This document shows positions 1 to 64,000 of a DNA stretch of 64,000 nt, one piece after another; the first letter of the stretch is position 1, and each line of letters begins with the position of its first letter. The DNA is from Chloroflexota bacterium. Its GTDB lineage: Bacteria > Chloroflexota > Anaerolineae > Anaerolineales > Anaerolineaceae. The position numbers and the translations under genes are program-made. Under the pieces are notes generated by a model. It saw nothing but the letters and a program-made list of their open reading frames with translations, searched no databases and was not told the origin of the DNA. The stretch spans positions 1-64,000 of the forward strand of contig JAKQJC010000031.1 of NCBI GenBank assembly GCA_029561345.1, read 5' to 3'.

Positions 1-2
1 TC

Positions 3-158
3 AAGGTAATCCATCGTGCAGATCGGTGTGACTGGAGCCTTTTCCGGTTAGGTCTAGCTTGGTTGGATTATCTCCTTAACGAGGAGCTGGATATTCCAGT
101 CTCTTTTACCCTGGAGCCGAAAAGTGTCCGGTAATCAAAAATAGGATAGAAATGTGAC
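3..158 (+). CDS. IS transposase, C-terminal fragment (cut by window edge)
   Basis: An open frame enters from the left edge and stops at the TGA at 156-158. Its end contains SLFRLGLAWLDYLL, which resembles the C-terminal tail of IS4-like DDE transposases (SLFRxGLxxLxxLL). The stop lies inside the sequence that I read as the element's terminal inverted repeat (152-168), a normal arrangement at the right end of an insertion sequence. The catalytic DDE residues would lie left of the window, so activity cannot be judged. The family call rests on a short tail and is tentative. The same terminal repeat bounds the small elements at 11484 and 45636. Confidence 0.5.
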
Positions 159-168
159 ATTGTCAAAC
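152..168 (+). repeat. Right terminal inverted repeat of the IS
   Basis: AATGTGACATTGTCAAA ends the element. The reverse complement (TTTGACAATGTCACATT) is the left end of the MITE at 11484, and both ends of the MITE at 45636 are close relatives. A target-site duplication cannot be checked because the left IS end is outside the window. Confidence 0.6.
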
Positions 169-506
169 TGCCCAGGCAGGGCTCAGAAAGGCCCGCTGAC
201 CCGCTCCCTTCGACCGGCTCAGGGAGCGGGTCTCCATTGGCAAAGCTTATGCTGGTTTCGCTCCTCTGCGCCCTCTGCGCCCTCTGCGAGGGCAAGAGGG
301 CAGGCAACCTCTGTTTCGCGAAGGCAAGGGGGCAGCCAGCGGCCTTTTCCCTGGCTGGTGACAAAAACAGTATTGGGGTATGTTGAAGAAGAGAAAATTT
401 GTGGTAGGATAAAAAAGCGCGGCTCATTTTTACCCCCTCAACGTGTGAAATTGAGTTTGAAGTGCCAGAGGTTGACGAATTGTGTGCTTTTATGTAAACT
501 GGAGTC
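169..506. other. Intergenic region with palindromic and short tandem repeats
   Basis: No gene seen. Positions 200-230 form a 10-bp perfect palindrome around TTCGACCGGCTC, a member of the widespread CCCTTCGAC-GCTCAGGG class of dispersed repeats. Positions 268-292 carry a short tandem CTCTGCGCC repeat. A segment near 315-336 (TCGCGAAGGCAAGGGGGCAG) recurs with one change near 45477-45496. These are repeats, not coding sequence. Confidence 0.55.
383..410 (+). promoter_or_regulatory. Possible sigma-70 promoter of the transglutaminase gene
   Basis: TTGAAG (383-388), 16-bp spacer, TAGGAT (405-410), about 95 bp before the start codon. The match is moderate and is based on sequence only. Confidence 0.3.
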
Positions 507-2888
507 ATGATGAACAAACCTGTCCGTTATTGGGATTTTTGGGCTGCCCTGATCCTCCTGTTTGCTCAATTCATCCTTGCAAACCGCTTCATTTATACTG
601 AATGGACCAGTCACCTGGTCTTATTCTATTTCATCATCCTGCCGGCCGCGGCCGCAGGGCTGACGTTTGGCCAGTCGCGCTTCCGCCCGCTGACAGTGGG
701 GCTGATGTCATCGTACTACGCGGTCTTCAACATCTGCTGGATTTGGGGCGCCGCGGTCATCGGCGGCGAGCAGTGGAGCGAGCGCATGATCAACCTCGTT
801 CAGCGCGTCGGCAACGGTCTGTTTCTGTTCATCAATGACCGTTCTCTCCCTGATCCCTTCTTTGCGCTCTTTGTCCTTTCCTTCCTCCTCTGGATGATCA
901 GTTTCCTGGCTGGTTATTACCTGACCCGCCATGCCGCCCCATGGAAGGTGATTCTCCCTTCGTTGCTGGTGATGCTGGTGATTGACTTTTTTGACCCTTC
1001 GCGGCCGCTTTCACCCTGGTTCACCGGTGGTTACCTGCTGCTGGCTCTGCTGCTGCTGGGGCGCATCACCTACCTGCGCTACCGCGGCGAATGGGAAAGC
1101 CGCAATGCCTTCATTGCGCCTGAAACCGGCTGGGATTTTGGCCGCACCGCGGCCACCCTGGCTGCCCTGTTCATTATCATCATCTGGAACATCCCACCCA
1201 TTCAGTCCAAAGCTGAACCGCTGAACGAATTTTGGGACACAGCGCTGCGCCCCTTCCAGAATGTCAGCGACCGCTTTTCAGACATGTTTTCCTCCTTCCA
1301 GGGGAAAATGACCAGCGAAGACTCCTACGGCGTGACCATGCCGCTGGGCGACGGCGCCAGCCTGAACGACGAGCTGATTTTTACCGTCACCGCCAACCAG
1401 AGCCAGACCATCATCACGCGCTTTTACTGGCGCGCCCGCTCCTACGACACCTATGACGGCGGCGACTGGTCATCCACCGTCCCCGAAAAGCAGGAATATA
1501 ACGCCAGCGGCTTTCCCTTCAAACTGCCCGATTGGACTGGCCGCCAGGACCGCACCTTCACGTTCACCGTGCGCAAGGGACCGGTGCGCACGCTCTACAC
1601 CAGCGGCATGGCCATGTCGGCCAGCCGCGGCGGCGAGGCGGCCTATTACACCCTCTCAGACGGCTCCGGCGACCTGCTTTCGATGACCGCCAGCGCCGCC
1701 CTCTACACAGGTGATTCTTACCAGGTGCGCGCTTCGCTCAGCGCACCCACCGTCAAGCAGCTGCGCGATTCGGGCAACCGCTACACCGAGGCCATCAGCC
1801 GCCAGTATCTGACCGTGCCGCCAGATATCCAGCCGGCCCTCAAAGAGCTGGCCGAAAGCATTGTCAAAGACCTGCCCGACAACCCCTACGACCGCACCCT
1901 GGCCGTCACCAATTACCTGCGCGAAAACATCCAGTACGCCGAAAGTTTTACTGTTGAGCGACCTGTTAATGTGGATCCGGTGATCTGGTTCCTGTTTGAT
2001 GTCAAACAAGGCTACTGCAATTACTACGCCACCGCCGAAGTGCTGCTGCTGCGCACCCTGGGCATTCCGGCGCGCATCGCTGTCGGTTATGCCCCCGGAG
2101 ATTACGACAAGGGCACCTATGTGGTGCGGCAGCGGCACGCCCATGCCTGGCCTGAAATTTACTTCAACGGGGTGGGCTGGGTGGAATTTGAACCCACCGT
2201 CTCTTACGAGCCGCGCTACCTGGCCCCGGGAGAAGAAGAACCTGAAATTCAACCCACCATGGACCCGATTGCGGCGCGCGGCGGGCATGAACCCACGGAT
2301 GATGAAGAGCCGCAGCGCACCCAGACCCCGCCAGCAGCCCTGAACAACACCCCGCCTTCAGCCGGCCTGCACGGCGTGTTTCTGATGGCCGGTGTGGTCT
2401 TTTTTGCAGCCCTGGTCTCCTTCCTGATCTGGTTCATCACCTGGGGACGCTTCAATCCCCAGTTTTTAAGCCCCAAAACGCCCCCACCCCTGGCCGAAGA
2501 AATGACACCGGGCCGCGTTCTTCCGGTCAACGGCCGCCGCCGCCCGGTTTCCAGCATTGCCGAGTGGGTGAGGCGCTGGAGCAGCCTGCCGCCTTTTGAA
2601 CGGCTCTACAAGGTGCTGGAATATGCCATTCAACTGATGGGCAAGCAGGCCAACCCGGCCCAAACCCCCGCGGAACGCGCGGCGCAGCTGGCCGGGCTGC
2701 TGCCGCAGGTGGAAGAACCCCTGCAGGTGCTGCTGGCGGAATACCATCAGGCCACCTATTCCACCCATCCCGCTGACCTGGAACGCGCCACCCAGGCTGC
2801 CCAGACCATCCTGAAAAGCGCTTACGGCGGCATGCTGCGCCGCATTTTCACCAATCAGGCCCGCCGGGCCTCGATGGAGGCAAATTGA
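507..2888 (+). CDS. Transglutaminase-like membrane protein (DUF3488 / DUF4129 architecture)
   Basis: Predicted membrane protein of 793 residues. The first ~240 residues hold about seven hydrophobic segments (DUF3488 type). An extracytoplasmic part contains a transglutaminase core with Cys504 (GYCNYYATAEV) and His546 (HAHAWPEIYF). The usual third catalytic Asp is a Glu (E562 in EFEPT). A further TM near residue 630 precedes a C-terminal DUF4129-like helical region. Family members are thought to be cysteine protease or transglutaminase-fold enzymes acting outside the membrane; the substrate is unknown. GGAG at 501-504 is only 2 nt from the ATG at 507 and 5 nt from the one at 510, so 510 is the likelier start. 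The stop overlaps the next gene's TTG (TTGA), suggesting translational coupling to the cyclase. Confidence 0.85.
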   Translation: MMNKPVRYWDFWAALILLFAQFILANRFIYTEWTSHLVLFYFIILPAAAAGLTFGQSRFRPLTVGLMSSYYAVFNICWIWGAAVIGGEQWSERMINLVQRVGNGLFLFINDRSLPDPFFALFVLSFLLWMISFLAGYYLTRHAAPWKVILPSLLVMLVIDFFDPSRPLSPWFTGGYLLLALLLLGRITYLRYRGEWESRNAFIAPETGWDFGRTAATLAALFIIIIWNIPPIQSKAEPLNEFWDTALRPFQNVSDRFSDMFSSFQGKMTSEDSYGVTMPLGDGASLNDELIFTVTANQSQTIITRFYWRARSYDTYDGGDWSSTVPEKQEYNASGFPFKLPDWTGRQDRTFTFTVRKGPVRTLYTSGMAMSASRGGEAAYYTLSDGSGDLLSMTASAALYTGDSYQVRASLSAPTVKQLRDSGNRYTEAISRQYLTVPPDIQPALKELAESIVKDLPDNPYDRTLAVTNYLRENIQYAESFTVERPVNVDPVIWFLFDVKQGYCNYYATAEVLLLRTLGIPARIAVGYAPGDYDKGTYVVRQRHAHAWPEIYFNGVGWVEFEPTVSYEPRYLAPGEEEPEIQPTMDPIAARGGHEPTDDEEPQRTQTPPAALNNTPPSAGLHGVFLMAGVVFFAALVSFLIWFITWGRFNPQFLSPKTPPPLAEEMTPGRVLPVNGRRRPVSSIAEWVRRWSSLPPFERLYKVLEYAIQLMGKQANPAQTPAERAAQLAGLLPQVEEPLQVLLAEYHQATYSTHPADLERATQAAQTILKSAYGGMLRRIFTNQARRASMEAN

Positions 2889-4603
2889 CCACAACAACCG
2901 ACACGCTTCAGGTTTCTTCGGGTAAAGCCCAGCTCGGCTTGATCGTCCAGCAGCTCGACGAACTGGTGGCCTACCTGCGCCAGGCCGACCGCAACAGCCT
3001 GCCGCCGCTGGTATACAAACTGGCTCAAATTTCCACCCGCCTGGGGCAGGTGTCTCAAAATGTGAGCGCCATGGAAGACGAACTGCGCAACCTGCGCGCC
3101 CTGGCCAGCATCAGCCAGGTGGTCAATTCGTCCCTCGACCTGGATGTGGTGCTGCAAATTGTGATGGATACCATCATCCGCCTGACCGGCGCCGAGCGCG
3201 GCTTTTTGATGCTGCGCAACGAAAAGAAAGAGCTGATGATCAGAGTGGCGCGCAACTGGGAACAGGTGACCATTGAGCAGTCTGATTTTGCCGTCAGCCG
3301 CACCATCATCAACCAGGTGGCCTCCAGCGGGCGGCCGGTGCTCACCACCAACGCCCAGCAAGACCAACGCTTCAGCGGGCAGCAGAGCATTGTGGCTTAC
3401 AACCTGCGCTCCATTCTCTGCGTGCCGATGATCATCAAAACCGATCTGATCGGCGTCATTTACGCCGACAACCGCATCCGCGCGGGCATTTTCACCCAGA
3501 GCGAGATGGATTTGCTGGTGGCCTTTGCCAACCAGGCGGCGGTGGCTATTGAAAATGCGCGTCTGTTCGCTTCAGTGCGCAAAACCCTGGCCGAAGTGAC
3601 CGCCCTGAAAAACCTGATGGATAACATTTTTGCCTCCATCGCCAGCGGGGTCATCACCGCGGATATTGAAGATAAAATTATGATGGCCAACCATGCCGCT
3701 GAAGCCATTTTGGGGCGCACTTCGCTGGAAATGGTGGGGCAGCCCTTCGATGAGATCCTCTCGCCGCTGTCCATGCTGCGCCCGCACCTTAAAGAAGTCA
3801 TCAAAACCGACCAGGCCATCATCGGCCTGGAAACCACCCCCATTCTGCCTGAACGCGGCACGGTGGATTTGCGCTTTAACCTTTCTCCCCTCAAAGATGC
3901 CCACCGCCACACCCAGGGCGTGGCCATTGTGGTGGACGACCTGACCGAAAAGAAACACCTGGAAGCCCAGCGCAGCCTGTTTGAACGCATGGTATCGCCG
4001 ACCATCATCGAACAGTTGAATCCCAACAACCTGCAGCTGGGCGGCCGGCGCGGCGACATCACTGTGGTGTTTGCCGATATCCGCGGCTTCACCAGCTTCA
4101 GCGACGGCATGGAACCAGAACGCCTGGTGTCCATTCTCAACCAGCACCTTGCCGCTGCCGCCGAAGCCATTCTGGCTCAGGAAGGCACCATTGACAAATT
4201 CCTCGGCGACGCGGTGATGGCCTGGTTCAATGCCCCCGTCCCCCAGGCTGACCACACCCTGCGCGCTGTGCGCGCCGCCATCGGCATCCGTCAGGCCATT
4301 CAGGAACTGCACACGCGCCTGCCCCAGGGCGACCGGCTTTCCTTTGGCGTGGGCCTGCATTACGGACCGGCAGTTTTGGGCCTGGTGGGCACGGAGCGGC
4401 GCATGGAATACACCGCCATCGGCGACAGCGTCAACACAGCCAAGCGCATTCAGGAAAACGCTGCCCCCAATCAGATTTTGATGAGCACCGAGGTGTATGC
4501 GCGGGTGTTCGAAGAGGTGGCGGCGCGCCAGGTGGATGCCATCACGGCCAAAGGCAAGCGTGAGCCCGTCGGTGTGTATGAACTGGTGGATATGCGGCAT
4601 TAA
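2885..4603 (+). CDS. GAF-PAS sensor class III adenylate cyclase
   Basis: 572 residues: a helical N-terminus, GAF (about 70-220), PAS (about 235-360) and a class III nucleotide cyclase domain (about 390-570). Both metal-binding aspartates are present (D398 in VFADIRGF, D442 in FLGDAV). Lys438 (TIDKFLGD), which reads adenine, and the transition-state Asn/Arg in SVNTAKR are also present. An active, soluble ATP cyclase regulated by small ligands or redox through GAF/PAS is therefore expected. The start is TTG, with GGAGG at 2875-2879 inside the end of the transglutaminase gene, and the two genes overlap by 4 nt. The ligand cannot be told from sequence. Confidence 0.88.
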   Translation: MTTTTDTLQVSSGKAQLGLIVQQLDELVAYLRQADRNSLPPLVYKLAQISTRLGQVSQNVSAMEDELRNLRALASISQVVNSSLDLDVVLQIVMDTIIRLTGAERGFLMLRNEKKELMIRVARNWEQVTIEQSDFAVSRTIINQVASSGRPVLTTNAQQDQRFSGQQSIVAYNLRSILCVPMIIKTDLIGVIYADNRIRAGIFTQSEMDLLVAFANQAAVAIENARLFASVRKTLAEVTALKNLMDNIFASIASGVITADIEDKIMMANHAAEAILGRTSLEMVGQPFDEILSPLSMLRPHLKEVIKTDQAIIGLETTPILPERGTVDLRFNLSPLKDAHRHTQGVAIVVDDLTEKKHLEAQRSLFERMVSPTIIEQLNPNNLQLGGRRGDITVVFADIRGFTSFSDGMEPERLVSILNQHLAAAAEAILAQEGTIDKFLGDAVMAWFNAPVPQADHTLRAVRAAIGIRQAIQELHTRLPQGDRLSFGVGLHYGPAVLGLVGTERRMEYTAIGDSVNTAKRIQENAAPNQILMSTEVYARVFEEVAARQVDAITAKGKREPVGVYELVDMRH

Positions 4604-4627
4604 TTCTTTCATTTCAGGAGATCTATT

Positions 4628-5203
4628 TTGAAACTGATTGTCACCCCGACCCCTCTTGCAGGACTGGTCACGATTGAGATGAATTACCCCAAAGACGAAC
4701 GGGGCTTCTTTATCGAAAGCTGGCACCAGCGCGATTTTGCCGCCGCCGGCCTGGATTATACCTATCTTCAGGAAGGCCATTCTCGCTCACGGCGCGGCGT
4801 GCTGCGCGGCCTGCATTACCAGGATATGACCGCCCCCATGGCCAAACTGCTGCGCTGCGTGGTCGGGCAAATTTATGATGTGGCGGTGGACCTGCGGGTG
4901 GGCTCGCCCACCTTCGGGCAGTGGTTTGGCGTGGAACTTTCATCAGAAAACCAGAAACAGATTTTTGTGCCGGTGGGTTTTGCTCACGGTTTTCTGGCGC
5001 TTTCAGAGACGGTGGAAGTGATTTACAAGATGACCCAGTTTTACACCCCTTCGTCTGAAGGCGGGGTCATCTGGAACGACCCGGATATTGGCGTGAAATG
5101 GCCCATCACCGACCCCATTCTTTCGGCGCGCGATGCCAAAGCCCAAACACTGAAAGACTATCTCCAAAAACCTGCCTTCCCTTTTCCGCTGCCGCCCGTT
5201 TAA
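4628..5203 (+). CDS. rfbC: dTDP-4-dehydrorhamnose 3,5-epimerase
   Basis: 191 residues with the RmlC cupin signature: the catalytic His region in RRGVLRGLHYQ, the KLLRCVVGQIYDVAVDLR strand and VPVGFAHGFLAL. It epimerises C3 and C5 of dTDP-4-keto-6-deoxyglucose on the way to dTDP-rhamnose for cell-surface glycans. The start is TTG, with AGGAG ending 7 nt upstream. It is an orphan here: no rmlA, rmlB or rmlD is in the window, and the neighbours are a cyclase and a regulator. Confidence 0.9.
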   Translation: MKLIVTPTPLAGLVTIEMNYPKDERGFFIESWHQRDFAAAGLDYTYLQEGHSRSRRGVLRGLHYQDMTAPMAKLLRCVVGQIYDVAVDLRVGSPTFGQWFGVELSSENQKQIFVPVGFAHGFLALSETVEVIYKMTQFYTPSSEGGVIWNDPDIGVKWPITDPILSARDAKAQTLKDYLQKPAFPFPLPPV

Positions 5204-5235
5204 CTTCCTGTTGATGCCATGAGCAAGGCATAAAC

Positions 5236-8200
5236 GTGACGCCAAATCTGCGCATCGAAATTTTAGGCACCCCTGTCATCAAGAACGGCAAAACGGTGGT
5301 TAACCTGAACCGCCGCCTTTTGCGCGTTCTTTTGTTTTACATGGCTGCGCGCGGCGAGCCGGTCAGCCGGGGAGAACTGGTGACCCTGCTTTGGCCCTTC
5401 GAAGAGGACGAAAGCCAGGGGCGGCGGGCGCTCACCCAAACCATCTCGCGTTTGCGCAGCACGCTGGGCGCGGATGACTTGTTCATCGTTCAGGGCGATA
5501 TGCTCAGCCTGAATGAAGCAGTGGCCGCCGCCGATGTGAAAATCTACCGGCGCCTGTTGGAGAGCATGGGCCGGGTTCCCTGGCAAATTCCCGCCAGCCA
5601 TCCTCTGCCCGCGGATATCTATACGGTCTTAAAGCAGGCTGCCAGTCTGTGGCATGGGAACCTGCTTCTGGAGGGACTTGAACCTGAAAATGATGACCTC
5701 GATGCCTGGCTGACCACCACCCGCCAGCAATATGAAGTGGAATATCACAACCTGCTGCTGCGCCTGGCTGACCACGAAACGGCCTCCGGAAAATTGTCGG
5801 AAGCGCTGAACTGGCTGCTGACCATTTTGCGTGTGGATATCACCAACGATGACCTGCACGCCCGGGCTTTGCAGTTGATGCTGGATTTGGGGCGGCGCAA
5901 AGACGCCCTTGGTTACTGCCAGCAGCTGGCGGTCACCTACCAGCGCGAGCTGGGCGCGCCGCTGCCGCCCTTTCTGGCAAAGCTGCAAGCCAAAGCCGTG
6001 GAAACCGCGCCAGAAAACGATGAAATTGCGCCCGGCCCCTGGAAAAATCCGCGTTTTAATGTGCCTTTCACCGGCCGTCAGGAAGAGCTGCTCCAGATGC
6101 AGCGGGATTTTTATAGAGGAGGAATTTTGCTGCTGCGCGGCGAGGCCGGCGCGGGTAAAACCTGCCTGGTGCAAAATTTTTACCCGCTGATGCCGCAGCA
6201 AAGCCACTTCCTGCTGGCCGACTGCCGCTCCATGCAAAGCACACTGCCCTTCCAACCCATCATTGATATGCTGCGCTTTCATGTCAGCGCGCAAAGCTGG
6301 CGCAGCCTGCCCCAGGTCTGCCTGGGGCCCATCACCAGCCTGCTGCCTGAACTGCAAACCCTGGGCGGCAAAACGGAACCGGCCGCGCTGGCGTTTTCAT
6401 CCTCCCTTTTTGACGCCCTCCACCAGGCCCTGACGCACCTTTTTCGCAGCGGACGGGTGCTGCTGCTGCTGGACAACGCCCAATGGGCCGACGAAGCCAC
6501 CCTTTCTTTTATCTCGTATCTCGTTGAAAAGGGCTATTTTCAACGTGCCCTGCTGGTGGTCTCCTACCAACCTGAAACCCCGGCCCCATTTCTGGAGCCC
6601 TTCATCGCCTTCTGCCTGCAGCAGCCCGGCATCAGCCAGCTTGACCTGCCGCCGCTCTCTGCAAAGGAAACGGCCAGCCTGGCACACGCCATGACCGACA
6701 GGCTGCCTTCCATTCTGGTGGAACAGCTTTACCGGAATTGCGGCGGAAATCCGTTTTTTATCCTTGAAACCCTGCATTCCTGGATGCAAATGAACCCGGC
6801 GCAGCTGGATCAAAACAGCAGCAGCCTGCCGGTGCCTGTCAGCATCCATGCCCTTTTCCGCGAGCGCACCCGGATGCTTTCGGCCAATGCGCTTCAGGTG
6901 CTGGAAACTGCGGCCGTGGTGGGCTCCTACTGCCCTCTGACCATTTTGGAAAAAGCCTGCCATCTTTTCATTGAGCAAGTGGTCAAAGCACTGGATGAAC
7001 TGCACCACGCCAACCTGCTTCAGCCGCAGCAGCAAAGCGGCGGCAGCGGCTACGTTTTTACCCACGATCAATTCCGCGAACTGCTGCTGCAGGGGCTCAG
7101 CCCGGCGCGCCGCCGCATGCTGCACCTGCGCGCCGCCAATGCCATCCAGGCGGAATACAGCGAGGGCGCCGGGAACCTGTCTTCGCTGGTGGCGCAGCAT
7201 TACCAGGAAGCGGGCGAACCGGTTCTGGCGTTTGATTGGTGGCTGAGGGCCGCGGCCTATGCCCGCCAGCTCTTTGCCCTGGCTGAGGCTGGCCGGGCTT
7301 ACGAGCAGGCCGAGGCCATTTTTGAAAGCGCTGAGGGGCGTTTCAGCGATGAACATGTGGAACGCCTCTACACTGCCTGGGGACAAATGTCGGTGGAATC
7401 AGAAAACCAGGCCGTGCTGGGACGGATCTGCGCCGCTTTTCTCAAGGTGGGCCAGCGGCGCAAAAAACTGCGCCTGACCGGGCTGGCCAACAGCCTGTAC
7501 GCGGCCCATGCCCTGCTGTGCGGCGACAGCGAAAACGGCCTGCAGCACATTCAGATTGCCCTCAACGACCTGGGGCGGGTCTGGCACATCCCCGGCCTGA
7601 TTGAGGCGCACAACCGCCAGGCCGCCCTGCTGACCCTCCTGAACCGCTTCGGCGAGGCCGTGCAGGCTTATGAAACTGCCCTGACCTTCGGCGCCGACAG
7701 CCTTGACCCACAGATGCTGAACTTGCGATTTACGGCTCATTACAAGGCTGCCCTGATCTTTATTTTGACCGGTTGGCCGGTCAAAGCGGAAGCTCTCATT
7801 GCCCGCGGCCAGGCCGATCTCGGCTCCAGCATCAGCCCTTATAACCAGTCACGCCTCCTCCTGCTCACCGCGATGACACGCCATTACAGTCTCAATTTTG
7901 AAGCCAGCCTGGCGGCTGCGCAGCAAAGCCGACACCTGGCGCGGGAACTGCAGAACCCGCACCAGGAATTGCAAAGTCTGACCATGATCATTCGCAGCAC
8001 CTTTGCCCTGGGCCGCCTGGTTGAAGCCTGGCAATTATTGACTGGCGCCATCGAAGCCTGTCAGAAAAATCATTTTTCGGATATCCTTGCCCAGTTATAC
8101 AATCTTCAGGGAGAGATCCAGCAAACGCTGCTGGACTTCCCGGCAGCAGCCCTTTCATATCAAAAATCATTGGAAGATCAAAAGATTGCCTTTAACACTT

Positions 8201-8709
8201 TTTCCGTCCTCGGCAGACTGGGTTATATGGAAGGCCTGTCGGGTCACCTGGAAACCGGGCTGGCTTTGATTGATAAAGCCATTGCGGGAGCCAAGCAGGT
8301 GGGAACAGAAAGCATGGTTTTGCATGCCCGATTCTATCGTGCCAGCCTGCTGTTGCCGCACCAGGATGTGCGGCCTGAACTGACGGCTGTGATTGAAGAA
8401 GCCGAAAGACGCGGCTATGCAGATACGGCGATTAAAACCCGTTTCCATCTGCTGCAGCGCAGCCTGGATTTAGACCCTCAAGTAGATCACCACATCGAGG
8501 CCCGCGCTGTGAAGGAGCGCATCTGGCAAAGCAAGTCGCCCTGGCTGCAGGTTGAGTATTTGGCCTGGATGGCGCGCGCCTCTCAGCACCGCCACCTCGG
8601 CCCTGAAAAGGAAGAACTGCGTTCACTGCTGCAGCAGCTGAGCCCAGACACAGCGGATAAACACCTGCAGGCGCTGTTTAAGAACTATTGTCAACAAATG
8701 TTGAGATAA
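5236..8709 (+). CDS. SARP-type transcriptional activator: wHTH-BTAD-AAA ATPase-TPR
   Basis: 1157 residues. Residues ~5-95 look like the OmpR-like winged helix of SARP regulators (LRIEILGTPVIKNGKTVVNL then RGELVTLLWP). Residues ~100-255 are a bacterial transcriptional activation (BTAD) domain. A STAND/AAA ATPase follows, with Walker A GEAGAGKT at 302-309 and Walker B RVLLLLDNAQWAD. The remaining ~500 residues are helical and TPR-like. Proteins of this plan integrate a ligand through the TPR region and activate nearby promoters in an ATP-dependent way; the target here is unknown. The start is GTG with a weak AAGG upstream. It is preceded by 32 nt and probably shares a transcript with rfbC. Confidence 0.85.
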   Translation: MTPNLRIEILGTPVIKNGKTVVNLNRRLLRVLLFYMAARGEPVSRGELVTLLWPFEEDESQGRRALTQTISRLRSTLGADDLFIVQGDMLSLNEAVAAADVKIYRRLLESMGRVPWQIPASHPLPADIYTVLKQAASLWHGNLLLEGLEPENDDLDAWLTTTRQQYEVEYHNLLLRLADHETASGKLSEALNWLLTILRVDITNDDLHARALQLMLDLGRRKDALGYCQQLAVTYQRELGAPLPPFLAKLQAKAVETAPENDEIAPGPWKNPRFNVPFTGRQEELLQMQRDFYRGGILLLRGEAGAGKTCLVQNFYPLMPQQSHFLLADCRSMQSTLPFQPIIDMLRFHVSAQSWRSLPQVCLGPITSLLPELQTLGGKTEPAALAFSSSLFDALHQALTHLFRSGRVLLLLDNAQWADEATLSFISYLVEKGYFQRALLVVSYQPETPAPFLEPFIAFCLQQPGISQLDLPPLSAKETASLAHAMTDRLPSILVEQLYRNCGGNPFFILETLHSWMQMNPAQLDQNSSSLPVPVSIHALFRERTRMLSANALQVLETAAVVGSYCPLTILEKACHLFIEQVVKALDELHHANLLQPQQQSGGSGYVFTHDQFRELLLQGLSPARRRMLHLRAANAIQAEYSEGAGNLSSLVAQHYQEAGEPVLAFDWWLRAAAYARQLFALAEAGRAYEQAEAIFESAEGRFSDEHVERLYTAWGQMSVESENQAVLGRICAAFLKVGQRRKKLRLTGLANSLYAAHALLCGDSENGLQHIQIALNDLGRVWHIPGLIEAHNRQAALLTLLNRFGEAVQAYETALTFGADSLDPQMLNLRFTAHYKAALIFILTGWPVKAEALIARGQADLGSSISPYNQSRLLLLTAMTRHYSLNFEASLAAAQQSRHLARELQNPHQELQSLTMIIRSTFALGRLVEAWQLLTGAIEACQKNHFSDILAQLYNLQGEIQQTLLDFPAAALSYQKSLEDQKIAFNTFSVLGRLGYMEGLSGHLETGLALIDKAIAGAKQVGTESMVLHARFYRASLLLPHQDVRPELTAVIEEAERRGYADTAIKTRFHLLQRSLDLDPQVDHHIEARAVKERIWQSKSPWLQVEYLAWMARASQHRHLGPEKEELRSLLQQLSPDTADKHLQALFKNYCQQMLR

Positions 8710-8744
8710 CTCTTCCTGTCAACAATTTGTCAACACTGAAGGCG

Positions 8745-8840
8745 TATAATGGCATTAATAAATCGCCCTTCAGGGCGGGAAAAAAGGGACTCCCGCCAGG
8801 AAGCCCGCAGCCTGAACCTCAGACTGCGGGCTTCTTTTAT
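8745..8840 (+). ncRNA. Candidate short structured transcript
   Basis: A perfect TATAAT (8745-8750) is followed within ~7 nt by about 80 nt with a GGCGGGA/TCCCGCC hairpin (8775-8797), an overlapping alternative CGCCC/GGGCG hairpin (8764-8777) and an intrinsic terminator. There is no good -35 at 16-18 bp, so it may simply be the 3' UTR of the upstream regulator gene. Confidence 0.25.
8800..8840 (+). terminator. Intrinsic terminator after the SARP regulator
   Basis: GAAGCCCGCAG (8800-8810) pairs with CTGCGGGCTTC (8824-8834) and is followed by TTTTATTTT. Confidence 0.9.
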
Positions 8841-8867
8841 TTTCTCCGGGCCGCAGCCCCTCTGTCA

Positions 8868-8903
8868 TAAAAAAATCGGGCTGGTGTTTTTCACCCGCCC
8901 GAT
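8868..8903 (-). terminator. Intrinsic terminator of mutS2
   Basis: Read on the minus strand, ATCGGGCGGGTG pairs with CACCAGCCCGAT (one mismatch) and runs into a string of T just after the mutS2 stop. Confidence 0.85.
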
Positions 8904-8910
8904 GATTGTT

Positions 8911-11331
8911 TCAGTCGGTGGCCAGTTTGGCCACGGTCACGCCGTCGCCGCCTTCTTTTTCAGAGCCGGTTTCCCATTTCTTCACATGCGGCGATTGCTG
9001 CAGCGCCTCGCGGATCACCTGGCGCAGCCGGCCGGTGCCTTTGCCGTGAATGATGCGCACAAAGGGCAGGCCAGCCAGAAAAGCCGCTTCAAGGTAGCTG
9101 TCCAGGCGGTCCAGGGCGTCTTCAGCGCGCTGGCCGCGCAGATCCAGCTCCATGCCTGGCGAGGCGTGGAACACCTGCGCAGGGACCTGTGCCGAGGGGC
9201 GGGGGGCTTCCGCGGGGACAGTCGCCGCGACTTCAGCCTCATTCTCCTCATCTTCCGTCTTGCGGCGCACATCGCCCAGGCGGGCGCGCACGCGCAGCAC
9301 CCCCACCATCACCTCAACTTCATTCTCGCCCAGCGAGGTCACCACGCCCTCTTTGTTGAGGTTTCGCAGAATGACCTTCTCGCCCAGACGCAGAGGACCG
9401 CGGGCAGGCGTGCGGCGCGGACCGGTGCGGTGCACCTTGCGCTCCACCGGCGCTTCCACCTTTTCTTCCATCTCCTCAACCTGCTTTTCAACGGTTTGCA
9501 GAGCTTCGAGGGGCTGGCGTGCCCGCGCCAATGCGCGGCGGGCTTCGTCCAATTCCAGGCGCAGCGCGCTGGTTTCAGCCTCGGCCTGCTGGCGCGCCTT
9601 CTCCAAAATGGCATAGCGCTCCTCTTCCACGCGCTCCAACCGGGTGGACAGCTCCGCGCGGATCATCTCGGCCTGCTGCTGGTGCTTCTCGGCTTCAGCG
9701 CGGGCTGCGCGGGCCAGGTCGCGCTGGCGGTGAATTTCATCCAGCAGATCTTCGGCATGCAGGTCGGTGGGGTCAATGGTGGCGCGCGCCGCCTGGATGA
9801 TCGGCTGCGGCAGACCCAGCCTTTCGGCAATGGCCAGGGCATTGGAGCGTCCAGGCAGGCCGATGGTCAGGTGGTAGGTGGGGCGCAGGGTTTCAAGGTT
9901 GAACTCCACGCTGGCGTTCACCACCCCCGGCATGGAATGGGCAAACGCCTTCAATTCCGGGTAGTGGGTGGCCACCAGGCTGGTGATGCGCCGCTCCAGC
10001 AGGTGCGACAGCACCGCCCGCGCCAGGGCCGAGCCTTCCTGCGGATCGGTACCGGCGCCCAGTTCATCAAAAATGACCAGTGAGCGCGCATCGGCCACCG
10101 CCAGGATGTGCACCAGGTTGGTGACATGCCCGGAGAACGTGGAAAGCGATTGTTCAATGGACTGTTCGTCGCCAATATCGGCGTAGACGGTTTCAAAAAA
10201 GGACAGTTCCGAGCCCGATTGAGCCGGAATGTGCAGGCCGCTCTGCGCCATCAGCACCAGCAGGCCCACCGTTTTGAGGGTCACCGTCTTGCCGCCGGTG
10301 TTGGGCCCAGTGATGACCAGGCTGTACACATCGGGATCCAGGTCCACATCAATGGGCACCACTTTTTCAGGGTTCAGCAAGGGGTGGCGGGCATGGTACA
10401 GGCGAATCACACAGCCCGGGTGCGGCGGCTTGGGATGGGCCGCAAAAGGCAGCAGCACCGGCTCCGCGGCGCGCAGATCTTCGGCATATTTGGCGCGGGC
10501 AAAGGCCAGGTCCAGCTCGGCCAGCACCTCGATCAGGGTGTTCATCTCAGCGGCGTGCTGCCCCACTACCAGGCTCAGTTCGGTGAGGATGCGCCGCTCT
10601 TCGTCGCGTTCCATCAACTGCAGCTCGCGCCAGCGGTTGTTCATCTCAACCACCACCAGCGGCTCCACAAACAGGGTGGCGCCCGAAGCCGACTGATCGT
10701 GGACAATGGAGCGCAGGCGGCCCTTGAAATCGGAGCGCAGCGGCAGCACATAGCGCCCGTTGCGCTGGGTAATGAGGGCTTCTTGCAGCATGGGTTGCGT
10801 TTTATCATCAGAAATGAAGCGCTGCATGCGCGCCAACAGGCGGTCGTGAGCCACCTTCAGCTCGCCGCGAATGGACGCCAGCTTGGGCGAGGCTGAATCG
10901 AGGATATCGCCGCGGTCGGAGATGGTGCGCCCGATCTGTTCGGCCAGGTTGGGGAAGGCAGGAATCTGCTCCACAATGGCCGTCAGGTTGGGGTAGGTTT
11001 CGGCGGCGCGGCTGAACGATTTGACCACCGTGCGCGCTGCCAGCAGGGTATTTTTCACCTGCAGCAGGTCGGGCGGGGTCAGCATGCCGCCGTGCCGGGC
11101 CAGGTCCACCTGCGGGCGGATATCCGTGGCGCCGCCAATGCTCACATCGGCGTTCACCGAGAGCAAACGGCGCGCTTCGCTGGTTTGCTGCTGCAGCAAT
11201 TTGGCCAGCTCAAGGCTGGGGGCCGGGCGCAGGGCGCGCGCCAGCTCAGCCGAGGCGCTGAAAGAGGCATAAGCGGCCAGCCGCTCGAGGATTTTAAAGT
11301 ATTCAAGTGTATTAAGGTTTTTCTCGTCCAT
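8911..11331 (-). CDS. mutS2: Endonuclease/ribosome-splitting ATPase MutS2
   Basis: 806 residues, usual length for the family. MutS domain III-like core, then an ATPase with Walker A GPNTGGKT near residue 342 and the STFSGHV signature. A long charged coiled coil (about 500-630) follows, then a KOW-like segment and a C-terminal Smr domain with LDLRGQ and HGKGTGRLR. MutS2 has been linked to suppression of homologous recombination and, in Bacillus, to splitting collided ribosomes. The mismatch-reading domain I of MutS1 is absent, which fits MutS2. It is transcribed alone, convergent with the SARP gene. Confidence 0.95.
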   Translation of the reverse strand: MDEKNLNTLEYFKILERLAAYASFSASAELARALRPAPSLELAKLLQQQTSEARRLLSVNADVSIGGATDIRPQVDLARHGGMLTPPDLLQVKNTLLAARTVVKSFSRAAETYPNLTAIVEQIPAFPNLAEQIGRTISDRGDILDSASPKLASIRGELKVAHDRLLARMQRFISDDKTQPMLQEALITQRNGRYVLPLRSDFKGRLRSIVHDQSASGATLFVEPLVVVEMNNRWRELQLMERDEERRILTELSLVVGQHAAEMNTLIEVLAELDLAFARAKYAEDLRAAEPVLLPFAAHPKPPHPGCVIRLYHARHPLLNPEKVVPIDVDLDPDVYSLVITGPNTGGKTVTLKTVGLLVLMAQSGLHIPAQSGSELSFFETVYADIGDEQSIEQSLSTFSGHVTNLVHILAVADARSLVIFDELGAGTDPQEGSALARAVLSHLLERRITSLVATHYPELKAFAHSMPGVVNASVEFNLETLRPTYHLTIGLPGRSNALAIAERLGLPQPIIQAARATIDPTDLHAEDLLDEIHRQRDLARAARAEAEKHQQQAEMIRAELSTRLERVEEERYAILEKARQQAEAETSALRLELDEARRALARARQPLEALQTVEKQVEEMEEKVEAPVERKVHRTGPRRTPARGPLRLGEKVILRNLNKEGVVTSLGENEVEVMVGVLRVRARLGDVRRKTEDEENEAEVAATVPAEAPRPSAQVPAQVFHASPGMELDLRGQRAEDALDRLDSYLEAAFLAGLPFVRIIHGKGTGRLRQVIREALQQSPHVKKWETGSEKEGGDGVTVAKLATD

Positions 11332-11483
11332 AGCACATCTAGTTTATCATAAAAAGGACCGCTGCCAGCAGGGGGTTTCTCGGCAGATGCGCAGAGCGCG
11401 CCAGGAAACAGTCCCCAAAAGGCATAAGTCGATCATAATGGATAACTATTCAGACAGCGTTGTTTAACTGGCCTGCCGAATAG
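11332..11483. other. Intergenic, nothing recognised
   Basis: Between the mutS2 start and the MITE. I see no gene and no clear promoter pair here. Confidence 0.4.
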
Positions 11484-11668
11484 TTTGACAATGTCACATT
11501 AAGATTATTCATCGCCCACCCGGTCCCCTCCCGAAAATCGGGAGGGGACGACTGTTAATTGTGTTTTTTTTTGTCTCCCCTTCGGGAAGACAAAAAAACA
11601 CGGGCGGTTAATTTCCTGATTGAAAGCGATAAAAAATCAGGAAATGCTGGAATGTGACATTGTCGAAA
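11484..11668 (+). mobile_element. MITE, copy 1 (185 bp)
   Basis: Bounded by TTTGACAATGTCACATT and AATGTGACATTGTCGAAA, terminal repeats nearly identical to the IS end at 152-168. The interior has no ORF but three hairpins: TCCCCTCCCGA/TCGGGAGGGGA (11524-11549), a GTCTCCCC/GGGAAGAC-type stem flanked by T and A runs (11561-11601), and ATTTCCTGATT/AATCAGGAAAT (11611-11645). It matches the element at 45636 over its whole length. No target duplication is evident. Confidence 0.75.
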
Positions 11669-11745
11669 CAGTTCCCTTAAAGTTTTATCTTCATCCGCCG
11701 ATAACACCACAAGGTTGATTATCTTAATTTGGCAGGAGGTGCGGC

Positions 11746-12726
11746 ATGTCGAGTGTTTCAATTGACATCCAATCGCTGATGGTGGCGCGGCGGCTGATGA
11801 TCGCCGAAGAATCGCTGCGGGCCAAGCGCGAGGGGCGCGAGTTTGACGTGGAAGCGGCTGAAAAAGCCCTGGAAACCGACCTGGCCTCCATCAGCAGCGA
11901 GGCCCAGGAGGCCCACGAAGCCAGCGCCGCATCCAGCAAGGCGGCCCAGGCAGCCGGGGATAACGAATCGATCAACCTGAGCGACCTTTACCGCCAGCTC
12001 GACGAACTGAACAAGAACCCCAACGCCGCGCGCGGCGAAAACGGACAGGCGGCCAACAGGCAGACCACGGTTGAATTCTCACGTCGTGAAGAAATCGAAT
12101 TTACCATGGAATACCGCACCCTCGAGCGCGTGGATGGGCTGGTGCTGCGCGACGCCCAGACTGCGGAAACCGACCGCTACGCCTTCACCTTCAAAGATGG
12201 GTACAGCTTCGAGATCAAAGATAAGTGGTCCGGCAAAAGCACCACCGTTTGGGGCGACCCGCATGTGGATGTCTCAGACGTGGAAGGCACCCAGAACGGC
12301 GAATTTTCAGATCTTAAGGCCAGCGACCGCTACACCACCTTCCAGCTTCAGGACGGCACACGGGTGACCTTCAATGCCCTCGACAACGGCATTATTGAGA
12401 CCGTTGACATCTTCAAAGGCACCCAGCACCTGCAGGGGGTGGGTGCCGCCTCCAAGCGCTTTGCCGAAGAAGCCATGTTCTCCAAAGCGTCAGTCAGCAG
12501 CGACGCCCTGATGCTGCAATCGAGCGTGCAGATGGGGGATGTGGTGCGCGCCGGCGGCGACGGCAACGACTGGTACGATTCCACCGGCCGGCTGATCTGG
12601 GGTAAAACCACCAGCGCGCCGGTACTCAGCCGGCCCAGCGCCGTGCTGGAGATGGTCTACCGCCGCAGCGTGGAAACATCGCTGACCATCCAGCAGCAGG
12701 CCCAAAAACTCGATCAGCAAGGCTGA
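11746..12726 (+). CDS. Predicted self-cleaving protein with MIIA (DUF1521) domain
   Basis: 326 residues, no signal peptide or membrane segment. The N-terminal ~110 residues are Ala/Glu-rich and probably helical. Residues ~115-240 match my knowledge of DUF1521, the metal-ion-inducible autocleavage domain of the rhizobial type III effectors NopE1/NopE2. The exact cleavage motif GDPHVD lies at 170-175, within VWGDPHVDVSD, so Ca2+-dependent scission between D171 and P172 is predicted. The rest is beta-rich, with an IWGKTT segment near 294. A strong AGGAGGT lies 5 nt before ATG, and the gene has its own terminator. No secretion system is nearby, so its biological role is open. Confidence 0.7.
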   Translation: MSSVSIDIQSLMVARRLMIAEESLRAKREGREFDVEAAEKALETDLASISSEAQEAHEASAASSKAAQAAGDNESINLSDLYRQLDELNKNPNAARGENGQAANRQTTVEFSRREEIEFTMEYRTLERVDGLVLRDAQTAETDRYAFTFKDGYSFEIKDKWSGKSTTVWGDPHVDVSDVEGTQNGEFSDLKASDRYTTFQLQDGTRVTFNALDNGIIETVDIFKGTQHLQGVGAASKRFAEEAMFSKASVSSDALMLQSSVQMGDVVRAGGDGNDWYDSTGRLIWGKTTSAPVLSRPSAVLEMVYRRSVETSLTIQQQAQKLDQQG

Positions 12727-12739
12727 CATTTTCCTTCAG

Positions 12740-12780
12740 GCGGGCTTAACCCGGGTAATGGTTAAGCCCGCTTATTTTTT
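12740..12780 (+). terminator. Intrinsic terminator of the MIIA gene
   Basis: GCGGGCTTAACC pairs with GGTTAAGCCCGC and is followed by TTATTTTTT. Confidence 0.92.
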
Positions 12781-12817
12781 AAGGTGCTGTTGATGAACCG
12801 GAGATACACCGCGAGGT

Positions 12818-14458
12818 TCAATCCCGCATCACCTGAATGATGCGGCCGTCATGCACTTCCCAGAGCTGGCTGGCAAAGCCTTCAATGAAATACCGGTCGT
12901 GCACCACCGCCAGGATGGTGCCTTCGAACCCGGCCAGAGCCTGCTCAAAGCGGGCGCGCGCCGGAATATCGAGATGGTTGATCGGCTCATCGAGCATCAG
13001 AAAGTTGCAGCCCTGCGCCACCAGCACCGCCAGCGAAAGACGCGCCCGTTCACCGTAAGAAAGCTGCTTCACCGGGGTGAACACATCATCGCCCTTGAAA
13101 AGGAACTTTGACAGGAAGGAACGCGCTTCGGTCTGGCCAAACGCCGACACCTTGTACAGGGTGGTCAGCGGGGTGAGGGCCGGGTCGAGGTTTTCCTGTT
13201 CCTGAGCCATATAACCCAGGTGAACATTGCTGCCCAGGCGCACCCTTCCGCCCAGCGGCGGGATGAGCCCGGCGGCGGTGCGCAGCAGGGTGGTTTTGCC
13301 GCAGCCGTTGGGACCCACCAGCACGCAGCGCTGACCGCTGCGCAGGGTGAGGGTGAGCCCTGAAAGAAGCACATTTTCACCATAGCCCACCGCCAGGTCA
13401 TCCAGCACCAGCACATCCCGGCCGGTTTCGGCGGTGTCGCCGAACTCGATCTTCATTTGCCAGGATGGGCGGGGTTTATCCACCCGTTCATCGGTCAGCA
13501 GGTGGTCGATGCGCGCCTCAATGTGCTTGGCGCGCGCCACCGTGCCCTTGGTGCGGTTGGCGAAGAAACCCGCGGCAAATTTGTCGCCGCTGTCGCCCTT
13601 GCCGCCGCGTTTGAAGGAAGCCGCTTCCATCACATGGGCGGCCGCCCGGCGCAGGCGGGCAATTTCTTCCTGCTGGTCGGTGTAATCCTGCCAGGCGCGG
13701 TCGTGTTCGGCGGCTTTCTGTTCCAGGTAGTCGCTGTAATTGCCTTCGTAGCAGCGCAGGGTATTTTTCTGCGGGTCCATTTCAAGGATGCGCGTGGCCA
13801 CATGGTCCAGAAACACCCTGTCGTGCGAAACCACCAGGGCGGCATGGCGAAAACCAGCCAGCCAGTTTTCCAGCCATTCCAGCATTTCAATGTCCAGATG
13901 GTTGGTCGGTTCATCCAGCAGCAGCAGGTGTGGATTTGAGATGAGCACGCCGGCCAGAGCCAGGCGCGTTTTCTGCCCGCCGCTGAGGGCCGCAGCCGGC
14001 AGATCAGAGGGCAGGTGATCGAGATTGAAAGCCGCCAGCACCTCCGGGGCGCGTCCGGCGTTATCGCCAACCCGATCCAGGCGGGACAGCACGGAATCAT
14101 ATTCATGCTGCAGGCCAGGCTGATCGGGACGGCGGGAAAGGGCCGCGGCCAGCGCTTCGAGGCGCTGCGAAAGCGCCAGCGGGTCGCCCTGCATGCGGTC
14201 AATGAAACCGCCCAGGGTTTCGCCGGCTGAAAAGGTGAAGCCCTGCGGCAGGTAGCCCAGCGTGATGCCCGGCGCGTCCAGCGTCACCGAACCTGAGTCG
14301 GCACGTTCCTGTCCGGCAATGATGCGCAGCAACGTGGTTTTCCCGCAGCCGTTGGGGCCCACCAGGCCGGCTTTTTCTCCGGCATTCAGAGAAAACGATA
14401 TAGATTTAAAGAGGGGCTCGAGGCCAAAGGATTTGGAGAGTTGATGGATGGTAAGCAT
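12818..14458 (-). CDS. ABC-F family ATPase, possible ribosome-protection protein
   Basis: Two fused ABC domains and no membrane segments. Domain 1 has Walker A GPNGCGKTT, signature LSGGQKTR and Walker B LLLLDEPTNHLD. A ~90-residue charged linker follows (about 240-330). Domain 2 has GPNGCGKTT, LSYGERAR and LMLDEPINHLD. ABC-F proteins act on the ribosome; some displace antibiotics. The ATG at 14458 (MLTIHQLSKSF) is preferred over the upstream in-frame TTG at 14464, because ACAGG ends 6 nt before it. The upstream leader (14472-14644) carries a peptide-coding attenuator typical of antibiotic-inducible members, supporting a resistance role; no drug can be named from sequence. Confidence 0.88.
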   Translation of the reverse strand: MLTIHQLSKSFGLEPLFKSISFSLNAGEKAGLVGPNGCGKTTLLRIIAGQERADSGSVTLDAPGITLGYLPQGFTFSAGETLGGFIDRMQGDPLALSQRLEALAAALSRRPDQPGLQHEYDSVLSRLDRVGDNAGRAPEVLAAFNLDHLPSDLPAAALSGGQKTRLALAGVLISNPHLLLLDEPTNHLDIEMLEWLENWLAGFRHAALVVSHDRVFLDHVATRILEMDPQKNTLRCYEGNYSDYLEQKAAEHDRAWQDYTDQQEEIARLRRAAAHVMEAASFKRGGKGDSGDKFAAGFFANRTKGTVARAKHIEARIDHLLTDERVDKPRPSWQMKIEFGDTAETGRDVLVLDDLAVGYGENVLLSGLTLTLRSGQRCVLVGPNGCGKTTLLRTAAGLIPPLGGRVRLGSNVHLGYMAQEQENLDPALTPLTTLYKVSAFGQTEARSFLSKFLFKGDDVFTPVKQLSYGERARLSLAVLVAQGCNFLMLDEPINHLDIPARARFEQALAGFEGTILAVVHDRYFIEGFASQLWEVHDGRIIQVMRD

Positions 14459-14471
14459 AGGCAACCTGTCT

Positions 14472-14506
14472 GAGGAAAAGAAAACCGGGGGCCAAACAGC
14501 CCCCGG
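14472..14506 (-). terminator. Attenuator terminator in the ABC-F leader
   Basis: On the minus strand CCGGGGGC (14506-14499) pairs with GCCCCCGG (14492-14485) and is followed by TTTTCTTTTCC. It lies between the promoter and the ABC-F start, so it would stop transcription before the gene unless the leader refolds. Confidence 0.8.
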
Positions 14507-14560
14507 CCATAATACAAAGTTAAAAGCCAGGACACAAAGGCCCTCAAAACAGCGGTTTAT

Positions 14561-14581
14561 TTACAGGTTGCGCGTCTCCAT
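14561..14581 (-). CDS. Six-codon leader peptide (METRNL) of the ABC-F gene
   Basis: ATG GAG ACG CGC AAC CTG TAA on the minus strand, with GAAAGG at 14595-14590 ending 8 nt before the ATG. Its GCAACCTGT codons are perfectly complementary (9 bp) to ACAGGTTGC at 14469-14461, which contains the ribosome-binding site of the ABC-F gene. Ribosome stalling here could free that site. The prediction rests on position and pairing. Confidence 0.6.
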   Translation of the reverse strand: METRNL

Positions 14582-14615
14582 ACAGTTTACCTTTCTACTA
14601 AACGACAGCAGAGGT

Positions 14616-14644
14616 ATTATACAACGATTAATAAGAATCGGAAA
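14616..14644 (-). promoter_or_regulatory. Promoter of the ABC-F leader
   Basis: Perfect TATAAT on the minus strand (14621-14616), 17-bp spacer and a weak TTTCCG -35 (14644-14639). It gives a ~150-nt leader. Confidence 0.55.
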
Positions 14645-14714
14645 GAGATCATATGCCTTTGTAATATTCATCATCTAGACTTTCCCCCCTCAAAGGGATA
14701 AGATAAATGTGTTG

Positions 14715-14738
14715 TTGTCAAACCATCTTTTTTGACAA
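14715..14738. promoter_or_regulatory. Palindromic operator upstream of glutamate dehydrogenase
   Basis: TTGTCAAA-N8-TTTGACAA is a perfect 8-bp inverted repeat ending 24 nt before the gdh start codon, a likely binding site for a dimeric regulator. I do not recognise the regulator. Confidence 0.5.
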
Positions 14739-14762
14739 AAAATACTTACAGGAGATAAACAA

Positions 14763-16049
14763 ATGGCTTCTTCTACCAATGCGTTTGAAATGGCTCAGCG
14801 CCAGTTTGACCACGTGGCCGAACTGCTGAAGCTGGACCAGCCCGTGCGCGAAATGCTGCGCTGGCCCATGCGCGAATTTTCTTTCCGCATTCCCGTCCGC
14901 ATGGACGATGGCACCATCCGCGTTTTCAACGGCTTCCGTGTTCAGCACAACGATGCCCGCGGCCCCAACAAGGGCGGCATCCGCTTCCACCCGGCTGAGA
15001 CCATCGACACCGTGCGCGCCCTGGCCACCTGGATGACCTGGAAGTGCGCCGTGGCCGATATCCCCCTCGGCGGCGGTAAAGGCGGCGTGATCGTGGATCC
15101 GGCGACCCTTTCGGTGGGTGAAAAAGAACGCCTGGTTCGCGGTTACATTGATATTGTCTGGCACAACATTGGCCCACGCCAGGACGTGCCGGCGCCTGAT
15201 GTTGGCACCACCCCCCAGATGATGGGCTGGATGATGGATGAATACTCCAAGCTGGTCGGCTGCTACACCCCCGGCGTCATCACCGGCAAGCCCGTTGGCG
15301 GCGGCGGTTCCCTCGGCCGCACCGAAGCCACCGGCTTCGGCGTGATCTACACCGTGCGCGAAGCTTTGAAACACCTCAACATGGACCCCGCCAAGTGCGT
15401 GGCTGCCATCCAGGGCTTCGGCAACGTGGCTCAGTATGCTGCCATCGGCTTCATCGAAATGCTGGGCGGCAAAGTGGCCTGCGTTTCTTACTGGGATCGC
15501 GATGACCGCGCTTCCTACACCGTTTCTCATCCCAATGGCGTGGATCCCCGCTTCCTGATGACCATCACCGATCAGTACGGCTCGATTGACAAAGCCAAAG
15601 CCAAGGCTGCCGGCTACATCATCGAAGATGGCGACGCCTGGATCAGCAAGGAAGCCGATGTCCTCATCCCGGCCGCCCTTGAAGGCCAGGTCAATGCCGA
15701 AACCGTCACCAAGATCAGCAAGCGTGTTCGCCTGGTGGCTGAAGGCGCCAACGGCCCCACCACCCCCGAAGCGGATGAATACTTCAAGAAGCATGACATC
15801 TTCATGATCCCCGATTTCCTCTGCAACGCCGGCGGCGTCACCACCTCGTACTTCGAGGGCGTGCAGAACGATATGAACTTCTACTGGACCAAAGAAGAAG
15901 TTCTGCAGAAACTGGATACCAAGATGACCCAGGCCTTCCACAGCGTGGTGGAAATGTCCACCAACGAAAAAGTCTACATGCGCGACGCTGCCTACATGGT
16001 GGCCATCGCCCGTGTGGTCAAAGCCATGGAACTGCGCGGCTGGATCTAA
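14763..16049 (+). CDS. gdhA: Glu/Leu/Phe/Val dehydrogenase, probably glutamate dehydrogenase
   Basis: 428 residues, the length of the hexameric NAD(P)-dependent glutamate dehydrogenases. The substrate-binding segment reads GPNKGGIRFHP then MTWKCAVADIPLGGGKGG (catalytic Lys in the second). The nucleotide-binding fold begins IQGFGNVAQYAA. It interconverts glutamate and 2-oxoglutarate plus ammonia in the cytoplasm. AGGAG ends 8 nt upstream of ATG. It is monocistronic, with a strong terminator behind and a palindromic operator in front, so regulation by nitrogen or redox state is plausible but unproven. Confidence 0.95.
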   Translation: MASSTNAFEMAQRQFDHVAELLKLDQPVREMLRWPMREFSFRIPVRMDDGTIRVFNGFRVQHNDARGPNKGGIRFHPAETIDTVRALATWMTWKCAVADIPLGGGKGGVIVDPATLSVGEKERLVRGYIDIVWHNIGPRQDVPAPDVGTTPQMMGWMMDEYSKLVGCYTPGVITGKPVGGGGSLGRTEATGFGVIYTVREALKHLNMDPAKCVAAIQGFGNVAQYAAIGFIEMLGGKVACVSYWDRDDRASYTVSHPNGVDPRFLMTITDQYGSIDKAKAKAAGYIIEDGDAWISKEADVLIPAALEGQVNAETVTKISKRVRLVAEGANGPTTPEADEYFKKHDIFMIPDFLCNAGGVTTSYFEGVQNDMNFYWTKEEVLQKLDTKMTQAFHSVVEMSTNEKVYMRDAAYMVAIARVVKAMELRGWI

Positions 16050-16080
16050 GCCGTCTTCTCCTGAAACATCAGCACGTCAG

Positions 16081-16108
16081 GCCCCCCTTGCAAAAGGGGG
16101 GCTTTTTG
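16081..16108 (+). terminator. Intrinsic terminator of gdhA
   Basis: GCCCCCCTT pairs with AAGGGGGGC and is followed by TTTTTG. Confidence 0.92.
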
Positions 16109-16119
16109 TTTTCGTAAGA

Positions 16120-16172
16120 GCAGCCGCGAGGGCTGCCCTTTTGACCCCTTCGGGCGAGGGCAAGCCTCGCCC
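16120..16172. repeat. Dispersed palindromic repeats
   Basis: Two hairpins in tandem: CAGCC-GCGAG-GGCTG (16121-16135) and GGGCGAGG-GCAAG-CCTCGCCC (16152-16172). The second belongs to a GC-rich palindrome class common between genes in many genomes. No coding potential. Confidence 0.5.
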
Positions 16173-16245
16173 CTACCCATTTTACCGAAAAACCTTGCCA
16201 CCCAGGTCATTCTTGTTAAAACCGTGCGCGGATTCTTGCTGGCGC

Positions 16246-16274
16246 TTGCATTAAAATCCCGTTCTACGTAAAAT
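16246..16274 (+). promoter_or_regulatory. Promoter of the small membrane protein pair
   Basis: TTGCAT, 17-bp spacer, TAAAAT; 30 bp before the start codon at 16304. Confidence 0.5.
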
Positions 16275-16303
16275 CAAGAGAGCCCATCAAAAGGAATTTT
16301 ATT

Positions 16304-16516
16304 ATGCTGCCTGTCGATTTCATCCGCACCGCTCTGGGTCTTTGCCTGCTGGGCATGCTGGCCCTGGCTTTGCTCTATCTGCGCCGCCGCGCTCTGGCGC
16401 CCCTGCCGCGCGCGGCTTGGATTTTGCTGGCGCTGCTGCTGCCGGCCGTGGGGCCTTTTCTGGTGCTGCTGCTGCAGCCCGGGCGGTCCGCCGCCCTGGA
16501 AGGCCGCCTGCCGTGA
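16304..16516 (+). CDS. Small membrane protein (PLDc_N-like)
   Basis: 70 residues with two hydrophobic segments (about 8-26 and 37-57) joined by an Arg-rich turn. The second (AAWILLALLLPAVGPFLVLL) resembles the phospholipase D nuclease N-terminal membrane motif, but no nuclease follows. AAGGA lies 8 nt upstream. The next gene follows after 31 nt and is probably co-transcribed. Function unknown. Confidence 0.65.
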   Translation: MLPVDFIRTALGLCLLGMLALALLYLRRRALAPLPRAAWILLALLLPAVGPFLVLLLQPGRSAALEGRLP

Positions 16517-16547
16517 AACGGGACCGTTTTGGCAAGGAGGCAACTTC

Positions 16548-17009
16548 ATGAAAAAAGACCGTTTTTTGCTGGTTATGCTGATTCTGCTGGGCCTGCTGGT
16601 GGCGGCGGCGGTGGCCGCCTTCATCCTGCGCCGCGACCAGACCCAGTACGGCGCAGAAGACACCCCCGCGGGCGTGCTGCGCAATTACATCCTGGCAGTG
16701 CAGAAGCGCGACCTGGACCGCGCCTACGGCTACCTGGCGGATACGCCCGCCCGCCCATCTCGCAGCGATTTTGACGACCTGATGAATTATTCCGATTTCC
16801 GTCCGGTGCGCCTGGGCGAAACCAGCGCGGGAACCGGGGAAAATGAGGCGCTCATCCCCTTCTCGGAAATCTATTCCAATGCTTACCAGGATATCACCCG
16901 TGAAGGATACGACGGCCGTGCCGTGCTGGTCAAACAGGGTGGGCAGTGGAAGATCAAAAGCCTGCCCTATTCCAGCTACTGGCAGGGCTGGTGGGACAAG
17001 GATTATTAA
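16548..17009 (+). CDS. Membrane-anchored protein of unknown function, NTF2-like fold possible
   Basis: 153 residues. One N-terminal TM (about 6-27) anchors an outside domain. It starts with a helix reading VLRNYILAVQKRDLDRAYGY and ends VLVKQGGQWKIKSLPYS, the pattern of DUF4878/NTF2-like domains. There is no lipobox Cys. AGGAGG precedes the ATG by 8 nt. No enzymatic role can be assigned. Confidence 0.7.
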   Translation: MKKDRFLLVMLILLGLLVAAAVAAFILRRDQTQYGAEDTPAGVLRNYILAVQKRDLDRAYGYLADTPARPSRSDFDDLMNYSDFRPVRLGETSAGTGENEALIPFSEIYSNAYQDITREGYDGRAVLVKQGGQWKIKSLPYSSYWQGWWDKDY

Positions 17010-17287
17010 CAAGCTGCCCTCATCCACGAGAGTGTCTTAACTGGACATGGTCAGGCTGCTCAGGCATGGCTAAAAAGAGCCGGCGGGCTTTTCCTGGTGG
17101 ACTGAGCTGTTACCAGAAACCTTTATACGGCGACTGTTTTCTTTTTGCCTTTTTCGAGTCTTCTGGAGCAGCACAGCCTCATCAACCGTCAAGAGAACAG
17201 CCCCTTCCGAATCACTGGCCAGTGGAATATTGAAGTCGTTTCACAGGCCTGCCGGCGGGCAGGCCTGAACAAGTCAAGGAGCAGGAT
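17010..17287. other. Intergenic with one palindrome
   Basis: 278 bp without a gene. A perfect hairpin CAGGCCTGCC-GGC-GGGCAGGCCTG (17244-17266) lies just before the DUF5671 gene and may act as terminator or leader structure; it has no T run. Nothing else seen. Confidence 0.5.
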
Positions 17288-19207
17288 ATGCGCATCATCA
17301 AACGGATCTATTTTTACCTGATGGCGCTGATCAGCCTCGAGGTGGTGGTGTGGGGCATCATCAACCTGGCGCGCACCATTCTCAACACCACCACCATCGG
17401 CAGCCTGGCGGTGGACCTGGCCGGAGCTCTTTCGAGCATTCTGGTGGGGCTGCCCATTTTCCTCTTTCACTGGCTCAAAGCGCAAAATGAGGCGCTCAAA
17501 GATGACGAGGAGCGCGGTTCGGGCGTGCGCGCCGCTTTCTTCTACGCCGCCCTGTTTATTCTGCTGGCGCCGGTGGCGCAGAACCTGCTGGCCATGGCCA
17601 GCCGCGCCTTCTTCCTGCTGTTCAACGCCCCCGGCACGCCCTATATCGGCGAGGGACAGGGCTGGGGCGACAACCTGGCCGCCGTCATCGTCAACCTGCT
17701 GGTGGCCATCTATTTTTACATTCGCCTGCAAAGCGACTGGAAAGCCCTGCCCGCCCACCCGCCGCTCGGCGACGTGCGGCGCTTTTACCGCTACCTGTGG
17801 GTGCTTTACAGCCTGGCCCTGGGCCTGTTCGGCATTCAGCAAACCCTGCTGTTTGTGCTGCGCCTGCCCGCCGATACCATTGATGCCGCCGAAGACCTGC
17901 TGAGCAACGGGCTGGCCTTTATGCTGGTGGGCATTCCGCTGTGGGTGGTGATGTGGCAGATGGTGCAGCGCAGCACTGTCCAGCCAGGGGAACGCAGCTC
18001 AAACCTGCGCCTGAGCGTCCTTTACGGGCTGGCTCTCGCCGCCGCGGTGGTGACCATTTCTGCCGGGGTCAGCGTGCTGTCCACCCTTTTTGATGCCCTC
18101 TTCAAACCGCTGACCATGGCGGCCTTCTTTGAACGATCAGCCACCGCCCTTTCGGTGACCGCCAGCGCCGGGCTGGTCTGGGCCTATTACCTGCACTGGC
18201 TGAACCTGGATCTGCGCGAAATCAGCGAGGCGCCGCGCCAGGCCGCCCTGCGCCGGGTTTACGGGTACCTGCTGGCAGCGCTGGGGTTCGGCTTCATGCT
18301 GTCGGGCATCATTCAACTGACCGGCGTACTGATTGATCAGATCTTTGGCACTCCCATCAGCGCCTATACGTATTACTCGCCGCTCAGCGCCGGGCTGGCC
18401 ACCCTGCTGGCGGGCCTGCCGCTGTGGCTGGTTTTCTGGCTGGGCCTGCAAAAAGAAGCCCTGCAAAGCGGCGACGCCGGCGACCATGCCCGCCGCTCGG
18501 TGCTGCGCAAAATTTACCTTTACGTGGCCATTTTCGCCAACCTGGCCGGCACAATGGCCGGGGCAGGCATGCTCTTTTTCCTGCTGCTGCGCAGCCTGCT
18601 CGGCGACCCGCCGGAGGAAGCCCTGCGCCAGGGGGTGGAAAATGCCCGCCTGCTGCTGGTGTTTGCTCTCTGGCTGGCCTATCACATTGCCACCCTGGTG
18701 CGCGATGGGCGCACGGCCTCGCAAAGCCTGATTGAAAAGCACAGCGCCTTCCCGGTGATCATCCTTGACGACGGCAGCGGGGTGGCCGAAGCCCTGCGCC
18801 AGGAGCTGGGCCGCCAGGCCCCGCATATTCCGGTGGCCGTGCAGGATCTCTCGCTGGGCATTCCCCCTGAAGGACTTTCCGGCGCGCGGGCAGCCATGCT
18901 CACCGCCAGCGCCGCCACCCACCCCTCAGAGGCGCTGCGCCTGTGGCTGAATGACTTCGCCGGCCAGCAGATCATCCTGCCGACGGCCGGCAGCGGGCAG
19001 GTCTGGGTGGGCGCCAACAGCGGGCAGGATGCCCGCCTGATCCAACAGGCGGCCCAGGCCGCGCGCCAGATGGCCGAAGGGCAGCCGGTGCGCTTCAGCG
19101 GCGGATCCTCGCCCTGGGTGATTCTGCTGATGGTGCTGGGCGGTTTTGTGCTTTTCAACATTCTTTCCCTCCTGGTGAACATTGTTATGGGTTTTTCCAT
19201 GATGTAA
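17288..19207 (+). CDS. DUF5671 multi-repeat integral membrane protein
   Basis: 639 residues. Four related modules of about four TM helices each, starting near residues 1, 155, 320 and 395. Each begins with a basic-aromatic motif such as IKRIYFYLMALISL, VRRFYRYLWVLYSL, LRRVYGYLLAALGF and LRKIYLYVAIFANL, the DUF5671 pattern. A soluble region (about 475-600) follows and then a final TM. The internal repeats suggest duplication. Function unknown; such proteins are common in Chloroflexota. It is followed by dnaN after 68 nt. Confidence 0.8.
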   Translation: MRIIKRIYFYLMALISLEVVVWGIINLARTILNTTTIGSLAVDLAGALSSILVGLPIFLFHWLKAQNEALKDDEERGSGVRAAFFYAALFILLAPVAQNLLAMASRAFFLLFNAPGTPYIGEGQGWGDNLAAVIVNLLVAIYFYIRLQSDWKALPAHPPLGDVRRFYRYLWVLYSLALGLFGIQQTLLFVLRLPADTIDAAEDLLSNGLAFMLVGIPLWVVMWQMVQRSTVQPGERSSNLRLSVLYGLALAAAVVTISAGVSVLSTLFDALFKPLTMAAFFERSATALSVTASAGLVWAYYLHWLNLDLREISEAPRQAALRRVYGYLLAALGFGFMLSGIIQLTGVLIDQIFGTPISAYTYYSPLSAGLATLLAGLPLWLVFWLGLQKEALQSGDAGDHARRSVLRKIYLYVAIFANLAGTMAGAGMLFFLLLRSLLGDPPEEALRQGVENARLLLVFALWLAYHIATLVRDGRTASQSLIEKHSAFPVIILDDGSGVAEALRQELGRQAPHIPVAVQDLSLGIPPEGLSGARAAMLTASAATHPSEALRLWLNDFAGQQIILPTAGSGQVWVGANSGQDARLIQQAAQAARQMAEGQPVRFSGGSSPWVILLMVLGGFVLFNILSLLVNIVMGFSMM

Positions 19208-19219
19208 ACTGGAAAATAT

Positions 19220-19246
19220 TTGCAACCTGATGTATACTGATACAAA
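19220..19246 (+). promoter_or_regulatory. Possible dnaN promoter
   Basis: TTGCAA and TACAAA with a 15-bp spacer, 30 bp upstream of the ATG. The spacing is suboptimal. Confidence 0.3.
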
Positions 19247-19275
19247 ATTCGTCGAGAGAGAAAGGCTTGGCTTTC

Positions 19276-20406
19276 ATGAAAGTAACCGTACCTCAACAAC
19301 AGCTCGCTCACGGACTTAGCGTTGTCTCGCGTGCCGTTTCTCCACGCAACACACTGCCCGTACTGGCGAACATCCTGATCGCCACAGATGAAGGCCGACT
19401 GCGCCTTTCGGCCACCAATCTCGAACTGGGCATCACCTGCTGGATTAACGCCCGCGTTGACGAAGAAGGCTCCACCACCATGCCGGCGCGCACTTTTGCC
19501 GACCTGGTGAATGCCCTGCCCAACGATCAGGTGAGCATGACCCTGAACGCCATCAACCAGACCCTGACCGTGCGCTGCGGCAGCTCCACCACGGATATCA
19601 AAGGCATTGACGCCCAGGAATTTCCGCCCATGCCCGTGCCGGATCCCAACGACGGTGTGACGGTGCGCGTAGGGGACTTTAAGGAAATGATTCAACAGGT
19701 GGCCTTCGCCGCATCCACCGATGATGTGCGCCCGGTGCTGACCGGCGTGCTGGTGACCATCAACGGCACCGATATGACCATGGCGGCCACCGACGGTTTT
19801 CGTGTATCAATCCGCAAGGCCACCATCGACAACCTGCGCGGTTACAGCGCCTCGGCCATCATCCCGGCGCGCGCGCTCACCGAGCTGGCGCGCATCGCCA
19901 CCGAGCCCGAAGGGCTGATCTCGATGACCGTGCCGGCCGGCCGCGGCCAGGTGATTTTCCACATGAAGGATGTGGAACTGGTTTCGCAGCTCATCGACGG
20001 CAATTTCCCCGATTACAAAGCCATTGTGCCCCGCTCGTTCAAGACGCGCACCATCCTCTCCACCGCCGCCCTGCTCAAAGCCTGCAAGCAGGCCGAAATC
20101 ATCGCCCGCGAAGGCACCAATGTGGCGCGGTTGAACATCAACCCCTCGGATATCGCCGCCCCCGGACATATCGAGGTCTCGGCGCAGTCAGAACAGACCG
20201 GCTCCAGCGAAGCCATGGTGGATGCCACTGTGGACGGCGTGCCGCTGCTGATTGCCTTCAACGTCAAGTTCCTGCGCGAAGTGCTGGAAATCATCAAGAC
20301 CCCCAACGTGGTTATTGAGACCAACGCCGCCAACAGCCCGGGCATGGTGCGCCCGGTAGGCGATGAAACCTTCACGCACGTGATCATGCCCATGCACCTG
20401 GGCTGA
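19276..20406 (+). CDS. dnaN: DNA polymerase III beta subunit (sliding clamp)
   Basis: 376 residues from the ATG at 19276 (MKVTVPQQQLAHGL). An in-frame TTG at 19267 sits almost on the AAAGG ribosome site and is unlikely. Three clamp domains are recognisable: LPVLANILI and LSATNLELGI in domain 1, FAASTDDVRPVLTGVL in domain 2, and the C-terminal THVIMPMHLG that binds clamp partners. It encircles DNA and tethers the replicase. dnaA and recF, frequent neighbours, are absent; a DnaA-box cluster lies 16 kb away. Confidence 0.96.
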   Translation: MKVTVPQQQLAHGLSVVSRAVSPRNTLPVLANILIATDEGRLRLSATNLELGITCWINARVDEEGSTTMPARTFADLVNALPNDQVSMTLNAINQTLTVRCGSSTTDIKGIDAQEFPPMPVPDPNDGVTVRVGDFKEMIQQVAFAASTDDVRPVLTGVLVTINGTDMTMAATDGFRVSIRKATIDNLRGYSASAIIPARALTELARIATEPEGLISMTVPAGRGQVIFHMKDVELVSQLIDGNFPDYKAIVPRSFKTRTILSTAALLKACKQAEIIAREGTNVARLNINPSDIAAPGHIEVSAQSEQTGSSEAMVDATVDGVPLLIAFNVKFLREVLEIIKTPNVVIETNAANSPGMVRPVGDETFTHVIMPMHLG

Positions 20407-20431
20407 TGCACCCCACACCATCATGATCATC

Positions 20432-20468
20432 AAGGGTTTTGACAGCTCGCGCCGTCAAAACCCTTTTT
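20432..20468 (+). terminator. Intrinsic terminator of dnaN
   Basis: AAGGGTTTTGAC pairs with GTCAAAACCCTT, followed by TTT. Confidence 0.9.
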
Positions 20469-20470
20469 GC

Positions 20471-20548
20471 AAATTTCTGCCGGTGCGCCGCCAGAAATTT
20501 CCCGGATGATCGCAAAGGTGCATTTGTTAAACAAATTAACAAATGCAC
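20471..20548. promoter_or_regulatory. Two perfect inverted repeats before the PEP-binding gene
   Basis: AAATTTCTG/CAGAAATTT (20471-20500), then a 13-bp perfect repeat GTGCATTTGTTAA/TTAACAAATGCAC around ACAAA (20518-20548). The second ends 52 nt before the ATG. It could be an operator or an RNA hairpin. Confidence 0.5.
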
Positions 20549-20600
20549 AGCGGCTGTTTTCAGCCATATATCATCCCTGCCCTTTCTTCCTGGAGGCGCC

Positions 20601-22940
20601 ATGACCCTGCCACCCCGCTCATCTGAACAAATGCTCAGCATTTACCTGGCCCTGGGACAATACCCCATCCTATCCAGCCGCATCCGCAGCCGCATGCGCC
20701 GCGAGCTGTTCACCCGCGGCATTCTCAGCCAGCGCAGCTTCGACGTGGAAGTGACCGAAAAGGCCATTCTCTCGCAGAAGCGCGAAGGCCTGAACAACCC
20801 CACGGTGGAAGAAACCAGCGAGGTGTGGAAATATCGCCTCACCGCCATCCGCGACCAGCTCACCGACTATTACTTCAGCCGGCATCTCAGCTTTGAGCTG
20901 TTCAACCGCCTGGTGAAAGAGGTGCTGGATGAGCGCGGCGTGCCGGCCGAGACCACCATGCTTTCATTTAATCCTGAGCTTTCACCGCTGGATATGCTCT
21001 TTGAACAGGGCATGGCCATCGAAAGCGTGCCGCTGGAAGAACGCGGCAACCTGGCCCCCCGCCTGCAGGAGATCAAGGTGGTGCTGATCCGCACCCTCAT
21101 CAGTGATCAGCTTCCTTACATTAATATTGCGAAGGAATGGTTCACCGTGGGCGACCTGGCCGACATCCGCCACCGCATGATCGGCCCGGGGCGCATCGGC
21201 GGTAAAGCGGCCGGCATGCTGCTGGCGCGGCGCATCCTGGCCGAAGTGGCCGAAGAAGATTTGCGCAATGCCATCAAAATTCCCGAATCCTATTTCATGG
21301 GTTCCGACCTGCTCTATTCCTACATGTCGGCCAACAACCTGGTGCACTGGAACGACCAGAAATATAAGACCGAAACGCAAATGCGCGCCGATTTCCCCCT
21401 CATCCAGAAGGATTTTGAGGCCGGCGCCTTCCCGCCGGATATTCTTGCCAACCTGGAAGTGCTGCTGTCAAAGGTGGGCAAACACCCCATGATCGTGCGT
21501 TCTTCCAGCCTGCTGGAAGATAACTTCGGCACCTCTTTTGCCGGAAAATACGAATCGATCTTCTGCCCCAACCAGCTTTCGCTGATGGAAAATCTGCGCG
21601 ACCTCACCCGCGCCATTGCGCGCATTTACGCCTCCACCCTCAACCCCAACGCCCTGCTTTACCGGCGCAGCCGCGGCCTGCAGGATTACGACGAGCGCAT
21701 GGCCATCCTGATCCAGGAAGTGGAAGGCGAAAAATGCGACCATTACTACTTCCCGCACCTGGCGGGCGTGGCCTTCGGCCACAACCTTTACCGCTGGGCG
21801 CCGCAAATCCGCCGCGAAGACGGCTTTGTCCGCCTGGTGTGGGGGCTGGGCACGCGGGCGGTGGACCGGGTGGGCAATGATTATCCGCGCCTGGTGGCGC
21901 TTTCGCACCCGCTGCTGCGCCCCTCCAACACGGTCAAATCCATCCGGCGCTATTCGCAGCAGTTTGTGGATGTGCTGGACCTGGATGACAACACCTTCAA
22001 AACCCTGTCCATTTACGACGTGCTGCAGTTCCGCTATCCGCCGCTGCGCTACATCGCCCAGCTTGACCAGGAAGGGTACATCAGCTCCATCCGCACCATT
22101 GCCACGGAAGGCAGCAAGCAGCAGCTGGTGCTGACCTTTGATGACCTGTTGCGGCGCACGTCGTTTGCCGAATACCTGCGCACCATGCTCAAACTGCTCG
22201 AGCAGCATTACCGCGCCCCGGTGGATATGGAATTCACCGCCGAGCTTTCAAATATCGAAAGCGGGCGGGCCAGCGTCAAAATTGCCATTGTGCAGTGCCG
22301 CCCGCAAAGCCATTTGCGCGAGGCCGAAGGCGTGACCCTGCCGGCCAACCTGCCGCCGGAGGATATCATCTTCGCGTCGCATTTCATGATCCCGCAGGGA
22401 CATATCCCGCAGATTCGCTATGTGCTGTTTGTGCCGCATGAAGCTTATTTCTCTCTGCCCTCGCCTGAGGCGCGCTTTGAGCTGGAACGCGCCATTGGCC
22501 GCCTGAATGCCGCCCTGGAAGGCCAAACCTTCATTTGCGTGGGGCCGGGACGCTGGGGCACCTCCAACCCGGACCTGGGCGTGCATATTGATTACGGCGA
22601 TATTTACAACAGCAAGGCGCTGGTGGAGGTTTCCGGGCAGGATGTGGGCCTGCCGCCCGAGCCCTCGCTGGGCACGCATTTCTTCCAGGATCTGCTGGAA
22701 GCGCAAATTTTCCCAGTGGCGCTCTGGCTGGATGAAAAGGAAGCCGTGTTCAACCGCGCCTTCTTCTATGATATGCCCAACAGCCTTGAAAAGTGGATCC
22801 CGGCCAGCGAAACGGTGAAGAACTGCCTGCGCCTGATTGATGTGGCCGATTTTCGCGCGGGCCATGCCATGAACCTGACCATGGACAGCGACAAGAGCCA
22901 GGGACTGGCTTACCTGGTTCCGGCCCGGCAGCGCAGCTGA
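20601..22940 (+). CDS. PEP/pyruvate-binding domain protein (PPDK/PEP-synthase N-terminal type)
   Basis: 779 residues from the ATG at 20601, with TGGAGG 4 nt upstream; an upstream in-frame start would lie inside the dnaN terminator. The central part carries the nucleotide-binding features of PF01326: GPGRIGGKAAGMLLARRIL and MIVRSSSLLEDNFGTSFAGKYES. The phosphohistidine and PEP-binding C-terminal domains of true PEP synthase or PPDK are not visible. It probably is a related ATP-grasp phosphotransferase of unknown substrate. It is followed by a hairpin and the parS sites. Confidence 0.8.
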   Translation: MTLPPRSSEQMLSIYLALGQYPILSSRIRSRMRRELFTRGILSQRSFDVEVTEKAILSQKREGLNNPTVEETSEVWKYRLTAIRDQLTDYYFSRHLSFELFNRLVKEVLDERGVPAETTMLSFNPELSPLDMLFEQGMAIESVPLEERGNLAPRLQEIKVVLIRTLISDQLPYINIAKEWFTVGDLADIRHRMIGPGRIGGKAAGMLLARRILAEVAEEDLRNAIKIPESYFMGSDLLYSYMSANNLVHWNDQKYKTETQMRADFPLIQKDFEAGAFPPDILANLEVLLSKVGKHPMIVRSSSLLEDNFGTSFAGKYESIFCPNQLSLMENLRDLTRAIARIYASTLNPNALLYRRSRGLQDYDERMAILIQEVEGEKCDHYYFPHLAGVAFGHNLYRWAPQIRREDGFVRLVWGLGTRAVDRVGNDYPRLVALSHPLLRPSNTVKSIRRYSQQFVDVLDLDDNTFKTLSIYDVLQFRYPPLRYIAQLDQEGYISSIRTIATEGSKQQLVLTFDDLLRRTSFAEYLRTMLKLLEQHYRAPVDMEFTAELSNIESGRASVKIAIVQCRPQSHLREAEGVTLPANLPPEDIIFASHFMIPQGHIPQIRYVLFVPHEAYFSLPSPEARFELERAIGRLNAALEGQTFICVGPGRWGTSNPDLGVHIDYGDIYNSKALVEVSGQDVGLPPEPSLGTHFFQDLLEAQIFPVALWLDEKEAVFNRAFFYDMPNSLEKWIPASETVKNCLRLIDVADFRAGHAMNLTMDSDKSQGLAYLVPARQRS

Positions 22941-22985
22941 ACATCTGCCGGATTCCCTGCCCTCTCATCCCATCCGGCAGATGTT
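22940..22985. terminator. Hairpin after the PEP-binding gene
   Basis: AACATCTGCCGGAT (22940-22953) pairs with ATCCGGCAGATGTT (22972-22985). The T run is weak and overlaps parS site 1. Confidence 0.5.
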
Positions 22986-22997
22986 TCACGTGAAACA
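22982..22997. other. parS: parS centromere site 1
   Basis: TGTTTCACGTGAAACA is a perfect 16-bp match to the conserved chromosomal ParB-binding site. It is intergenic. Confidence 0.92.
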
Positions 22998-23032
22998 TCC
23001 ATCCGGAAAAGCCGGCGAAAACCTGGCTGGCA

Positions 23033-23048
23033 TGTTTCACGTGAAACA
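23033..23048. other. parS: parS centromere site 2
   Basis: A second perfect TGTTTCACGTGAAACA, 51 bp from the first. No parA or parB gene is in the window. Confidence 0.92.
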
Positions 23049-23090
23049 AAACACCCGCCCCATTGAAAATATGGGGCGGGTGCTGCTTTT
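23043..23090. terminator. Terminator of the zinc-ribbon membrane protein gene
   Basis: CACCCGCCCCAT (23052-23063) pairs with ATGGGGCGGGTG (23071-23082). On the minus strand it is followed by TTTTGTTT; the plus strand also has a short T run. Confidence 0.8.
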
Positions 23091-23103
23091 CCGCAAAAAC
23101 ACT

Positions 23104-23895
23104 TTAGACCTCATCCACGTAGCGGGAATCTTCCAGCTGTTCGCGCTTTTCCGCTTCGCCATCGTGGTTTTTCAGCACCGGCTGGCTGTCAGCCAGGGCC
23201 AGTTCCGCTTTTTCGGCCGCATCCAGGGCTTCGCGGCTGCGCAGGGGCACCACCGCCGCCCATTTACCGCAGAAGCTGCACTGGGCATAAACATGCGTCA
23301 GCAGGTTAAAGCTCCACCACGGCAGCGGGTAAACCCGCCCGCAGCGCGGGCAGATGGCCCCGCCTTTGAACCCATAAGAACGGCTGGCGCCCAGAGGCAG
23401 GCGTTGATTTTCTTCCTTGTGGCGCAGCGTCCACAGGGTTGACCCGCCGCCAATCACCATCAGGATAATCACAATCAGGCCAATTGGGCCCAGAATGCCC
23501 GTCACTGCCTGCGATTCCTGCTCGGCGGTGGCAAATTCATATTCGCGCGGCGCCACCTCCACCACCTTGCCCGAAGCGGTCTCAACCCGCGCCCCCAGGC
23601 GGTGCAGGCCGTAAGGATAACTTTCGGTCTGGAACTGGAAGTCAAACGGCGACTGTTCCTTCACAGCCATTTCCTGTCCATCGAGCAGGTAGGTCACCTT
23701 CGTGATCGCATCGTCGGCGGGGCCGCCCACCACGCTGAGGGTGAACAGGCCTTTGATCTGTTTGCCGCCGCCGTAACCGAAGTTGCGGTTGACGTTCAGA
23801 CGGTATTCCGCGCTCTGCGCCAGGGCAGTGCCCACCAGCAGCAGGCCCAGCAGACAGGCCAGGGCTAAAGAACGAAGCCATTTCATTTTTTTCAT
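23104..23895 (-). CDS. Exported membrane protein with cytoplasmic zinc ribbon, ABC-associated
   Basis: 263 residues: a signal peptide (about 5-26, ending TALAQ), an extracellular beta-sandwich-like domain (27-125), one TM (about 133-155) and a cytoplasmic zinc ribbon with CPRCGRVYP and CSFCGKW. It lies 7 nt after the ABC-2 permease gene on the same strand, forming an ATPase-permease-this gene operon. It may be an accessory or sensor part of that exporter. I know no named family for it. Confidence 0.7.
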   Translation of the reverse strand: MKKMKWLRSLALACLLGLLLVGTALAQSAEYRLNVNRNFGYGGGKQIKGLFTLSVVGGPADDAITKVTYLLDGQEMAVKEQSPFDFQFQTESYPYGLHRLGARVETASGKVVEVAPREYEFATAEQESQAVTGILGPIGLIVIILMVIGGGSTLWTLRHKEENQRLPLGASRSYGFKGGAICPRCGRVYPLPWWSFNLLTHVYAQCSFCGKWAAVVPLRSREALDAAEKAELALADSQPVLKNHDGEAEKREQLEDSRYVDEV

Positions 23896-23902
23896 CTCAA
23901 CC

Positions 23903-24688
23903 TCACTTCCAGCGGGTCAAAATCTGTTCGCGCTGGAAAATCCGCGCCGCCAGGTAGATCAGGCCCACATTGGCCGCAGCCATCAGGGCGCTGAAAATCA
24001 GCATCACCGGCACGTTGATAATCAGCCAGCCCGCCAGCTGCCCAAACAGCAGCAGCATCACCGGCACAATGAAGACCGCCGAAATCTGCTCCGCCACCCG
24101 CGGATCATTGACCCGCGAAGAGACAATCACGGCAAAGATGGTCGAGGCGATGGCCATCAACGGGCCCACCAGCAGAATGGCAATCAGCCAGGTGGGGCTG
24201 AGCATGTACGCCATCAGGCCGGGCGTGCCCCCCACCAGCGGGGTGAGCGCCACAAAAATGCCAAAGAAAACAATGGTCACCGCCAGCGCCGGGAGAGCCG
24301 AGGCCAGGGTTTTGCCGGCCAGCAGCTCTTCGGTGGTGATGGGCGTGGCCAGCAGGGGTTCCAGGCTGCGGGTGGCTTTCTCGCCCACCACGCTGTAAGC
24401 AGCGATGGTGATGGGGATGATCACCGGCATCATCATGAACATCAGCAAGAACTGGTTGATCATGTAAATTTGCAGGCAGTCCTTGGCCGAGGCCGTGCCG
24501 CAAATGGTGGCGAAGGAAGCGGGCATATCGGAAGTCTCACTGGGAATCAGGTCCCCGCTGGTGACAAAGATAAAAATCAGGGGCATGGCGGTGAACAGCA
24601 GCGGCAGCAAAACGATGGTCCAAAAAACCATCTTGTTCTTGAACACCTCAGCCCATTCCTTATCAATAATCGTCTGGATGCGGTTCAT
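23903..24688 (-). CDS. ABC-2 type transporter permease
   Basis: 261 residues with six predicted TM helices. It starts with a short cytoplasmic helix (IIDKEWAEVFKNKMVFW) typical of NatB/ABC-2 permeases. It lies 4 nt after the ATPase gene and would form the membrane part of an exporter with it. Substrate unknown; Na+ or a lipid/peptide are family possibilities only. Confidence 0.85.
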   Translation of the reverse strand: MNRIQTIIDKEWAEVFKNKMVFWTIVLLPLLFTAMPLIFIFVTSGDLIPSETSDMPASFATICGTASAKDCLQIYMINQFLLMFMMMPVIIPITIAAYSVVGEKATRSLEPLLATPITTEELLAGKTLASALPALAVTIVFFGIFVALTPLVGGTPGLMAYMLSPTWLIAILLVGPLMAIASTIFAVIVSSRVNDPRVAEQISAVFIVPVMLLLFGQLAGWLIINVPVMLIFSALMAAANVGLIYLAARIFQREQILTRWK

Positions 24689-24692
24689 GGCG

Positions 24693-25625
24693 CTATCCCT
24701 TCGTTTCGTTAATCGTTTGCAGGTAAATATCTTCCAGTGAATGGCGCAGCTCGCCCACGAAGCGCACTTCGGCGCCGGCTTCCACCAGGCGGCGGATGAT
24801 GACCGGGTTTTGCGCCTCAGGGTCCTTCAGGTCCACCACCAGCTTGTTATCCACAGGTTTTACGCCGGTGACAAAGGGCAGCTCGCTGACCATGGCTGTC
24901 CATTCGGGGGCCAGGCTGGCCAGGTTGAAGACCACGGTGCGGCCAAACATGCGCTGGCGCAAGGCATCGGGCGTATCCACGGTGATCAGCCGCGATTTAA
25001 AGATGCCGATGCGCTGGCAAAGCCGGTCAGCCTCATCCAGGTTGTGGGTGCAGAGGAAGATGGTTTTGCCTTCCTTTTTCAGGTCGTCGATAAAATCGCG
25101 CACCAGGTGCGCCGCCTCAGGGTCCAGCCCGCTGGTCGGCTCATCGAGGAAGATGACACTGGGTTCGTGAAGCAGGGTGCGGGCAATGGCCAGCTTCTGG
25201 CGCATGCCTTTGGAAAAACTGCCCACCTCGTCAAAACGCCGTTCCCACAGGCCCAGCATGCGCAGGTATTTTTCAACCTGGCCCGGCACATCTTTGACAC
25301 CGTAGAGACGGGCAAAAATGGTCAGGTTTTTATCGGCGCTGAGGCGTTCATACATGCCGGGGGTTTCAGTGAGAATGCCCACGCAGGCGCGCACTTTCTG
25401 GCCGTGTTTGACCACATCATAATTGTTGACCACAGCCCGCCCACGGGTGGGCGCAATCAGGCTGCACAGCATGCGCACGGTGGTGGTCTTGCCGGCGCCG
25501 TTGGGCCCCAAAAAGCCGAAGACTTCGCCTTCGTTGACTTCCAGGGTCAGGTCATTCACCGCCACCAGGGGTGGTTTTTTCTTATCCGTGATAAACTCTT
25601 TGGTTAATCCTTCAATTTTTATCAT
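24693..25625 (-). CDS. ABC transporter ATP-binding protein (ABC-2 exporter)
   Basis: 310 residues from the ATG at 25625 (MIKIEGLTKEF), with GAGG about 9 nt upstream. Walker A GPNGAGKTTT, signature FSKGMRQK, Walker B VIFLDEPTSGLD and switch His in FLCTHNLDEAD are intact. A ~70-residue C-terminal extension is typical of the CcmA/NatA group. It is the first gene of the three-gene export operon. Confidence 0.93.
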   Translation of the reverse strand: MIKIEGLTKEFITDKKKPPLVAVNDLTLEVNEGEVFGFLGPNGAGKTTTVRMLCSLIAPTRGRAVVNNYDVVKHGQKVRACVGILTETPGMYERLSADKNLTIFARLYGVKDVPGQVEKYLRMLGLWERRFDEVGSFSKGMRQKLAIARTLLHEPSVIFLDEPTSGLDPEAAHLVRDFIDDLKKEGKTIFLCTHNLDEADRLCQRIGIFKSRLITVDTPDALRQRMFGRTVVFNLASLAPEWTAMVSELPFVTGVKPVDNKLVVDLKDPEAQNPVIIRRLVEAGAEVRFVGELRHSLEDIYLQTINETKG

Positions 25626-25876
25626 ATGGTTATCCTCATCAGGCGGGCCTGCGCAACGGGCGGCAGGATACAAGATAGAGTCTATACCTAAAGGCGGCGG
25701 GGGTCAATCCGCCTTAAGGCCTGTTTGAAACTGGCCTTAAGACCTGTAGATATATTTTATATATATAGTATAAATATATTTTAATATCCGTCCCGGCTGC
25801 GGGGTTTATTTTGGACAAGATATGCTAAAATAAACCCATATGTGCACTTCCTGTGTTTTTCCGGGAAAATTGAGCC
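25626..25876. promoter_or_regulatory. Divergent control region between ABC operon and ECF sigma gene
   Basis: Contains a 9-bp inverted repeat CTTAAGGCC/GGCCTTAAG (25713-25741), a very AT-rich stretch (25751-25786) and a perfect 11-bp inverted repeat GGGTTTATTTT-N14-AAAATAAACCC (25802-25837) ending 39 nt before the sigma start. The last is a good operator candidate. No clear -35/-10 pair could be fixed. Confidence 0.45.
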
Positions 25877-26479
25877 ATGGATGAAACTTTGCTCATTCAA
25901 TATGCGGTCAAGGGCGATCTGGACGCATTTAACCGCCTGGTGCTGGCCTATCAGGACATGGCCTTCAACCTCGCCTACCGCATGTTGGGCGATAATGCGA
26001 CTGCCGAGGACGCCACCCAGCAGGCTTTCATCTCCGCCTACCGCAGTCTTTCTTCCTACCGCGGCGGATCGTTCCGCGCCTGGGTAATGCGCATGGTCAC
26101 CAATGCCTGTTATGACGAGCTGCGCCGCCAGAAGCGCCACCCTGAGACCCCGCTTGAGCCGGAAAACAACGAAGAAGAGGAAATCGAATCGCCGCGCTGG
26201 ATGGCTGATGACGGCGCTTCGCCGGAAGAGCTGGCCGAAGCAAAGGAACTTGACCAGGCCATTCAGCACTGCCTGGGCGGACTGTCTGAAGAGTTCCGAT
26301 CGGTGGTTATCCTGGTGGATATCCAGGGCATGGACTATGACGAGGTGTCGGCGGTGGTGAAAACCCCGCTGGGCACCATCAAAAGCCGCCTGGCCCGCGC
26401 CCGGCAAAAATTGCGCCATTGTTTGCAGGGTTTTGGGGAACTTTTACCGGCTGCATTTCGTCTGGAGTCTGAGGATTAA
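25877..26479 (+). CDS. ECF RNA polymerase sigma factor
   Basis: 200 residues. Sigma region 2 lies at about 10-80 (FNRLVLAYQDMAFNLAYRML, then DATQQAFISAYRSL). An acidic linker (about 95-125) follows, then region 4 (130-185) with LSEEFRSVVILVDIQGMDYDEV and GTIKSRLARARQKLR. It directs polymerase to stress-type promoters. The next gene, 5 nt downstream, encodes a membrane protein in the position of its anti-sigma factor. Confidence 0.93.
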   Translation: MDETLLIQYAVKGDLDAFNRLVLAYQDMAFNLAYRMLGDNATAEDATQQAFISAYRSLSSYRGGSFRAWVMRMVTNACYDELRRQKRHPETPLEPENNEEEEIESPRWMADDGASPEELAEAKELDQAIQHCLGGLSEEFRSVVILVDIQGMDYDEVSAVVKTPLGTIKSRLARARQKLRHCLQGFGELLPAAFRLESED

Positions 26480-26484
26480 TCAAG

Positions 26485-27555
26485 ATGAAGCAGCCCATCT
26501 CTTCCCGCGATCTCGAACAGCTTTCGGCCTACCTGGACCGGCAGCTTGACGCGCGCGAGCGCGCCCGGCTGGAAGCCCGCCTGCAGGCCGAACCTGATTT
26601 GCGCGAGACGCTCCAGGGGCTGCACCTGACGCGCTCGGCCCTGCGCCGCGCGCCCATCCACCGCGCCCCGCGCAACTTCACCCTCAAGGCTGTGCCGCAG
26701 CCTCAGCCGCGTTTCAGGCTTTTCCCGGTGTTCAGTCTGGCCTCAGCGCTCAGCGCGCTCTTCTTTGTTATCACCCTGGCAGGGCAGTTCCTGTTGACGG
26801 GCGCGCCCGCGGCGGCCCCGGCAGCCTACACCGCCAACCAGGATACCGCCATCACGCAGCCCGCTGACATGGAAATGAAGGCTGCCGAAGCCCCGCAGAC
26901 AGCCCTGATGGCGGCCCCCACCGAAATCCCCCTGATCATCTGGGGCACCCCTACGCCTGATTCCGGGGCGCTGATGGGCACGGGAATGGGCGGCGGAGAA
27001 CCGGAACCTTCGCCGGCGGCCATGAATGCTGTTGAGCCTTTCCCCAAAACTTTGCTGCCGCCTGAAACACCCACTGTTGCCGCGTATGCGGAATCGCCTG
27101 AATTGACTCCCCCGGCCGGCGAAGTGACCCCGCAGCCGGAAGGCGAAGCTCAGGCAGACAGCACGCGCGCCATGCCCTCTGAAACCCCCACCCCGGAGTC
27201 GACGGCCACCCCCCTTCCCACGGCCACCCCCCTTCCCACGCCCACACTCACCGGCACGCCCGAGCCCACCTTCACCTCCACCGCTGTTGAGATGACCGTT
27301 GCCCAGGCGCAGAACACAGCCACGCCGCCTGCCGGCGCCGCTGAAAGCGCCTCCGGCGTTTCCGGCAGCGGGCCCATCCTCGGCACACAGCCCACACGCG
27401 ATGATAGGCAGCTTACCTACAACAACCAGGCGCTTCCCACCCATCCGCCGCGGACACAGCCGCCCGTGCAGGATTGGCTGCCGCTGCCCCTGGCCCTGCT
27501 GTCGCTGATCTTTGCCGGGCTGGCCATCTTCTTCCAGCGCAAAGAACGCCTCTGA
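26485..27555 (+). CDS. Probable membrane-bound anti-sigma factor
   Basis: 356 residues. The N-terminal ~65 residues are a helical anti-sigma-like domain (QLSAYLDRQLDARERARLEA). It lacks the His-x3-Cys-x2-Cys zinc motif of ZAS proteins. One TM follows (about 77-99), then a ~220-residue low-complexity Pro/Thr/Ala-rich outer region with PTATPLPT-type repeats. A second hydrophobic segment sits at the very C-terminus (about 330-348), ending in basic residues. It likely holds the sigma factor at the membrane. The sensing signal is unknown. Confidence 0.75.
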   Translation: MKQPISSRDLEQLSAYLDRQLDARERARLEARLQAEPDLRETLQGLHLTRSALRRAPIHRAPRNFTLKAVPQPQPRFRLFPVFSLASALSALFFVITLAGQFLLTGAPAAAPAAYTANQDTAITQPADMEMKAAEAPQTALMAAPTEIPLIIWGTPTPDSGALMGTGMGGGEPEPSPAAMNAVEPFPKTLLPPETPTVAAYAESPELTPPAGEVTPQPEGEAQADSTRAMPSETPTPESTATPLPTATPLPTPTLTGTPEPTFTSTAVEMTVAQAQNTATPPAGAAESASGVSGSGPILGTQPTRDDRQLTYNNQALPTHPPRTQPPVQDWLPLPLALLSLIFAGLAIFFQRKERL

Positions 27556-27560
27556 AAAAC

Positions 27561-27600
27561 AAAAAGACCCCTGAAGTCGAAACCCTCAGGGGTCTTTTCG
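27561..27600 (+). terminator. Intrinsic terminator of the sigma/anti-sigma operon
   Basis: AGACCCCTGA pairs with TCAGGGGTCT, followed by TTTT. Confidence 0.9.
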
Positions 27601-27698
27601 GATATGTGATTCTATACTGCCCCATTTATGCCTTTCATGGGCTTAAAAAGTTTTTCTCCGCTTTTTGATGCGCTCCGGCTCATGCAAGGCGGTTGTTT

Positions 27699-27998
27699 TT
27701 ATGCTGCCTGGGAGCCCTCATCCGGCGGGAAAATTCGGGTGAGGGTTTCTTCATCTTCGCTGCCGTTGACATAATAATCATAAGTCAGGTCATACTGGTA
27801 ACGGGTGCCGCACAGGGGGCAGCGCCGGAAATGATGCCGTTCGCTTTCATAGCTGTCTGTCGGGCCTTCGGGCACCAGGCGCGCCGCGGCCGGCGGCAGC
27901 GAGCGGTCCATATCGGGCCAGCCGTATTTGCTGAACGAGGTTTCCACATCGCGCAGCTGGCTGCAGATCTCACAGGTCAGATAAACGGGTTGTTCCAT
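27699..27998 (-). CDS. Small protein with two CxxC motifs, probable zinc binding
   Basis: 99 residues from the ATG at 27998 (MEQPVYLTCEIC). GGAGAGG upstream supports this over an ATG at 28019. CEIC near residue 10 and CPLCG near 60 probably bind one zinc. The rest is polar, with an acidic end. No family recognised. It is followed by cysE on the far side of a 72-nt gap; co-transcription after cysE on the minus strand is possible. Confidence 0.65.
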   Translation of the reverse strand: MEQPVYLTCEICSQLRDVETSFSKYGWPDMDRSLPPAAARLVPEGPTDSYESERHHFRRCPLCGTRYQYDLTYDYYVNGSEDEETLTRIFPPDEGSQAA

Positions 27999-28070
27999 CA
28001 GCCACCTCTCCACCATCATAGCATGTCCTGATTAAAAAGAAAACGGGCAGCCGGGCCGCCCGTTTCAGGA

Positions 28071-28829
28071 TCAAATCATAAAATCTTCACCCTGCCATAC
28101 CCCGCCTTCAGGCCGGTGAAGCGCCTGGCTGTTTTGCACGTGCAAACACGATTCGAGTTTTTCGACGCGGTCCATCAATGCCGCCAGGCCGGCGCCCAGG
28201 GTGTCGGGCAGCTGGCCGTGATCCAGGTCAGGGCGCAGCAAGGCGTTCTGCGGGCGGCTGCGTTTCACCACCTGCCCCGGCACGCCCACCACCACCGCAT
28301 CCGGTGGGACGGGTTTGACCACCACAGCGTTGGCGCCGATGCGGCTGCCCGCACCGATGGTGATGGCGCCCAGAATCTTGGCGCCGGCGCCCACCACCAC
28401 CCGGTCGCCCAGGGTGGGATGGCGCTTGCCCTTATTCAGGCTGGTGCCGCCCAGGGTCACACCGTGATACAGGGTCACATCTGCGCCGATTTCGGCGGTT
28501 TCACCGATGACCACGCCCATGCCGTGATCAATGAAAAAGCGCGGGCCAATTTGCGCTCCCGGGTGAATTTCCACCCCGGTGATCAGGCGCACCAGCTGCG
28601 AAATGGCGCGGCCAATCAGGTACAGTCGCCGGGACCAGAACCAGTGGGCAACCCGGTAGGCCCAGATGGCGTGCAGGCCGGGGTAAAGCAGCAGCACTTC
28701 AAGAACCGAGCGGGCCGCAGGGTCGCGGTCGAGCACCGAGCGGATATCTTCCGCCATGGCGGATAAAAAAGACCTTCGTTTGCGCACCAGGGGCCGCGCA
28801 AGACCGGTTTGGGTGCGGGCCTGTTCCAT
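28071..28829 (-). CDS. cysE: Serine O-acetyltransferase
   Basis: 252 residues. After a short basic N-terminus, a helical region ([20 protein letters not shown]) leads to the left-handed beta-helix with hexapeptide repeats. The catalytic segment reads [18 protein letters not shown] and [10 protein letters not shown]. It makes O-acetylserine from serine and acetyl-CoA. It starts 4 nt after the cysK stop, so the pair is one cysteine-synthesis operon. Confidence 0.95.
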
Positions 28830-28833
28830 AAAA

Positions 28834-29766
28834 TCAGCCCTCCAGCCCGGCGTAAAGGGCCGTGCTCAGGTAACGCTCGCCAAACGAAGGGATGATGACC
28901 ACAATCAGCTTGCCGGCGTTCTCCGGGCGGCGTGAAAGCTGCAGGGCGGCCCAGGTGGCCGCGCCCGATGAAATGCCCACCAGCAGGCCTTCCTTCTGGG
29001 CCATCTGGCGCGCCGTTTCAAAGGCGTTATCGCCGCTCACACGGATAATTTCATCATAAATCTGGGTGTTCAGCACATCGGGAACAAAGCCCGCACCAAT
29101 GCCCTGCAAAGGATGAGGGCCCTTCGCCCCGCCGGAAAGCACCGGCGAAGCCTCCGGTTCCACTGCCACCGCCTTGAAGGAAGGTTTGCGCGCCTTGATC
29201 ACCTCGGCGATACCGGTGATGGTGCCGCCGGTGCCCACGCCCGCCACCAGAAAATCCACCTGTCCATCGGTGTCGCGCCAGATCTCCTCGGCGGTGGTGC
29301 GGCGGTGAACTTCAGGGTTGGCCGGGTTTTTGAACTGCTGGGGAATGAAATAGCGCGGGTCGCTGGCGGCCAGCTCTTCGGCCTTGCGAATGGCCCCCGC
29401 CATGCCCTCCGCGCCGGGGGTTAGGATCAAATCGGCGCCGTAGGCGCGTAGCAGCAGGCGGCGCTCGCGGCTCATGGTTTCGGGCATCACCAGGGTCACG
29501 CGGTAGCCGCGCGCCGCACCCACCATGGCCAGGGCAATGCCGGTGTTGCCGCTGGTGGGTTCAAGGATGATGGTATCGGGATGGAGCAGGCCGGCCGCTT
29601 CGGCGGCGTCGATCATGGCGGCGCCGATGCGGTCCTTGACGCTGTGGGCCGGGTTGAAGAATTCCAGTTTGGCGGCCACCTGGGCCACGCTGCCCTCGGT
29701 GAGGCGGTTGATGCGCACCAGGGGGGTGTTGCCGATCAATTCAGTGACGTTATTTGCGATTTTCAT
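28834..29766 (-). CDS. cysK: Cysteine synthase (O-acetylserine sulfhydrylase)
   Basis: 310 residues, fold type II PLP enzyme. The PLP lysine lies in [11 protein letters not shown], the substrate loop is [11 protein letters not shown] and the phosphate-binding loop [10 protein letters not shown]. It condenses O-acetylserine with sulfide. It is first in the cysK-cysE operon. Its ribosome site (CGGAGACAC on the minus strand, 29779-29771) is fully complementary to a segment ~150 nt upstream, so translation may be controlled by leader folding. Confidence 0.95.
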
Positions 29767-29770
29767 GTGA

Positions 29771-29938
29771 GTGTCTCCGTGTCAGTCATAAACAATGCAA
29801 GCAGCCAACAGGTAATAAAAAAGACAGCGATTTCTGCCGCTCCGCTATAAGGAAAAAAGCGGGGGGAGGCCGCTGCCTTTGTCAGTTGGCTGCTTCAGCG
29901 TATGACACGACGGCGGCTAATCACCCCGCCGGAGACAC
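29771..29938 (-). promoter_or_regulatory. Structured leader of cysK, candidate riboregulator
   Basis: Nested complementary arms: GTGTCTCCG/CGGAGACAC (29771-29779 with 29930-29938) and AAGCAGCCAAC/GTTGGCTGCTT (29799-29809 with 29885-29895). A partial TGTCA/TGACA helix lies between them. The outermost helix covers the cysK ribosome site. Inside is a terminator-like stem followed on the minus strand by TTTTTTATT (29820-29812). I find neither a T-box core nor a SAM-I core. Whether it senses a ligand is unknown. Confidence 0.5.
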
Positions 29939-30128
29939 ATGCATGAGAATAAAGTCATTGGTTCAATCCTGCATCAAAAAATTCAGAGTATTATTGTCCA
30001 TTATCATACTGTTTTTAAGGGCGTCTGTCAAGGGGCAAATTTTTAAATTCATACAAAACATTTCGTTCTCCCAGGGTGATAGAAGGATTATCTTTACCCG
30101 ACATTCCGATTGTCCGGGATTTTTGAGG

Positions 30129-30156
30129 TTGCAATCAGGCGGTTTTAAGCTACAAT
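30129..30156 (+). promoter_or_regulatory. Promoter of the response regulator
   Basis: TTGCAA, 16-bp spacer, TACAAT ending 6 nt before the ATG at 30163. Transcription would start at or next to the A of the ATG. Confidence 0.65.
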
Positions 30157-30162
30157 AGACCT

Positions 30163-30801
30163 ATGAATATTCCTTATGGCCCCATTCTGGTTGTTGAAGA
30201 TGTGCCCAGCGTGCTCGGTCTGCTCGAAGCCACGCTTAAATTTAAAGGCTACCCGGTGCGCACCGCCCGCAATGGCAAAGAAGCCCTGGAAATGATCGCC
30301 CAGGAACGCCCCGCCGCCATCATCACGGATATTCTCATGCCCACCATGGATGGATTCTCGCTGGCCCACACCCTGCGCACGGATCCCGTCATGCGCGACA
30401 TCCCCATCATCTTCCTCTCCGCCACCTTCGTCACCCCTGAAGATAAGGGCTTTGCCATGAGCCTGGGCGCCAACCGCTTCATTGAAAAGCCCATCGACAC
30501 CGAGGAATTTTTGCTGACGGTGGCCGAAGTGCTGACCGACGACACCGCGCAGCCGCCAGCGGGTTTGAACGAAAATGATTTCTACCAGGGCTACCGCCAG
30601 CGGCTTGAAAGCAAGCTGCTCCATAAAAACATGCAAATCAGCCGCACCGAAAGGCTGCTTGAAACCCTGCCCCCTGAGCAAAAACCGGCCTTCCAGGAAT
30701 TGCTCGACCAGGCTATTTTTGACCGCAATGAAATTCAAAAAGAACTGGACGAACTGCACCGCCTGCTGGCCGAATTTAAAGGGGACCATCCTGAATCCTG
30801 A
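30163..30801 (+). CDS. Response regulator, CheY-like receiver with helical C-terminus
   Basis: 212 residues. A receiver domain (7-125) has acidic pocket E12-D13, phospho-acceptor D56 (ITDILMP), conserved Ser/Thr in FLSAT and Lys in FIEKP. The C-terminal ~80 residues are charged and helical, with no DNA-binding motif, so it may act by protein contact. No ribosome site is visible, and the promoter position suggests a leaderless mRNA. No partner kinase in the window. Confidence 0.85.
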   Translation: MNIPYGPILVVEDVPSVLGLLEATLKFKGYPVRTARNGKEALEMIAQERPAAIITDILMPTMDGFSLAHTLRTDPVMRDIPIIFLSATFVTPEDKGFAMSLGANRFIEKPIDTEEFLLTVAEVLTDDTAQPPAGLNENDFYQGYRQRLESKLLHKNMQISRTERLLETLPPEQKPAFQELLDQAIFDRNEIQKELDELHRLLAEFKGDHPES

Positions 30802-30810
30802 GAGATATCC

Positions 30811-31587
30811 ATGCTGCCTGTTCTAAATGATGTGATTGAATTGGCCCGCTCTGCGGGCGCAATTTTGCGTGCTGGTTACGGCCAACAGCACGATATCCGG
30901 TTTAAGGCCGCCACCGACCTGGTGACGGAAATTGATCACCAGTCAGAAAAACTGATCATTTCCAGCATTCAAAGCCGCTTCCCCACCCACACCATCGTCG
31001 CCGAAGAAAGCGGGCACCTGCCCGGCAGCGCCGAAAACTGCTGGTATGTCGATCCCCTCGACGGCACGGTCAATTATGCCCACGGCATCCCCTTCTTCTG
31101 CGTATCCATCGCCTACGGCATCGGCCACGACATTCAACTCGGCGTGGTTTATGACCCGATGCGCGATGAATGCTTCAGCGCCGAAAAAGGCCGCGGCGCT
31201 ACCCTCAACGGACAGCCCATCCGGGTTTCTGATGCCACCGAAATGATCCGCGCGCTGATGGTGACGGGCTTCCCCTACCAACTGTGGGAAAGCGAAAACA
31301 ACAACCTCGATAACTACAGCCGCGTCAGCCGTGTTTCGCAGGGCGTGCGCCGCCTCGGTTCGGCCGCCCTCGACACCGCCTATGTGGGCTGCGGCCGCTT
31401 TGACGGCTATTGGGAAGTATCCATCAAGCCCTGGGACGTGGCTGCCGGCGGATTAATTGTCCGCGAAGCCGGCGGCATCATCAGCAATATGCAGGGCGAG
31501 CCCGATATTCTGCAAAAGCCGTGCAGCCTGGTGGCCGGCAACGCCGCCATCCATCCCCAGCTTCTGGCCAAATTGAACGAAGCATGA
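30811..31587 (+). CDS. suhB: Inositol monophosphatase family protein
   Basis: 258 residues with the complete metal site: EES (65-67), DPLDGT (81-86) and D209 in [10 protein letters not shown]. It dephosphorylates inositol-1-phosphate or a related sugar phosphate using Mg2+. SuhB also acts in rRNA antitermination in some bacteria. It begins 9 nt after the response regulator and overlaps the methyltransferase gene by 4 nt (ATGA). Confidence 0.88.
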
Positions 31588-32714
31588 ACAATCCCTCCCT
31601 CCCCCTCGACCAGGTTCTGGTGGGCGACTGCCTTGAGATTCTGCCCACCCTCCCCGCCGAATCGGTGGATCTGATCTTTGCCGATCCGCCTTATAACCTC
31701 CAGCTCCAGCAGGAACTGTGGCGCCCCAACCAGACCCGCGTGGACGGGGTGGTGGAAGCCTGGGACCGCTTTGACAGTTTTGCCGCCTACGATGACTTCA
31801 CCCGCAAATGGCTTTCAGCCTGCCGCCGCGTGCTCAAGAAAAACGGCACCCTGTGGGTCATCGGCTCCTATCACAATATTTACCGCGTGGGCAGCATTTT
31901 GCAGGACCTGGACTACTGGATTTTGAACGACATCGCCTGGATTAAAACCAACCCCATGCCCAATTTCCACGGCGTGCGTTTCACCAACGCCCATGAAACC
32001 CTGCTTTGGGCGCAGAAGGAGCGCGGCGAATCGTACACCTTCAATTATCACAGCTCCAAAACGCTGAACGACGATCTGCAAATGCGCTCCGACTGGCACC
32101 TGCCCATCTGCTCGGGCAAGGAACGTCTGAAGGTCAACGGCAAAAAAGCCCACCCCACTCAGAAGCCCGAAGCCCTGCTTTACCGCATTCTGGTGACCAC
32201 CTCCAACCCGGGGGATGTGGTGCTCGATCCCTTTTTTGGCACCGGCACCACCGGTGCGGTGGCGCGCCGCCTGCACCGCCGCTGGATCGGCATTGAACGC
32301 AGTTCCGATTATGCCAGCCTGGCCGACGACCGCACCCATACCGCCATCCAGCCTGAGTTTGACCCGCCGCTCTATGTGGCCCCCAATCCGCGCGCCGAGG
32401 AACGCATTCCCTTCGGCACCCTGCTGGAAAACGACCTGCTGCGTCCGGGCGACCTGCTCTTCCCGGATATGAAAAACTGCGCTCCGGCGCGCATCCTTTC
32501 GGACGGCGCGCTGGAATTCAACGGGCAGCGCGGCTCCATCCATCAAATTGCCCGGCTCATCCGCCAGTCGCCCATCAACGGCTGGGATTTCTGGTTTTAC
32601 GCCGACCGCGACACCGGCCAGCGCCTGTGCATCAACACGCTGCGCGAACAGGTGCGCCGCACCCTGAAACAGGAGGCGGCTGCTTCGGCTTCTTTATCTG
32701 TTGAAGGAGGTTAA
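31584..32714 (+). CDS. ccrM: CcrM-like DNA adenine methyltransferase with RAMA domain
   Basis: 376 residues from the ATG at 31584. It is a beta-class amino-methyltransferase: catalytic motif IV DPPYNL (34-39) precedes the AdoMet motif [15 protein letters not shown]. The target-recognition part has [14 protein letters not shown]. The C-terminal ~100 residues match the RAMA domain of CcrM/HinfI-type enzymes ([17 protein letters not shown], then INGWDFWF). These methylate GANTC. No restriction gene is adjacent, so it looks like an orphan. It overlaps suhB. Specificity is inferred from architecture, not proven. Confidence 0.82.
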
Positions 32715-32715
32715 T

Positions 32716-34500
32716 TTGAGCAAAAAAAGCTACATCCAGGCTCCCTGGAGCCTGGATGAACTGGTTCCTGCCCCGCAGAATGAGCATATCGAAAGCCTTT
32801 TCAAGCAAATTGAAGACGCGGTGAGCGCCTTCACCGCCGTGCGTGAACAGCTCAAAAGCGATTTGAGCGCCGAGGCCTTCAACGGCCTGCTGGACCGGCT
32901 CGAAAAAATTTACAACCTGGCGCAGCGCCTGAGCGGTTATGCCAACCTGCTTTTTTCAGGCGATACCCAGAATGAAACCGCGCTCAACCTGCTGCCGCGG
33001 GTGGAAATGTTCATGGCCGAACAGCAGAACCAGATGCTCTTTTTTGAACTCTGGTGGAAGGGCCTGGATGATGAAAATGCCGCCCGCCTGATGGCCGCTG
33101 CCGGCGACCGGACCTACTGGCTGGAAGATATGCGCCATTTCAAGAAGCACACGCTTTCTGAAGGCGAAGAAAAAATCATCAACATCAAGAACGTCACCGG
33201 CTTCAACGCCACCAACACGCTCTACGATACCATCACCAACCGTTACGAGTTCAGCCTGAAGGTGGACGGCCAGGTGAAAAAGATGACCCGCGGCGAACTG
33301 ATGGTTTATGCCCGCCACCACGATGGCGACCTGCGCGCCCGCGCTTACCGCCAGCTCTACAAGGTCTACGGCAACGACGGCCCCATTCTGGGGCAAATTT
33401 ACCAGACCCTGGTGCGCGACTGGTACAGCGAAAACGTGGTCCTGCGCCATTTTGACACGCCCATTTCAAACCGCAACCTGGTCAATGATATTCCCGATGC
33501 AGTGGTGAACACCCTGCTGAACGTCTGCAAGAAAAATACCGGCGTCTTCCAGCGCTATTTCCGCCTGAAGGCCCGCTGGCTGGGTGTTGAAAAACTGCGC
33601 CGCTACGACCTCTATGCGCCGGTGGCGAAATCGGACAAGCATTACCCCTTTGAAACCGCCGTCCAGATGGTGCTCGATTCCTTTGCCGATTTTGACCCCA
33701 AACTGGCAGAGCTGGTGCAGCGCGTGCTGGATGAAGCTCATGTGGACAGCGAAGTGCGCAAGGGCAAGCGCGGCGGAGCTTTCTGCGCCACGGTGACGCC
33801 CGAACTTTCGCCCTGGGTGCATCTGAATTTCCAGGGTCACGCCGACGATGTGGCCACCGCCGCCCACGAAATGGGTCACGCCATCCATGCTCTGCTGGCC
33901 AACCAACACAGCGTGTTCACCCAGCACGCCTGCCTGCCCCTGGCCGAAACCGCCTCCACCTTTGGCGAAATGCTGCTGATTGACCGCATTCTGGCCACCG
34001 ACCCGAATGAGGGCGTGCGCCGCGACCTGCTTTTCCGCCAGATTGACGACGCCTACGCCACCATTCAGCGCCAGGCCTTTTTCGCCCTCTTTGAAGTCGA
34101 AGCCCACGAAATGATCTGCAATGGGGCCAGCGTGAATGACCTGTGCACCGCTTACATGAAAAACCTGCGCAAGCAGTTTGGCGGGGTGGTTTCGGTGAGC
34201 CGCGAATTCCAGTGGGAATGGGTGTCCATTCCCCATATCTACAATGTGCCCTTCTATGTGTACGCCTACACCTTCGGCCAGCTGCTGGTGCTTTCGCTTT
34301 ACCAGCAGTACCGCAAGGAAGGCGAGGCCTTCAAACCGCGCTATCTCAAGCTGCTGGCAGCCGGCGGTTCCGCCGCCCCCATGACCCTGCTGGCGCAGAT
34401 GGGCCTGGATGCCAGCAAGGCCGATTTCTGGCAGGGCGGTTTCGATTACCTGAGCAGCAAGGTGGACGAGTTGGAAGCTCTGCCCATCCCCCAGGCTTAA
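32716..34500 (+). CDS. pepF: Oligoendopeptidase F family metallopeptidase (M3)
   Basis: 594 residues from TTG at 32716, with AGGAGG 5 nt upstream; the longer reading would start on top of that site. The zinc motif HEMGH is at 384-388, and the third ligand Glu lies in AETASTFGEMLL. The C-terminal substrate pocket IPHIYNVPFYVYAYTFGQL is intact. It is a cytoplasmic enzyme cleaving short peptides. Confidence 0.95.
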   Translation: MSKKSYIQAPWSLDELVPAPQNEHIESLFKQIEDAVSAFTAVREQLKSDLSAEAFNGLLDRLEKIYNLAQRLSGYANLLFSGDTQNETALNLLPRVEMFMAEQQNQMLFFELWWKGLDDENAARLMAAAGDRTYWLEDMRHFKKHTLSEGEEKIINIKNVTGFNATNTLYDTITNRYEFSLKVDGQVKKMTRGELMVYARHHDGDLRARAYRQLYKVYGNDGPILGQIYQTLVRDWYSENVVLRHFDTPISNRNLVNDIPDAVVNTLLNVCKKNTGVFQRYFRLKARWLGVEKLRRYDLYAPVAKSDKHYPFETAVQMVLDSFADFDPKLAELVQRVLDEAHVDSEVRKGKRGGAFCATVTPELSPWVHLNFQGHADDVATAAHEMGHAIHALLANQHSVFTQHACLPLAETASTFGEMLLIDRILATDPNEGVRRDLLFRQIDDAYATIQRQAFFALFEVEAHEMICNGASVNDLCTAYMKNLRKQFGGVVSVSREFQWEWVSIPHIYNVPFYVYAYTFGQLLVLSLYQQYRKEGEAFKPRYLKLLAAGGSAAPMTLLAQMGLDASKADFWQGGFDYLSSKVDELEALPIPQA

Positions 34501-34557
34501 CCTGTTTTAACTTTTGGGCGGCGGCTGTGCCCGCTGCCTTCTCATCTGAGGAGCCTT

Positions 34558-35184
34558 ATGTACATTGCCATTGAGGGCGTCATTGGAGTCGGTAAAACCA
34601 CGCTCTGCCGCATGCTGCAGTCCTCCTTCGATTCGGACCTGCAGTTGGAGGTGTTTGAAGAAAACCCCTTCCTGGGGCAGTTCTATCAGGACAGGGCGCG
34701 CTATGCCTTCCAGACCCAGATTTTCTTCCTGCTCAGCCGCTACCACCAGCAGCGCGAAGCGGTGCGCCAGACCATTGAGCAGGGCCGCAACCTGATTGCC
34801 GATTACACCTTTGAAAAAGATTCCCTTTTTGCCAGCATCAACCTGGTGGGCGATGAACTCGACATGTACCACCGCGTGCACATGGCCCTGGCCGAAAAAG
34901 TGATCCGCCCAGATTTGGTGGTGTACCTGCGCGCCGACACCCCCACCCTGATGCAGCGCATTGCCCTGCGCGACCGCTCTTACGAACGGCAAATGGAGAC
35001 GGCCTACATCCAGATGTTGAATGAAGCCTACGACGCGCACTTCAGCCAGCAGCGTGAAAACGTGCTGGTGATCGATTCCAGCGCGCTGAACTTTGTGCTC
35101 AACCCGCAGGATCTGAAATGGATCGAAAATCGCATCCGCCAGACCCTGAAACTGCCTCCCTTCCAGGCAGAACTCCCGTTATAA
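34558..35184 (+). CDS. Deoxynucleoside kinase family protein (paralogue 1)
   Basis: 208 residues. P-loop GVIGVGKT (7-14), a substrate Glu-Glu-Asn in FEENPF, the ADYTFEKD segment corresponding to the D-R-S motif (the Arg is changed), and the LID arginines in RIALRDRSYER. It phosphorylates deoxynucleosides for salvage. A second, divergent copy lies at 37626-38288. GAGG precedes the ATG. Confidence 0.85.
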   Translation: MYIAIEGVIGVGKTTLCRMLQSSFDSDLQLEVFEENPFLGQFYQDRARYAFQTQIFFLLSRYHQQREAVRQTIEQGRNLIADYTFEKDSLFASINLVGDELDMYHRVHMALAEKVIRPDLVVYLRADTPTLMQRIALRDRSYERQMETAYIQMLNEAYDAHFSQQRENVLVIDSSALNFVLNPQDLKWIENRIRQTLKLPPFQAELPL

Positions 35185-35191
35185 TAGAGTT

Positions 35192-36196
35192 ATGCGAATC
35201 ACCCGTGATACCCTGCTCAAAAATGCGCGCACTTTTGTCGCCCAACGCATCCGCTCCGATATGGATCTGGTGGCGGTGTATGTGGTCGGCTCACTGCTGA
35301 CCGCTGAGCCCCTGCTGGGCGGCACAACCGATATTGACCTGGTGTTTATCCATGCACAGGATGTCTATACCCCGCGCGAAGTCATCCGCATTTCGCCGGA
35401 GGTCAGCTTTGATATTGCCCATTTTTCGCAGAACCAGTTCTATCAGCCGCGCCACCTGCGCCAGCATCCGTGGATCGGGCCGTCCATTTACGCCTCGCGG
35501 ATTGCCCTGCACGATTTGCAGCACTGGTTTGAATTCAATCAGGCCAGCATCAGCGCGCAATTTTTGCGCCCTGAAAACGTGGCGGAACGCGCGCGCCAGT
35601 TTGAAGAGCAGGCGCGCGATTTGTGGATGGAACTGCAGGGACAGGAACCAACCCCTGAAACCGTCTATGCCTTTCTGAAAGCCGCCGGCCTGGCGGCCAA
35701 TGCCATTGCCTGCCTCGACGGCCCCCCGCTGACCGACCGGCGCTTTTTGCTGGACCTGCCGCCGCGCATGGAAGCCTCGGGCAGCGCAGGCCTCACCACG
35801 GGCTTTTTGGGTCTGCTGGGGGCCAACCAGGCCGACCCGGAAGAAATGCGCGCCTGGCTGCCCGCCTGGAAAGACGCCCTGAAAGCCGTGGCACTGCTGC
35901 CGGAATGTCCGGTGAATCTCAAATCGCCCCGGCTGCTCTATCACAGCGCCGGCGTGGAAGCCCTGCTGGGTGGAGATCTGCCGGCTGCAGCCCTCTGGCC
36001 GCTGCTGCGCACCTGGACGCGCGCCCTGCTGCCCGCCGAAATGGCCGCCCACCTGCCGGCCTGGCAGGAAAGCTGCGCCCGCCTGGGCCTGAACGGCGGC
36101 GCCTTCGGGGAAAAGATCGATGCACTCGACGCCTACCTGGACACCATTGAGGAAGCGCTGGATGCCTGGGAAAAACGCAACGGCATCAGCCGGTAA
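35192..36196 (+). CDS. Nucleotidyltransferase-fold protein
   Basis: 334 residues. The N-terminal pol-beta-type nucleotidyltransferase core has YVVGSLLTAEPLLGGTTDID: the GS motif and D-x-D are present. A ~230-residue helical region follows. The transferred nucleotide and target are unknown; such proteins may modify small molecules or tRNA. A perfect TATAAT (35180-35185) ends 6 nt before ATG and no ribosome site is visible, suggesting a leaderless transcript. It borders the putative oriC. Confidence 0.7.
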   Translation: MRITRDTLLKNARTFVAQRIRSDMDLVAVYVVGSLLTAEPLLGGTTDIDLVFIHAQDVYTPREVIRISPEVSFDIAHFSQNQFYQPRHLRQHPWIGPSIYASRIALHDLQHWFEFNQASISAQFLRPENVAERARQFEEQARDLWMELQGQEPTPETVYAFLKAAGLAANAIACLDGPPLTDRRFLLDLPPRMEASGSAGLTTGFLGLLGANQADPEEMRAWLPAWKDALKAVALLPECPVNLKSPRLLYHSAGVEALLGGDLPAAALWPLLRTWTRALLPAEMAAHLPAWQESCARLGLNGGAFGEKIDALDAYLDTIEEALDAWEKRNGISR

Positions 36197-36600
36197 AGTT
36201 ATCCCCAATTATCCACACTGTGGATAACTATTAGAAAACTGTGGATAACTGTGGGTAAATGTGGAAAACCTACCGCGTTTATCCACATTTTATTTAAACG
36301 CCCTTACCAATCAGCCCCAAATACGGGAGACAAATTCGAATCCCCGCCAGATATGGGGGTATGGCGATTTACCCCCAAAAAAGCCCTGAATCTTATTCGA
36401 ATCCTGTGGATAATTTATCCACAGCCACTTGGGCTCAAAGCAAGGAGTAAAACCCTATATATCAGGCAAAAAGATGCGAGTCATCCCGTATCTGGTGGTG
36501 GAAGGCATTTATCCACATATCCACAGACTCTACGAATACGACGATTCCATATATCTGTTATGAGGATAAAAATAATCCACACCCTGTTAACATGACAAAG
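36197..36600. other. oriC: Putative chromosomal replication origin (oriC)
   Basis: Seven perfect DnaA boxes TTATCCACA: plus strand at 36209, 36279, 36415, 36509; minus at 36219, 36240, 36405. Single-mismatch boxes lie at 36199, 36250, 36260, 36517 and 36573. AT-rich segments near 36284-36300 and 36548-36576 could unwind. No ORF of note occupies it. Six GANTC sites fall at 36338, 36388, 36399, 36478, 36526 and 36543. dnaN (16 kb) and parS (13 kb) are on the same side. Against it: gene orientation does not diverge cleanly here and dnaA is absent. Confidence 0.8.
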
Positions 36601-36615
36601 GTCGCCTTTAAAAAG

Positions 36616-36643
36616 TTGTCTTTATCCCTGCCTGAGCTATAAT
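36616..36643 (+). promoter_or_regulatory. Promoter of the GNAT gene
   Basis: TTGTCT, 16-bp spacer, TATAAT; 70 bp before the start codon. Confidence 0.6.
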
Positions 36644-36712
36644 TAAGAAGCGGATTATCCTCAAAGCAGGCATATCCGGTGAGTAGAAAACCATGAAGAG
36701 AGGAATAAATTC

Positions 36713-37147
36713 ATGATCACAATTCGACCTCCCCAAACCAAAGAAGATTTTAAAGGCTATTATGCCTTGCGCTTCGAGGTACTGCGCCATCAATACGGCC
36801 TGGCCAAGGGAACAGAAAAGGACGATTACGAACCCATCAGCCAGCATTTCATGGCTGTGGATGAAAAAGGGCAAATTGTTGGCGTGGTGAAATTGTTTGA
36901 GAAGGAACCCGGCGTGGCTCAGTTTTCCCATATGGCCGTCAAGCCCGAATTTCAGCGACAGGGCATCGGTCATATGCTGCTGGAAACGGTAGAGAAAAAG
37001 GCCCGCGAATTAGGCTTCAAGAAAATTGGCACCATGACTCGCCTGACGGCCACCAACTTCTATGAGAAATGCGGATATCATGTCGTTGGCTTTGAAATTG
37101 TGGCGTTTGGACGCATTCAACTGTGCTGGATGGAGAAAAACCTTTAA
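36713..37147 (+). CDS. GNAT family N-acetyltransferase
   Basis: 144 residues with the acetyl-CoA loop QRQGIGHMLL, preceded by the beta-strand FSHMAVKPEF and followed by TNFYEKCGYHVVG. It acetylates an unknown amine or protein. AGAGAGGAA lies just upstream of the ATG. Likely its own transcription unit, before spoVS. Confidence 0.85.
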   Translation: MITIRPPQTKEDFKGYYALRFEVLRHQYGLAKGTEKDDYEPISQHFMAVDEKGQIVGVVKLFEKEPGVAQFSHMAVKPEFQRQGIGHMLLETVEKKARELGFKKIGTMTRLTATNFYEKCGYHVVGFEIVAFGRIQLCWMEKNL

Positions 37148-37162
37148 AATAGCCGCTTCTGC

Positions 37163-37191
37163 TTGATTCTGGAAAAAGAATCCTGTACAAT
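37163..37191 (+). promoter_or_regulatory. Promoter of spoVS
   Basis: TTGATT, 17-bp spacer, TACAAT; 92 bp before the start codon, leaving an untranslated leader. Confidence 0.65.
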
Positions 37192-37282
37192 CTTTAAAAG
37201 CCGGACCATACGGTCGGTCTTTGACTGTAGCCAGTACCCCTGGGAAAAATGTAACGACCAATTCAACGAAGGGAGAAAGATT

Positions 37283-37543
37283 ATGGACGTCATCAAGGTA
37301 TCGGCAAACTCTCGCACTGCGGCTGTGGCAGGGGCCATTGCAGGAGTCATTCGTGAACAGAAACACGCAGAAGTGCAGGCTATTGGGGCCGGAGCTGTCA
37401 ATCAGGCCATCAAAGCGTTGGTGTTGGCCAAGGGCTATCTCGAAGGAGATGGTATTGCCATTGTGTGCGTGCCTGAATTTGTGGATGTGAATATTGATGA
37501 TAAGGTGCGCACGGCCATCAAGCTGATTATCGAACCCAAATAA
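37283..37543 (+). CDS. spoVS: Stage V sporulation protein S family (SpoVS/Alba-like)
   Basis: 86 residues from the ATG at 37283, behind GGGAG. The full-length match includes MDVIKVSANSRTAAVAGAIA and GAGAVNQAIKALVLAKGYL. The fold is Alba-like, suggesting nucleic-acid binding. The family occurs in many non-sporulating bacteria including Chloroflexota and Deinococcota, so the name does not imply spores. Confidence 0.95.
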   Translation: MDVIKVSANSRTAAVAGAIAGVIREQKHAEVQAIGAGAVNQAIKALVLAKGYLEGDGIAIVCVPEFVDVNIDDKVRTAIKLIIEPK

Positions 37544-37574
37544 GCCCCCAGCAGATTGAATTGCCAAAAATATT

Positions 37575-37610
37575 AAAGTCCCTGAAAACACTTTTCAGGG
37601 ACTTTCTGCT
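37575..37610. terminator. Bidirectional terminator between spoVS and the second kinase
   Basis: AAAGTCCCTGAAAA pairs with TTTTCAGGGACTTT; T-rich tracts follow on both strands. The two genes converge here. Confidence 0.88.
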
Positions 37611-37625
37611 TAAGCGGGCGGGCGA

Positions 37626-38288
37626 TCAGGGATGAGCGCCGTTCATTTCCTCGGCGGTAAAACTGACCTCATCCTTGCCGGTCAATTTTTCCTGAACCTT
37701 GCGCACCACCAGTTCCAGGTGGCGCGGCTGGGCCACAAAATCAATATCATCTGCCGGAATGGTCAGCACCGGACAGAGAGTGAACCTGCGGATCCAGTCT
37801 TCATATAACATGTTAAGCTGTTCGAGGTAAGCCGGGCTGATGCTGCGTTCATAATCGCGGCTGCGCAGCGCAATGCGGTGCTGCAGGGTGGGGGTGCTGG
37901 CGCGCAGGTAAATGACCAGATCGGGCGGTGGGAGAAATTCAATCAGGGTCTGATACAGATTGGTGTAGGTGTCAAAATCGCGCTGGCTGAGGTGGCCCTG
38001 GCGGTGGAGATTGGCAGCAAAAATTTCGGCGTCTTCGAACACGCTGCGGTCCTGAATGATGGAGCCGGGGTGACTCATCAACTGGCGCTGGGTGCGCAGG
38101 CGGTGCGAGAGGAAATAAATTTGCGAGTGAAAAGCCCAGGCCGGCATATCAGAGTAAAAATCGGCCAGGTAGGGATTGTTGGCCACCGGCTCGTAAAAGG
38201 GCTCAAAGCCCAGTCGCGCGCTGAGCAGTTCGGCCAGGGTGGATTTGCCCACCCCGATGTTTCCGGCAATGACAATGTATTTTTTCAT
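37626..38288 (-). CDS. Deoxynucleoside kinase family protein (paralogue 2)
   Basis: 220 residues. P-loop GNIGVGKS (9-16), substrate EPVANNPYLADFY, the catalytic D-R-S motif in IIQDRSVFEDAEIF and LID arginines in RIALRSRDYER. It resembles dGuo/dAdo kinases of the Lactobacillus and Bacillus pair. It retains the D-R-S motif that paralogue 1 has changed, so the two may differ in substrate. Confidence 0.9.
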   Translation of the reverse strand: MKKYIVIAGNIGVGKSTLAELLSARLGFEPFYEPVANNPYLADFYSDMPAWAFHSQIYFLSHRLRTQRQLMSHPGSIIQDRSVFEDAEIFAANLHRQGHLSQRDFDTYTNLYQTLIEFLPPPDLVIYLRASTPTLQHRIALRSRDYERSISPAYLEQLNMLYEDWIRRFTLCPVLTIPADDIDFVAQPRHLELVVRKVQEKLTGKDEVSFTAEEMNGAHP

Positions 38289-38380
38289 AAAGTGATTATA
38301 TCACCATCGCCTTGTTTGACTGGTTGGCAGGGCGTGCTCAGGCTGGCTGCGCACAGGTTATCTTCCCCTGTGTGCCTGCA

Positions 38381-38417
38381 AAGAAAAGCCGCCTGCCCTT
38401 TGATGCGAGGCAGGCGG
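38381..38417 (-). terminator. Intrinsic terminator of the terC operon
   Basis: On the minus strand CCGCCTGCC pairs with GGCAGGCGG and is followed by CTTTTCTTT. Confidence 0.8.
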
Positions 38418-38452
38418 TGTATTTAATGAAACGGAAGGCGGGCTGCGTTTTT

Positions 38453-39322
38453 CTACCCGGCTTTTTTGAGAGGTTTAAAAAGGTGGGCAATACCCCGGGC
38501 GATCAGGCCCAAAATAGCCGTGATGGGCAGCAGCAGCCAGTCGGCCAGCTCGTTGATCAGGGCGAAGCCCTGGGCCAGCCAGATCAGCACCGGGCGCAGC
38601 AGCTGCAGCGGTTTGAAATGTGCGTAGGCCAGGGTGAGCAGGATGGTGGTCATGGAAATGCCGAATTTCATCCAGTCGGTGATTTCCACCACGTGGAATT
38701 CTTCCAGCATCAGCTCGATGCCGATATTGAGCACCAGGATATAGGCCGCGGTTTTGAGAATGGGTTCCTTGCTGATCAGGAAGCTGAAAATGCCGGCGGC
38801 GAAGCGCATCAGTAAAATACCGATGGCTACGCCCAGCATTACCACCCACAACTGATCAGAAAGGGAAACCGCCGCCACCACGTTATCCAGGCTGAACACC
38901 AGGTCGGCCAGTTCCACCGTCAGCACCACGCCCCAGAAAGTTTTTTCTTTGGCAGTGCTCATTTCCGCTTCTTCATCCAGTTCTTCGTGACCCATGCCCA
39001 GGTTATCAAAGGCCAGCTTGATCAGGTAGAGGGCGCCGATGAACTTGAGCCAGGGGTTTTGCACCACGTAGCTGGCCAGAAACAGCATCAGACCGCGGCC
39101 CAGGTAGGCGCCCAACAAACCCACGCGCAGGGCGGCTTCGCGCTGGTTGCCCAGAATGCTGTGGAGCCGATCGCCAAGCTTTTTCAATGGACCAGGCCAG
39201 ATGATGGCCTGATCGGCGGGCAGCGGCAGCACCAGCGCGCCAAGAACAGCAGCGTTATCTATGGAAAGAATCCCTTCCAGGAAGATCAACTGGATGACGA
39301 TAACGAGAAACGATAAATCCAT
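38453..39322 (-). CDS. TerC family integral membrane protein
   Basis: 289 residues, about eight TM helices. The two family signatures LEGILSIDNAAVLG and VELADLVFSLDNVVAAVSL carry the acidic membrane residues. TerC/Alx/MeeF proteins export Mn2+ or load metal onto secreted enzymes. It begins 19 nt after a P-type cation ATPase gene on the same strand, an arrangement consistent with joint metal-ion handling. Confidence 0.88.
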   Translation of the reverse strand: MDLSFLVIVIQLIFLEGILSIDNAAVLGALVLPLPADQAIIWPGPLKKLGDRLHSILGNQREAALRVGLLGAYLGRGLMLFLASYVVQNPWLKFIGALYLIKLAFDNLGMGHEELDEEAEMSTAKEKTFWGVVLTVELADLVFSLDNVVAAVSLSDQLWVVMLGVAIGILLMRFAAGIFSFLISKEPILKTAAYILVLNIGIELMLEEFHVVEITDWMKFGISMTTILLTLAYAHFKPLQLLRPVLIWLAQGFALINELADWLLLPITAILGLIARGIAHLFKPLKKAG

Positions 39323-39341
39323 GCCTTGCGAACCTCAACTT

Positions 39342-42179
39342 TCAATCCTGGCCAGGTTTGTGTCCCAGGCCGTAGAAGAATTTGGTCAATTCTGCCGCCA
39401 CGTAAGGGATGAAGAACAGCGGAATGATTTCCACCCACTGCTGCCAGCCCAGGGACACTGTGTCGAAAATTCCTTGTAGAGGTCCAATATACACGACTGC
39501 AAGCACTAATACCAGTGAGGAAAGGACTGCCCAGTTCATCACTTTATTCTTAAAAATACCCATTTTGTGGACCAGGGTATATTCCGAGCGGGCTGTGTAA
39601 GCGCGCAAAATTTCTGCGAAGCTGAGGGTGACAAAGGCCATGGTTTCAGCGTAGAGAATATTATCCGGAAACTGCTGAAGGCCCCAATAGTAGGCCGCCA
39701 GCGTGGCGAAGGTTTTGGTGATGGTTTGCACCACAATGCCCACAGCCATGAAGCGGTTGATGATGGATTCCTTGGCCGGGCGGGGCTTCTGGCGCATGGT
39801 GTCGGGGTCGCCTTTTTCGGTGCCCAGGGCCAGGGCCGGGGCGCCATCGGTCACCAGGTTCAGCCACAGCAGCTGGATGGGGGTCAGCGGCGAAGTGCCG
39901 GAAATCAGGGTGGCAAGGAAAATGATGGCGATTTCCGCCGTGTTGCACGAAACCAGGAAGTAGACGAATTTACGGATATTGCTGTAAATGATGCGTCCCT
40001 GTTCCACCGCCGAGACGATGCTGGCATAGTTATCGTCAGTCAGCACCATATCTGCGGCGCCCTTGGCCACATCGGTGCCGGTGATGCCCATGGCCACGCC
40101 AATATCGGCGCGTTTAATGGCCGGGGCGTCGTTGACGCCGTCGCCGGTCATGGCCACCACCTGGTCATTGGCGCGCAGGGCATCCACAATGCGCATCTTG
40201 TGTTCGGGGCTCACGCGGGCGAAGACATCGGTAACCATCACTTCGGTCTTCATGGCTTCATCAGAGAGTTCATCCAGATCAGCGCCGGAGAGCACTTTGT
40301 GGCCGCTTTGCAGCAGGCCAATGGATCCTGCAATGGCGGCGGCCGTTTTGGGGTAATCGCCGGTGATCATCACGGTGCGGATGCCCGCGCCGCGGGCGGT
40401 TTCGAGCGCCGGCTTGACTTCCAGCCTGGGCGGGTCAATCATACCCAGCAGGCCGGCAAAGATGAGGTCTTGTTCCAGGTCTTCATGGCTGAGTTCTTCG
40501 GGCAAATGGTGGATCACTTTGAAGGCCACGCCCAAAACGCGCAGCGCCTGGCTGCTCATGGCATCGTTGGCGGCAGAAATTTTGGCGCGCGCCGCCTCAT
40601 CCAGCACGATGGCTTCCTTATCATTTAATGCCTGGTAATGGGTGCAGAGGTTCATCACCATATCCGGCGCGCCCTTCACTGCCACCACATAGCCGGTCCC
40701 CTTGTTGGTTTCATGGAAGGGTGAAATATCTTCGCTGCGCGGATCTTCCAGGGCATGAATGGTGATCATACGTTTGCGCACCGAATCAAAGGGGATCTCC
40801 TTGGTGCGCGGGTAAGCGCTGTTGAGGGATTCTGCTTCGGCGCCGGCTTTGACAGCCGCCACCACCAGAGCGCCTTCGGTCGGGTCGCCGATGATGCGGT
40901 AGGCACCGCCTTCTTCGCGCGGAGCTTCCAGTTCGGCATCGTTATTCAAAATGCCAACCCACAGGGCGGTGAGCACGCCGGGCAGGTCTTTGGCCAGGTG
41001 CACGGTTTTGCCATCCACCTGGAATTCACCGCGCGGGTTGTAACCGGTGCCGGTGACATTGACAAAGGTGTTATCCACCCAAACCTGGGTGACGGTCATC
41101 TCGTTTTGGGTCAGGGTGCCGGTCTTATCGGAGCAGATGACCGTGGCCGAACCCAGGGTTTCTACCGAGGAAAGGCGGCGAATGAGTGCATGGCGGCGCA
41201 CCATTTCGCGCATGCCCAGGGCCAGGCTGATGGTGACAATGGCCGGCAGGCCTTCGGGCACAGCCGCAATGGCCAGGCTGACCGCCACCATGAAGGTTTC
41301 CACCAGGGCGCTCTGGCTGCTGGTGGAAGTGATATCAAATCCGCCGCTCATCACCAGACGAACAATGCTCACCAGGAACACCAGACCGCAGACCGCCAAC
41401 GCGCCCCAGCCCAGCACCTTGCCGAGCTGATCCAGGCGGCGCTGCAGCGGGGTTTCTTCCTGTTCCACTTCCTGCAGCATGGTGGCAATTTGCCCAAGCT
41501 GGGTTTTCATCCCCGTATCCACCACCAGGCCGCGCCCGCGGCCGTAGGCGACCACGGTTCCCATGAAGACCATGTTTTTGCGGTCGCCAATGGTGGCATC
41601 TTCAGCCAGGATGGCGTTGGCGTTTTTCTGAATGGGCATGGATTCGCCGGTCAGAGCGGCTTCTTCCACGCGCAGGTTGACCGCCTCCAGCAGGCGCAGG
41701 TCGGCCGGGATGAAGTTTCCGGCCTCAAGGAAAACCACATCGCCCGGCACCAGCGAGCTGGCCGGAATGGACTTGCGGTGACCGTCGCGCAGCACCTGGG
41801 CCTCAGGCGCCGCCATTTTTTTCAGAGCGGCCAGAGCCTGTTCGGCGCGCTGTTCCTGCACCACGCCCAGCACGGCGTTCAATACCACAATGGCCAGAAT
41901 GGCCCCGGCTTCCACCCAGTCGCCCAGCAGCGCTGAGATGATGGATGCCACAATCAGAAGAATGATCACAAAACTTTTAAGCTGGTTATAGACCAGTTGC
42001 AGAAAACCCGGCCGCGGCGCTTCAAGCAGCTCATTTGACCCGTGAATCTCTTTTCGCCTGGCCACTTCGGCGTCCGTCAGGCCGCTATGAGCATTGACAT
42101 CCAGCGCTTTCAGCGCCGCTTCCGCCTCCATCGCATGCCAGATGCCGGGGGCTTTTTGCTTCTCTTCTATGGCGTTCAC
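39342..42179 (-). CDS. P-type cation-transporting ATPase (IIA, Ca2+/Mn2+ type)
   Basis: 945 residues: N-terminal cation ATPase domain, actuator TGES (ALTGESMP), phosphorylation site DKTGTLTQNEM, P-domain TGDGVNDAPAIKRADIG, and ten predicted TM helices. M4 has PEGLP, M5 NTAEIAIIF and M6 NLVTDGAPA, the pattern of SERCA-like Ca2+ pumps (PacL group), which may also carry Mn2+. The start is GTG with GGAGG 9 nt upstream. It leads the operon with terC and follows the glgC terminator. Confidence 0.93.
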   Translation of the reverse strand: MNAIEEKQKAPGIWHAMEAEAALKALDVNAHSGLTDAEVARRKEIHGSNELLEAPRPGFLQLVYNQLKSFVIILLIVASIISALLGDWVEAGAILAIVVLNAVLGVVQEQRAEQALAALKKMAAPEAQVLRDGHRKSIPASSLVPGDVVFLEAGNFIPADLRLLEAVNLRVEEAALTGESMPIQKNANAILAEDATIGDRKNMVFMGTVVAYGRGRGLVVDTGMKTQLGQIATMLQEVEQEETPLQRRLDQLGKVLGWGALAVCGLVFLVSIVRLVMSGGFDITSTSSQSALVETFMVAVSLAIAAVPEGLPAIVTISLALGMREMVRRHALIRRLSSVETLGSATVICSDKTGTLTQNEMTVTQVWVDNTFVNVTGTGYNPRGEFQVDGKTVHLAKDLPGVLTALWVGILNNDAELEAPREEGGAYRIIGDPTEGALVVAAVKAGAEAESLNSAYPRTKEIPFDSVRKRMITIHALEDPRSEDISPFHETNKGTGYVVAVKGAPDMVMNLCTHYQALNDKEAIVLDEAARAKISAANDAMSSQALRVLGVAFKVIHHLPEELSHEDLEQDLIFAGLLGMIDPPRLEVKPALETARGAGIRTVMITGDYPKTAAAIAGSIGLLQSGHKVLSGADLDELSDEAMKTEVMVTDVFARVSPEHKMRIVDALRANDQVVAMTGDGVNDAPAIKRADIGVAMGITGTDVAKGAADMVLTDDNYASIVSAVEQGRIIYSNIRKFVYFLVSCNTAEIAIIFLATLISGTSPLTPIQLLWLNLVTDGAPALALGTEKGDPDTMRQKPRPAKESIINRFMAVGIVVQTITKTFATLAAYYWGLQQFPDNILYAETMAFVTLSFAEILRAYTARSEYTLVHKMGIFKNKVMNWAVLSSLVLVLAVVYIGPLQGIFDTVSLGWQQWVEIIPLFFIPYVAAELTKFFYGLGHKPGQD

Positions 42180-42202
42180 GATACAGCACCTCCAAAAAGA
42201 TT

Positions 42203-42248
42203 AAAAAAATACAACCAGAAAACCGCAGTTCAGGCCGCGATTTTCTGG
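42203..42248 (-). terminator. Intrinsic terminator of glgC
   Basis: On the minus strand CCAGAAAA-TCGC pairs with GCGG-TTTTCTGG and is followed by TTGTATTTTTTT. Confidence 0.85.
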
Positions 42249-42284
42249 CTGTTATTCATCACCAGAAGAAAGAAAACATGGGGG

Positions 42285-43547
42285 TCAACTGAAATCTGTC
42301 CCCGGGCCAATGTGCGTTCCGGCCGGCAGGATGGCATTTTTGGGCACCACCACAATGCCGTCGCGCACCACCCAGTCGTCGGTGTCAATATCGGTGCCGC
42401 GGGGGAATGGCTCAATGATGACGCCCGGACCAAGGCGGGCATTCTTGTCGATGATGGCGCCTGAAATCTGGCAGCCAGCGCCAATGCCCACCGGCGGAAG
42501 TAGCCCGTCGGTCTGGTAGTAGTCGGCACCCATGATGATGCTGTCTTTAATGCGCACTCCGGCGTTGATCTGGCTGCGCAGCCCGATCACCGAATGGGAG
42601 ATGTTGGCATTTTGAATGCAGCAGCCTTCAGCCAGCAGCACATCTTCGATGGAGCAGCTCTTGATCACAGAACCCGGCAGGTAGCGCGGGTGACTGTAGA
42701 TGGGGCGCTCGGGATCATAGAGATTGAAGGGCGCATCGGGTTCAGCCAGGGCCAGGTTGGTTTTATAGAAGGAGCGGATGGTTCCGATATCCTCCCAGTA
42801 GTCGTCAAAATCGTAGCCGACGACGTTGTAATTGCCAATGGCAAAGGGGATGACGTCGCCGCCGAAATCGTCAAAGGCGTATTCCGTCAGCAGTTTCACC
42901 AGCAGGTCGGTGCGGAACAGGTAAATGCCCATTGAGCCGAGGTAGGGGCGCTGCGGATCATCGCGGCTTACCAGGCTGGCCAACTGCATGGGGTCTTTGG
43001 GCTTTTCGGCAAAATCGGTGATCTTGCTGGTGGCCTTGTCGCGCTTGAGGATGCCAAAGCGCGAGGCTTCATCTTTATGCACCGGCTGCACAGCCACGGT
43101 GATATCGGCGTTGTGATCCCACTGGAATTTGGCCATGGCGGCGTAATCCATGCGGTACAGGTGGTCACCCGCCAGGATCAGGGTGTATTTGGTGCGGGTG
43201 GACTGGATTTCATAGAGCTGCTTGCGCACGGCGTCCGCCGTGCCCTGGTACCAGTCGGCGCTGTAGGGGGTCTGTTCGGCCGCCCAGATCTGCACCCAGC
43301 CGGTGTGGAAGGTGTCGAAATTGTAGGAGCGGGTGATGTGGCGGTGCAGGGAAACAGAATTGAATTGGGTCAGCACAGCGATGCGGTAAATGCCCGAATT
43401 GATGCAGTTGCTGATCGGAATATCAATCAGGCGGTACTTGCCCCCCATAGGCACGGCTGGTTTGGAGCGCATTTTGGTCAATGGGTAGAGGCGGCTCCCG
43501 CGGCCGCCGCCCAGGATGATGGATAGGATGTCGTTGACGCTACTCAT
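42285..43547 (-). CDS. glgC: Glucose-1-phosphate adenylyltransferase
   Basis: 420 residues. The nucleotidyltransferase core starts ILGGGRGSRLYPLT. KPAVPMGGKYRLIDIPISNC, the GTADAV substrate loop, DHLYRMDY and FAEKP are all as in ADP-glucose pyrophosphorylases. The C-terminal ~130 residues are a left-handed beta-helix with the regulatory site. It makes ADP-glucose for glycogen. No other glg gene is in the window. Confidence 0.95.
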   Translation of the reverse strand: MSSVNDILSIILGGGRGSRLYPLTKMRSKPAVPMGGKYRLIDIPISNCINSGIYRIAVLTQFNSVSLHRHITRSYNFDTFHTGWVQIWAAEQTPYSADWYQGTADAVRKQLYEIQSTRTKYTLILAGDHLYRMDYAAMAKFQWDHNADITVAVQPVHKDEASRFGILKRDKATSKITDFAEKPKDPMQLASLVSRDDPQRPYLGSMGIYLFRTDLLVKLLTEYAFDDFGGDVIPFAIGNYNVVGYDFDDYWEDIGTIRSFYKTNLALAEPDAPFNLYDPERPIYSHPRYLPGSVIKSCSIEDVLLAEGCCIQNANISHSVIGLRSQINAGVRIKDSIIMGADYYQTDGLLPPVGIGAGCQISGAIIDKNARLGPGVIIEPFPRGTDIDTDDWVVRDGIVVVPKNAILPAGTHIGPGTDFS

Positions 43548-43615
43548 AACCCTCTCCTTGCAAGAAAATGATATTTACAGTTGCTTCTTAAGCATAAATG
43601 CAAACCAAAACTGTG

Positions 43616-44383
43616 TCAATAAGAATCATCCTTAAAAGCGCTTCCGGGAGTCTTTTTTTGCTCCGGGCCGCTCAGGTTTTTCAAACCGGCGCGCAGCAGG
43701 TTGGTGGCCGCCTGCGGGCAGGCGCGCTCCATTTGCTCCACCCAGCCAGCAGCCAGCTTGCGCCGGGTGTGGTCGCTTTGCGGGCAGAGCGGCGGCGGGG
43801 TGGGAAAATCGCAGGCGCGGGCAAAGCGGCGCAGGTCTTTTTCGCGCGTCAGGCACAGCGGCCTGATCAGCCTCAGGGCGCCGTCGAAATAATCGCGGCT
43901 GGGCGCCATGCCCTCCACCAGCCCATGCTGGATGAGGTTCATCAGGGTAGTCTGCGCCAGGTCATCCGCGTGGTGGCCAAAGGCAATCACATTGCAGTCC
44001 AGGCGCTGCGCGGCTTCAAAAAGGGTGCGCCGGCGGTTCCAGGTGCAGCGCTGGCAGTTGAGCGGCGGCGTTTCGCCTTCAGGCAGGCGCAGGGGCGCAA
44101 AGAGCACCGGCACGCCGCTGGCGGCCAGCCAGGCTTCCAGCGGCGGATGGGGCGCGGCTGCCGGGCCCAGGGCATCGCCGAGCACATGGATGGCCGCCAG
44201 GGTGTAAGCCCCGGCAGACGAGCGCTGGCGCAGCTGCAGCAGGCGCAGCAGGCTCAGGCTGTCTTTGCCGCCCGAAACCGCCACCGCCACGCGGTCGCCG
44301 GGCTGGATCATCTGGTGGTCACGAATGGCCTGGTTGACGGTTTTGAGCAGCCAGTAAGCCTGGCGGTTGGGGTCAGAGGACAT
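43616..44383 (-). CDS. TtcA-like PP-loop tRNA-thiolation ATPase
   Basis: 255 residues. The ATP pyrophosphatase loop is AVSGGKDSLSLLRLL. A CQRC pair (LNCQRCTWNRRRTLF) and GHHADDLAQTTLMNL match the TtcA/TtuA family, which thiolates tRNA using an Fe-S cluster or sulfur carrier. The usual second CxxC near the N-terminus is not seen, so it is not a textbook TtcA. It lies 68 nt upstream of glgC on the same strand. Confidence 0.8.
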   Translation of the reverse strand: MSSDPNRQAYWLLKTVNQAIRDHQMIQPGDRVAVAVSGGKDSLSLLRLLQLRQRSSAGAYTLAAIHVLGDALGPAAAPHPPLEAWLAASGVPVLFAPLRLPEGETPPLNCQRCTWNRRRTLFEAAQRLDCNVIAFGHHADDLAQTTLMNLIQHGLVEGMAPSRDYFDGALRLIRPLCLTREKDLRRFARACDFPTPPPLCPQSDHTRRKLAAGWVEQMERACPQAATNLLRAGLKNLSGPEQKKTPGSAFKDDSY

Positions 44384-44459
44384 GCAAAAAATCTCCGGTT
44401 CAGGGGATGATGAATGGTTGTAAAATAGACATGATCATATTCTGCTTTGAGGAATAATC

Positions 44460-45077
44460 ATGATGCAACTTTTTTTTATCCGGCACGGCCAGAGCGAGGC
44501 CAACCTGCTGCACGAAGTTTCAAACCGCGGCTGGAAACACCCCCTCACCGAATTGGGCTTTCAGCAGGCGCGCAGCCTGGCGCAGGCCATGCAGGGCATC
44601 CAGCTTGCCCGCGTTTTTTCCAGCCCGGTGATGCGCGCCGTGCAGACGGCAGAAATCGCAGCAGCCGCCGCTGGGGTCCCTGTGGAGGTCACCGATGCCC
44701 TGCGGGAATACGACCTGGGCGTGCTGGAGGGCCGTTCTGATGAGGAAGCCTGGCGACTGTATGATGAAGAAGTGGCCGCCTGGATTGAGCGCCGCGACTG
44801 GGATTTCCGCGTCCCTGAGGGCGAAAGTTATAATGATATTCGCGCCCGTTTTGAGCCGTTCATCCAGGGCCTGGCGGCGCAGTACGGGCAAAGCGAGGCC
44901 GGCCTGGCGCTGGTGGGGCACGGCGGCACCTACCGCCTGATGCTGCCGCTGGTGCTGAAAAATATTGATTTTGATTTTGCTCTCGCCCATCCCATTACCA
45001 ACACCATGATCATCACCGCCTGCGCGGAGGGGTCCGGGCTGCGCTGCCAGCGCTGGGGCGATTTAGTCCTCGAGTGA
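44460..45077 (+). CDS. Histidine phosphatase family protein (phosphoglycerate-mutase-like)
   Basis: 205 residues. Catalytic RHG in FFIRHGQSEAN, second basic site in FSSPVMRAVQTAE and C-terminal His in LVGHGGTYRL. Likely a broad or small-molecule phosphatase such as a cobalamin- or sugar-phosphate phosphatase; the substrate is not predictable. TTTGAGGAATAATC precedes two adjacent ATGs (44460 and 44463). It overlaps the convergent small gene by 15 bp. Confidence 0.88.
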   Translation: MMQLFFIRHGQSEANLLHEVSNRGWKHPLTELGFQQARSLAQAMQGIQLARVFSSPVMRAVQTAEIAAAAAGVPVEVTDALREYDLGVLEGRSDEEAWRLYDEEVAAWIERRDWDFRVPEGESYNDIRARFEPFIQGLAAQYGQSEAGLALVGHGGTYRLMLPLVLKNIDFDFALAHPITNTMIITACAEGSGLRCQRWGDLVLE

Positions 45078-45302
45078 TTCCTCTGGCGGCATGATCAGGT
45101 TGGCGCTTTTGATGTGATCGAGCAGGGTGCGGGCTTTCGTAATGTTATCGATGGCCAGCTGCATGTTAAAATTGCGCGTTTCCTTGGGCAGGTTGAGGTT
45201 TTGCCGCAGATAGGTGACGCGCCGGTAGGCAAAATCGAGCTCTTTTTCAATTTCTTCGATGGTGAGGCGAATGGATTCGGGAAGGTGCGTTTCTTCAGGC
45301 AT
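45063..45302 (-). CDS. Small helical protein of unknown function
   Basis: 79 residues, charged and predicted largely helical (IRLTIEEIEKELDFAYRRV). AAGGAG lies 6 nt before the ATG, a good ribosome site. It ends inside the 3' end of the convergent phosphatase gene, overlapping by 15 bp. No family recognised; possibly a partner protein. Confidence 0.6.
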   Translation of the reverse strand: MPEETHLPESIRLTIEEIEKELDFAYRRVTYLRQNLNLPKETRNFNMQLAIDNITKARTLLDHIKSANLIMPPEESLED

Positions 45303-45496
45303 GCGCGGCTCCTTGGTGGGGGCAGAAAAGCTTGAAAAAAATGGATACGGCTAAGTTGATTATAGCCCGAAATGGCCCGCGCGTCATGGAGTGGTTTATT
45401 TGTATTTTGAGTCATACCTGAGCAGTTTGATAAAGTCATTAAAACACCCATCCCGCCCCCGCAGCAGCGCCTCCGCTTCGCGAAGGCAAGAGGGCA

Positions 45497-45538
45497 GTCC
45501 CCCACTTTGTGAGGGCAGTCCCCCACTTCGTGAGGGCA
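45497..45538. repeat. 21-bp tandem duplication
   Basis: Two abutting copies of a 21-bp unit reading GTCCCCCACTTYGTGAGGGC plus A, differing at one base. It lies inside the outer degenerate element. Confidence 0.8.
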
Positions 45539-45635
45539 GGTGAAACAGCCAAAGAAATGAGATTTGGAGCTTTTCTTTTTCTTCCTTTGCGTCCTTAGCG
45601 CGCCTGGCGGTTCAAAAAAAAAGACGGCTGAGTAG

Positions 45636-45809
45636 TTTGACAAGGTTACATTAAAATATTCATCGCCCACCCCCTCCCGATTTTCGGGAGGGGGCGACTG
45701 TTAATTGTGGTTTTTTGTCTCCCTTCGAGGAGACAAAAAACACGGGTGGTTAATTTCCTGATTGAAAGCGATAAAAAAGCAGGAAATACTGGAATGTGAT
45801 ATTGTCAAA
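45636..45809 (+). mobile_element. MITE, copy 2 (174 bp)
   Basis: Ends TTTGACAAGGTTACATT and AATGTGATATTGTCAAA, flanked on both sides by GTAG (45632-45635 and 45810-45813), a likely 4-bp target duplication. The interior hairpins match copy 1 at 11484. Confidence 0.75.
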
Positions 45810-45885
45810 GTAGTAACGAAAAACGACATTATCAAAGGCGTAATCAAATAGGATAGAAACTGTAAGGTTTTTTTCAATTCCGGCG

Positions 45886-45894
45886 TGCTATAAT
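45886..45894 (+). promoter_or_regulatory. Extended -10 promoter of the small disordered protein gene
   Basis: TGCTATAAT, an extended -10, 38 bp before the ATG. The -35 is poor. It lies next to the MITE cluster. Confidence 0.5.
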
Positions 45895-45931
45895 TATTTT
45901 GATACGAATGGCTTCATGAAAGGAGACAGGC

Positions 45932-46264
45932 ATGATTAATAATATTGGTAAAACCCCCACCCCTTTGCAGACCCCTGCTGAAGGAACCCGGCGCACCGGC
46001 CCGGCCCAGTCGCCCGCCCGCCCTGAAGAGGCGCTTGAGACCCGCGCCATGGAACGCACTGAAGCCAAAAAGGTTGCATCCACTAAAACCGAAAAACCGG
46101 CAGACACCAACCCGGTGCGCACCGTGCGCCAGCTGGCCGCCAACGAGACCAACCCGGTGAGCCAGACCCCGGCCACCCAGCCCTCCCGGCCGCAGACCAC
46201 CGCTCAGGCCAACTACAACCAGGCCAAAGATCTGATGAATCAGTTGATGAATCTGCGTTCCTGA
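45932..46264 (+). CDS. Small Pro/Thr/Ala-rich, probably disordered protein
   Basis: 110 residues, mostly P, T, A, E, K and Q without hydrophobic core, with a short possible helix at the end (YNQAKDLMNQLMNL). AAAGGAGA lies 7 nt before the ATG. Promoter and terminator both fit, so it is likely expressed. No family recognised. The low-complexity, MITE-adjacent setting suggests a lineage-specific gene. Confidence 0.6.
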   Translation: MINNIGKTPTPLQTPAEGTRRTGPAQSPARPEEALETRAMERTEAKKVASTKTEKPADTNPVRTVRQLAANETNPVSQTPATQPSRPQTTAQANYNQAKDLMNQLMNLRS

Positions 46265-46289
46265 ACGGCAGAAAAGCCTTTACCTTCCT

Positions 46290-46320
46290 GGAGCCTTCGA
46301 TTCAGAAGGCTCCTTTTTTA
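46290..46320 (+). terminator. Intrinsic terminator
   Basis: GGAGCCTT pairs with AAGGCTCC, followed by TTTTTT. Confidence 0.9.
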
Positions 46321-46331
46321 CGCCTGCCCCT

Positions 46332-46360
46332 TTCACAATTCATTCAAGAACAGGTATAAT
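46332..46360 (+). promoter_or_regulatory. Plus-strand promoter reading across tRNA-Leu toward ychF
   Basis: TTCACA, 17-bp spacer, TATAAT. The transcript would run antisense to tRNA-Leu before reaching ychF at 46554. Confidence 0.45.
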
Positions 46361-46369
46361 GGGTTTGCC

Positions 46370-46403
46370 GAAACAAAAACCTCCATAAGATATCTTATGG
46401 AGG
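46370..46403 (-). terminator. Terminator of tRNA-Leu
   Basis: CCTCCATAAGAT/ATCTTATGGAGG is a perfect palindrome (46380-46403) followed on the minus strand by TTTTTG. Confidence 0.88.
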
Positions 46404-46408
46404 CTGTG

Positions 46409-46490
46409 TGCCGAAGGTGGGAATCGAACCCACATACCCGAGGGTACACGATTTTGAGTCGTGCGCGTCTGCCAATTCCGCCACTCCGGC
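46409..46490 (-). tRNA. tRNA-Leu (anticodon CAA)
   Basis: 82 nt on the minus strand. The acceptor GCCGGAG pairs with CTTCGGC (one G-U). The anticodon loop is CTCAAAA, a long variable arm reads TACCCTCGGGTA, and the T arm contains GGTTCGATTCC. The CCA end is not encoded. Confidence 0.97.
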
Positions 46491-46500
46491 GAGTATTCAA

Positions 46501-46529
46501 AGTATAATCAAATAAGGCCATTCGGTCAA
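46501..46529 (-). promoter_or_regulatory. tRNA-Leu promoter
   Basis: On the minus strand TTGACC, 17-bp spacer, TATACT; 10 bp before the mature 5' end. Confidence 0.8.
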
Positions 46530-46553
46530 GTATAAAAGAGAAGAGATAAAAAT

Positions 46554-47621
46554 ATGCGTTTAGGAATCATCGGCTTACCCCAATCAGGCAAAACAACCCT
46601 GTTTAATGCCCTCACCCGCTCCACCCAGCCCACCGGCCCGACCGGCAAAATTGAAATTCACACCGGTGTGGTGGATGTGCCGGATCCGCGCGTGGATAAA
46701 CTGTCGGCCATGTTCAAACCGAAGAAGACCATCTACGCCAAGGTCACCTATGCCGACATCGCCGGCCTGGACGGTTCGGCGGGCAAGACGGGCATTTCGG
46801 GCACCCTGCTCAACCAGCTCACCCAGATGGACGGCTTCATCCACGTTATCCGCACCTTCGAAGATGAAAACGTGGCGGCCCCCAGCGGCAGCGTGAACCC
46901 GACCCGCGACCTGGCTACCATGGACAGCGAATTTATCATTAATGACCTGATTGCCGTGGAACGCAAGCTGGAACGCCTGCGCGAAGAGCGCAAAAAAGGC
47001 GCCGGGCGCGATAAAGGCCAGATTGAACGGGAAGTGGTGCTCTTTGAGCGCATCGAGGCGGCCCTGAACGAAGAAACCCCGCTGCGCGACCTGGCGATCA
47101 ACGCCGAAGAAGAAAAGCTGCTTTCGGGCTTTGGCTTCCTCAGCCGCAAACCCGTGTTGATTGTCTTCAACCAGTCGGAAGGCCAGAGCATGCCCCAAAT
47201 TCCCTACCCCCACCAGCACAGTCAGATGGTGGCCCTGCAGGGCAAGCTGGAGGCGGAAATCGCACAGCTTCCGCCAGAAGATGCGCGCATGTTCCTGGAA
47301 GAATACGGCATCGAAGAACCCAGCCTCAACCGCATGATCCGCCTTTCGTATGACCTGCTGGGCCTGCAATCGTTCTTCACCGTCGGGCCTGACGAAGTGC
47401 GCGCCTGGACGGTGCGCCGCGGCGCCCTGGCCCCCGAGGCGGCGGGAGAAATTCACACCGATCTGCAGAAGGGCTTTATCCGCGCCGAAGTGGTGGCCTA
47501 CAACGACCTGATCAGCCTGGGCGGCATGACCGAGGCGCGCAGCAAAGGCAAGCTGCGCCTGGAAGGCAAGGAATATCCCGTCCTTGACGGCGATATTCTC
47601 AATATCCGCTTCAACATTTGA
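46554..47621 (+). CDS. ychF: Ribosome-binding ATPase YchF (OLA1/Obg-like)
   Basis: 355 residues. P-loop LPQSGKTTL, switch region DIAGLDGSAGK, and the G4-equivalent NQSE instead of NKxD, which explains ATP rather than GTP preference. A coiled-coil insertion (about 130-170) and the C-terminal TGS domain (about 265-355) are present. It binds the 70S ribosome and is linked to stress responses. GAAGAG precedes ATG. Confidence 0.93.
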   Translation: MRLGIIGLPQSGKTTLFNALTRSTQPTGPTGKIEIHTGVVDVPDPRVDKLSAMFKPKKTIYAKVTYADIAGLDGSAGKTGISGTLLNQLTQMDGFIHVIRTFEDENVAAPSGSVNPTRDLATMDSEFIINDLIAVERKLERLREERKKGAGRDKGQIEREVVLFERIEAALNEETPLRDLAINAEEEKLLSGFGFLSRKPVLIVFNQSEGQSMPQIPYPHQHSQMVALQGKLEAEIAQLPPEDARMFLEEYGIEEPSLNRMIRLSYDLLGLQSFFTVGPDEVRAWTVRRGALAPEAAGEIHTDLQKGFIRAEVVAYNDLISLGGMTEARSKGKLRLEGKEYPVLDGDILNIRFNI

Positions 47622-47647
47622 TGATTTTTTTACCAAAAGGTTTTGAG

Positions 47648-47731
47648 CCCTTGCCAAAGCCGTAGGGCTATGATATGATAAGGTTGTTGATCGCCAGGAT
47701 GCCCCCCTCATCCTGGCGATCAACGCTTTAA
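47648..47731 (+). ncRNA. Promoter-hairpin unit, copy 1
   Basis: TTGCCA (47651-47656), 17-bp spacer, TATGAT (47674-47679), then 6 nt later a 16-bp perfect stem (47686-47701 with 47709-47724) with loop CCCCCCT, followed by GCTTTAA. The stem begins at the predicted transcription start. Shares layout and sequence with copies 2 and 3. Confidence 0.55.
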
Positions 47732-47849
47732 CAGCCGGAATGCCTGGCGCGGGGGTGAATGACGGGGAGAAACCTGAACCGGGGAACGGCTGGGGCAATC
47801 CTTCACCATACGAAAACGATCAAATTGCTCTGAAATTGCTTCCCGTTTA

Positions 47850-47933
47850 CCCTTGATTAAATCATCAGCCCATGATAATATAAGGACGTTGATCGCCAGG
47901 ATGCCCCCCTCATCCTGGCGATCAACGCTTTAA
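47850..47933 (+). ncRNA. Promoter-hairpin unit, copy 2
   Basis: TTGATT (47853-47858), 17-bp spacer, TAATAT (47876-47881), then a 16-bp perfect stem (47888-47903 with 47911-47926), same loop and tail as copy 1. The HD-domain gene starts 61 nt after the unit, so this could also serve as its promoter and 5' hairpin. Confidence 0.55.
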
Positions 47934-47994
47934 CCCCCAGCAGCACTATCGCGGCATTTTTGATCTGACAGGTAAAACAACACCCAGGCGGAAC

Positions 47995-48630
47995 ATGACG
48001 AACCCATTGCCCGGCATACCCGGTCTCGCGGAAGCGGTTTGCTTGATGAATGAGGCGGAACGGCGCAATCCCGGCCCCTGGCATGCGCATTCAATCTTTG
48101 TTGCCAGAGCCGCTGAATTAATTGCCTCCCATCACCCCAACCTTGACCCTTCAACAGCCTATATCCTGGGCTATTTGCATGATATTGGCCGGCGCGAAGG
48201 CGTCACCGATTTGCGCCACACGCTGGATGGGTACCGTTATTTATCCGGCCTGGGCTTCCCCGGCGCGGCGCGGATATGCCGCACCCATTCCTTTCCGGTC
48301 AAGCACGTTTTGGCCGGATCAGGTCAGTGGGACTGTTCCCCTGAAGAGGTGAACGGGGTGCAAAAATTTCTGGACGGGGTCGAATACACCGATTACGACC
48401 GGCTGATTCAGCTTTGCGATGCGCTGGCCCTGCCCACCGGGTTCTGCCCGGTGGAAAAGCGCCTGCTGGATGTGGCCCTGAGGCGGGGCGTCAACGCATA
48501 TTCGGTTGAAAAATGGCAGGCATTTATCAAGATACGCGAAGATTTCGACAGGGCGATCGGCAGGCCGGTCTACAGTCTTTTACCCGGGGTGGTTGAAAAC
48601 ACCTTTGGTTTTGATCCGGCTGGATTTTAG
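47995..48630 (+). CDS. HD domain-containing protein
   Basis: 211 residues. Metal-ligand pattern: His in GPWHAHSIFVARAA, the HD pair in GYLHDIGRREG, His in CRTHSFP, and Asp in IQLCDALAL. It is a likely metal-dependent phosphohydrolase of unknown substrate (nucleotide or cyclic nucleotide). It sits between promoter-hairpin units 2 and 3. GGCGGA precedes the ATG. Confidence 0.85.
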   Translation: MTNPLPGIPGLAEAVCLMNEAERRNPGPWHAHSIFVARAAELIASHHPNLDPSTAYILGYLHDIGRREGVTDLRHTLDGYRYLSGLGFPGAARICRTHSFPVKHVLAGSGQWDCSPEEVNGVQKFLDGVEYTDYDRLIQLCDALALPTGFCPVEKRLLDVALRRGVNAYSVEKWQAFIKIREDFDRAIGRPVYSLLPGVVENTFGFDPAGF

Positions 48631-48657
48631 AAAGAGGTGAAAATTCTCCGGCAAAAA

Positions 48658-48740
48658 CCCTTGATTAATTTTCATCAGAGTGATAATATAGGGGTGTTGG
48701 CCGCCAGGATGCCCCCCTCATCCTGGCGGTTAACGTTTAA
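48658..48740 (+). ncRNA. Promoter-hairpin unit, copy 3 (diverged)
   Basis: TTGATT (48661-48666), 17-bp spacer, TAATAT (48684-48689), then a 16-bp stem (48696-48711 with 48719-48734) with the same loop. Relative to copies 1 and 2, one pair changed T-A to C-G on both arms and two changed to G-U, so RNA pairing is kept though the DNA palindrome is broken. No gene follows within 500 bp. Confidence 0.55.
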
Positions 48741-48771
48741 TATCCACAGGGTTATCCACAGGTGTGGATAA
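48740..48771. promoter_or_regulatory. Mini-cluster of DnaA boxes
   Basis: ATATCCACA (48740), TTATCCACA (48752) and, on the minus strand, TGTGGATAA (48763), directly after hairpin unit 3. Too few boxes for an origin; a DnaA-titration or regulatory site is possible. Confidence 0.5.
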
Positions 48772-49285
48772 CCTGGTTAAAAGGGGGATAAACCGCCATT
48801 TTTTTCTTTTTTTCGTTTTCCCATAGACCAGATTCTTTTTGTTCCCCGTTTTCCAATGAATTTTTTTTTCTAAACCCGCGCCGTTTGGCTACCGAAAAGG
48901 ACAGATTGCGTGAATCCGCAGGCGGTAAAGAGAAAAAAGAAGCTTTTCTGGCGTTAGATGGCCTGATCCTTCCGAAAATACACCCAATTTACGGGATATT
49001 CCGGTTTTATATCCATAGAAACGCCTCTGTTTGATGGTAAATGGGTTCTGATCACCGGCAGGAAGGCGGGAAAGGCAGGGATTCCGGGTTGAAAGATCGG
49101 TTTTTATGAATAAACGAGCGGTTTTACCGTCAATTTGCTGAAAAGACGCTTTTTAGGGATGAATCAGGAGGATTCAAGATTGCCCGTCACAGTCTATTTT
49201 AAGTCTCAAAGGCCGCCAGAGGCGCAAAGAAACCAGCCCCCTTTTTTTCTTTCTTCTCTTTTGTGGTTTTACAGTGAAAAAATGT
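48772..49285. other. Intergenic, pyrimidine-rich, nothing recognised
   Basis: No credible ORF. There are several T-rich runs (48800-48880, 49240-49265). A short stretch near 49210-49230 (GGCCGCCAGAGGCGCAAAG) resembles the reverse complement of 45587-45610, a low-information dispersed repeat. Confidence 0.5.
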
Positions 49286-49960
49286 TTAATTGACCGACAT
49301 CAAAAATGAGGTCAGCTCATCTGCCACGTCAGGAATGGCGGTGGCCACCTGGAAGATGCGGTTTTCATGCTCCAGCAGGTTCACGCAGCCCTGCATCAGA
49401 TCATAAAACGACGGCGCCGCCAGCAGGCCCTGCTTATCGCGGTTGGGCACGCGCAAAGCGATGGCGGCCAGGCTGGTCAGCAGCAGGGGGTCTGAAGGGA
49501 TGCGCTCAACGCGGATGGGGCTGCCCACGGCATGGCCGAGGGTTTCAAGATAGCGCGAGAGAGAATCCTTCAGGGCCGGAATCAGGGTGGCAGCTTCGCC
49601 CATGTTCGACATGGTCCACGGCCACAGTTCCACCTCGCCGGTCAGGTAGGGGCGGTCGTGGTAGAGGCGGTTGATTTTGAAGCGCTGCTCGCCCAGGCAG
49701 AGGATGTTGATGCGCCCATCGGGCAGGTCTTCCGATTTCTGGATACGGCAGGTGGTGCCCACGTCGAACGGCTGGGCATCTTCTGTGCTGGCGGTATCGC
49801 GGCCTTTGCGCAGCAGCACCACGCCAAAGGGCATCTGCTTTTCGAGGCACTCGCGCACCATCTGCTGGTAGCGCGGCTCGAAAATGTGCAGCGGCAGAGT
49901 CTGGCCGGGAAACAGCACCGTGTTAAGCGGAAATAGCGGTAAAATTTGAATATCCATCAT
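49286..49960 (-). CDS. Lon substrate-binding (LON-N) domain protein
   Basis: 224 residues consisting only of the Lon N-terminal domain, with LPLFPLNTVLFPGQTLPLHIFEPRYQQM. No AAA or protease domain follows, which is normal for this stand-alone family. It may bind unfolded proteins or act in ubiquitin-ligase-like (CRBN/PUA-like) recognition. Two adjacent ATGs (49960 and 49957) are possible starts. It is divergent from the TrmH-like gene, with 29 bp between them. Confidence 0.88.
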   Translation of the reverse strand: MMDIQILPLFPLNTVLFPGQTLPLHIFEPRYQQMVRECLEKQMPFGVVLLRKGRDTASTEDAQPFDVGTTCRIQKSEDLPDGRINILCLGEQRFKINRLYHDRPYLTGEVELWPWTMSNMGEAATLIPALKDSLSRYLETLGHAVGSPIRVERIPSDPLLLTSLAAIALRVPNRDKQGLLAAPSFYDLMQGCVNLLEHENRIFQVATAIPDVADELTSFLMSVN

Positions 49961-49989
49961 GCCATCCTGCTAACAGTATAACATTATTT

Positions 49990-50652
49990 ATGACAAAAAA
50001 AATCCCCTCCGAATATCTCTTTTGCGAATGCACCTCGCCAGCCTGCCGGCTGCGTTTTCCGGCCGAACGGCTGGACCCGCGCGCCAACCTTTGCCCGCGC
50101 TGCGGGGCTCCCACCCGCCTGGAAGATGCCCTGAATGCCGGCGGACATGTGTCCATGGCGGTGGCGCGCCTGCCCGGGCCGCCCCTCGAAGCCCTGCTGG
50201 ATAACATCCGCAGCACTTTCAACGTGGGCGCCATGTTCCGCACCGCCGATGGCGCCGGACTGCGCCGCCTGCACCTGTGCGGCATCACCCCCTTGCCCGA
50301 TCACCCGCGCCTGGCGCGCACGGCCCTGGGCGCCGAGAGCGCGATGGAATGGCAGAGCAGCCCCAATGCGCTGGAAACCGCGCGAGGGCTGAAGGCCGCC
50401 GGCATGCGTCTTTGGGCGCTGGAAGGCGGCGAGCGCGCCGAGCCGCTGTTTGAAGCGGCCCTGGCGCTGACCGGTCAGCCGGTGGTGCTGGTGGTGGGAA
50501 ATGAATTGGCCGGGGTGGACCCGGCCTTGCTGGATGAATGTGAGCGCGTGCTGGCCATTCCCATGCAGGGGATGAAGCGCTCGTTGAATGTGGCGGTGGC
50601 GTTTGGCGTGGCGGTGTATTACCTGCGCGGCCTGCCTCAGCGCGGCGCGTAG
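49990..50652 (+). CDS. TrmH/SpoU family RNA methyltransferase with N-terminal zinc ribbon
   Basis: 220 residues. SPOUT motif 1 is LLDNIRSTFNVGAMFRTAD, motif 2 VVLVVGNELAGVD, and motif 3 IPMQGMKRSLNVAVAFGV, which form the knotted AdoMet site. It probably 2'-O-methylates tRNA or rRNA. The first ~45 residues carry CECTSPAC and CPRCG, a probable zinc ribbon that is not part of usual TrmH proteins. It overlaps the convergent epimerase gene by 16 bp. Confidence 0.88.
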   Translation: MTKKIPSEYLFCECTSPACRLRFPAERLDPRANLCPRCGAPTRLEDALNAGGHVSMAVARLPGPPLEALLDNIRSTFNVGAMFRTADGAGLRRLHLCGITPLPDHPRLARTALGAESAMEWQSSPNALETARGLKAAGMRLWALEGGERAEPLFEAALALTGQPVVLVVGNELAGVDPALLDECERVLAIPMQGMKRSLNVAVAFGVAVYYLRGLPQRGA

Positions 50653-51596
50653 AGCGCGGCAAACTGCGGGTTGGCCTTAAACCACTCCGCCAGTCCGCTC
50701 AATCCTTCGCGCAGGCTGATGCGCGGCTCCCAGTTGAGTTCAGCGCGGATGTGGGCGTTGTTGGCCACCCAGATGCTGGTATCCCAGCTGCGGTTGGGCA
50801 TGGAGCCCCAGCGCGGTGCTTCCTGAATCTCAAAAAGATGGCAGACCTCATCCACCACCTCGCGCAGCGAAATTTGCTGCCCGGCGCCCACGTTATACAC
50901 GGGGCCGTAATCGTCTTGCGGGGTGCGGCTGGCAGCCTGGATATAGGCGCCGCAGACGTCATCCACATAGACATAATCGCGCGCCACATCCGGGTTGGCC
51001 AGCGGCGGCAGCCGGCCCTGCAGGGCCTGGAACACCAGGGCGGGCATCAGGCGGCCGGGGTTTTCAAACGGGCCGTAGACGGAATAGAGCCGCAGGGTGG
51101 GCACATGCAGCTTTTGCACCTGGGCGGTGTGGCGGCAGAAGAAGGTGGCGGCGGCCTTTGAGGCGGCGTAGTAGCTGTTGGGCTCCAGGGCTTCCGTTTC
51201 AGCGGGGGCGTGATCCTTAAACCCGTATTCCGACGACGAGCCGGTGTTGACAAAGGCTTCAAAGCCGGTTTTCTGACAGGCCAGCAGCAGGCTCATGGTG
51301 CCGGTGATGTTGGTCTGGATCATCTGGTAGGGGTCGCCCTGCCATGAATAGGCGCCGTACACGGCCAGGTGGAAAACCCATTCAGGGCGCAGGGGGGCGA
51401 TGATGCCTTCCAGGGCCGCCTGATCGGTCAGGTTGACCTCATGGATGATCACATCCTGGCGCAGGTCTTCAATGCGCCAGGGAGCATATCCCGGGCGCAG
51501 CAGCAAATGTACCTCGTGGCCTTCTTTCAAAAGCCGCCGGGCCAGGTTTGCGCCGACAAAACCGCTGGCGCCTGTCAGAATGATTTTTTTGCTCAT
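50637..51596 (-). CDS. NAD-dependent epimerase/dehydratase (SDR), operon gene 6
   Basis: 319 residues. Rossmann GASGFVGANLARRL, catalytic Tyr/Lys in NSYYAASKAAA, preceding Ser in NTGSSSEYG. An extended SDR acting on an NDP-sugar, by family. It starts within the stop of the sulfotransferase gene (ATGA) and ends the six-gene operon. Confidence 0.88.
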   Translation of the reverse strand: MSKKIILTGASGFVGANLARRLLKEGHEVHLLLRPGYAPWRIEDLRQDVIIHEVNLTDQAALEGIIAPLRPEWVFHLAVYGAYSWQGDPYQMIQTNITGTMSLLLACQKTGFEAFVNTGSSSEYGFKDHAPAETEALEPNSYYAASKAAATFFCRHTAQVQKLHVPTLRLYSVYGPFENPGRLMPALVFQALQGRLPPLANPDVARDYVYVDDVCGAYIQAASRTPQDDYGPVYNVGAGQQISLREVVDEVCHLFEIQEAPRWGSMPNRSWDTSIWVANNAHIRAELNWEPRISLREGLSGLAEWFKANPQFAALYAPR

Positions 51597-52525
51597 TTAA
51601 AAAAGTTCTTGTAGTCAAAAACCTCAAGATATTGCCATGCTGCCGCGCGGATTTCATCGCGTTCGTGCTCTGAAAGCTCTTCGGCGGTGGCTTTGTTGGC
51701 AGCGGGGGTGGCGGTGCGGATGGTGCCCCAGGGGTACACTTCCTGCAGGGGCTGGCCGTTCCAGGTGGGCTGGCGCAGGCTTTCGGCGGGTGCGGCGCCC
51801 AGCTTTTCGCAGACGGCGCCCAGGGTGCGGTAGGGATCAGCCATCACGTCTTCGGTGCGCACAATGTGCATCCGCTCAGGATATTTCTCTTTATAGTATA
51901 GCGCAAAATACTGGTTCAGAGTCCAGCCGAGCATATAATGCGACAGCGACAGCGGCACGGGGCGTTTCTTGGTATCGGCGTAGGCCGACCAGGGATTGCG
52001 CACCACATGCAGCACATGGGCCTGCGGCAGGTCGTTGAGGATTTTTTCGGCGTCCACGGTGATGATGGGGCTGTAGCCGACGTAGATTTGCTGCTGCGGG
52101 CCGGTGCGGCGGTAGTCCTTCCAGGCTTCAAAGGTGGCCTGGAAGAAGGCAGCCATGTTGTCGGCGCGAGAGCGGCCGGTGCCGGCCACAATGCGGCAGT
52201 AAATATCCTTGCGCTCGTCATCCGAAAAATCGAAGGGCATGTGGCGGAATTTGCTCACCTGGGGGGTGCGGGCGCGCACTTTGCATTCTTCATCAATAAT
52301 GGCGCGGTAATCCTGTTCGGGGGTGGCATCGAGGGCAAAGGAGGGCCAGCGGTATTTCACCGGGAACATGGCGCTGAGGTGATCGTTGACCAGGCGGGTG
52401 CCGGGCTGCGATTCGAACGGATAGACGAACATTTCGGGGTGGCCGTCCAGAAAGCGGTGGGTGGTGTTGCCGCCGTTTTCATACATGGCGCCGAGCATTA
52501 AAAAGCGGATGGGATTGGACATCAT
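51593..52525 (-). CDS. Sulfotransferase family protein, operon gene 5
   Basis: 310 residues. The 5'-phosphosulfate loop is atypical but recognisable (MYENGGNTTHRFLDGHPEM); the 3'-phosphate site is VLHVVRNPWSAYADTKKR. RTEDVMADPYRTLGAVCEKL is typical of the family. It would transfer sulfate from PAPS to a glycan or small molecule. It overlaps both neighbouring genes by 4 nt. Confidence 0.8.
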   Translation of the reverse strand: MMSNPIRFLMLGAMYENGGNTTHRFLDGHPEMFVYPFESQPGTRLVNDHLSAMFPVKYRWPSFALDATPEQDYRAIIDEECKVRARTPQVSKFRHMPFDFSDDERKDIYCRIVAGTGRSRADNMAAFFQATFEAWKDYRRTGPQQQIYVGYSPIITVDAEKILNDLPQAHVLHVVRNPWSAYADTKKRPVPLSLSHYMLGWTLNQYFALYYKEKYPERMHIVRTEDVMADPYRTLGAVCEKLGAAPAESLRQPTWNGQPLQEVYPWGTIRTATPAANKATAEELSEHERDEIRAAAWQYLEVFDYKNFFK

Positions 52526-53724
52526 TCTCCTTGAGGTGCAGATGGAACAAAAGAATAAAACAAAGCCGTCGGGTCTGGCGGGTTTGAGACGCCAGGCGCA
52601 AAAGGAAAGCCGCAGGTCCAGGCCTGAGGCACCGGTTCAATGGCAAAGATCTGGTTGCCGGCCGGCCAGAAAAGGCTGCCGAGCCGCCGCCCGCTGTTCA
52701 AATCCACGGCATGCAGGCCGCAGCGGGCTTCAAGCGGATCCAGGCCGGGGGCGTACTGGGTGAACCGCGGCAGCACGCGCGAGGTGCCCACAAAGGCGGT
52801 GCTGCCCGCCAGGCCCAGGCCGCGTGTCCAGCCGGGCAGTCGGGCGATCACATCGAACTGGCTGCCGTTGAGCACGCAGAGCTGACCGTAGCCGCTGTTA
52901 TCCACCAGCAGGCGCCCCTGCCAGAAGCGGGCCGAATGGGGACGGGTGAGGCCCGCAGCCACGGGCTGGCGGGTTTGCCCTGAAAAAATGACACCTCGCC
53001 CGTCCACGGCGAAATCAGCGTCGCCGGGGCGGCTGGCGCCCATTTCAGCGCAGGAAGCCGAAAAACAAGATTCTTCGAGGCTGGGGCCGGCGGCAATGGA
53101 ATTGAGCTGCAAATAGTTACGGCTGAAATCGGGCTGGCCGCCGCGCTCAATGCAGGCCGGCCACCAGGCCGCCCGGTAACCGCCGCAGGCTTTGAGCTGC
53201 GCCACCATGTTCTGGCCGACTGAATTGGCAAACAGCTCGCCGGCAATCAGCGCCAGGTCGTGCAGGTAAAAACCGCCGGGCAGGTAGCGCGCGCGCACCG
53301 GCAGCAGAGGGCGGCGCGCCAGAAAACGCCGCGCCGGGCTCAGGTCAAGGTCGCCGCGCGGCAGCAGGTCTTCCACCGGGGCCAGGTCAAACACCTGGTT
53401 GGGGTTGCGTGTGCAGGCCACCGAAACCACCCCGCGCGCGGCATCCCAGGCCAGGCCGGAGGGATGGGGCAGGCTGAAAGTGGAGATCAGCGCCTGGCCG
53501 TCCAGCACTGTCAGCGCCAGCACCAGGTGTTCGTATTCGCGCGTCACCAGCAGGGTGATCCGGGCTTCCTCAACGGCGCGCCAGAAATCCCCTTCAACCT
53601 CAAAAGCCAGGGCAGCCGCATCCACGCTGCCGGCGCCGGCCCATTGGGCGGCCACTTCGGCAGGGTTGCGCCATTCGGCGTTGCGGGCGGCGTCGCGCTC
53701 AGCCAGGCGCAGTTCAGGCGGCAT
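52522..53724 (-). CDS. DUF4915 / TIGR03032-like protein, operon gene 4
   Basis: 400 residues, probably a beta-propeller. Signature stretches match what I recall of the family: LPHPSGLAWDAARGVVSVAC, NYLQLNSIAAGPSLEESCFS, GLTRPHSARFWQGRLLVDNS and LPGWTRGLGLAGSTAFVGTS. Function unknown; members are often near sulfotransferases or glycan genes, as here. It overlaps the glycosyltransferase gene by 11 bp and the sulfotransferase gene by 4 bp. Confidence 0.78.
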   Translation of the reverse strand: MPPELRLAERDAARNAEWRNPAEVAAQWAGAGSVDAAALAFEVEGDFWRAVEEARITLLVTREYEHLVLALTVLDGQALISTFSLPHPSGLAWDAARGVVSVACTRNPNQVFDLAPVEDLLPRGDLDLSPARRFLARRPLLPVRARYLPGGFYLHDLALIAGELFANSVGQNMVAQLKACGGYRAAWWPACIERGGQPDFSRNYLQLNSIAAGPSLEESCFSASCAEMGASRPGDADFAVDGRGVIFSGQTRQPVAAGLTRPHSARFWQGRLLVDNSGYGQLCVLNGSQFDVIARLPGWTRGLGLAGSTAFVGTSRVLPRFTQYAPGLDPLEARCGLHAVDLNSGRRLGSLFWPAGNQIFAIEPVPQAWTCGFPFAPGVSNPPDPTALFYSFVPSAPQGE

Positions 53725-54409
53725 GCCGCCTCTTGCGCCAGAGCTTGAAGGCGCCCCAATACATTTTATAAGCCGATTTCAGGCTGGTGGTGGAGCGTCC
53801 GCCGCGCCGCTTAAAGGTCAGGATGGGCACCTCAAGCATCGGATAGTTGAACTGGCGGCAGACAGCGTTAAATTCGAGATCAATCAGGTCATCGTTGCAT
53901 TCCAGTTTGAGCAGAGGGGCCAGCTTGCGCGGGAAAACCTTGGGCGTGCCGTTGATGTCCCAGCAGGGCAGGTCAAAGAGGGCGCGGCATTCCAGGTTGT
54001 AGAGCAGCGAGCCCAGGCGGCGCGTCCAGTTATCGCGGAATTTGCGGTTGGCTTTCACCACCACGCCGGGGTTCACCGCCCCATAAAGCACCATCAACAG
54101 CAGGTCGTGCGGGGCGGTGCGGGCTGAATTGGTGTAGCAGAGCAGGTCGCCGCGGGCTTCGCTGAGGCCCAATTTAACCGCCAATCCCCATCCGCCTGCT
54201 TCGCTGTGCAGAACGCGCACGCTGCGGTAGGCCTGGGCGAGGGCCTGGCAAATTTGCAGGGATTCATCGCTGGAGCCGTTGACCACCAGCAGCAGTTCAT
54301 GCTTGTACGGCAGGTCGTAGAGCGCATCTTCACATTCTTTGACGTAGGTGCTGATAAAATCGGCCTGGTTATAGACAGGCAGAATGATGGAGACCAGTTC
54401 AGGCGGCAT
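53714..54409 (-). CDS. Glycosyltransferase family 2 protein, operon gene 3
   Basis: 231 residues from the ATG at 54409 (MPPELVSIILPVYNQADF). Upstream codons belong to the transketolase overlap. The GT-A start (SIILPVYN) and VNGSSDES are typical. The usual DxD metal motif is replaced by CYTNSARTAP, so metal use or activity may be altered. C-terminal KRRGGRSTTSLKSAYKMYW resembles dolichol-phosphate-sugar synthase relatives. The start context CAGTTCAGGCGGCAT (plus strand, 54395-54409) is repeated at the DUF4915 start. Confidence 0.82.
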   Translation of the reverse strand: MPPELVSIILPVYNQADFISTYVKECEDALYDLPYKHELLLVVNGSSDESLQICQALAQAYRSVRVLHSEAGGWGLAVKLGLSEARGDLLCYTNSARTAPHDLLLMVLYGAVNPGVVVKANRKFRDNWTRRLGSLLYNLECRALFDLPCWDINGTPKVFPRKLAPLLKLECNDDLIDLEFNAVCRQFNYPMLEVPILTFKRRGGRSTTSLKSAYKMYWGAFKLWRKRRHAA

Positions 54410-55334
54410 TAAGAGATCCTTTCTGCAATGCGGACAGGGCGGCCTGGGCCACAGAGCCGCCGTCCATACCGTGGCGGTGGAAGAGATAAGCCTGGCTGCC
54501 GGTGCGCCCGTCGGGCAGGCTGTGTACGCCGCAGCGCACCAGGCGCGTGCCCAGGCCGGCATCTGCAATGACTTCAGCGGCCAGCGAGCCCAGCCCGCCG
54601 GTGATGTAGTGCGCTTCAACGGTCAGCGCCAGTTTGAAGGGCGCCAGCAGCGCCCGCAGGCCGGGCGGGGTGGGATTCAATTGAGAAACCACCACCACCT
54701 GGGCCTCAAGGCCTTTTTCAGCCAGCAGGTCAGCCGCGCGCACCGTTTCAAAGGCAGTGCTGCCGGCCGCCAGCAGGGTCAAATCGCTGCCGCGGCGCAC
54801 CACCTGCAGGCCGCCTTCTTCAAAACGGCCTTCCAGACCAGGCACCAGGGCGCGGTCATCCTTGCCCAGGCGGTAAAACACCGGACCGGGCAGGTTCCAG
54901 GTGGCGCGCAGCGCCGGACCGGTCTGGTCGCGGTCAGCCGGGGCAATGACGGTCATGGTGGGCTGAGTGCGCATCAGGGCGATATCTTCCAGCCCGTAGT
55001 GGGTGGCGCCGTTGGTGCCGTAGGCCATGCCGCCGCCCACTCCCACCACGCGCACCGGCAAATTGTGCAGCACGGCGCCGTTGCGGATAAATTCAAAGGG
55101 GCGCATGACGGAAAAATTGACGATGGAATAGATAAACGGAATAAAGCCGGCTTCGGCCAGGCCGGTGGCCATGCCTGCCATGTTTTGCTCGGCCACCCCG
55201 CAGTTAAAGAAGCGGGAGGGGTAGGCTTCAATAAACGGCTCCAGGGCCAGGTAGCCCAGGTCGCCGGTGAGCAGCAGAATGCGTTCATCGCGGGAAGCCA
55301 GTTCAACCAGGGTGCGGACAAAGGCGCTTCTCAT
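54399..55334 (-). CDS. Transketolase, C-terminal half, operon gene 2
   Basis: 311 residues covering the pyrimidine-binding and C-terminal domains. The cofactor Glu lies in FFNCGVAEQNMAGMA, and VIAPADRDQTGPALRAT and YRLGKDD follow. With the product of the preceding gene it should form a split transketolase using thiamine diphosphate to move two-carbon units. Placement in a glycan-like cluster suggests a dedicated role rather than the pentose phosphate pathway. Confidence 0.9.
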   Translation of the reverse strand: MRSAFVRTLVELASRDERILLLTGDLGYLALEPFIEAYPSRFFNCGVAEQNMAGMATGLAEAGFIPFIYSIVNFSVMRPFEFIRNGAVLHNLPVRVVGVGGGMAYGTNGATHYGLEDIALMRTQPTMTVIAPADRDQTGPALRATWNLPGPVFYRLGKDDRALVPGLEGRFEEGGLQVVRRGSDLTLLAAGSTAFETVRAADLLAEKGLEAQVVVVSQLNPTPPGLRALLAPFKLALTVEAHYITGGLGSLAAEVIADAGLGTRLVRCGVHSLPDGRTGSQAYLFHRHGMDGGSVAQAALSALQKGSLNAA

Positions 55335-56131
55335 GCAGCCGCCTCGATTTCTGCCATGGCCTGCTGATATTCCGCTTCAGACAGGGGCCAGTAGTGCCAC
55401 TTGATCAGGTTTTCCATGAAAGAAACCCCCTTGCCGAAGGTGGTGCGGGCAATGATGACATGCGGGGCAGGGCTGCTGCAGGATTGAATGGCGGCCTGGA
55501 TGGCGGCCGGGTCGTGACCGGGCACTTCCTGCGCATGCCAGCCGAAAGCCTGCCAGCGCGCCGCCAGCGGCGAGAGATCGAGCACATCGCGGGTGTAGCC
55601 GAAGGCCTGCTGCCCGTTGAGATCCACCAGCACCACCAGGTTGGATAATTTATGCTGGGCGGCGAACATCACGCCTTCCCACAGAGAACCCTCGTTGCAT
55701 TCCGCGTCGCTGACCAGCACAAAAACGCGGCGTTTTGATCCCTGCAGGCGGGCGGCCAGGGCCGCCCCGGCGCCAATGGAAAGCCCATGGCCCAGCGAAC
55801 CGCTGCAAAAATCGACCCCGCGCAGGGCTTTTTCGGGATGCACCCCCAGCAGGGTATCGTCACCGGTGAAGGTGTTGAGCTGTTCCATGGGGATCCAGCC
55901 GCGCAGAGCCAGGCAGGCATATAAAGCCAGGGCAGCATGGCCCTTTGAAAGCACCAGCCGGTCGCGGTCGGGATCTTCGGGCGAAGGGATGTGCATGGCG
56001 CCGCCGTAGAGGGCGGCCAGAATTTCAACCACCGAAAGCTCCGAACCAATGTGCCCCACATGGGCGCGGTAAGATTGGCTGAGGATGATGCGGCGGATTT
56101 CAATCGGCGAAAGGGTAGGAGGCGTTGTCAT
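55331..56131 (-). CDS. Transketolase, N-terminal (ThDP-binding) half, operon gene 1
   Basis: 266 residues. GHIGSELSVVEILAALYGG, GSLGHGLSIGAGAALA and the ThDP motif SDAECNEGSLWEG (GD replaced by SD) are present. It overlaps the C-terminal half by 4 nt (ATGA), and the two must work together. First gene of the six-gene minus-strand operon. Confidence 0.9.
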   Translation of the reverse strand: MTTPPTLSPIEIRRIILSQSYRAHVGHIGSELSVVEILAALYGGAMHIPSPEDPDRDRLVLSKGHAALALYACLALRGWIPMEQLNTFTGDDTLLGVHPEKALRGVDFCSGSLGHGLSIGAGAALAARLQGSKRRVFVLVSDAECNEGSLWEGVMFAAQHKLSNLVVLVDLNGQQAFGYTRDVLDLSPLAARWQAFGWHAQEVPGHDPAAIQAAIQSCSSPAPHVIIARTTFGKGVSFMENLIKWHYWPLSEAEYQQAMAEIEAAA

Positions 56132-56200
56132 AATACCTGCGCTAAAAGTTCCCCTGAAAAAGGGGACGAACAGGGAATCCTCGAACAGAGATATTCAAAA

Positions 56201-56206
56201 ATTGTA
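56201..56206 (-). promoter_or_regulatory. Possible -10 of the transketolase operon
   Basis: TACAAT on the minus strand, 70 bp upstream of the first gene. The matching -35 is weak. Confidence 0.3.
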
Positions 56207-56344
56207 CCATAACTCTGTTATAAAAAGGAAACAGCTGCTCACCCAGATAGGAATGCGGCTGCCAGCACGGCTTTATGAGAGGGATGAGGATATCCCGGTT
56301 TGGCCCTTTCAAGGCGATGGGGTATGGAAATTTTGGCTTTTCTC

Positions 56345-56353
56345 TGCTATAAT
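56345..56353 (+). promoter_or_regulatory. Extended -10 promoter of tRNA-Ser
   Basis: TGCTATAAT, 11 bp before the mature 5' end. The -35 is weak, as allowed with an extended -10. Confidence 0.7.
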
Positions 56354-56364
56354 AGCCCCACACT

Positions 56365-56454
56365 GGAGAGGTGCCGGAGCGGCCGAACGGGGCGGTCTCG
56401 AAAACCGTTATGGTCTTTTGGCCATCGTGGGTTCGAATCCCACCCTCTCCGCCA
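56365..56454 (+). tRNA. tRNA-Ser (anticodon CGA)
   Basis: 90 nt including an encoded CCA. The acceptor GGAGAGG pairs with CCTCTCC, the anticodon loop is CTCGAAA, a long variable arm reads TTATGGTCTTTTGGCCAT, and the T arm contains GGTTCGAATCC. Confidence 0.97.
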
Positions 56455-56458
56455 CAAA

Positions 56459-56490
56459 CAGCTCACCCCAAAGCGGGGTGAGCTTCTTTG
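56459..56490 (+). terminator. Terminator of tRNA-Ser
   Basis: GCTCACCCC pairs with GGGGTGAGC, followed by TTCTTT. It lies only 28 bp before the helicase gene. Confidence 0.85.
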
Positions 56491-56517
56491 TCGGGGCACA
56501 AAGGAGCTGAATTAACC

Positions 56518-58770
56518 ATGGATGACATTCTCAGCGGCCTCAATCAGCCGCAAATCAAAGCTGTGACGGCGCCATCCGGGCCTGTGCTGGTGCTGGCGGG
56601 GCCCGGTTCGGGAAAAACCCGCGTGCTGACCCGCCGCCTGGCCTATATTATCAATAACCTGGGCGTGGCGCCTTTTCATATTCTTTCCATGACCTTCACC
56701 AACAAGGCCGCCAAGGAAATGCAGACGCGCGTTGAAGCCATGCTGGGCAATGCCATGAGCGGCATCTGGCTGGGCACTTTCCATTCCATTTGCGCGCGCA
56801 TCCTGCGCCGCGAGGCTGCTTACCTGCCGGTGGGCCAGAACTTTGTCATTTACGACGGCAACGACCAGGAAACCCTGGTGAAGAACGCCCTTGAATCCAT
56901 GGGTATCAGCCCCAAGCAGTTTTACCCGGGCGGCATTCTGTCTTCCATTTCCAAAGTCAAGAATGAAATGCTCACCCCCGACACCATGCCCGTGCTCGAT
57001 TACCGCGATGAAATTGTCCAGCGCGTGTACGGCATTTACCAGGCCAAGCTGACCGCCAGCAACGCCCTCGATTTTGACGATTTGCTGCTGTGCACCGCGC
57101 AGATGTTCGCCAAGCACCAGGACGTGCGCGACCGCTATGCCCGCCGCTTTGAACACATTCTGGTGGATGAATTTCAGGATACCAACCAGGCCCAGTATGC
57201 CCTGCTGCGCGCCCTGGCCGGCCACCACAACAACCTGTTTGTGGTGGGCGACGAAGATCAGAGCATCTACCGCTGGCGCGGCGCCGATTACCGCAATGTG
57301 CTGCGCTTTGAAAGCGACTATCCCCAGTGCACCAAAATTCTGCTGGAGCAAAATTACCGCTCTTCTCAGACCGTGCTGGATGCCGCCCGCGCCGTGATTG
57401 ACAACAACGACCACCGCACGCCAAAGGCACTCTTCTCAGACCGCGGCGCCGGTGAAAAGATCAAACTTTACGAAGCCGAAGACGACCAGCTTGAGGCCGC
57501 CTTCGTGGTTGATACCATCAGCCAGGCGCTGGCCAGCCGCCGTGCCCAGGGCGGCGATTTCGCCGTGATGTACCGTACCAACGCCCAGTCGCGCCTGCTG
57601 GAAGAGGCCTTCTTGCGCTCCAACCTGGCTTACCGGCTGGTGGGCGCTCAGCGCTTCTACGGCCGCCGCGAGGTGAAGGATGTGATTTCCTACCTGCGCC
57701 TGGTGCAGAATCCCAATGATGAAATCAGCCTGGCCCGGGTGATCAACGTGCCGCCGCGCGGCGTGGGTGATAAAACCCTGCTCACCCTGCAGCAGCGCGC
57801 CAATGCCCTCAACCAGCAGGTGGGCCAGGTGCTGCTGGACCTGGTGAAGGGCGATAAATCGGAACACTGGAGCCTTTTCCCGCGCCGCAGCGCCGTGGCC
57901 CTGGCCGATTTTGCCAGCCGCCTGGCGGGCTGGCAGGCGGACAAGGACCGCATGAGCCTGGCAGATCTGTTCGACCGTATTCTTGAACAGGTGGGGTACA
58001 AGGAATATATTGATGATCAGAGCGAAGAAGGCGAAGACCGCTGGGGCAACGTGGAAGAACTGCGCCGCCTGGCAGTGGAATGCGAAGAAATGACCGCCTT
58101 TCTGGAACGCGTGGCCCTGGTTTCTGATCAGGACACCCTGCCCGAAGACGCCAGCGTGCCTACCCTGCTGACCCTGCACGCTGCCAAGGGTCTGGAGTTC
58201 CCCGAAGTGTTCATCCTCGGGCTCGACCAGGGCCTGCTGCCGCACAGCCGCTCGAAGGATGATCCCGAAGAGATGGCCGAAGAGCGCCGCCTGTTCTATG
58301 TTGGCCTGACCCGTGCCCAGCGAAAGCTCTATCTGGTGCGCGCCCGCCGCCGCGGTTATCACGGCCGTTACGAAGAGACAGTGGAATCTCCCTTCCTCAG
58401 CGAAATCCCTGAAAACCTGTACAGCGAAAAGCGCAAGCGCAGCCGCGGTTACCGTTATGAAGCCCTGGATGATGACGGCAGCGCCAGCTGGGGCTACCGC
58501 GAGCGATCCTCTTCATCTTACCGCTCCACTTACAGTTCCGGAACCGCCCGCGCCACCAGCCCGGCCCCCAAACCGCGCAGCGCCCCGGTGGTGCAGGCGC
58601 GCTATGCTTGCAACCAGCGCGTCAGGCACCCCATGTACGGCGAGGGCTGGGTGATGGAAAGCCGCGTGGAAGATGGTGACGAGACCGTGGATGTGTCGTT
58701 TGACAGCGTGGGTTTCAAGCGCCTGGTGGCCTCGCTGGCCAACCTGGAAATTATTGAGAAGAAGAAATAA
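56518..58770 (+). CDS. pcrA: UvrD/PcrA-type ATP-dependent DNA helicase
   Basis: 750 residues from the ATG at 56518 with AAGGAG upstream. Superfamily 1A motifs in order: Q motif LNQPQIKAV, Walker A GPGSGKTRVL, Walker B VDEFQDTN, motif III VVGDEDQSIYRWRGAD, motif IV QNYRSS, and motifs V/VI LLTLHAAKGLEFPEVF and ERRLFYVGLTRAQ. The C-terminal ~55 residues form the Tudor-like domain (HPMYGEGWV) that contacts RNA polymerase in PcrA. It unwinds DNA in repair and transcription-coupled processes. Confidence 0.96.
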   Translation: MDDILSGLNQPQIKAVTAPSGPVLVLAGPGSGKTRVLTRRLAYIINNLGVAPFHILSMTFTNKAAKEMQTRVEAMLGNAMSGIWLGTFHSICARILRREAAYLPVGQNFVIYDGNDQETLVKNALESMGISPKQFYPGGILSSISKVKNEMLTPDTMPVLDYRDEIVQRVYGIYQAKLTASNALDFDDLLLCTAQMFAKHQDVRDRYARRFEHILVDEFQDTNQAQYALLRALAGHHNNLFVVGDEDQSIYRWRGADYRNVLRFESDYPQCTKILLEQNYRSSQTVLDAARAVIDNNDHRTPKALFSDRGAGEKIKLYEAEDDQLEAAFVVDTISQALASRRAQGGDFAVMYRTNAQSRLLEEAFLRSNLAYRLVGAQRFYGRREVKDVISYLRLVQNPNDEISLARVINVPPRGVGDKTLLTLQQRANALNQQVGQVLLDLVKGDKSEHWSLFPRRSAVALADFASRLAGWQADKDRMSLADLFDRILEQVGYKEYIDDQSEEGEDRWGNVEELRRLAVECEEMTAFLERVALVSDQDTLPEDASVPTLLTLHAAKGLEFPEVFILGLDQGLLPHSRSKDDPEEMAEERRLFYVGLTRAQRKLYLVRARRRGYHGRYEETVESPFLSEIPENLYSEKRKRSRGYRYEALDDDGSASWGYRERSSSSYRSTYSSGTARATSPAPKPRSAPVVQARYACNQRVRHPMYGEGWVMESRVEDGDETVDVSFDSVGFKRLVASLANLEIIEKKK

Positions 58771-58910
58771 ACAGATTCCCCGCCCCAATACGCCTGGACA
58801 GATCTACCAGCTCCATCCAAGTGGATGGGCTGGTTTTATACATGGAGAGATGGGTTTTTATTCGTTTTTCCTGGCGTAAAACAGCTATAATGATAAGGGA
58901 GGAAAAATTC

Positions 58911-60245
58911 ATGAAACGCTGGTTAATGAAAAACGCGAGCCTTTTTCTGCTGCTGATGGTGGCGCTTTCAAGCTTTATTCCGGCAGCCGCGCAATCCAGC
59001 GGCAGCCGGGCGCTGGTGCTGACCATTAATGACGCCATCACGCCGATCACCGCCGATTACCTGCGGCGCGGGCTGGCCGAAGCCGGGCTTCAGCAGGCAG
59101 AACTGGTGATTGTGGCGCTGAACACCCCCGGCGGCTCAGGGGATGTGATGGATGAGATGGTTTCCCTCATCCGCGAAAGCCCGGTGCCGGTGGTGGTTTA
59201 TGTGTCGCCGCGCGGTGCCATGGCCGGCAGCGCCGGCACGCTGATCACCCTGGCCGGGCATGCCGCCGCCATGGCCCCTGAAACCGTGATCGGTGCCGCC
59301 AGCCCGGTGGGCTCGCAGGGCGAAGACCTGGGTGAAACCCTCGAAAGCAAAATCAAGGAAATTTACAGCGCCACCGCCCGCACCCTGGCCGAAAGGCGCG
59401 GCCCTGAAGCCGTGGCCGTGGCCGAAGCCACCATTAACAGCGCCCGCGCCGTCACCAGCAGCGAAGCGCTGGAGATCGGCCTGGTGGATTTCATCGCGGA
59501 AGATATCCCGGATCTGCTGCGCCAGATGGACGGCTTCAGCGTGACCATGGCGGATGGGGAACGCACCCTGCACACCACCGGTCTGACCCTGGTGGACCTG
59601 CCTTTCACCCTGGTGGAGCAGCTGCTGGTTATTCTGATCAACCCGAACATCGTCTTCTTGCTGCTTTCGGTGGGGGTGCAGGCCATTCTGATCGAGCTTT
59701 CCAGCCCGGGCGGCTGGGTGGCCGGTTTCATCGGGGTGGTGTGCCTGGCCCTGGCCGCCTACGGCATTGGCGTACTGCCGGTGAACTGGTTTGGCCTGGC
59801 CTTTATTGTGATTGCTGTTGTGCTGTTCATTCTGGAATTTAACACCCCCACCCACGGCGGCATGGCCGCGGCCGGCGGCATCACCTTTATCATCGGCGCG
59901 CTGGTGCTGTTCAATTCGCCCGGCGTGCCCCCGGTCCAGCAGGTTTCGGTGCCGCTGGTGGTTGCCACGGGCGTGGTGATGGTGGCGGCTGTGCTGGGGG
60001 TGATGGCCATTGCCTTGCGCACTCTGCGTCAGCCAGCCCTCACCGGCAGGGACACATTTAATGGAAAGGTCGGGCTGGCCCAGACGGAACTGGCGCCAGC
60101 CGGCCAGGTGCAGTTGGGCGGCGAGCAGTGGAGCGCCGTCCTGCTGGAAGGCGAAGCGCCCATTCCCCAGGGCGCGGCTGTTGAAGTGGTGCGCCTGGAG
60201 GGCATCCGCCTGGTGGTGCGCGCCCGGCAGCCCTCAACCAAATGA
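58911..60245 (+). CDS. NfeD long-form membrane serine protease
   Basis: 445 residues from the ATG at 58911 with GGGAGG upstream. A signal peptide (about 8-28) leads to a ClpP/SppA-like protease domain with TPGG (72-75) and nucleophile Ser107 (GAMAGSAGT). About four TM helices (230-380) and a C-terminal OB-fold NfeD domain follow. The archaeal homologue cleaves stomatin. The usual slipin partner gene is not adjacent, which is unusual for this form. Confidence 0.9.
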   Translation: MKRWLMKNASLFLLLMVALSSFIPAAAQSSGSRALVLTINDAITPITADYLRRGLAEAGLQQAELVIVALNTPGGSGDVMDEMVSLIRESPVPVVVYVSPRGAMAGSAGTLITLAGHAAAMAPETVIGAASPVGSQGEDLGETLESKIKEIYSATARTLAERRGPEAVAVAEATINSARAVTSSEALEIGLVDFIAEDIPDLLRQMDGFSVTMADGERTLHTTGLTLVDLPFTLVEQLLVILINPNIVFLLLSVGVQAILIELSSPGGWVAGFIGVVCLALAAYGIGVLPVNWFGLAFIVIAVVLFILEFNTPTHGGMAAAGGITFIIGALVLFNSPGVPPVQQVSVPLVVATGVVMVAAVLGVMAIALRTLRQPALTGRDTFNGKVGLAQTELAPAGQVQLGGEQWSAVLLEGEAPIPQGAAVEVVRLEGIRLVVRARQPSTK

Positions 60246-60292
60246 TATCCATCCTGAACACAGGTGTTCATTCTGCCCGTCGAGGAGCTCTT

Positions 60293-61933
60293 ATGAAACG
60301 CATTCTGCTGTTGATTTCGCTGCTGACGGCGCTGGCCCTGGCGCTGACGGCCTGCGCCGGGCTGCTGCCCGCGGCGGCCGGCACGCCCGCTGCCACCCGC
60401 CCGATCATCATCCTCGCCTGCGATCAGCCCGGATCGGCTGACCCGGCTGAAAACTGGACCGCTGGCGGGGCAGCTTACCTGCCGCTGGTGTATGAAGGCC
60501 TGTTTCACTATGTGGGCGCCGCTGCGCCCCGCCTTGAAGCCCAGCTGGCGGCCGAAATTCCCACCCGCGAAAACGGCGGCATTTCGGCTGACGGCCTGGT
60601 TTACACCATCAAGATCAAGCCCAACGCCAAATTTCATGATGGTTCCCCCGTCAATGCCGATGCGGTCATCTACAGCTATGAACGCACGGGTACCCTCCAG
60701 CTTGGCGCCAACGGCATCACCACCGATTGGATCGCCCGCCTGGACAAGGTGGATGAGCTGACTGTGCGCATCACCCTCACCCAGCCCTTCGGCGATTTTC
60801 TCAATTCGATGGGCAGCGTGTGGGGCAATTACATCGTCAACCCGGCGGTGGTGAAAGCCAACGAGGTGAACGGCGACCGGGGCCATGCCTATCTGCTGGG
60901 TCACGACGCCGGTTCCGGACCCTACACCATCACCGCGGTGGACAGCGCCGCCAGCCAGATCACCCTTGAACGGGTGGCCACCTATTGGGGCGGGTGGAAC
61001 AATCCGCAGCCCATCGACCGGGCCGTCATCCGCTGGCTGGCTGAACCCACTGCCGCCCGCGCCATGCTCGAAAAAGGCGACGCCGATGTGCTGATCAACC
61101 CGCAGGCCACCGATTTTGTCACCCTGCGCTCGAATAAAAACATCAAAACCGCCCATTACCCGGGCATCATGCAGTATTACCTGGGCCTGAACACGGCAGT
61201 GAAGCCGCTGGACGATGTGCGCGTGCGCCGCGCCCTGGCCCACAGCCTCAACACGGATGTGATTATGCGCGATATCTTTCTGGGCAACCTGAGCCGCATG
61301 GAAGCCGCCGTGGGGCCGGGATATCCTGAGGTGTTGAGGGCGGCTGTGCAGTATCCCTATGACCTGGAGAAAGCCCGCGCGCTGCTGGTGGAGGCCGGTT
61401 ATGAAAACGGTCTGGAACTGACCGCCAACCGCATGAACCTGTGGGCCAACGATGCCGCCGTGCTGGAATTCTGGTGCGCTGATCTGAAAAAGATCGGCGT
61501 GACCCTCCAGATTCAGGAGCTGGACGACAGCACCTGGAGCAGCATCTGGTTCAATGAATGCGCTGCCGCCACCTCGCCAGAAATTGGCCCCATTTCAGCC
61601 ATGAGCGTGGGCGGCGACTATCCCAGCGCCTGGGAGGTGCTGGCCCAGGTGTTCCCGGTGCCGCGGCTGGGCGGCGGCCGGTGCAGTGCCGTTTACCGCG
61701 ACAATCCCGTCATTAACGAGACCATATTGAAAATTTCCCAGACCACCAACAGCGCCGAGCGCGCCGCCTATTTCCAGATCCTTTACGATGCCATCGCCGA
61801 AGATGCCAGCGCCATCTGGGTGGGGCAGGGACAGGATCTGATTGCCATGCGTGACGTGGTCCAGGGATATGAATATTCTTTTTCCAAGGGCGGCAACTAC
61901 CTGCCCTTGCAGAAAATGTCGCTGACACGCTGA
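60293..61933 (+). CDS. Peptide/solute ABC transporter substrate-binding lipoprotein (SBP family 5)
   Basis: 546 residues from the ATG at 60293. The lipoprotein signal has lipobox LTAC (Cys near 21). The family 5 pattern is clear: LPLVYEGLFHY, YTIKIKPNAKFHDGSPVNAD and VRRALAHSLNTDVIMRDIF. It would bind peptides or other solutes outside the membrane. No permease or ATPase genes follow, so it is an orphan in this window. Confidence 0.9.
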   Translation: MKRILLLISLLTALALALTACAGLLPAAAGTPAATRPIIILACDQPGSADPAENWTAGGAAYLPLVYEGLFHYVGAAAPRLEAQLAAEIPTRENGGISADGLVYTIKIKPNAKFHDGSPVNADAVIYSYERTGTLQLGANGITTDWIARLDKVDELTVRITLTQPFGDFLNSMGSVWGNYIVNPAVVKANEVNGDRGHAYLLGHDAGSGPYTITAVDSAASQITLERVATYWGGWNNPQPIDRAVIRWLAEPTAARAMLEKGDADVLINPQATDFVTLRSNKNIKTAHYPGIMQYYLGLNTAVKPLDDVRVRRALAHSLNTDVIMRDIFLGNLSRMEAAVGPGYPEVLRAAVQYPYDLEKARALLVEAGYENGLELTANRMNLWANDAAVLEFWCADLKKIGVTLQIQELDDSTWSSIWFNECAAATSPEIGPISAMSVGGDYPSAWEVLAQVFPVPRLGGGRCSAVYRDNPVINETILKISQTTNSAERAAYFQILYDAIAEDASAIWVGQGQDLIAMRDVVQGYEYSFSKGGNYLPLQKMSLTR

Positions 61934-61975
61934 ACGAATTGGTCTGATTGATTCCAGTCTAAAAAAGGAGCTGTT

Positions 61976-62695
61976 ATGTCTTCCACCCCCCTGGTTGAGA
62001 AAACCCTGACCCTGCTGGCGCAGGCCCGCGCCCGTTTGCAGGCCTTTCCACAAACCCTGACCCCAGCGGAACGGGACCGCATCGGCAGCCTGGCCGACTG
62101 GTCGGCGCGCGACATTCTGCCGCATGTGGCCCACTGGAACAACCATGTTCTCACCCGCATGGACTGCTTCCGCCTGGGCGTTGCGCCAGAAAAAGGCGAA
62201 GATTACAACCTGGTTAACGACCGGGTGCAGCAGGCCAACTGCCAGAAATCATGGGAAACCCTGCTGGCTGAAGTCGATGAAACCTATGCCAGCCTGATTG
62301 AGCAGGTTCAGGCCTTTGAACCCGGGGCGCTGGAAGACCCGGCGCGTTATGAATGGCAGCGCAACAACACGTTGGTGGTGTCCATCATCAGCACGGCAGT
62401 CTTTCACCTGGAATGGCACCTGGCCGAATATGAGCGCAAGCACGGCGACCCCGCCCGCGGCGCAGCCGCCTTTGCCGATTTCACCCGGCAGACCGTGGAT
62501 ATTCCTGGCTGGGAGGCCAATGCCTGGTACAACCTGGCCTGCGTTGACAGCATGGCCGGACTGAAAGCGCCCGCCCTTGAAGCCCTGGCCAAAGCGCTGC
62601 CGCTCAGCCCGCGCCTGAAGGAATGGGCGCCGCAGGATGACGACCTGGCCGCCTTGCGCGGCGACCCCGCTTTTGCCGCGCTGTTGGCAGGTTAA
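61976..62695 (+). CDS. DinB-like helical-bundle protein with C-terminal TPR motif
   Basis: 239 residues. The N-terminal ~155 residues are a DinB/YfiT-like four-helix bundle with metal-ligand-like histidines in ILPHVAHWN and FHLEWHLAEYE. The last ~60 residues (NAWYNLACVDSMAGLKAPAL, then DLAALRGDPAFAALL) are the TPR end motif seen in many unrelated proteins. A thiol-transferase-like role is possible for the bundle. The fusion is uncommon as far as I know. Confidence 0.75.
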   Translation: MSSTPLVEKTLTLLAQARARLQAFPQTLTPAERDRIGSLADWSARDILPHVAHWNNHVLTRMDCFRLGVAPEKGEDYNLVNDRVQQANCQKSWETLLAEVDETYASLIEQVQAFEPGALEDPARYEWQRNNTLVVSIISTAVFHLEWHLAEYERKHGDPARGAAAFADFTRQTVDIPGWEANAWYNLACVDSMAGLKAPALEALAKALPLSPRLKEWAPQDDDLAALRGDPAFAALLAG

Positions 62696-62730
62696 GTTCC
62701 CGTTATTGACGGTCCAGCATGTTCAATCAG

Positions 62731-62760
62731 AGGCGCCCGGCCGGGCGCTTCTGCGTTTAA
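62731..62760 (+). terminator. Weak terminator-like palindrome
   Basis: GCGCCC-GGCC-GGGCGC (62733-62748) followed by TTCTGCGTTTAAT. Confidence 0.4.
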
Positions 62761-63113
62761 TGTGTGCTGGTTTTCCATTTGAGACTGGCGTATTGCGTCT
62801 CTTCAATAAATTAACCGCGGGGATAATTGCTAAGGCATGGCTCAAAAGACCCGCTATTCGGCTTTTGAGCTTGTTTCTGGGTTAAATAATAGCCACAATC
62901 AGGCGTTCAACCGCATGGGGTGTAATCACCCCCAATTAACCTTTTCCCCCGCCGATGGCCGTGGCCTGCCCTTGCTCAGCGAGAGCCAGGGGGGGCGGGA
63001 AAGCAATGTAGGGTAATTTTGGTGACTACCCCTGAGCTGTTAGCTCTTTATTTGACTTTTTCACCAACCACTTCTACAAGTATAGCCTCCTTCGCTCCGA
63101 CGTCAAGGATTTT
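62761..63113. other. Intergenic with hairpins and a dispersed repeat
   Basis: No gene accepted. GGGGTG-TAAT-CACCCC (62918-62931 area) and GAGCT-GTT-AGCTC followed by TTTATTT (63034-63054) are hairpins; the latter is a weak terminator. The GC-rich part 62945-63002 resembles a widespread dispersed repeat that often yields spurious minus-strand peptides with LSLSKGR. Confidence 0.4.
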
Positions 63114-63488
63114 TCACAGGCGGCCGGCCAGCGCCACCAGCTGCGCCAGGGTCTGGGCGCCAAAACGCTCCTTAAGCTGCGCGATATACTGGCGCACCGT
63201 GCGGTCTGAAAGGCACAGCTTTCTGGCCATTTCTTTGGCCGTCAGGCCGTCCCGCAGGCCGGCCATCACCTGCTGCTCGCGCTGGGAAAGGGCCCTGGGG
63301 CGGGGCGGCTGTTCCAGGCAGGGCGAGGCTACCACCACGCCGGCCTGTTCGTGCACCAGCAGGGGACCTTCCAGCTGCACCGGCAGAGCAATTTGCCCGG
63401 CGCGCAGAGCCGCTGCCAGCATGCCGGGCGGCATATCTTCCTGCAGGATGAGCGTATATGACTGCATGATCAAAAACATCTGGGTCAT
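63114..63488 (-). CDS. LuxR-type helix-turn-helix regulator
   Basis: 124 residues. The C-terminal ~60 residues are a LuxR/GerE HTH (LSQREQQVMAGLRDGLTAKE, LSDRTVRQYIAQLKERFGA). The N-terminal ~60 residues are a short domain without receiver or autoinducer-binding motifs. Target genes unknown. Confidence 0.82.
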   Translation of the reverse strand: MTQMFLIMQSYTLILQEDMPPGMLAAALRAGQIALPVQLEGPLLVHEQAGVVVASPCLEQPPRPRALSQREQQVMAGLRDGLTAKEMARKLCLSDRTVRQYIAQLKERFGAQTLAQLVALAGRL

Positions 63489-63715
63489 GCCCCTTCCATT
63501 CCGGATTTTTCCAACAATCCCCTCAATCAGATTCCACCGCGGTTAAATTCAGCAGGTCATTTGGGATCCGGCTGCGCTGGTGGGTGAGGCCGGATGGGAT
63601 GGTGGTTTTGCTGTTCCGCGCACGGCTGAAATAAATAGAATATACGTTCTATATCATAAATGGTTTTTAACAAATTTGCAAGGGGTTTCTGCCATGAATA
63701 TGTCAAAAGTCATGC
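63489..63715. other. Intergenic, one LexA-box-like palindrome
   Basis: AGAATATACGTTCT (63637-63650) deviates by one base from the AGAAC-N4-GTTCT SOS-box form. Otherwise nothing recognised. Confidence 0.3.
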
Positions 63716-63744
63716 TTGACTCAAAGCCTTATTTTTGTTATTCT
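63716..63744 (+). promoter_or_regulatory. Promoter of the FadR-like gene
   Basis: TTGACT, 17-bp spacer, TATTCT. Confidence 0.75.
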
Positions 63745-63746
63745 TT

Positions 63747-63763
63747 AACTGGTCAGACCTCTT
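63747..63763. promoter_or_regulatory. FadR-type operator
   Basis: AACTGGTCAGACCTCTT matches the FadR consensus (ANCTGGTCNGANNNGTT) at all fixed positions but one. It lies 3 bp after the -10, over the transcription start, so autorepression is likely. Confidence 0.6.
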
Positions 63764-63778
63764 ACCACAAGGAGCCGC

Positions 63779-64000
63779 ATGAACTGGCAGCCCGTTGAAA
63801 AACCCTCAGAAATGGCGGAGAACCGCCTCATCCAGGCCATCATCGATGGCCATTTTCCCGTTGATTCCGTCCTGCCTGCCGAGCGTGAGCTGGCCCTCCA
63901 GCTGGGCGTCACCCGCCCCACCCTGCGCGAGGCCTTGCAGCGCCTGGCCCGCGATGGCTGGGTGGATATCCGCCACGGCCTGCCCACCCGGGTGCGCGAT
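63779..64000 (+). CDS. GntR/FadR-like transcriptional regulator, N-terminus (cut by window edge)
   Basis: The first 74 residues are visible and open to the right edge. The winged helix VLPAERELALQLGVTRPTLR followed by EALQRLARDGWVDIRHGLPT is very close to enterobacterial FadR. The ligand-binding C-terminal domain lies outside, so acyl-CoA sensing cannot be confirmed. AAGGAG lies 5 nt before ATG. A FadR-type operator lies in its promoter. Confidence 0.85.
   Translation, partial: MNWQPVEKPSEMAENRLIQAIIDGHFPVDSVLPAERELALQLGVTRPTLREALQRLARDGWVDIRHGLPTRVRD

Follow-up and report, generated by a model that had tools for sequence, protein, structure and literature searches.

Experiments have shown that C-rich loops can act on G tracts close to start codons. 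The described cases include sX13 (PMC3771888) and B11 (PMC12395582, PMC10470900), as well as LhrC (PMC4132741) and RepG (PMC8295292). Here, we analyzed a stretch of 64,000 nucleotides from a bacterium of the order Anaerolineales (Chloroflexota), hereafter the window, in which three short promoter-plus-hairpin units share a C-rich loop. We did not find a description of such an RNA in the literature that we searched. In an Rfam search, the hairpin had no match at gathering level; what came up at high E values were chance hits to eukaryotic or viral hairpins, and a 6C match was absent in cmscan of copy 1 (laxest filters, E up to 10). Based on comparison across genomes, and with no expression data, the three units very likely belong to a so far undescribed family of tiny RNA genes rather than to a local repeat. 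On the same basis, we have high confidence that they represent structured RNAs under selection, each with a promoter of its own.

Three promoter-hairpin units in the window

All three units are on the forward (+) strand. Copy 1 (47651-47731) comprises a promoter-like pair at 47651..47679 (TTGCCA at 47651-47656, a 17-nt spacer, and TATGAT at 47674-47679; a sequence reading backed by family-wide statistics), a predicted hairpin RNA at 47686..47724, and the tail GCTTTAA at 47725..47731. The hairpin has a 16-bp stem, the first base of which is the predicted +1, and the loop CCCCCCT, and it matches the model with 79.6 bits; the tail is kept across the family and has the form of a weak terminator tail. 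Copy 2 (47853-47933) has TTGATT at 47853-47858 and TAATAT at 47876-47881 with a 17-nt spacer (promoter, 47853..47881), followed by a hairpin at 47888..47926 that is identical to copy 1 at 39 of 39 nt and, by sequence reading, the tail GCTTTAA at 47927..47933. Copy 3 (48661-48740) is separated from copy 2 by an HD-domain gene. Its promoter (48661..48689) has TTGATT at 48661-48666, a 17-nt spacer, and TAATAT at 48684-48689; its hairpin is at 48696..48734, and its tail, GTTTAA, is read at 48735..48740. The distance from the -10 hexamer to the stem is 6 nt in all three copies, with the first stem base at 47686, 47888, and 48696, respectively.

A sequence-only reading of the window had described promoter pairs with 17-bp spacing followed after 6 nt by a 16-bp stem with a common C-rich loop, gave the same three stem starts, and placed two copies before and one copy after the HD-domain gene. 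These claims held; transcription and the 5' ends are inferred in the absence of RNA data. The promoter coordinates that it reported (47648, 47850, and 48658) correspond to the first base of a common CCCTTG block, 3 nt ahead of the hexamers. It had also claimed that copy 3 differs by one two-sided change and two changes to G-U with pairing kept, and this held as well: compared to copies 1 and 2, three stem pairs are changed (T-A to C-G, A-T to G-T, and G-C to G-T), all of which are still paired. Copies 1, 2, and 3 fold at -29.5, -29.5, and -28.8 kcal/mol (z of -11.1, -11.1, and -6.7), and in the folding test equal stability was reached in 0 of 200 shuffles for each copy. A DNA similarity search of the window's genome matched the three local copies only.

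Within the ychF coding sequence, 14 nt (47090-47103) exactly match a portion of the 3' arm region of copies 1 and 2. We rejected an origin of the stem arms in neighboring genes, given that the match of copies 1 and 2 to ychF (13 to 14 nt) is isolated and the distribution of matches is as in controls. Elsewhere in the window, at 36209-36517, seven perfect DnaA boxes (TTATCCACA) occur in approximately 310 bp of intergenic DNA, which makes this region an oriC candidate; 0.19 perfect boxes are expected in the whole window.

Distribution of the family in Anaerolineales

We built a first covariance model from the three copies in the window and, with a laxer cutoff (E up to 1), detected matches in 129 of the 147 genomes of the window's taxonomic family. 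A second model, built from 34 sequences, matched 238 of 301 Anaerolineales genomes and 96 of 113 genera, with 1 to 11 matches per Anaerolineales genome; the match counts include some opposite-strand hits on an already counted palindrome. The window's genome has eight copies: three in the window, two in C29, and one each in C52, C59, and C32. When a model was searched across the phylum, it matched 24 of 25 members of the order and 2 of 276 genomes outside it. Both outside matches (L084 and L085) are weak, and we regard them as chance hairpins because the loop is missing, as it also is in the rejected in-order matches L258, L391, L395, L397, and L400. Genuine copies were not found in the genomes checked of genus g10 and families f3, f10, and f15. 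A pattern scan of genome contigs returned at least 120 stretches, with titles that are nearly all Anaerolineales or unspecified Chloroflexota plus a few odd bins. Comparison shows a gene family and its distribution.

Hairpins at L120, L121, L135, and L206 are in bins titled Herpetosiphon, Rhodobacteraceae, and Chloroflexus, and these are probably mis-binned or mis-named Anaerolineales contigs. Locus L282 (genome G240) has a CRISPR-like array with the repeat GTTTCAATCCCCTCGATAGGGGCTTTTTGATTCTTAC.

A covarying stem and a near-fixed loop

In the 34-sequence alignment, 98.7% of cells are paired, two-sided changes are present at 10 of 16 pairs, and the covariation score exceeds all 500 shuffles and every slid version. 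This covariation, shown by comparison, supports the sequence-only claim of a selected RNA structure over a protein-binding palindrome. That reading had called for a covariance-model search and would have been refuted by homologues whose arms diverge without keeping pairing; the search was run, and the arms of the homologues diverge yet pairing stays, so the refuting outcome is absent. The near-invariant loop, the order-wide spread, and the phage copies were not visible to it.

The homologues include 161 distinct cores. In genuine weak or distant matches, the stem sequence is wholly replaceable, as is its length, and the loop is kept. The family loop is GCCCCCCUC; almost every copy has precisely six C followed by U. 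All 38 copies from loci of the taxonomic family carry TGCCCCCCTCA; this listing was fetched by searching TGCCCCCCTCA itself, and because loci fetched by pattern are unable to test loop invariance, we read the weakest model matches instead. The exact GCCCCCCTC is present in 17 of these 23 matches, two are one-base variants (C7 in L392 and TGTCCCCCTCA in L390), and the remaining four resemble chance hairpins. The loop also varies in L245 (C5) and L254 (TGCCCCCTTCA), and in L257 the T-A pair adjoining the loop-closing G-C is replaced by C-G. Because the covariance model favors a CCCCCCU loop, some bias is left in this estimate of loop invariance. The two pairs next to the loop vary hardly at all, roughly as little as the loop itself, and the rest of the stem is free. 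The family thus meets a criterion for C-rich-loop antisense sRNAs, namely that the exposed C-rich loop is kept while the stem varies. There is one hairpin, with its own promoter, per unit.

Promoters and transcript ends

A simple single-sequence promoter scan of 1.6 kb put copy 1 alone above threshold, with approximately one hit expected by chance; given this weak result, the promoter claim rests on comparison across copies. Promoter scores of at least 9/12 were found for 97 of 185 bacterial copies (13 when shuffled) and for 28 of 32 viral copies (1 when shuffled). Across the 217 distinct copies, the promoter-like pair mostly ends 6 to 7 nt 5' of the stem and has a spacer of 16 to 18. The criterion of an own promoter in fixed register is met by sequence comparison only, and transcription from it is inferred.

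A TTTAA-like tail follows the hairpin in 162 of 217 copies and T5 does so in 26 of 217. True U-tracts (T4-T7) are present 3' of the hairpin in families f2, f5, f7, f8, and f13, and the window's family has only the TTTAA-like tail. The earlier claim that the tail is not a strong terminator is therefore true for the window's family and false for distant families. Given the U-tract in distant families, the hairpin is probably the whole RNA and its own terminator, with RNA ends and termination inferred; leaky termination in the window's own family is a possibility.

Conserved genomic neighborhoods

The hairpin is convergent behind recN at 18 loci and behind a cysteine-desulfurase-like gene at 22 loci. 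At 15 loci it is upstream of a gene for a SpoU-type methyltransferase, which is also present in the window at 49990-50652. Because these neighborhoods are conserved and many are convergent, many copies are not leaders of the next gene. We rejected a 5' stabilizing leader, since many conserved sites lack an immediately following gene on the same strand, and a mobile repeat (MITE or REP), since there are 1 to 11 matches per genome in conserved gene neighborhoods. Both had been offered as alternatives by the sequence-only reading; the comparison did not support them, and its reading as tiny hairpin RNAs is supported.

Two further rivals place the function in the DNA or in cis. A cis device would be a promoter with an immediate terminator and no RNA acting in trans, its role being that of a transcription sink, an insulator, or a convergent terminator. 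The many convergent loci close behind recN or the cysteine-desulfurase-like gene and the U-tract in distant families speak for it. Against it, the loop is the most conserved part although terminators need no fixed loop, tandem copies have their own promoters, and the tail is weak in the window's family; we consider this reading unlikely. A DNA-level element (a protein-binding palindrome, a packaging or replication signal, or a mobile repeat) could draw on the position of phage copies between terminase and portal genes and on an inverted pair of DnaA boxes at 48752-48771, 12 nt behind the tail of copy 3. It is opposed by the G-U pairs, the asymmetric loop, the promoter-like sequence in fixed register, the low copy number, and the conserved neighborhoods, and we regard it as very unlikely, with the caveat that terminal repeats and target duplications were not systematically sought.

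Phage copies and a LexA-type box

Small RNA genes of this family are also present in phages, as comparison shows. The model matched 31 IMG/VR contigs, and the neighboring genes mark at least one of these (L230) as apparent host chromosome. In one related phage group, TerS, TerL, small ORFs, the hairpin, and the portal gene follow one another on a single strand. Promoters of the viral copies lie close to consensus (TTGACA). In 19 of these 32 copies, the spacer contains GAAC-N4-GTTC at one constant position, with no more than one mismatch; among bacterial copies, the box is present in 1 of 185, and at another position. The viral copies are not mutually independent. Host lexA promoters share this box: it occurs in 28 of 31 order genomes (loci L342 and L348-L377), usually located between TTGAC and the -10 hexamer, and the chance expectation is 0.0024 per 220 nt. 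GAAC-N4-GTTC is likely the SOS box of Anaerolineales. Because the box in the viral spacer resembles that of host lexA, the phage copies are probably LexA-controlled; LexA binding itself is inferred.

On phage contigs L210, L225, L226, and L229, the loop TGCCCCCCTCA recurs in a second hairpin that has an unrelated stem (GTGGCGGGCGACT...) and a promoter without the LexA-type box.

Search for targets in hosts and phages

Words complementary to the loop were not enriched upstream of host genes: in the window's genome, 6-mers occurred upstream of 10 of 348 genes versus 7 antisense, and in a control genus without the hairpin they occurred upstream of 13 of 355 versus 0 antisense. AGGGGGG was found upstream of 0 of 348 and 1 of 360 host genes, and 0 of 13 non-hairpin GAGGGGGGCA sites were at an RBS. 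Exact 10-mer sites beyond the hairpins, searched in the whole genome, are all within or antisense to open frames. Looking for rRNA as a conserved target, we found no common complement in 23S or the adjoining part of 16S in three genomes. The hosts thus gave no indication of a broad RBS target. The host target tests covered 400-kb stretches, not the whole genome. Because host gene starts came from a simple script, these tests may have overlooked a few targets. A search of 61 order genomes for Hfq detected none.

In phages, A followed by 6 to 10 G is present shortly before the TerS start in 23 of 23 close TerS relatives, and seven bases of this tract are exactly complementary to the loop CCCCCCU. 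The hairpin is 4 to 7 kb downstream on 17 of the 19 G-tract contigs long enough to show it. More distant TerS relatives, several of them on short contigs, had neither the G tract nor the hairpin. Next to the G tract is a conserved CCCGCGAAATT block, and more G runs occur approximately 100 nt upstream; a cos function therefore stays a live alternative for the tract. Because the TerS phages are closely related, the co-occurrence of G tract and hairpin is confounded by descent, which explains part of it. The phage TerS leader is thus a possible, inferred target of the hairpin RNA.

A rival reading that remains possible casts the hairpin as a ligand or decoy RNA, bound by a protein that recognizes G-CCCCCCU-C atop a stem, with host and phage copies titrating this protein. 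The near-invariance of the loop and two loop-proximal pairs with other stem positions free, the count of exactly six C plus U, and the lack of host RBS enrichment favor it. Against it, a partner protein was not identified, there are no CsrB-type repeated sites within one RNA, and seven bases of the phage leader match base pairing exactly.

Proposed mechanism and comparison with described RNAs

Our working hypothesis is that the family acts by loop pairing as a C-rich-loop antisense sRNA, and we judge the evidence for and against it to be evenly balanced. The mechanism, target, and repression are inferred without expression data. The host upstream regions lack complement enrichment, the loop-proximal pairs are more fixed than pairing alone requires, the phage G tract may be part of cos, and the TerS phages share descent, all of which count against loop pairing. 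Under this hypothesis, a sigma-70-type promoter would start the RNA at the first base of the hairpin, and an RNA of approximately 45 to 50 nt, consisting of the hairpin and a short U/A tail, would result, with the hairpin also ending transcription. The stem would be a mere scaffold presenting the near-invariant loop G-CCCCCCU-C, which, by analogy, would pair in trans with A/G tracts (AGGGGGG) near the start codon of a few mRNAs without Hfq. Several copies per genome may give dose or separate control. Phages of these bacteria have copies of this RNA gene behind a LexA-type promoter, and in one group of them a fitting G tract precedes the TerS gene.

A bolder reading, which we offer only as a possibility, is that host and phage share one RNA signal: the loop of an order-wide tiny sRNA would read A/G tracts, and phages would have adopted the RNA under SOS control and would apply it, in the manner of RepG, to the variable G tract that precedes their own terminase gene; copies in the host could then act on the phage packaging operon as well. 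If the units are indeed small RNA genes, Chloroflexota have an order-wide small-RNA family in an order in which no Hfq gene was found in 61 genomes. The sRNA gene would be near the smallest possible, with promoter, hairpin scaffold, active loop, and terminator within approximately 80 bp, and the phage copies together with the G-tract leader provide a concrete host-phage pairing hypothesis.

The nearest systems in mechanism are C-rich-loop sRNAs, none of which matches as a family: the units described here have a single hairpin, come from another phylum, and lack an Rfam match. Among described systems, the alpha-r14 or cuckoo RNAs of alphaproteobacteria resemble the family in having an ultraconserved C-rich unpaired motif on very different stems (PMC10746234). 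Their motif is CCUCCUCCC and they have three hairpins per RNA, whereas the motif here is CCCCCCU on one hairpin in another phylum; the criterion for this group is therefore unmet. The 6C RNA of Actinobacteria (Rfam) shares the C6 loop, and B11 shares a C-rich loop inside a terminator hairpin, which is the seed in B11 (PMC12395582); unlike here, both have several hairpins per RNA, and there was no Rfam 6C match. LhrC1-5 of Listeria are likewise multicopy, with C-rich motifs including one in the terminator loop, and pair with a G-rich RBS (PMC4132741), but they use UCCC motifs, and their RNA is larger and has at least two hairpins. The sX13 RNA of Xanthomonas is similar in its C-rich loops, G-rich motifs near start codons, and dispensability of Hfq (PMC3771888), but it is 115 nt long with three hairpins. 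RepG (HPnc5490) of Helicobacter pylori differs in that there is no Rfam match in common, the target here is inferred, and RepG is not known to have phage copies. The likeness to RepG is that its C-rich loop acts on a G repeat of variable length in an mRNA leader (PMC8295292): the RepG loop is UCCCCCU (PMC3771888), and the phage TerS leaders described here have G6 to G10.
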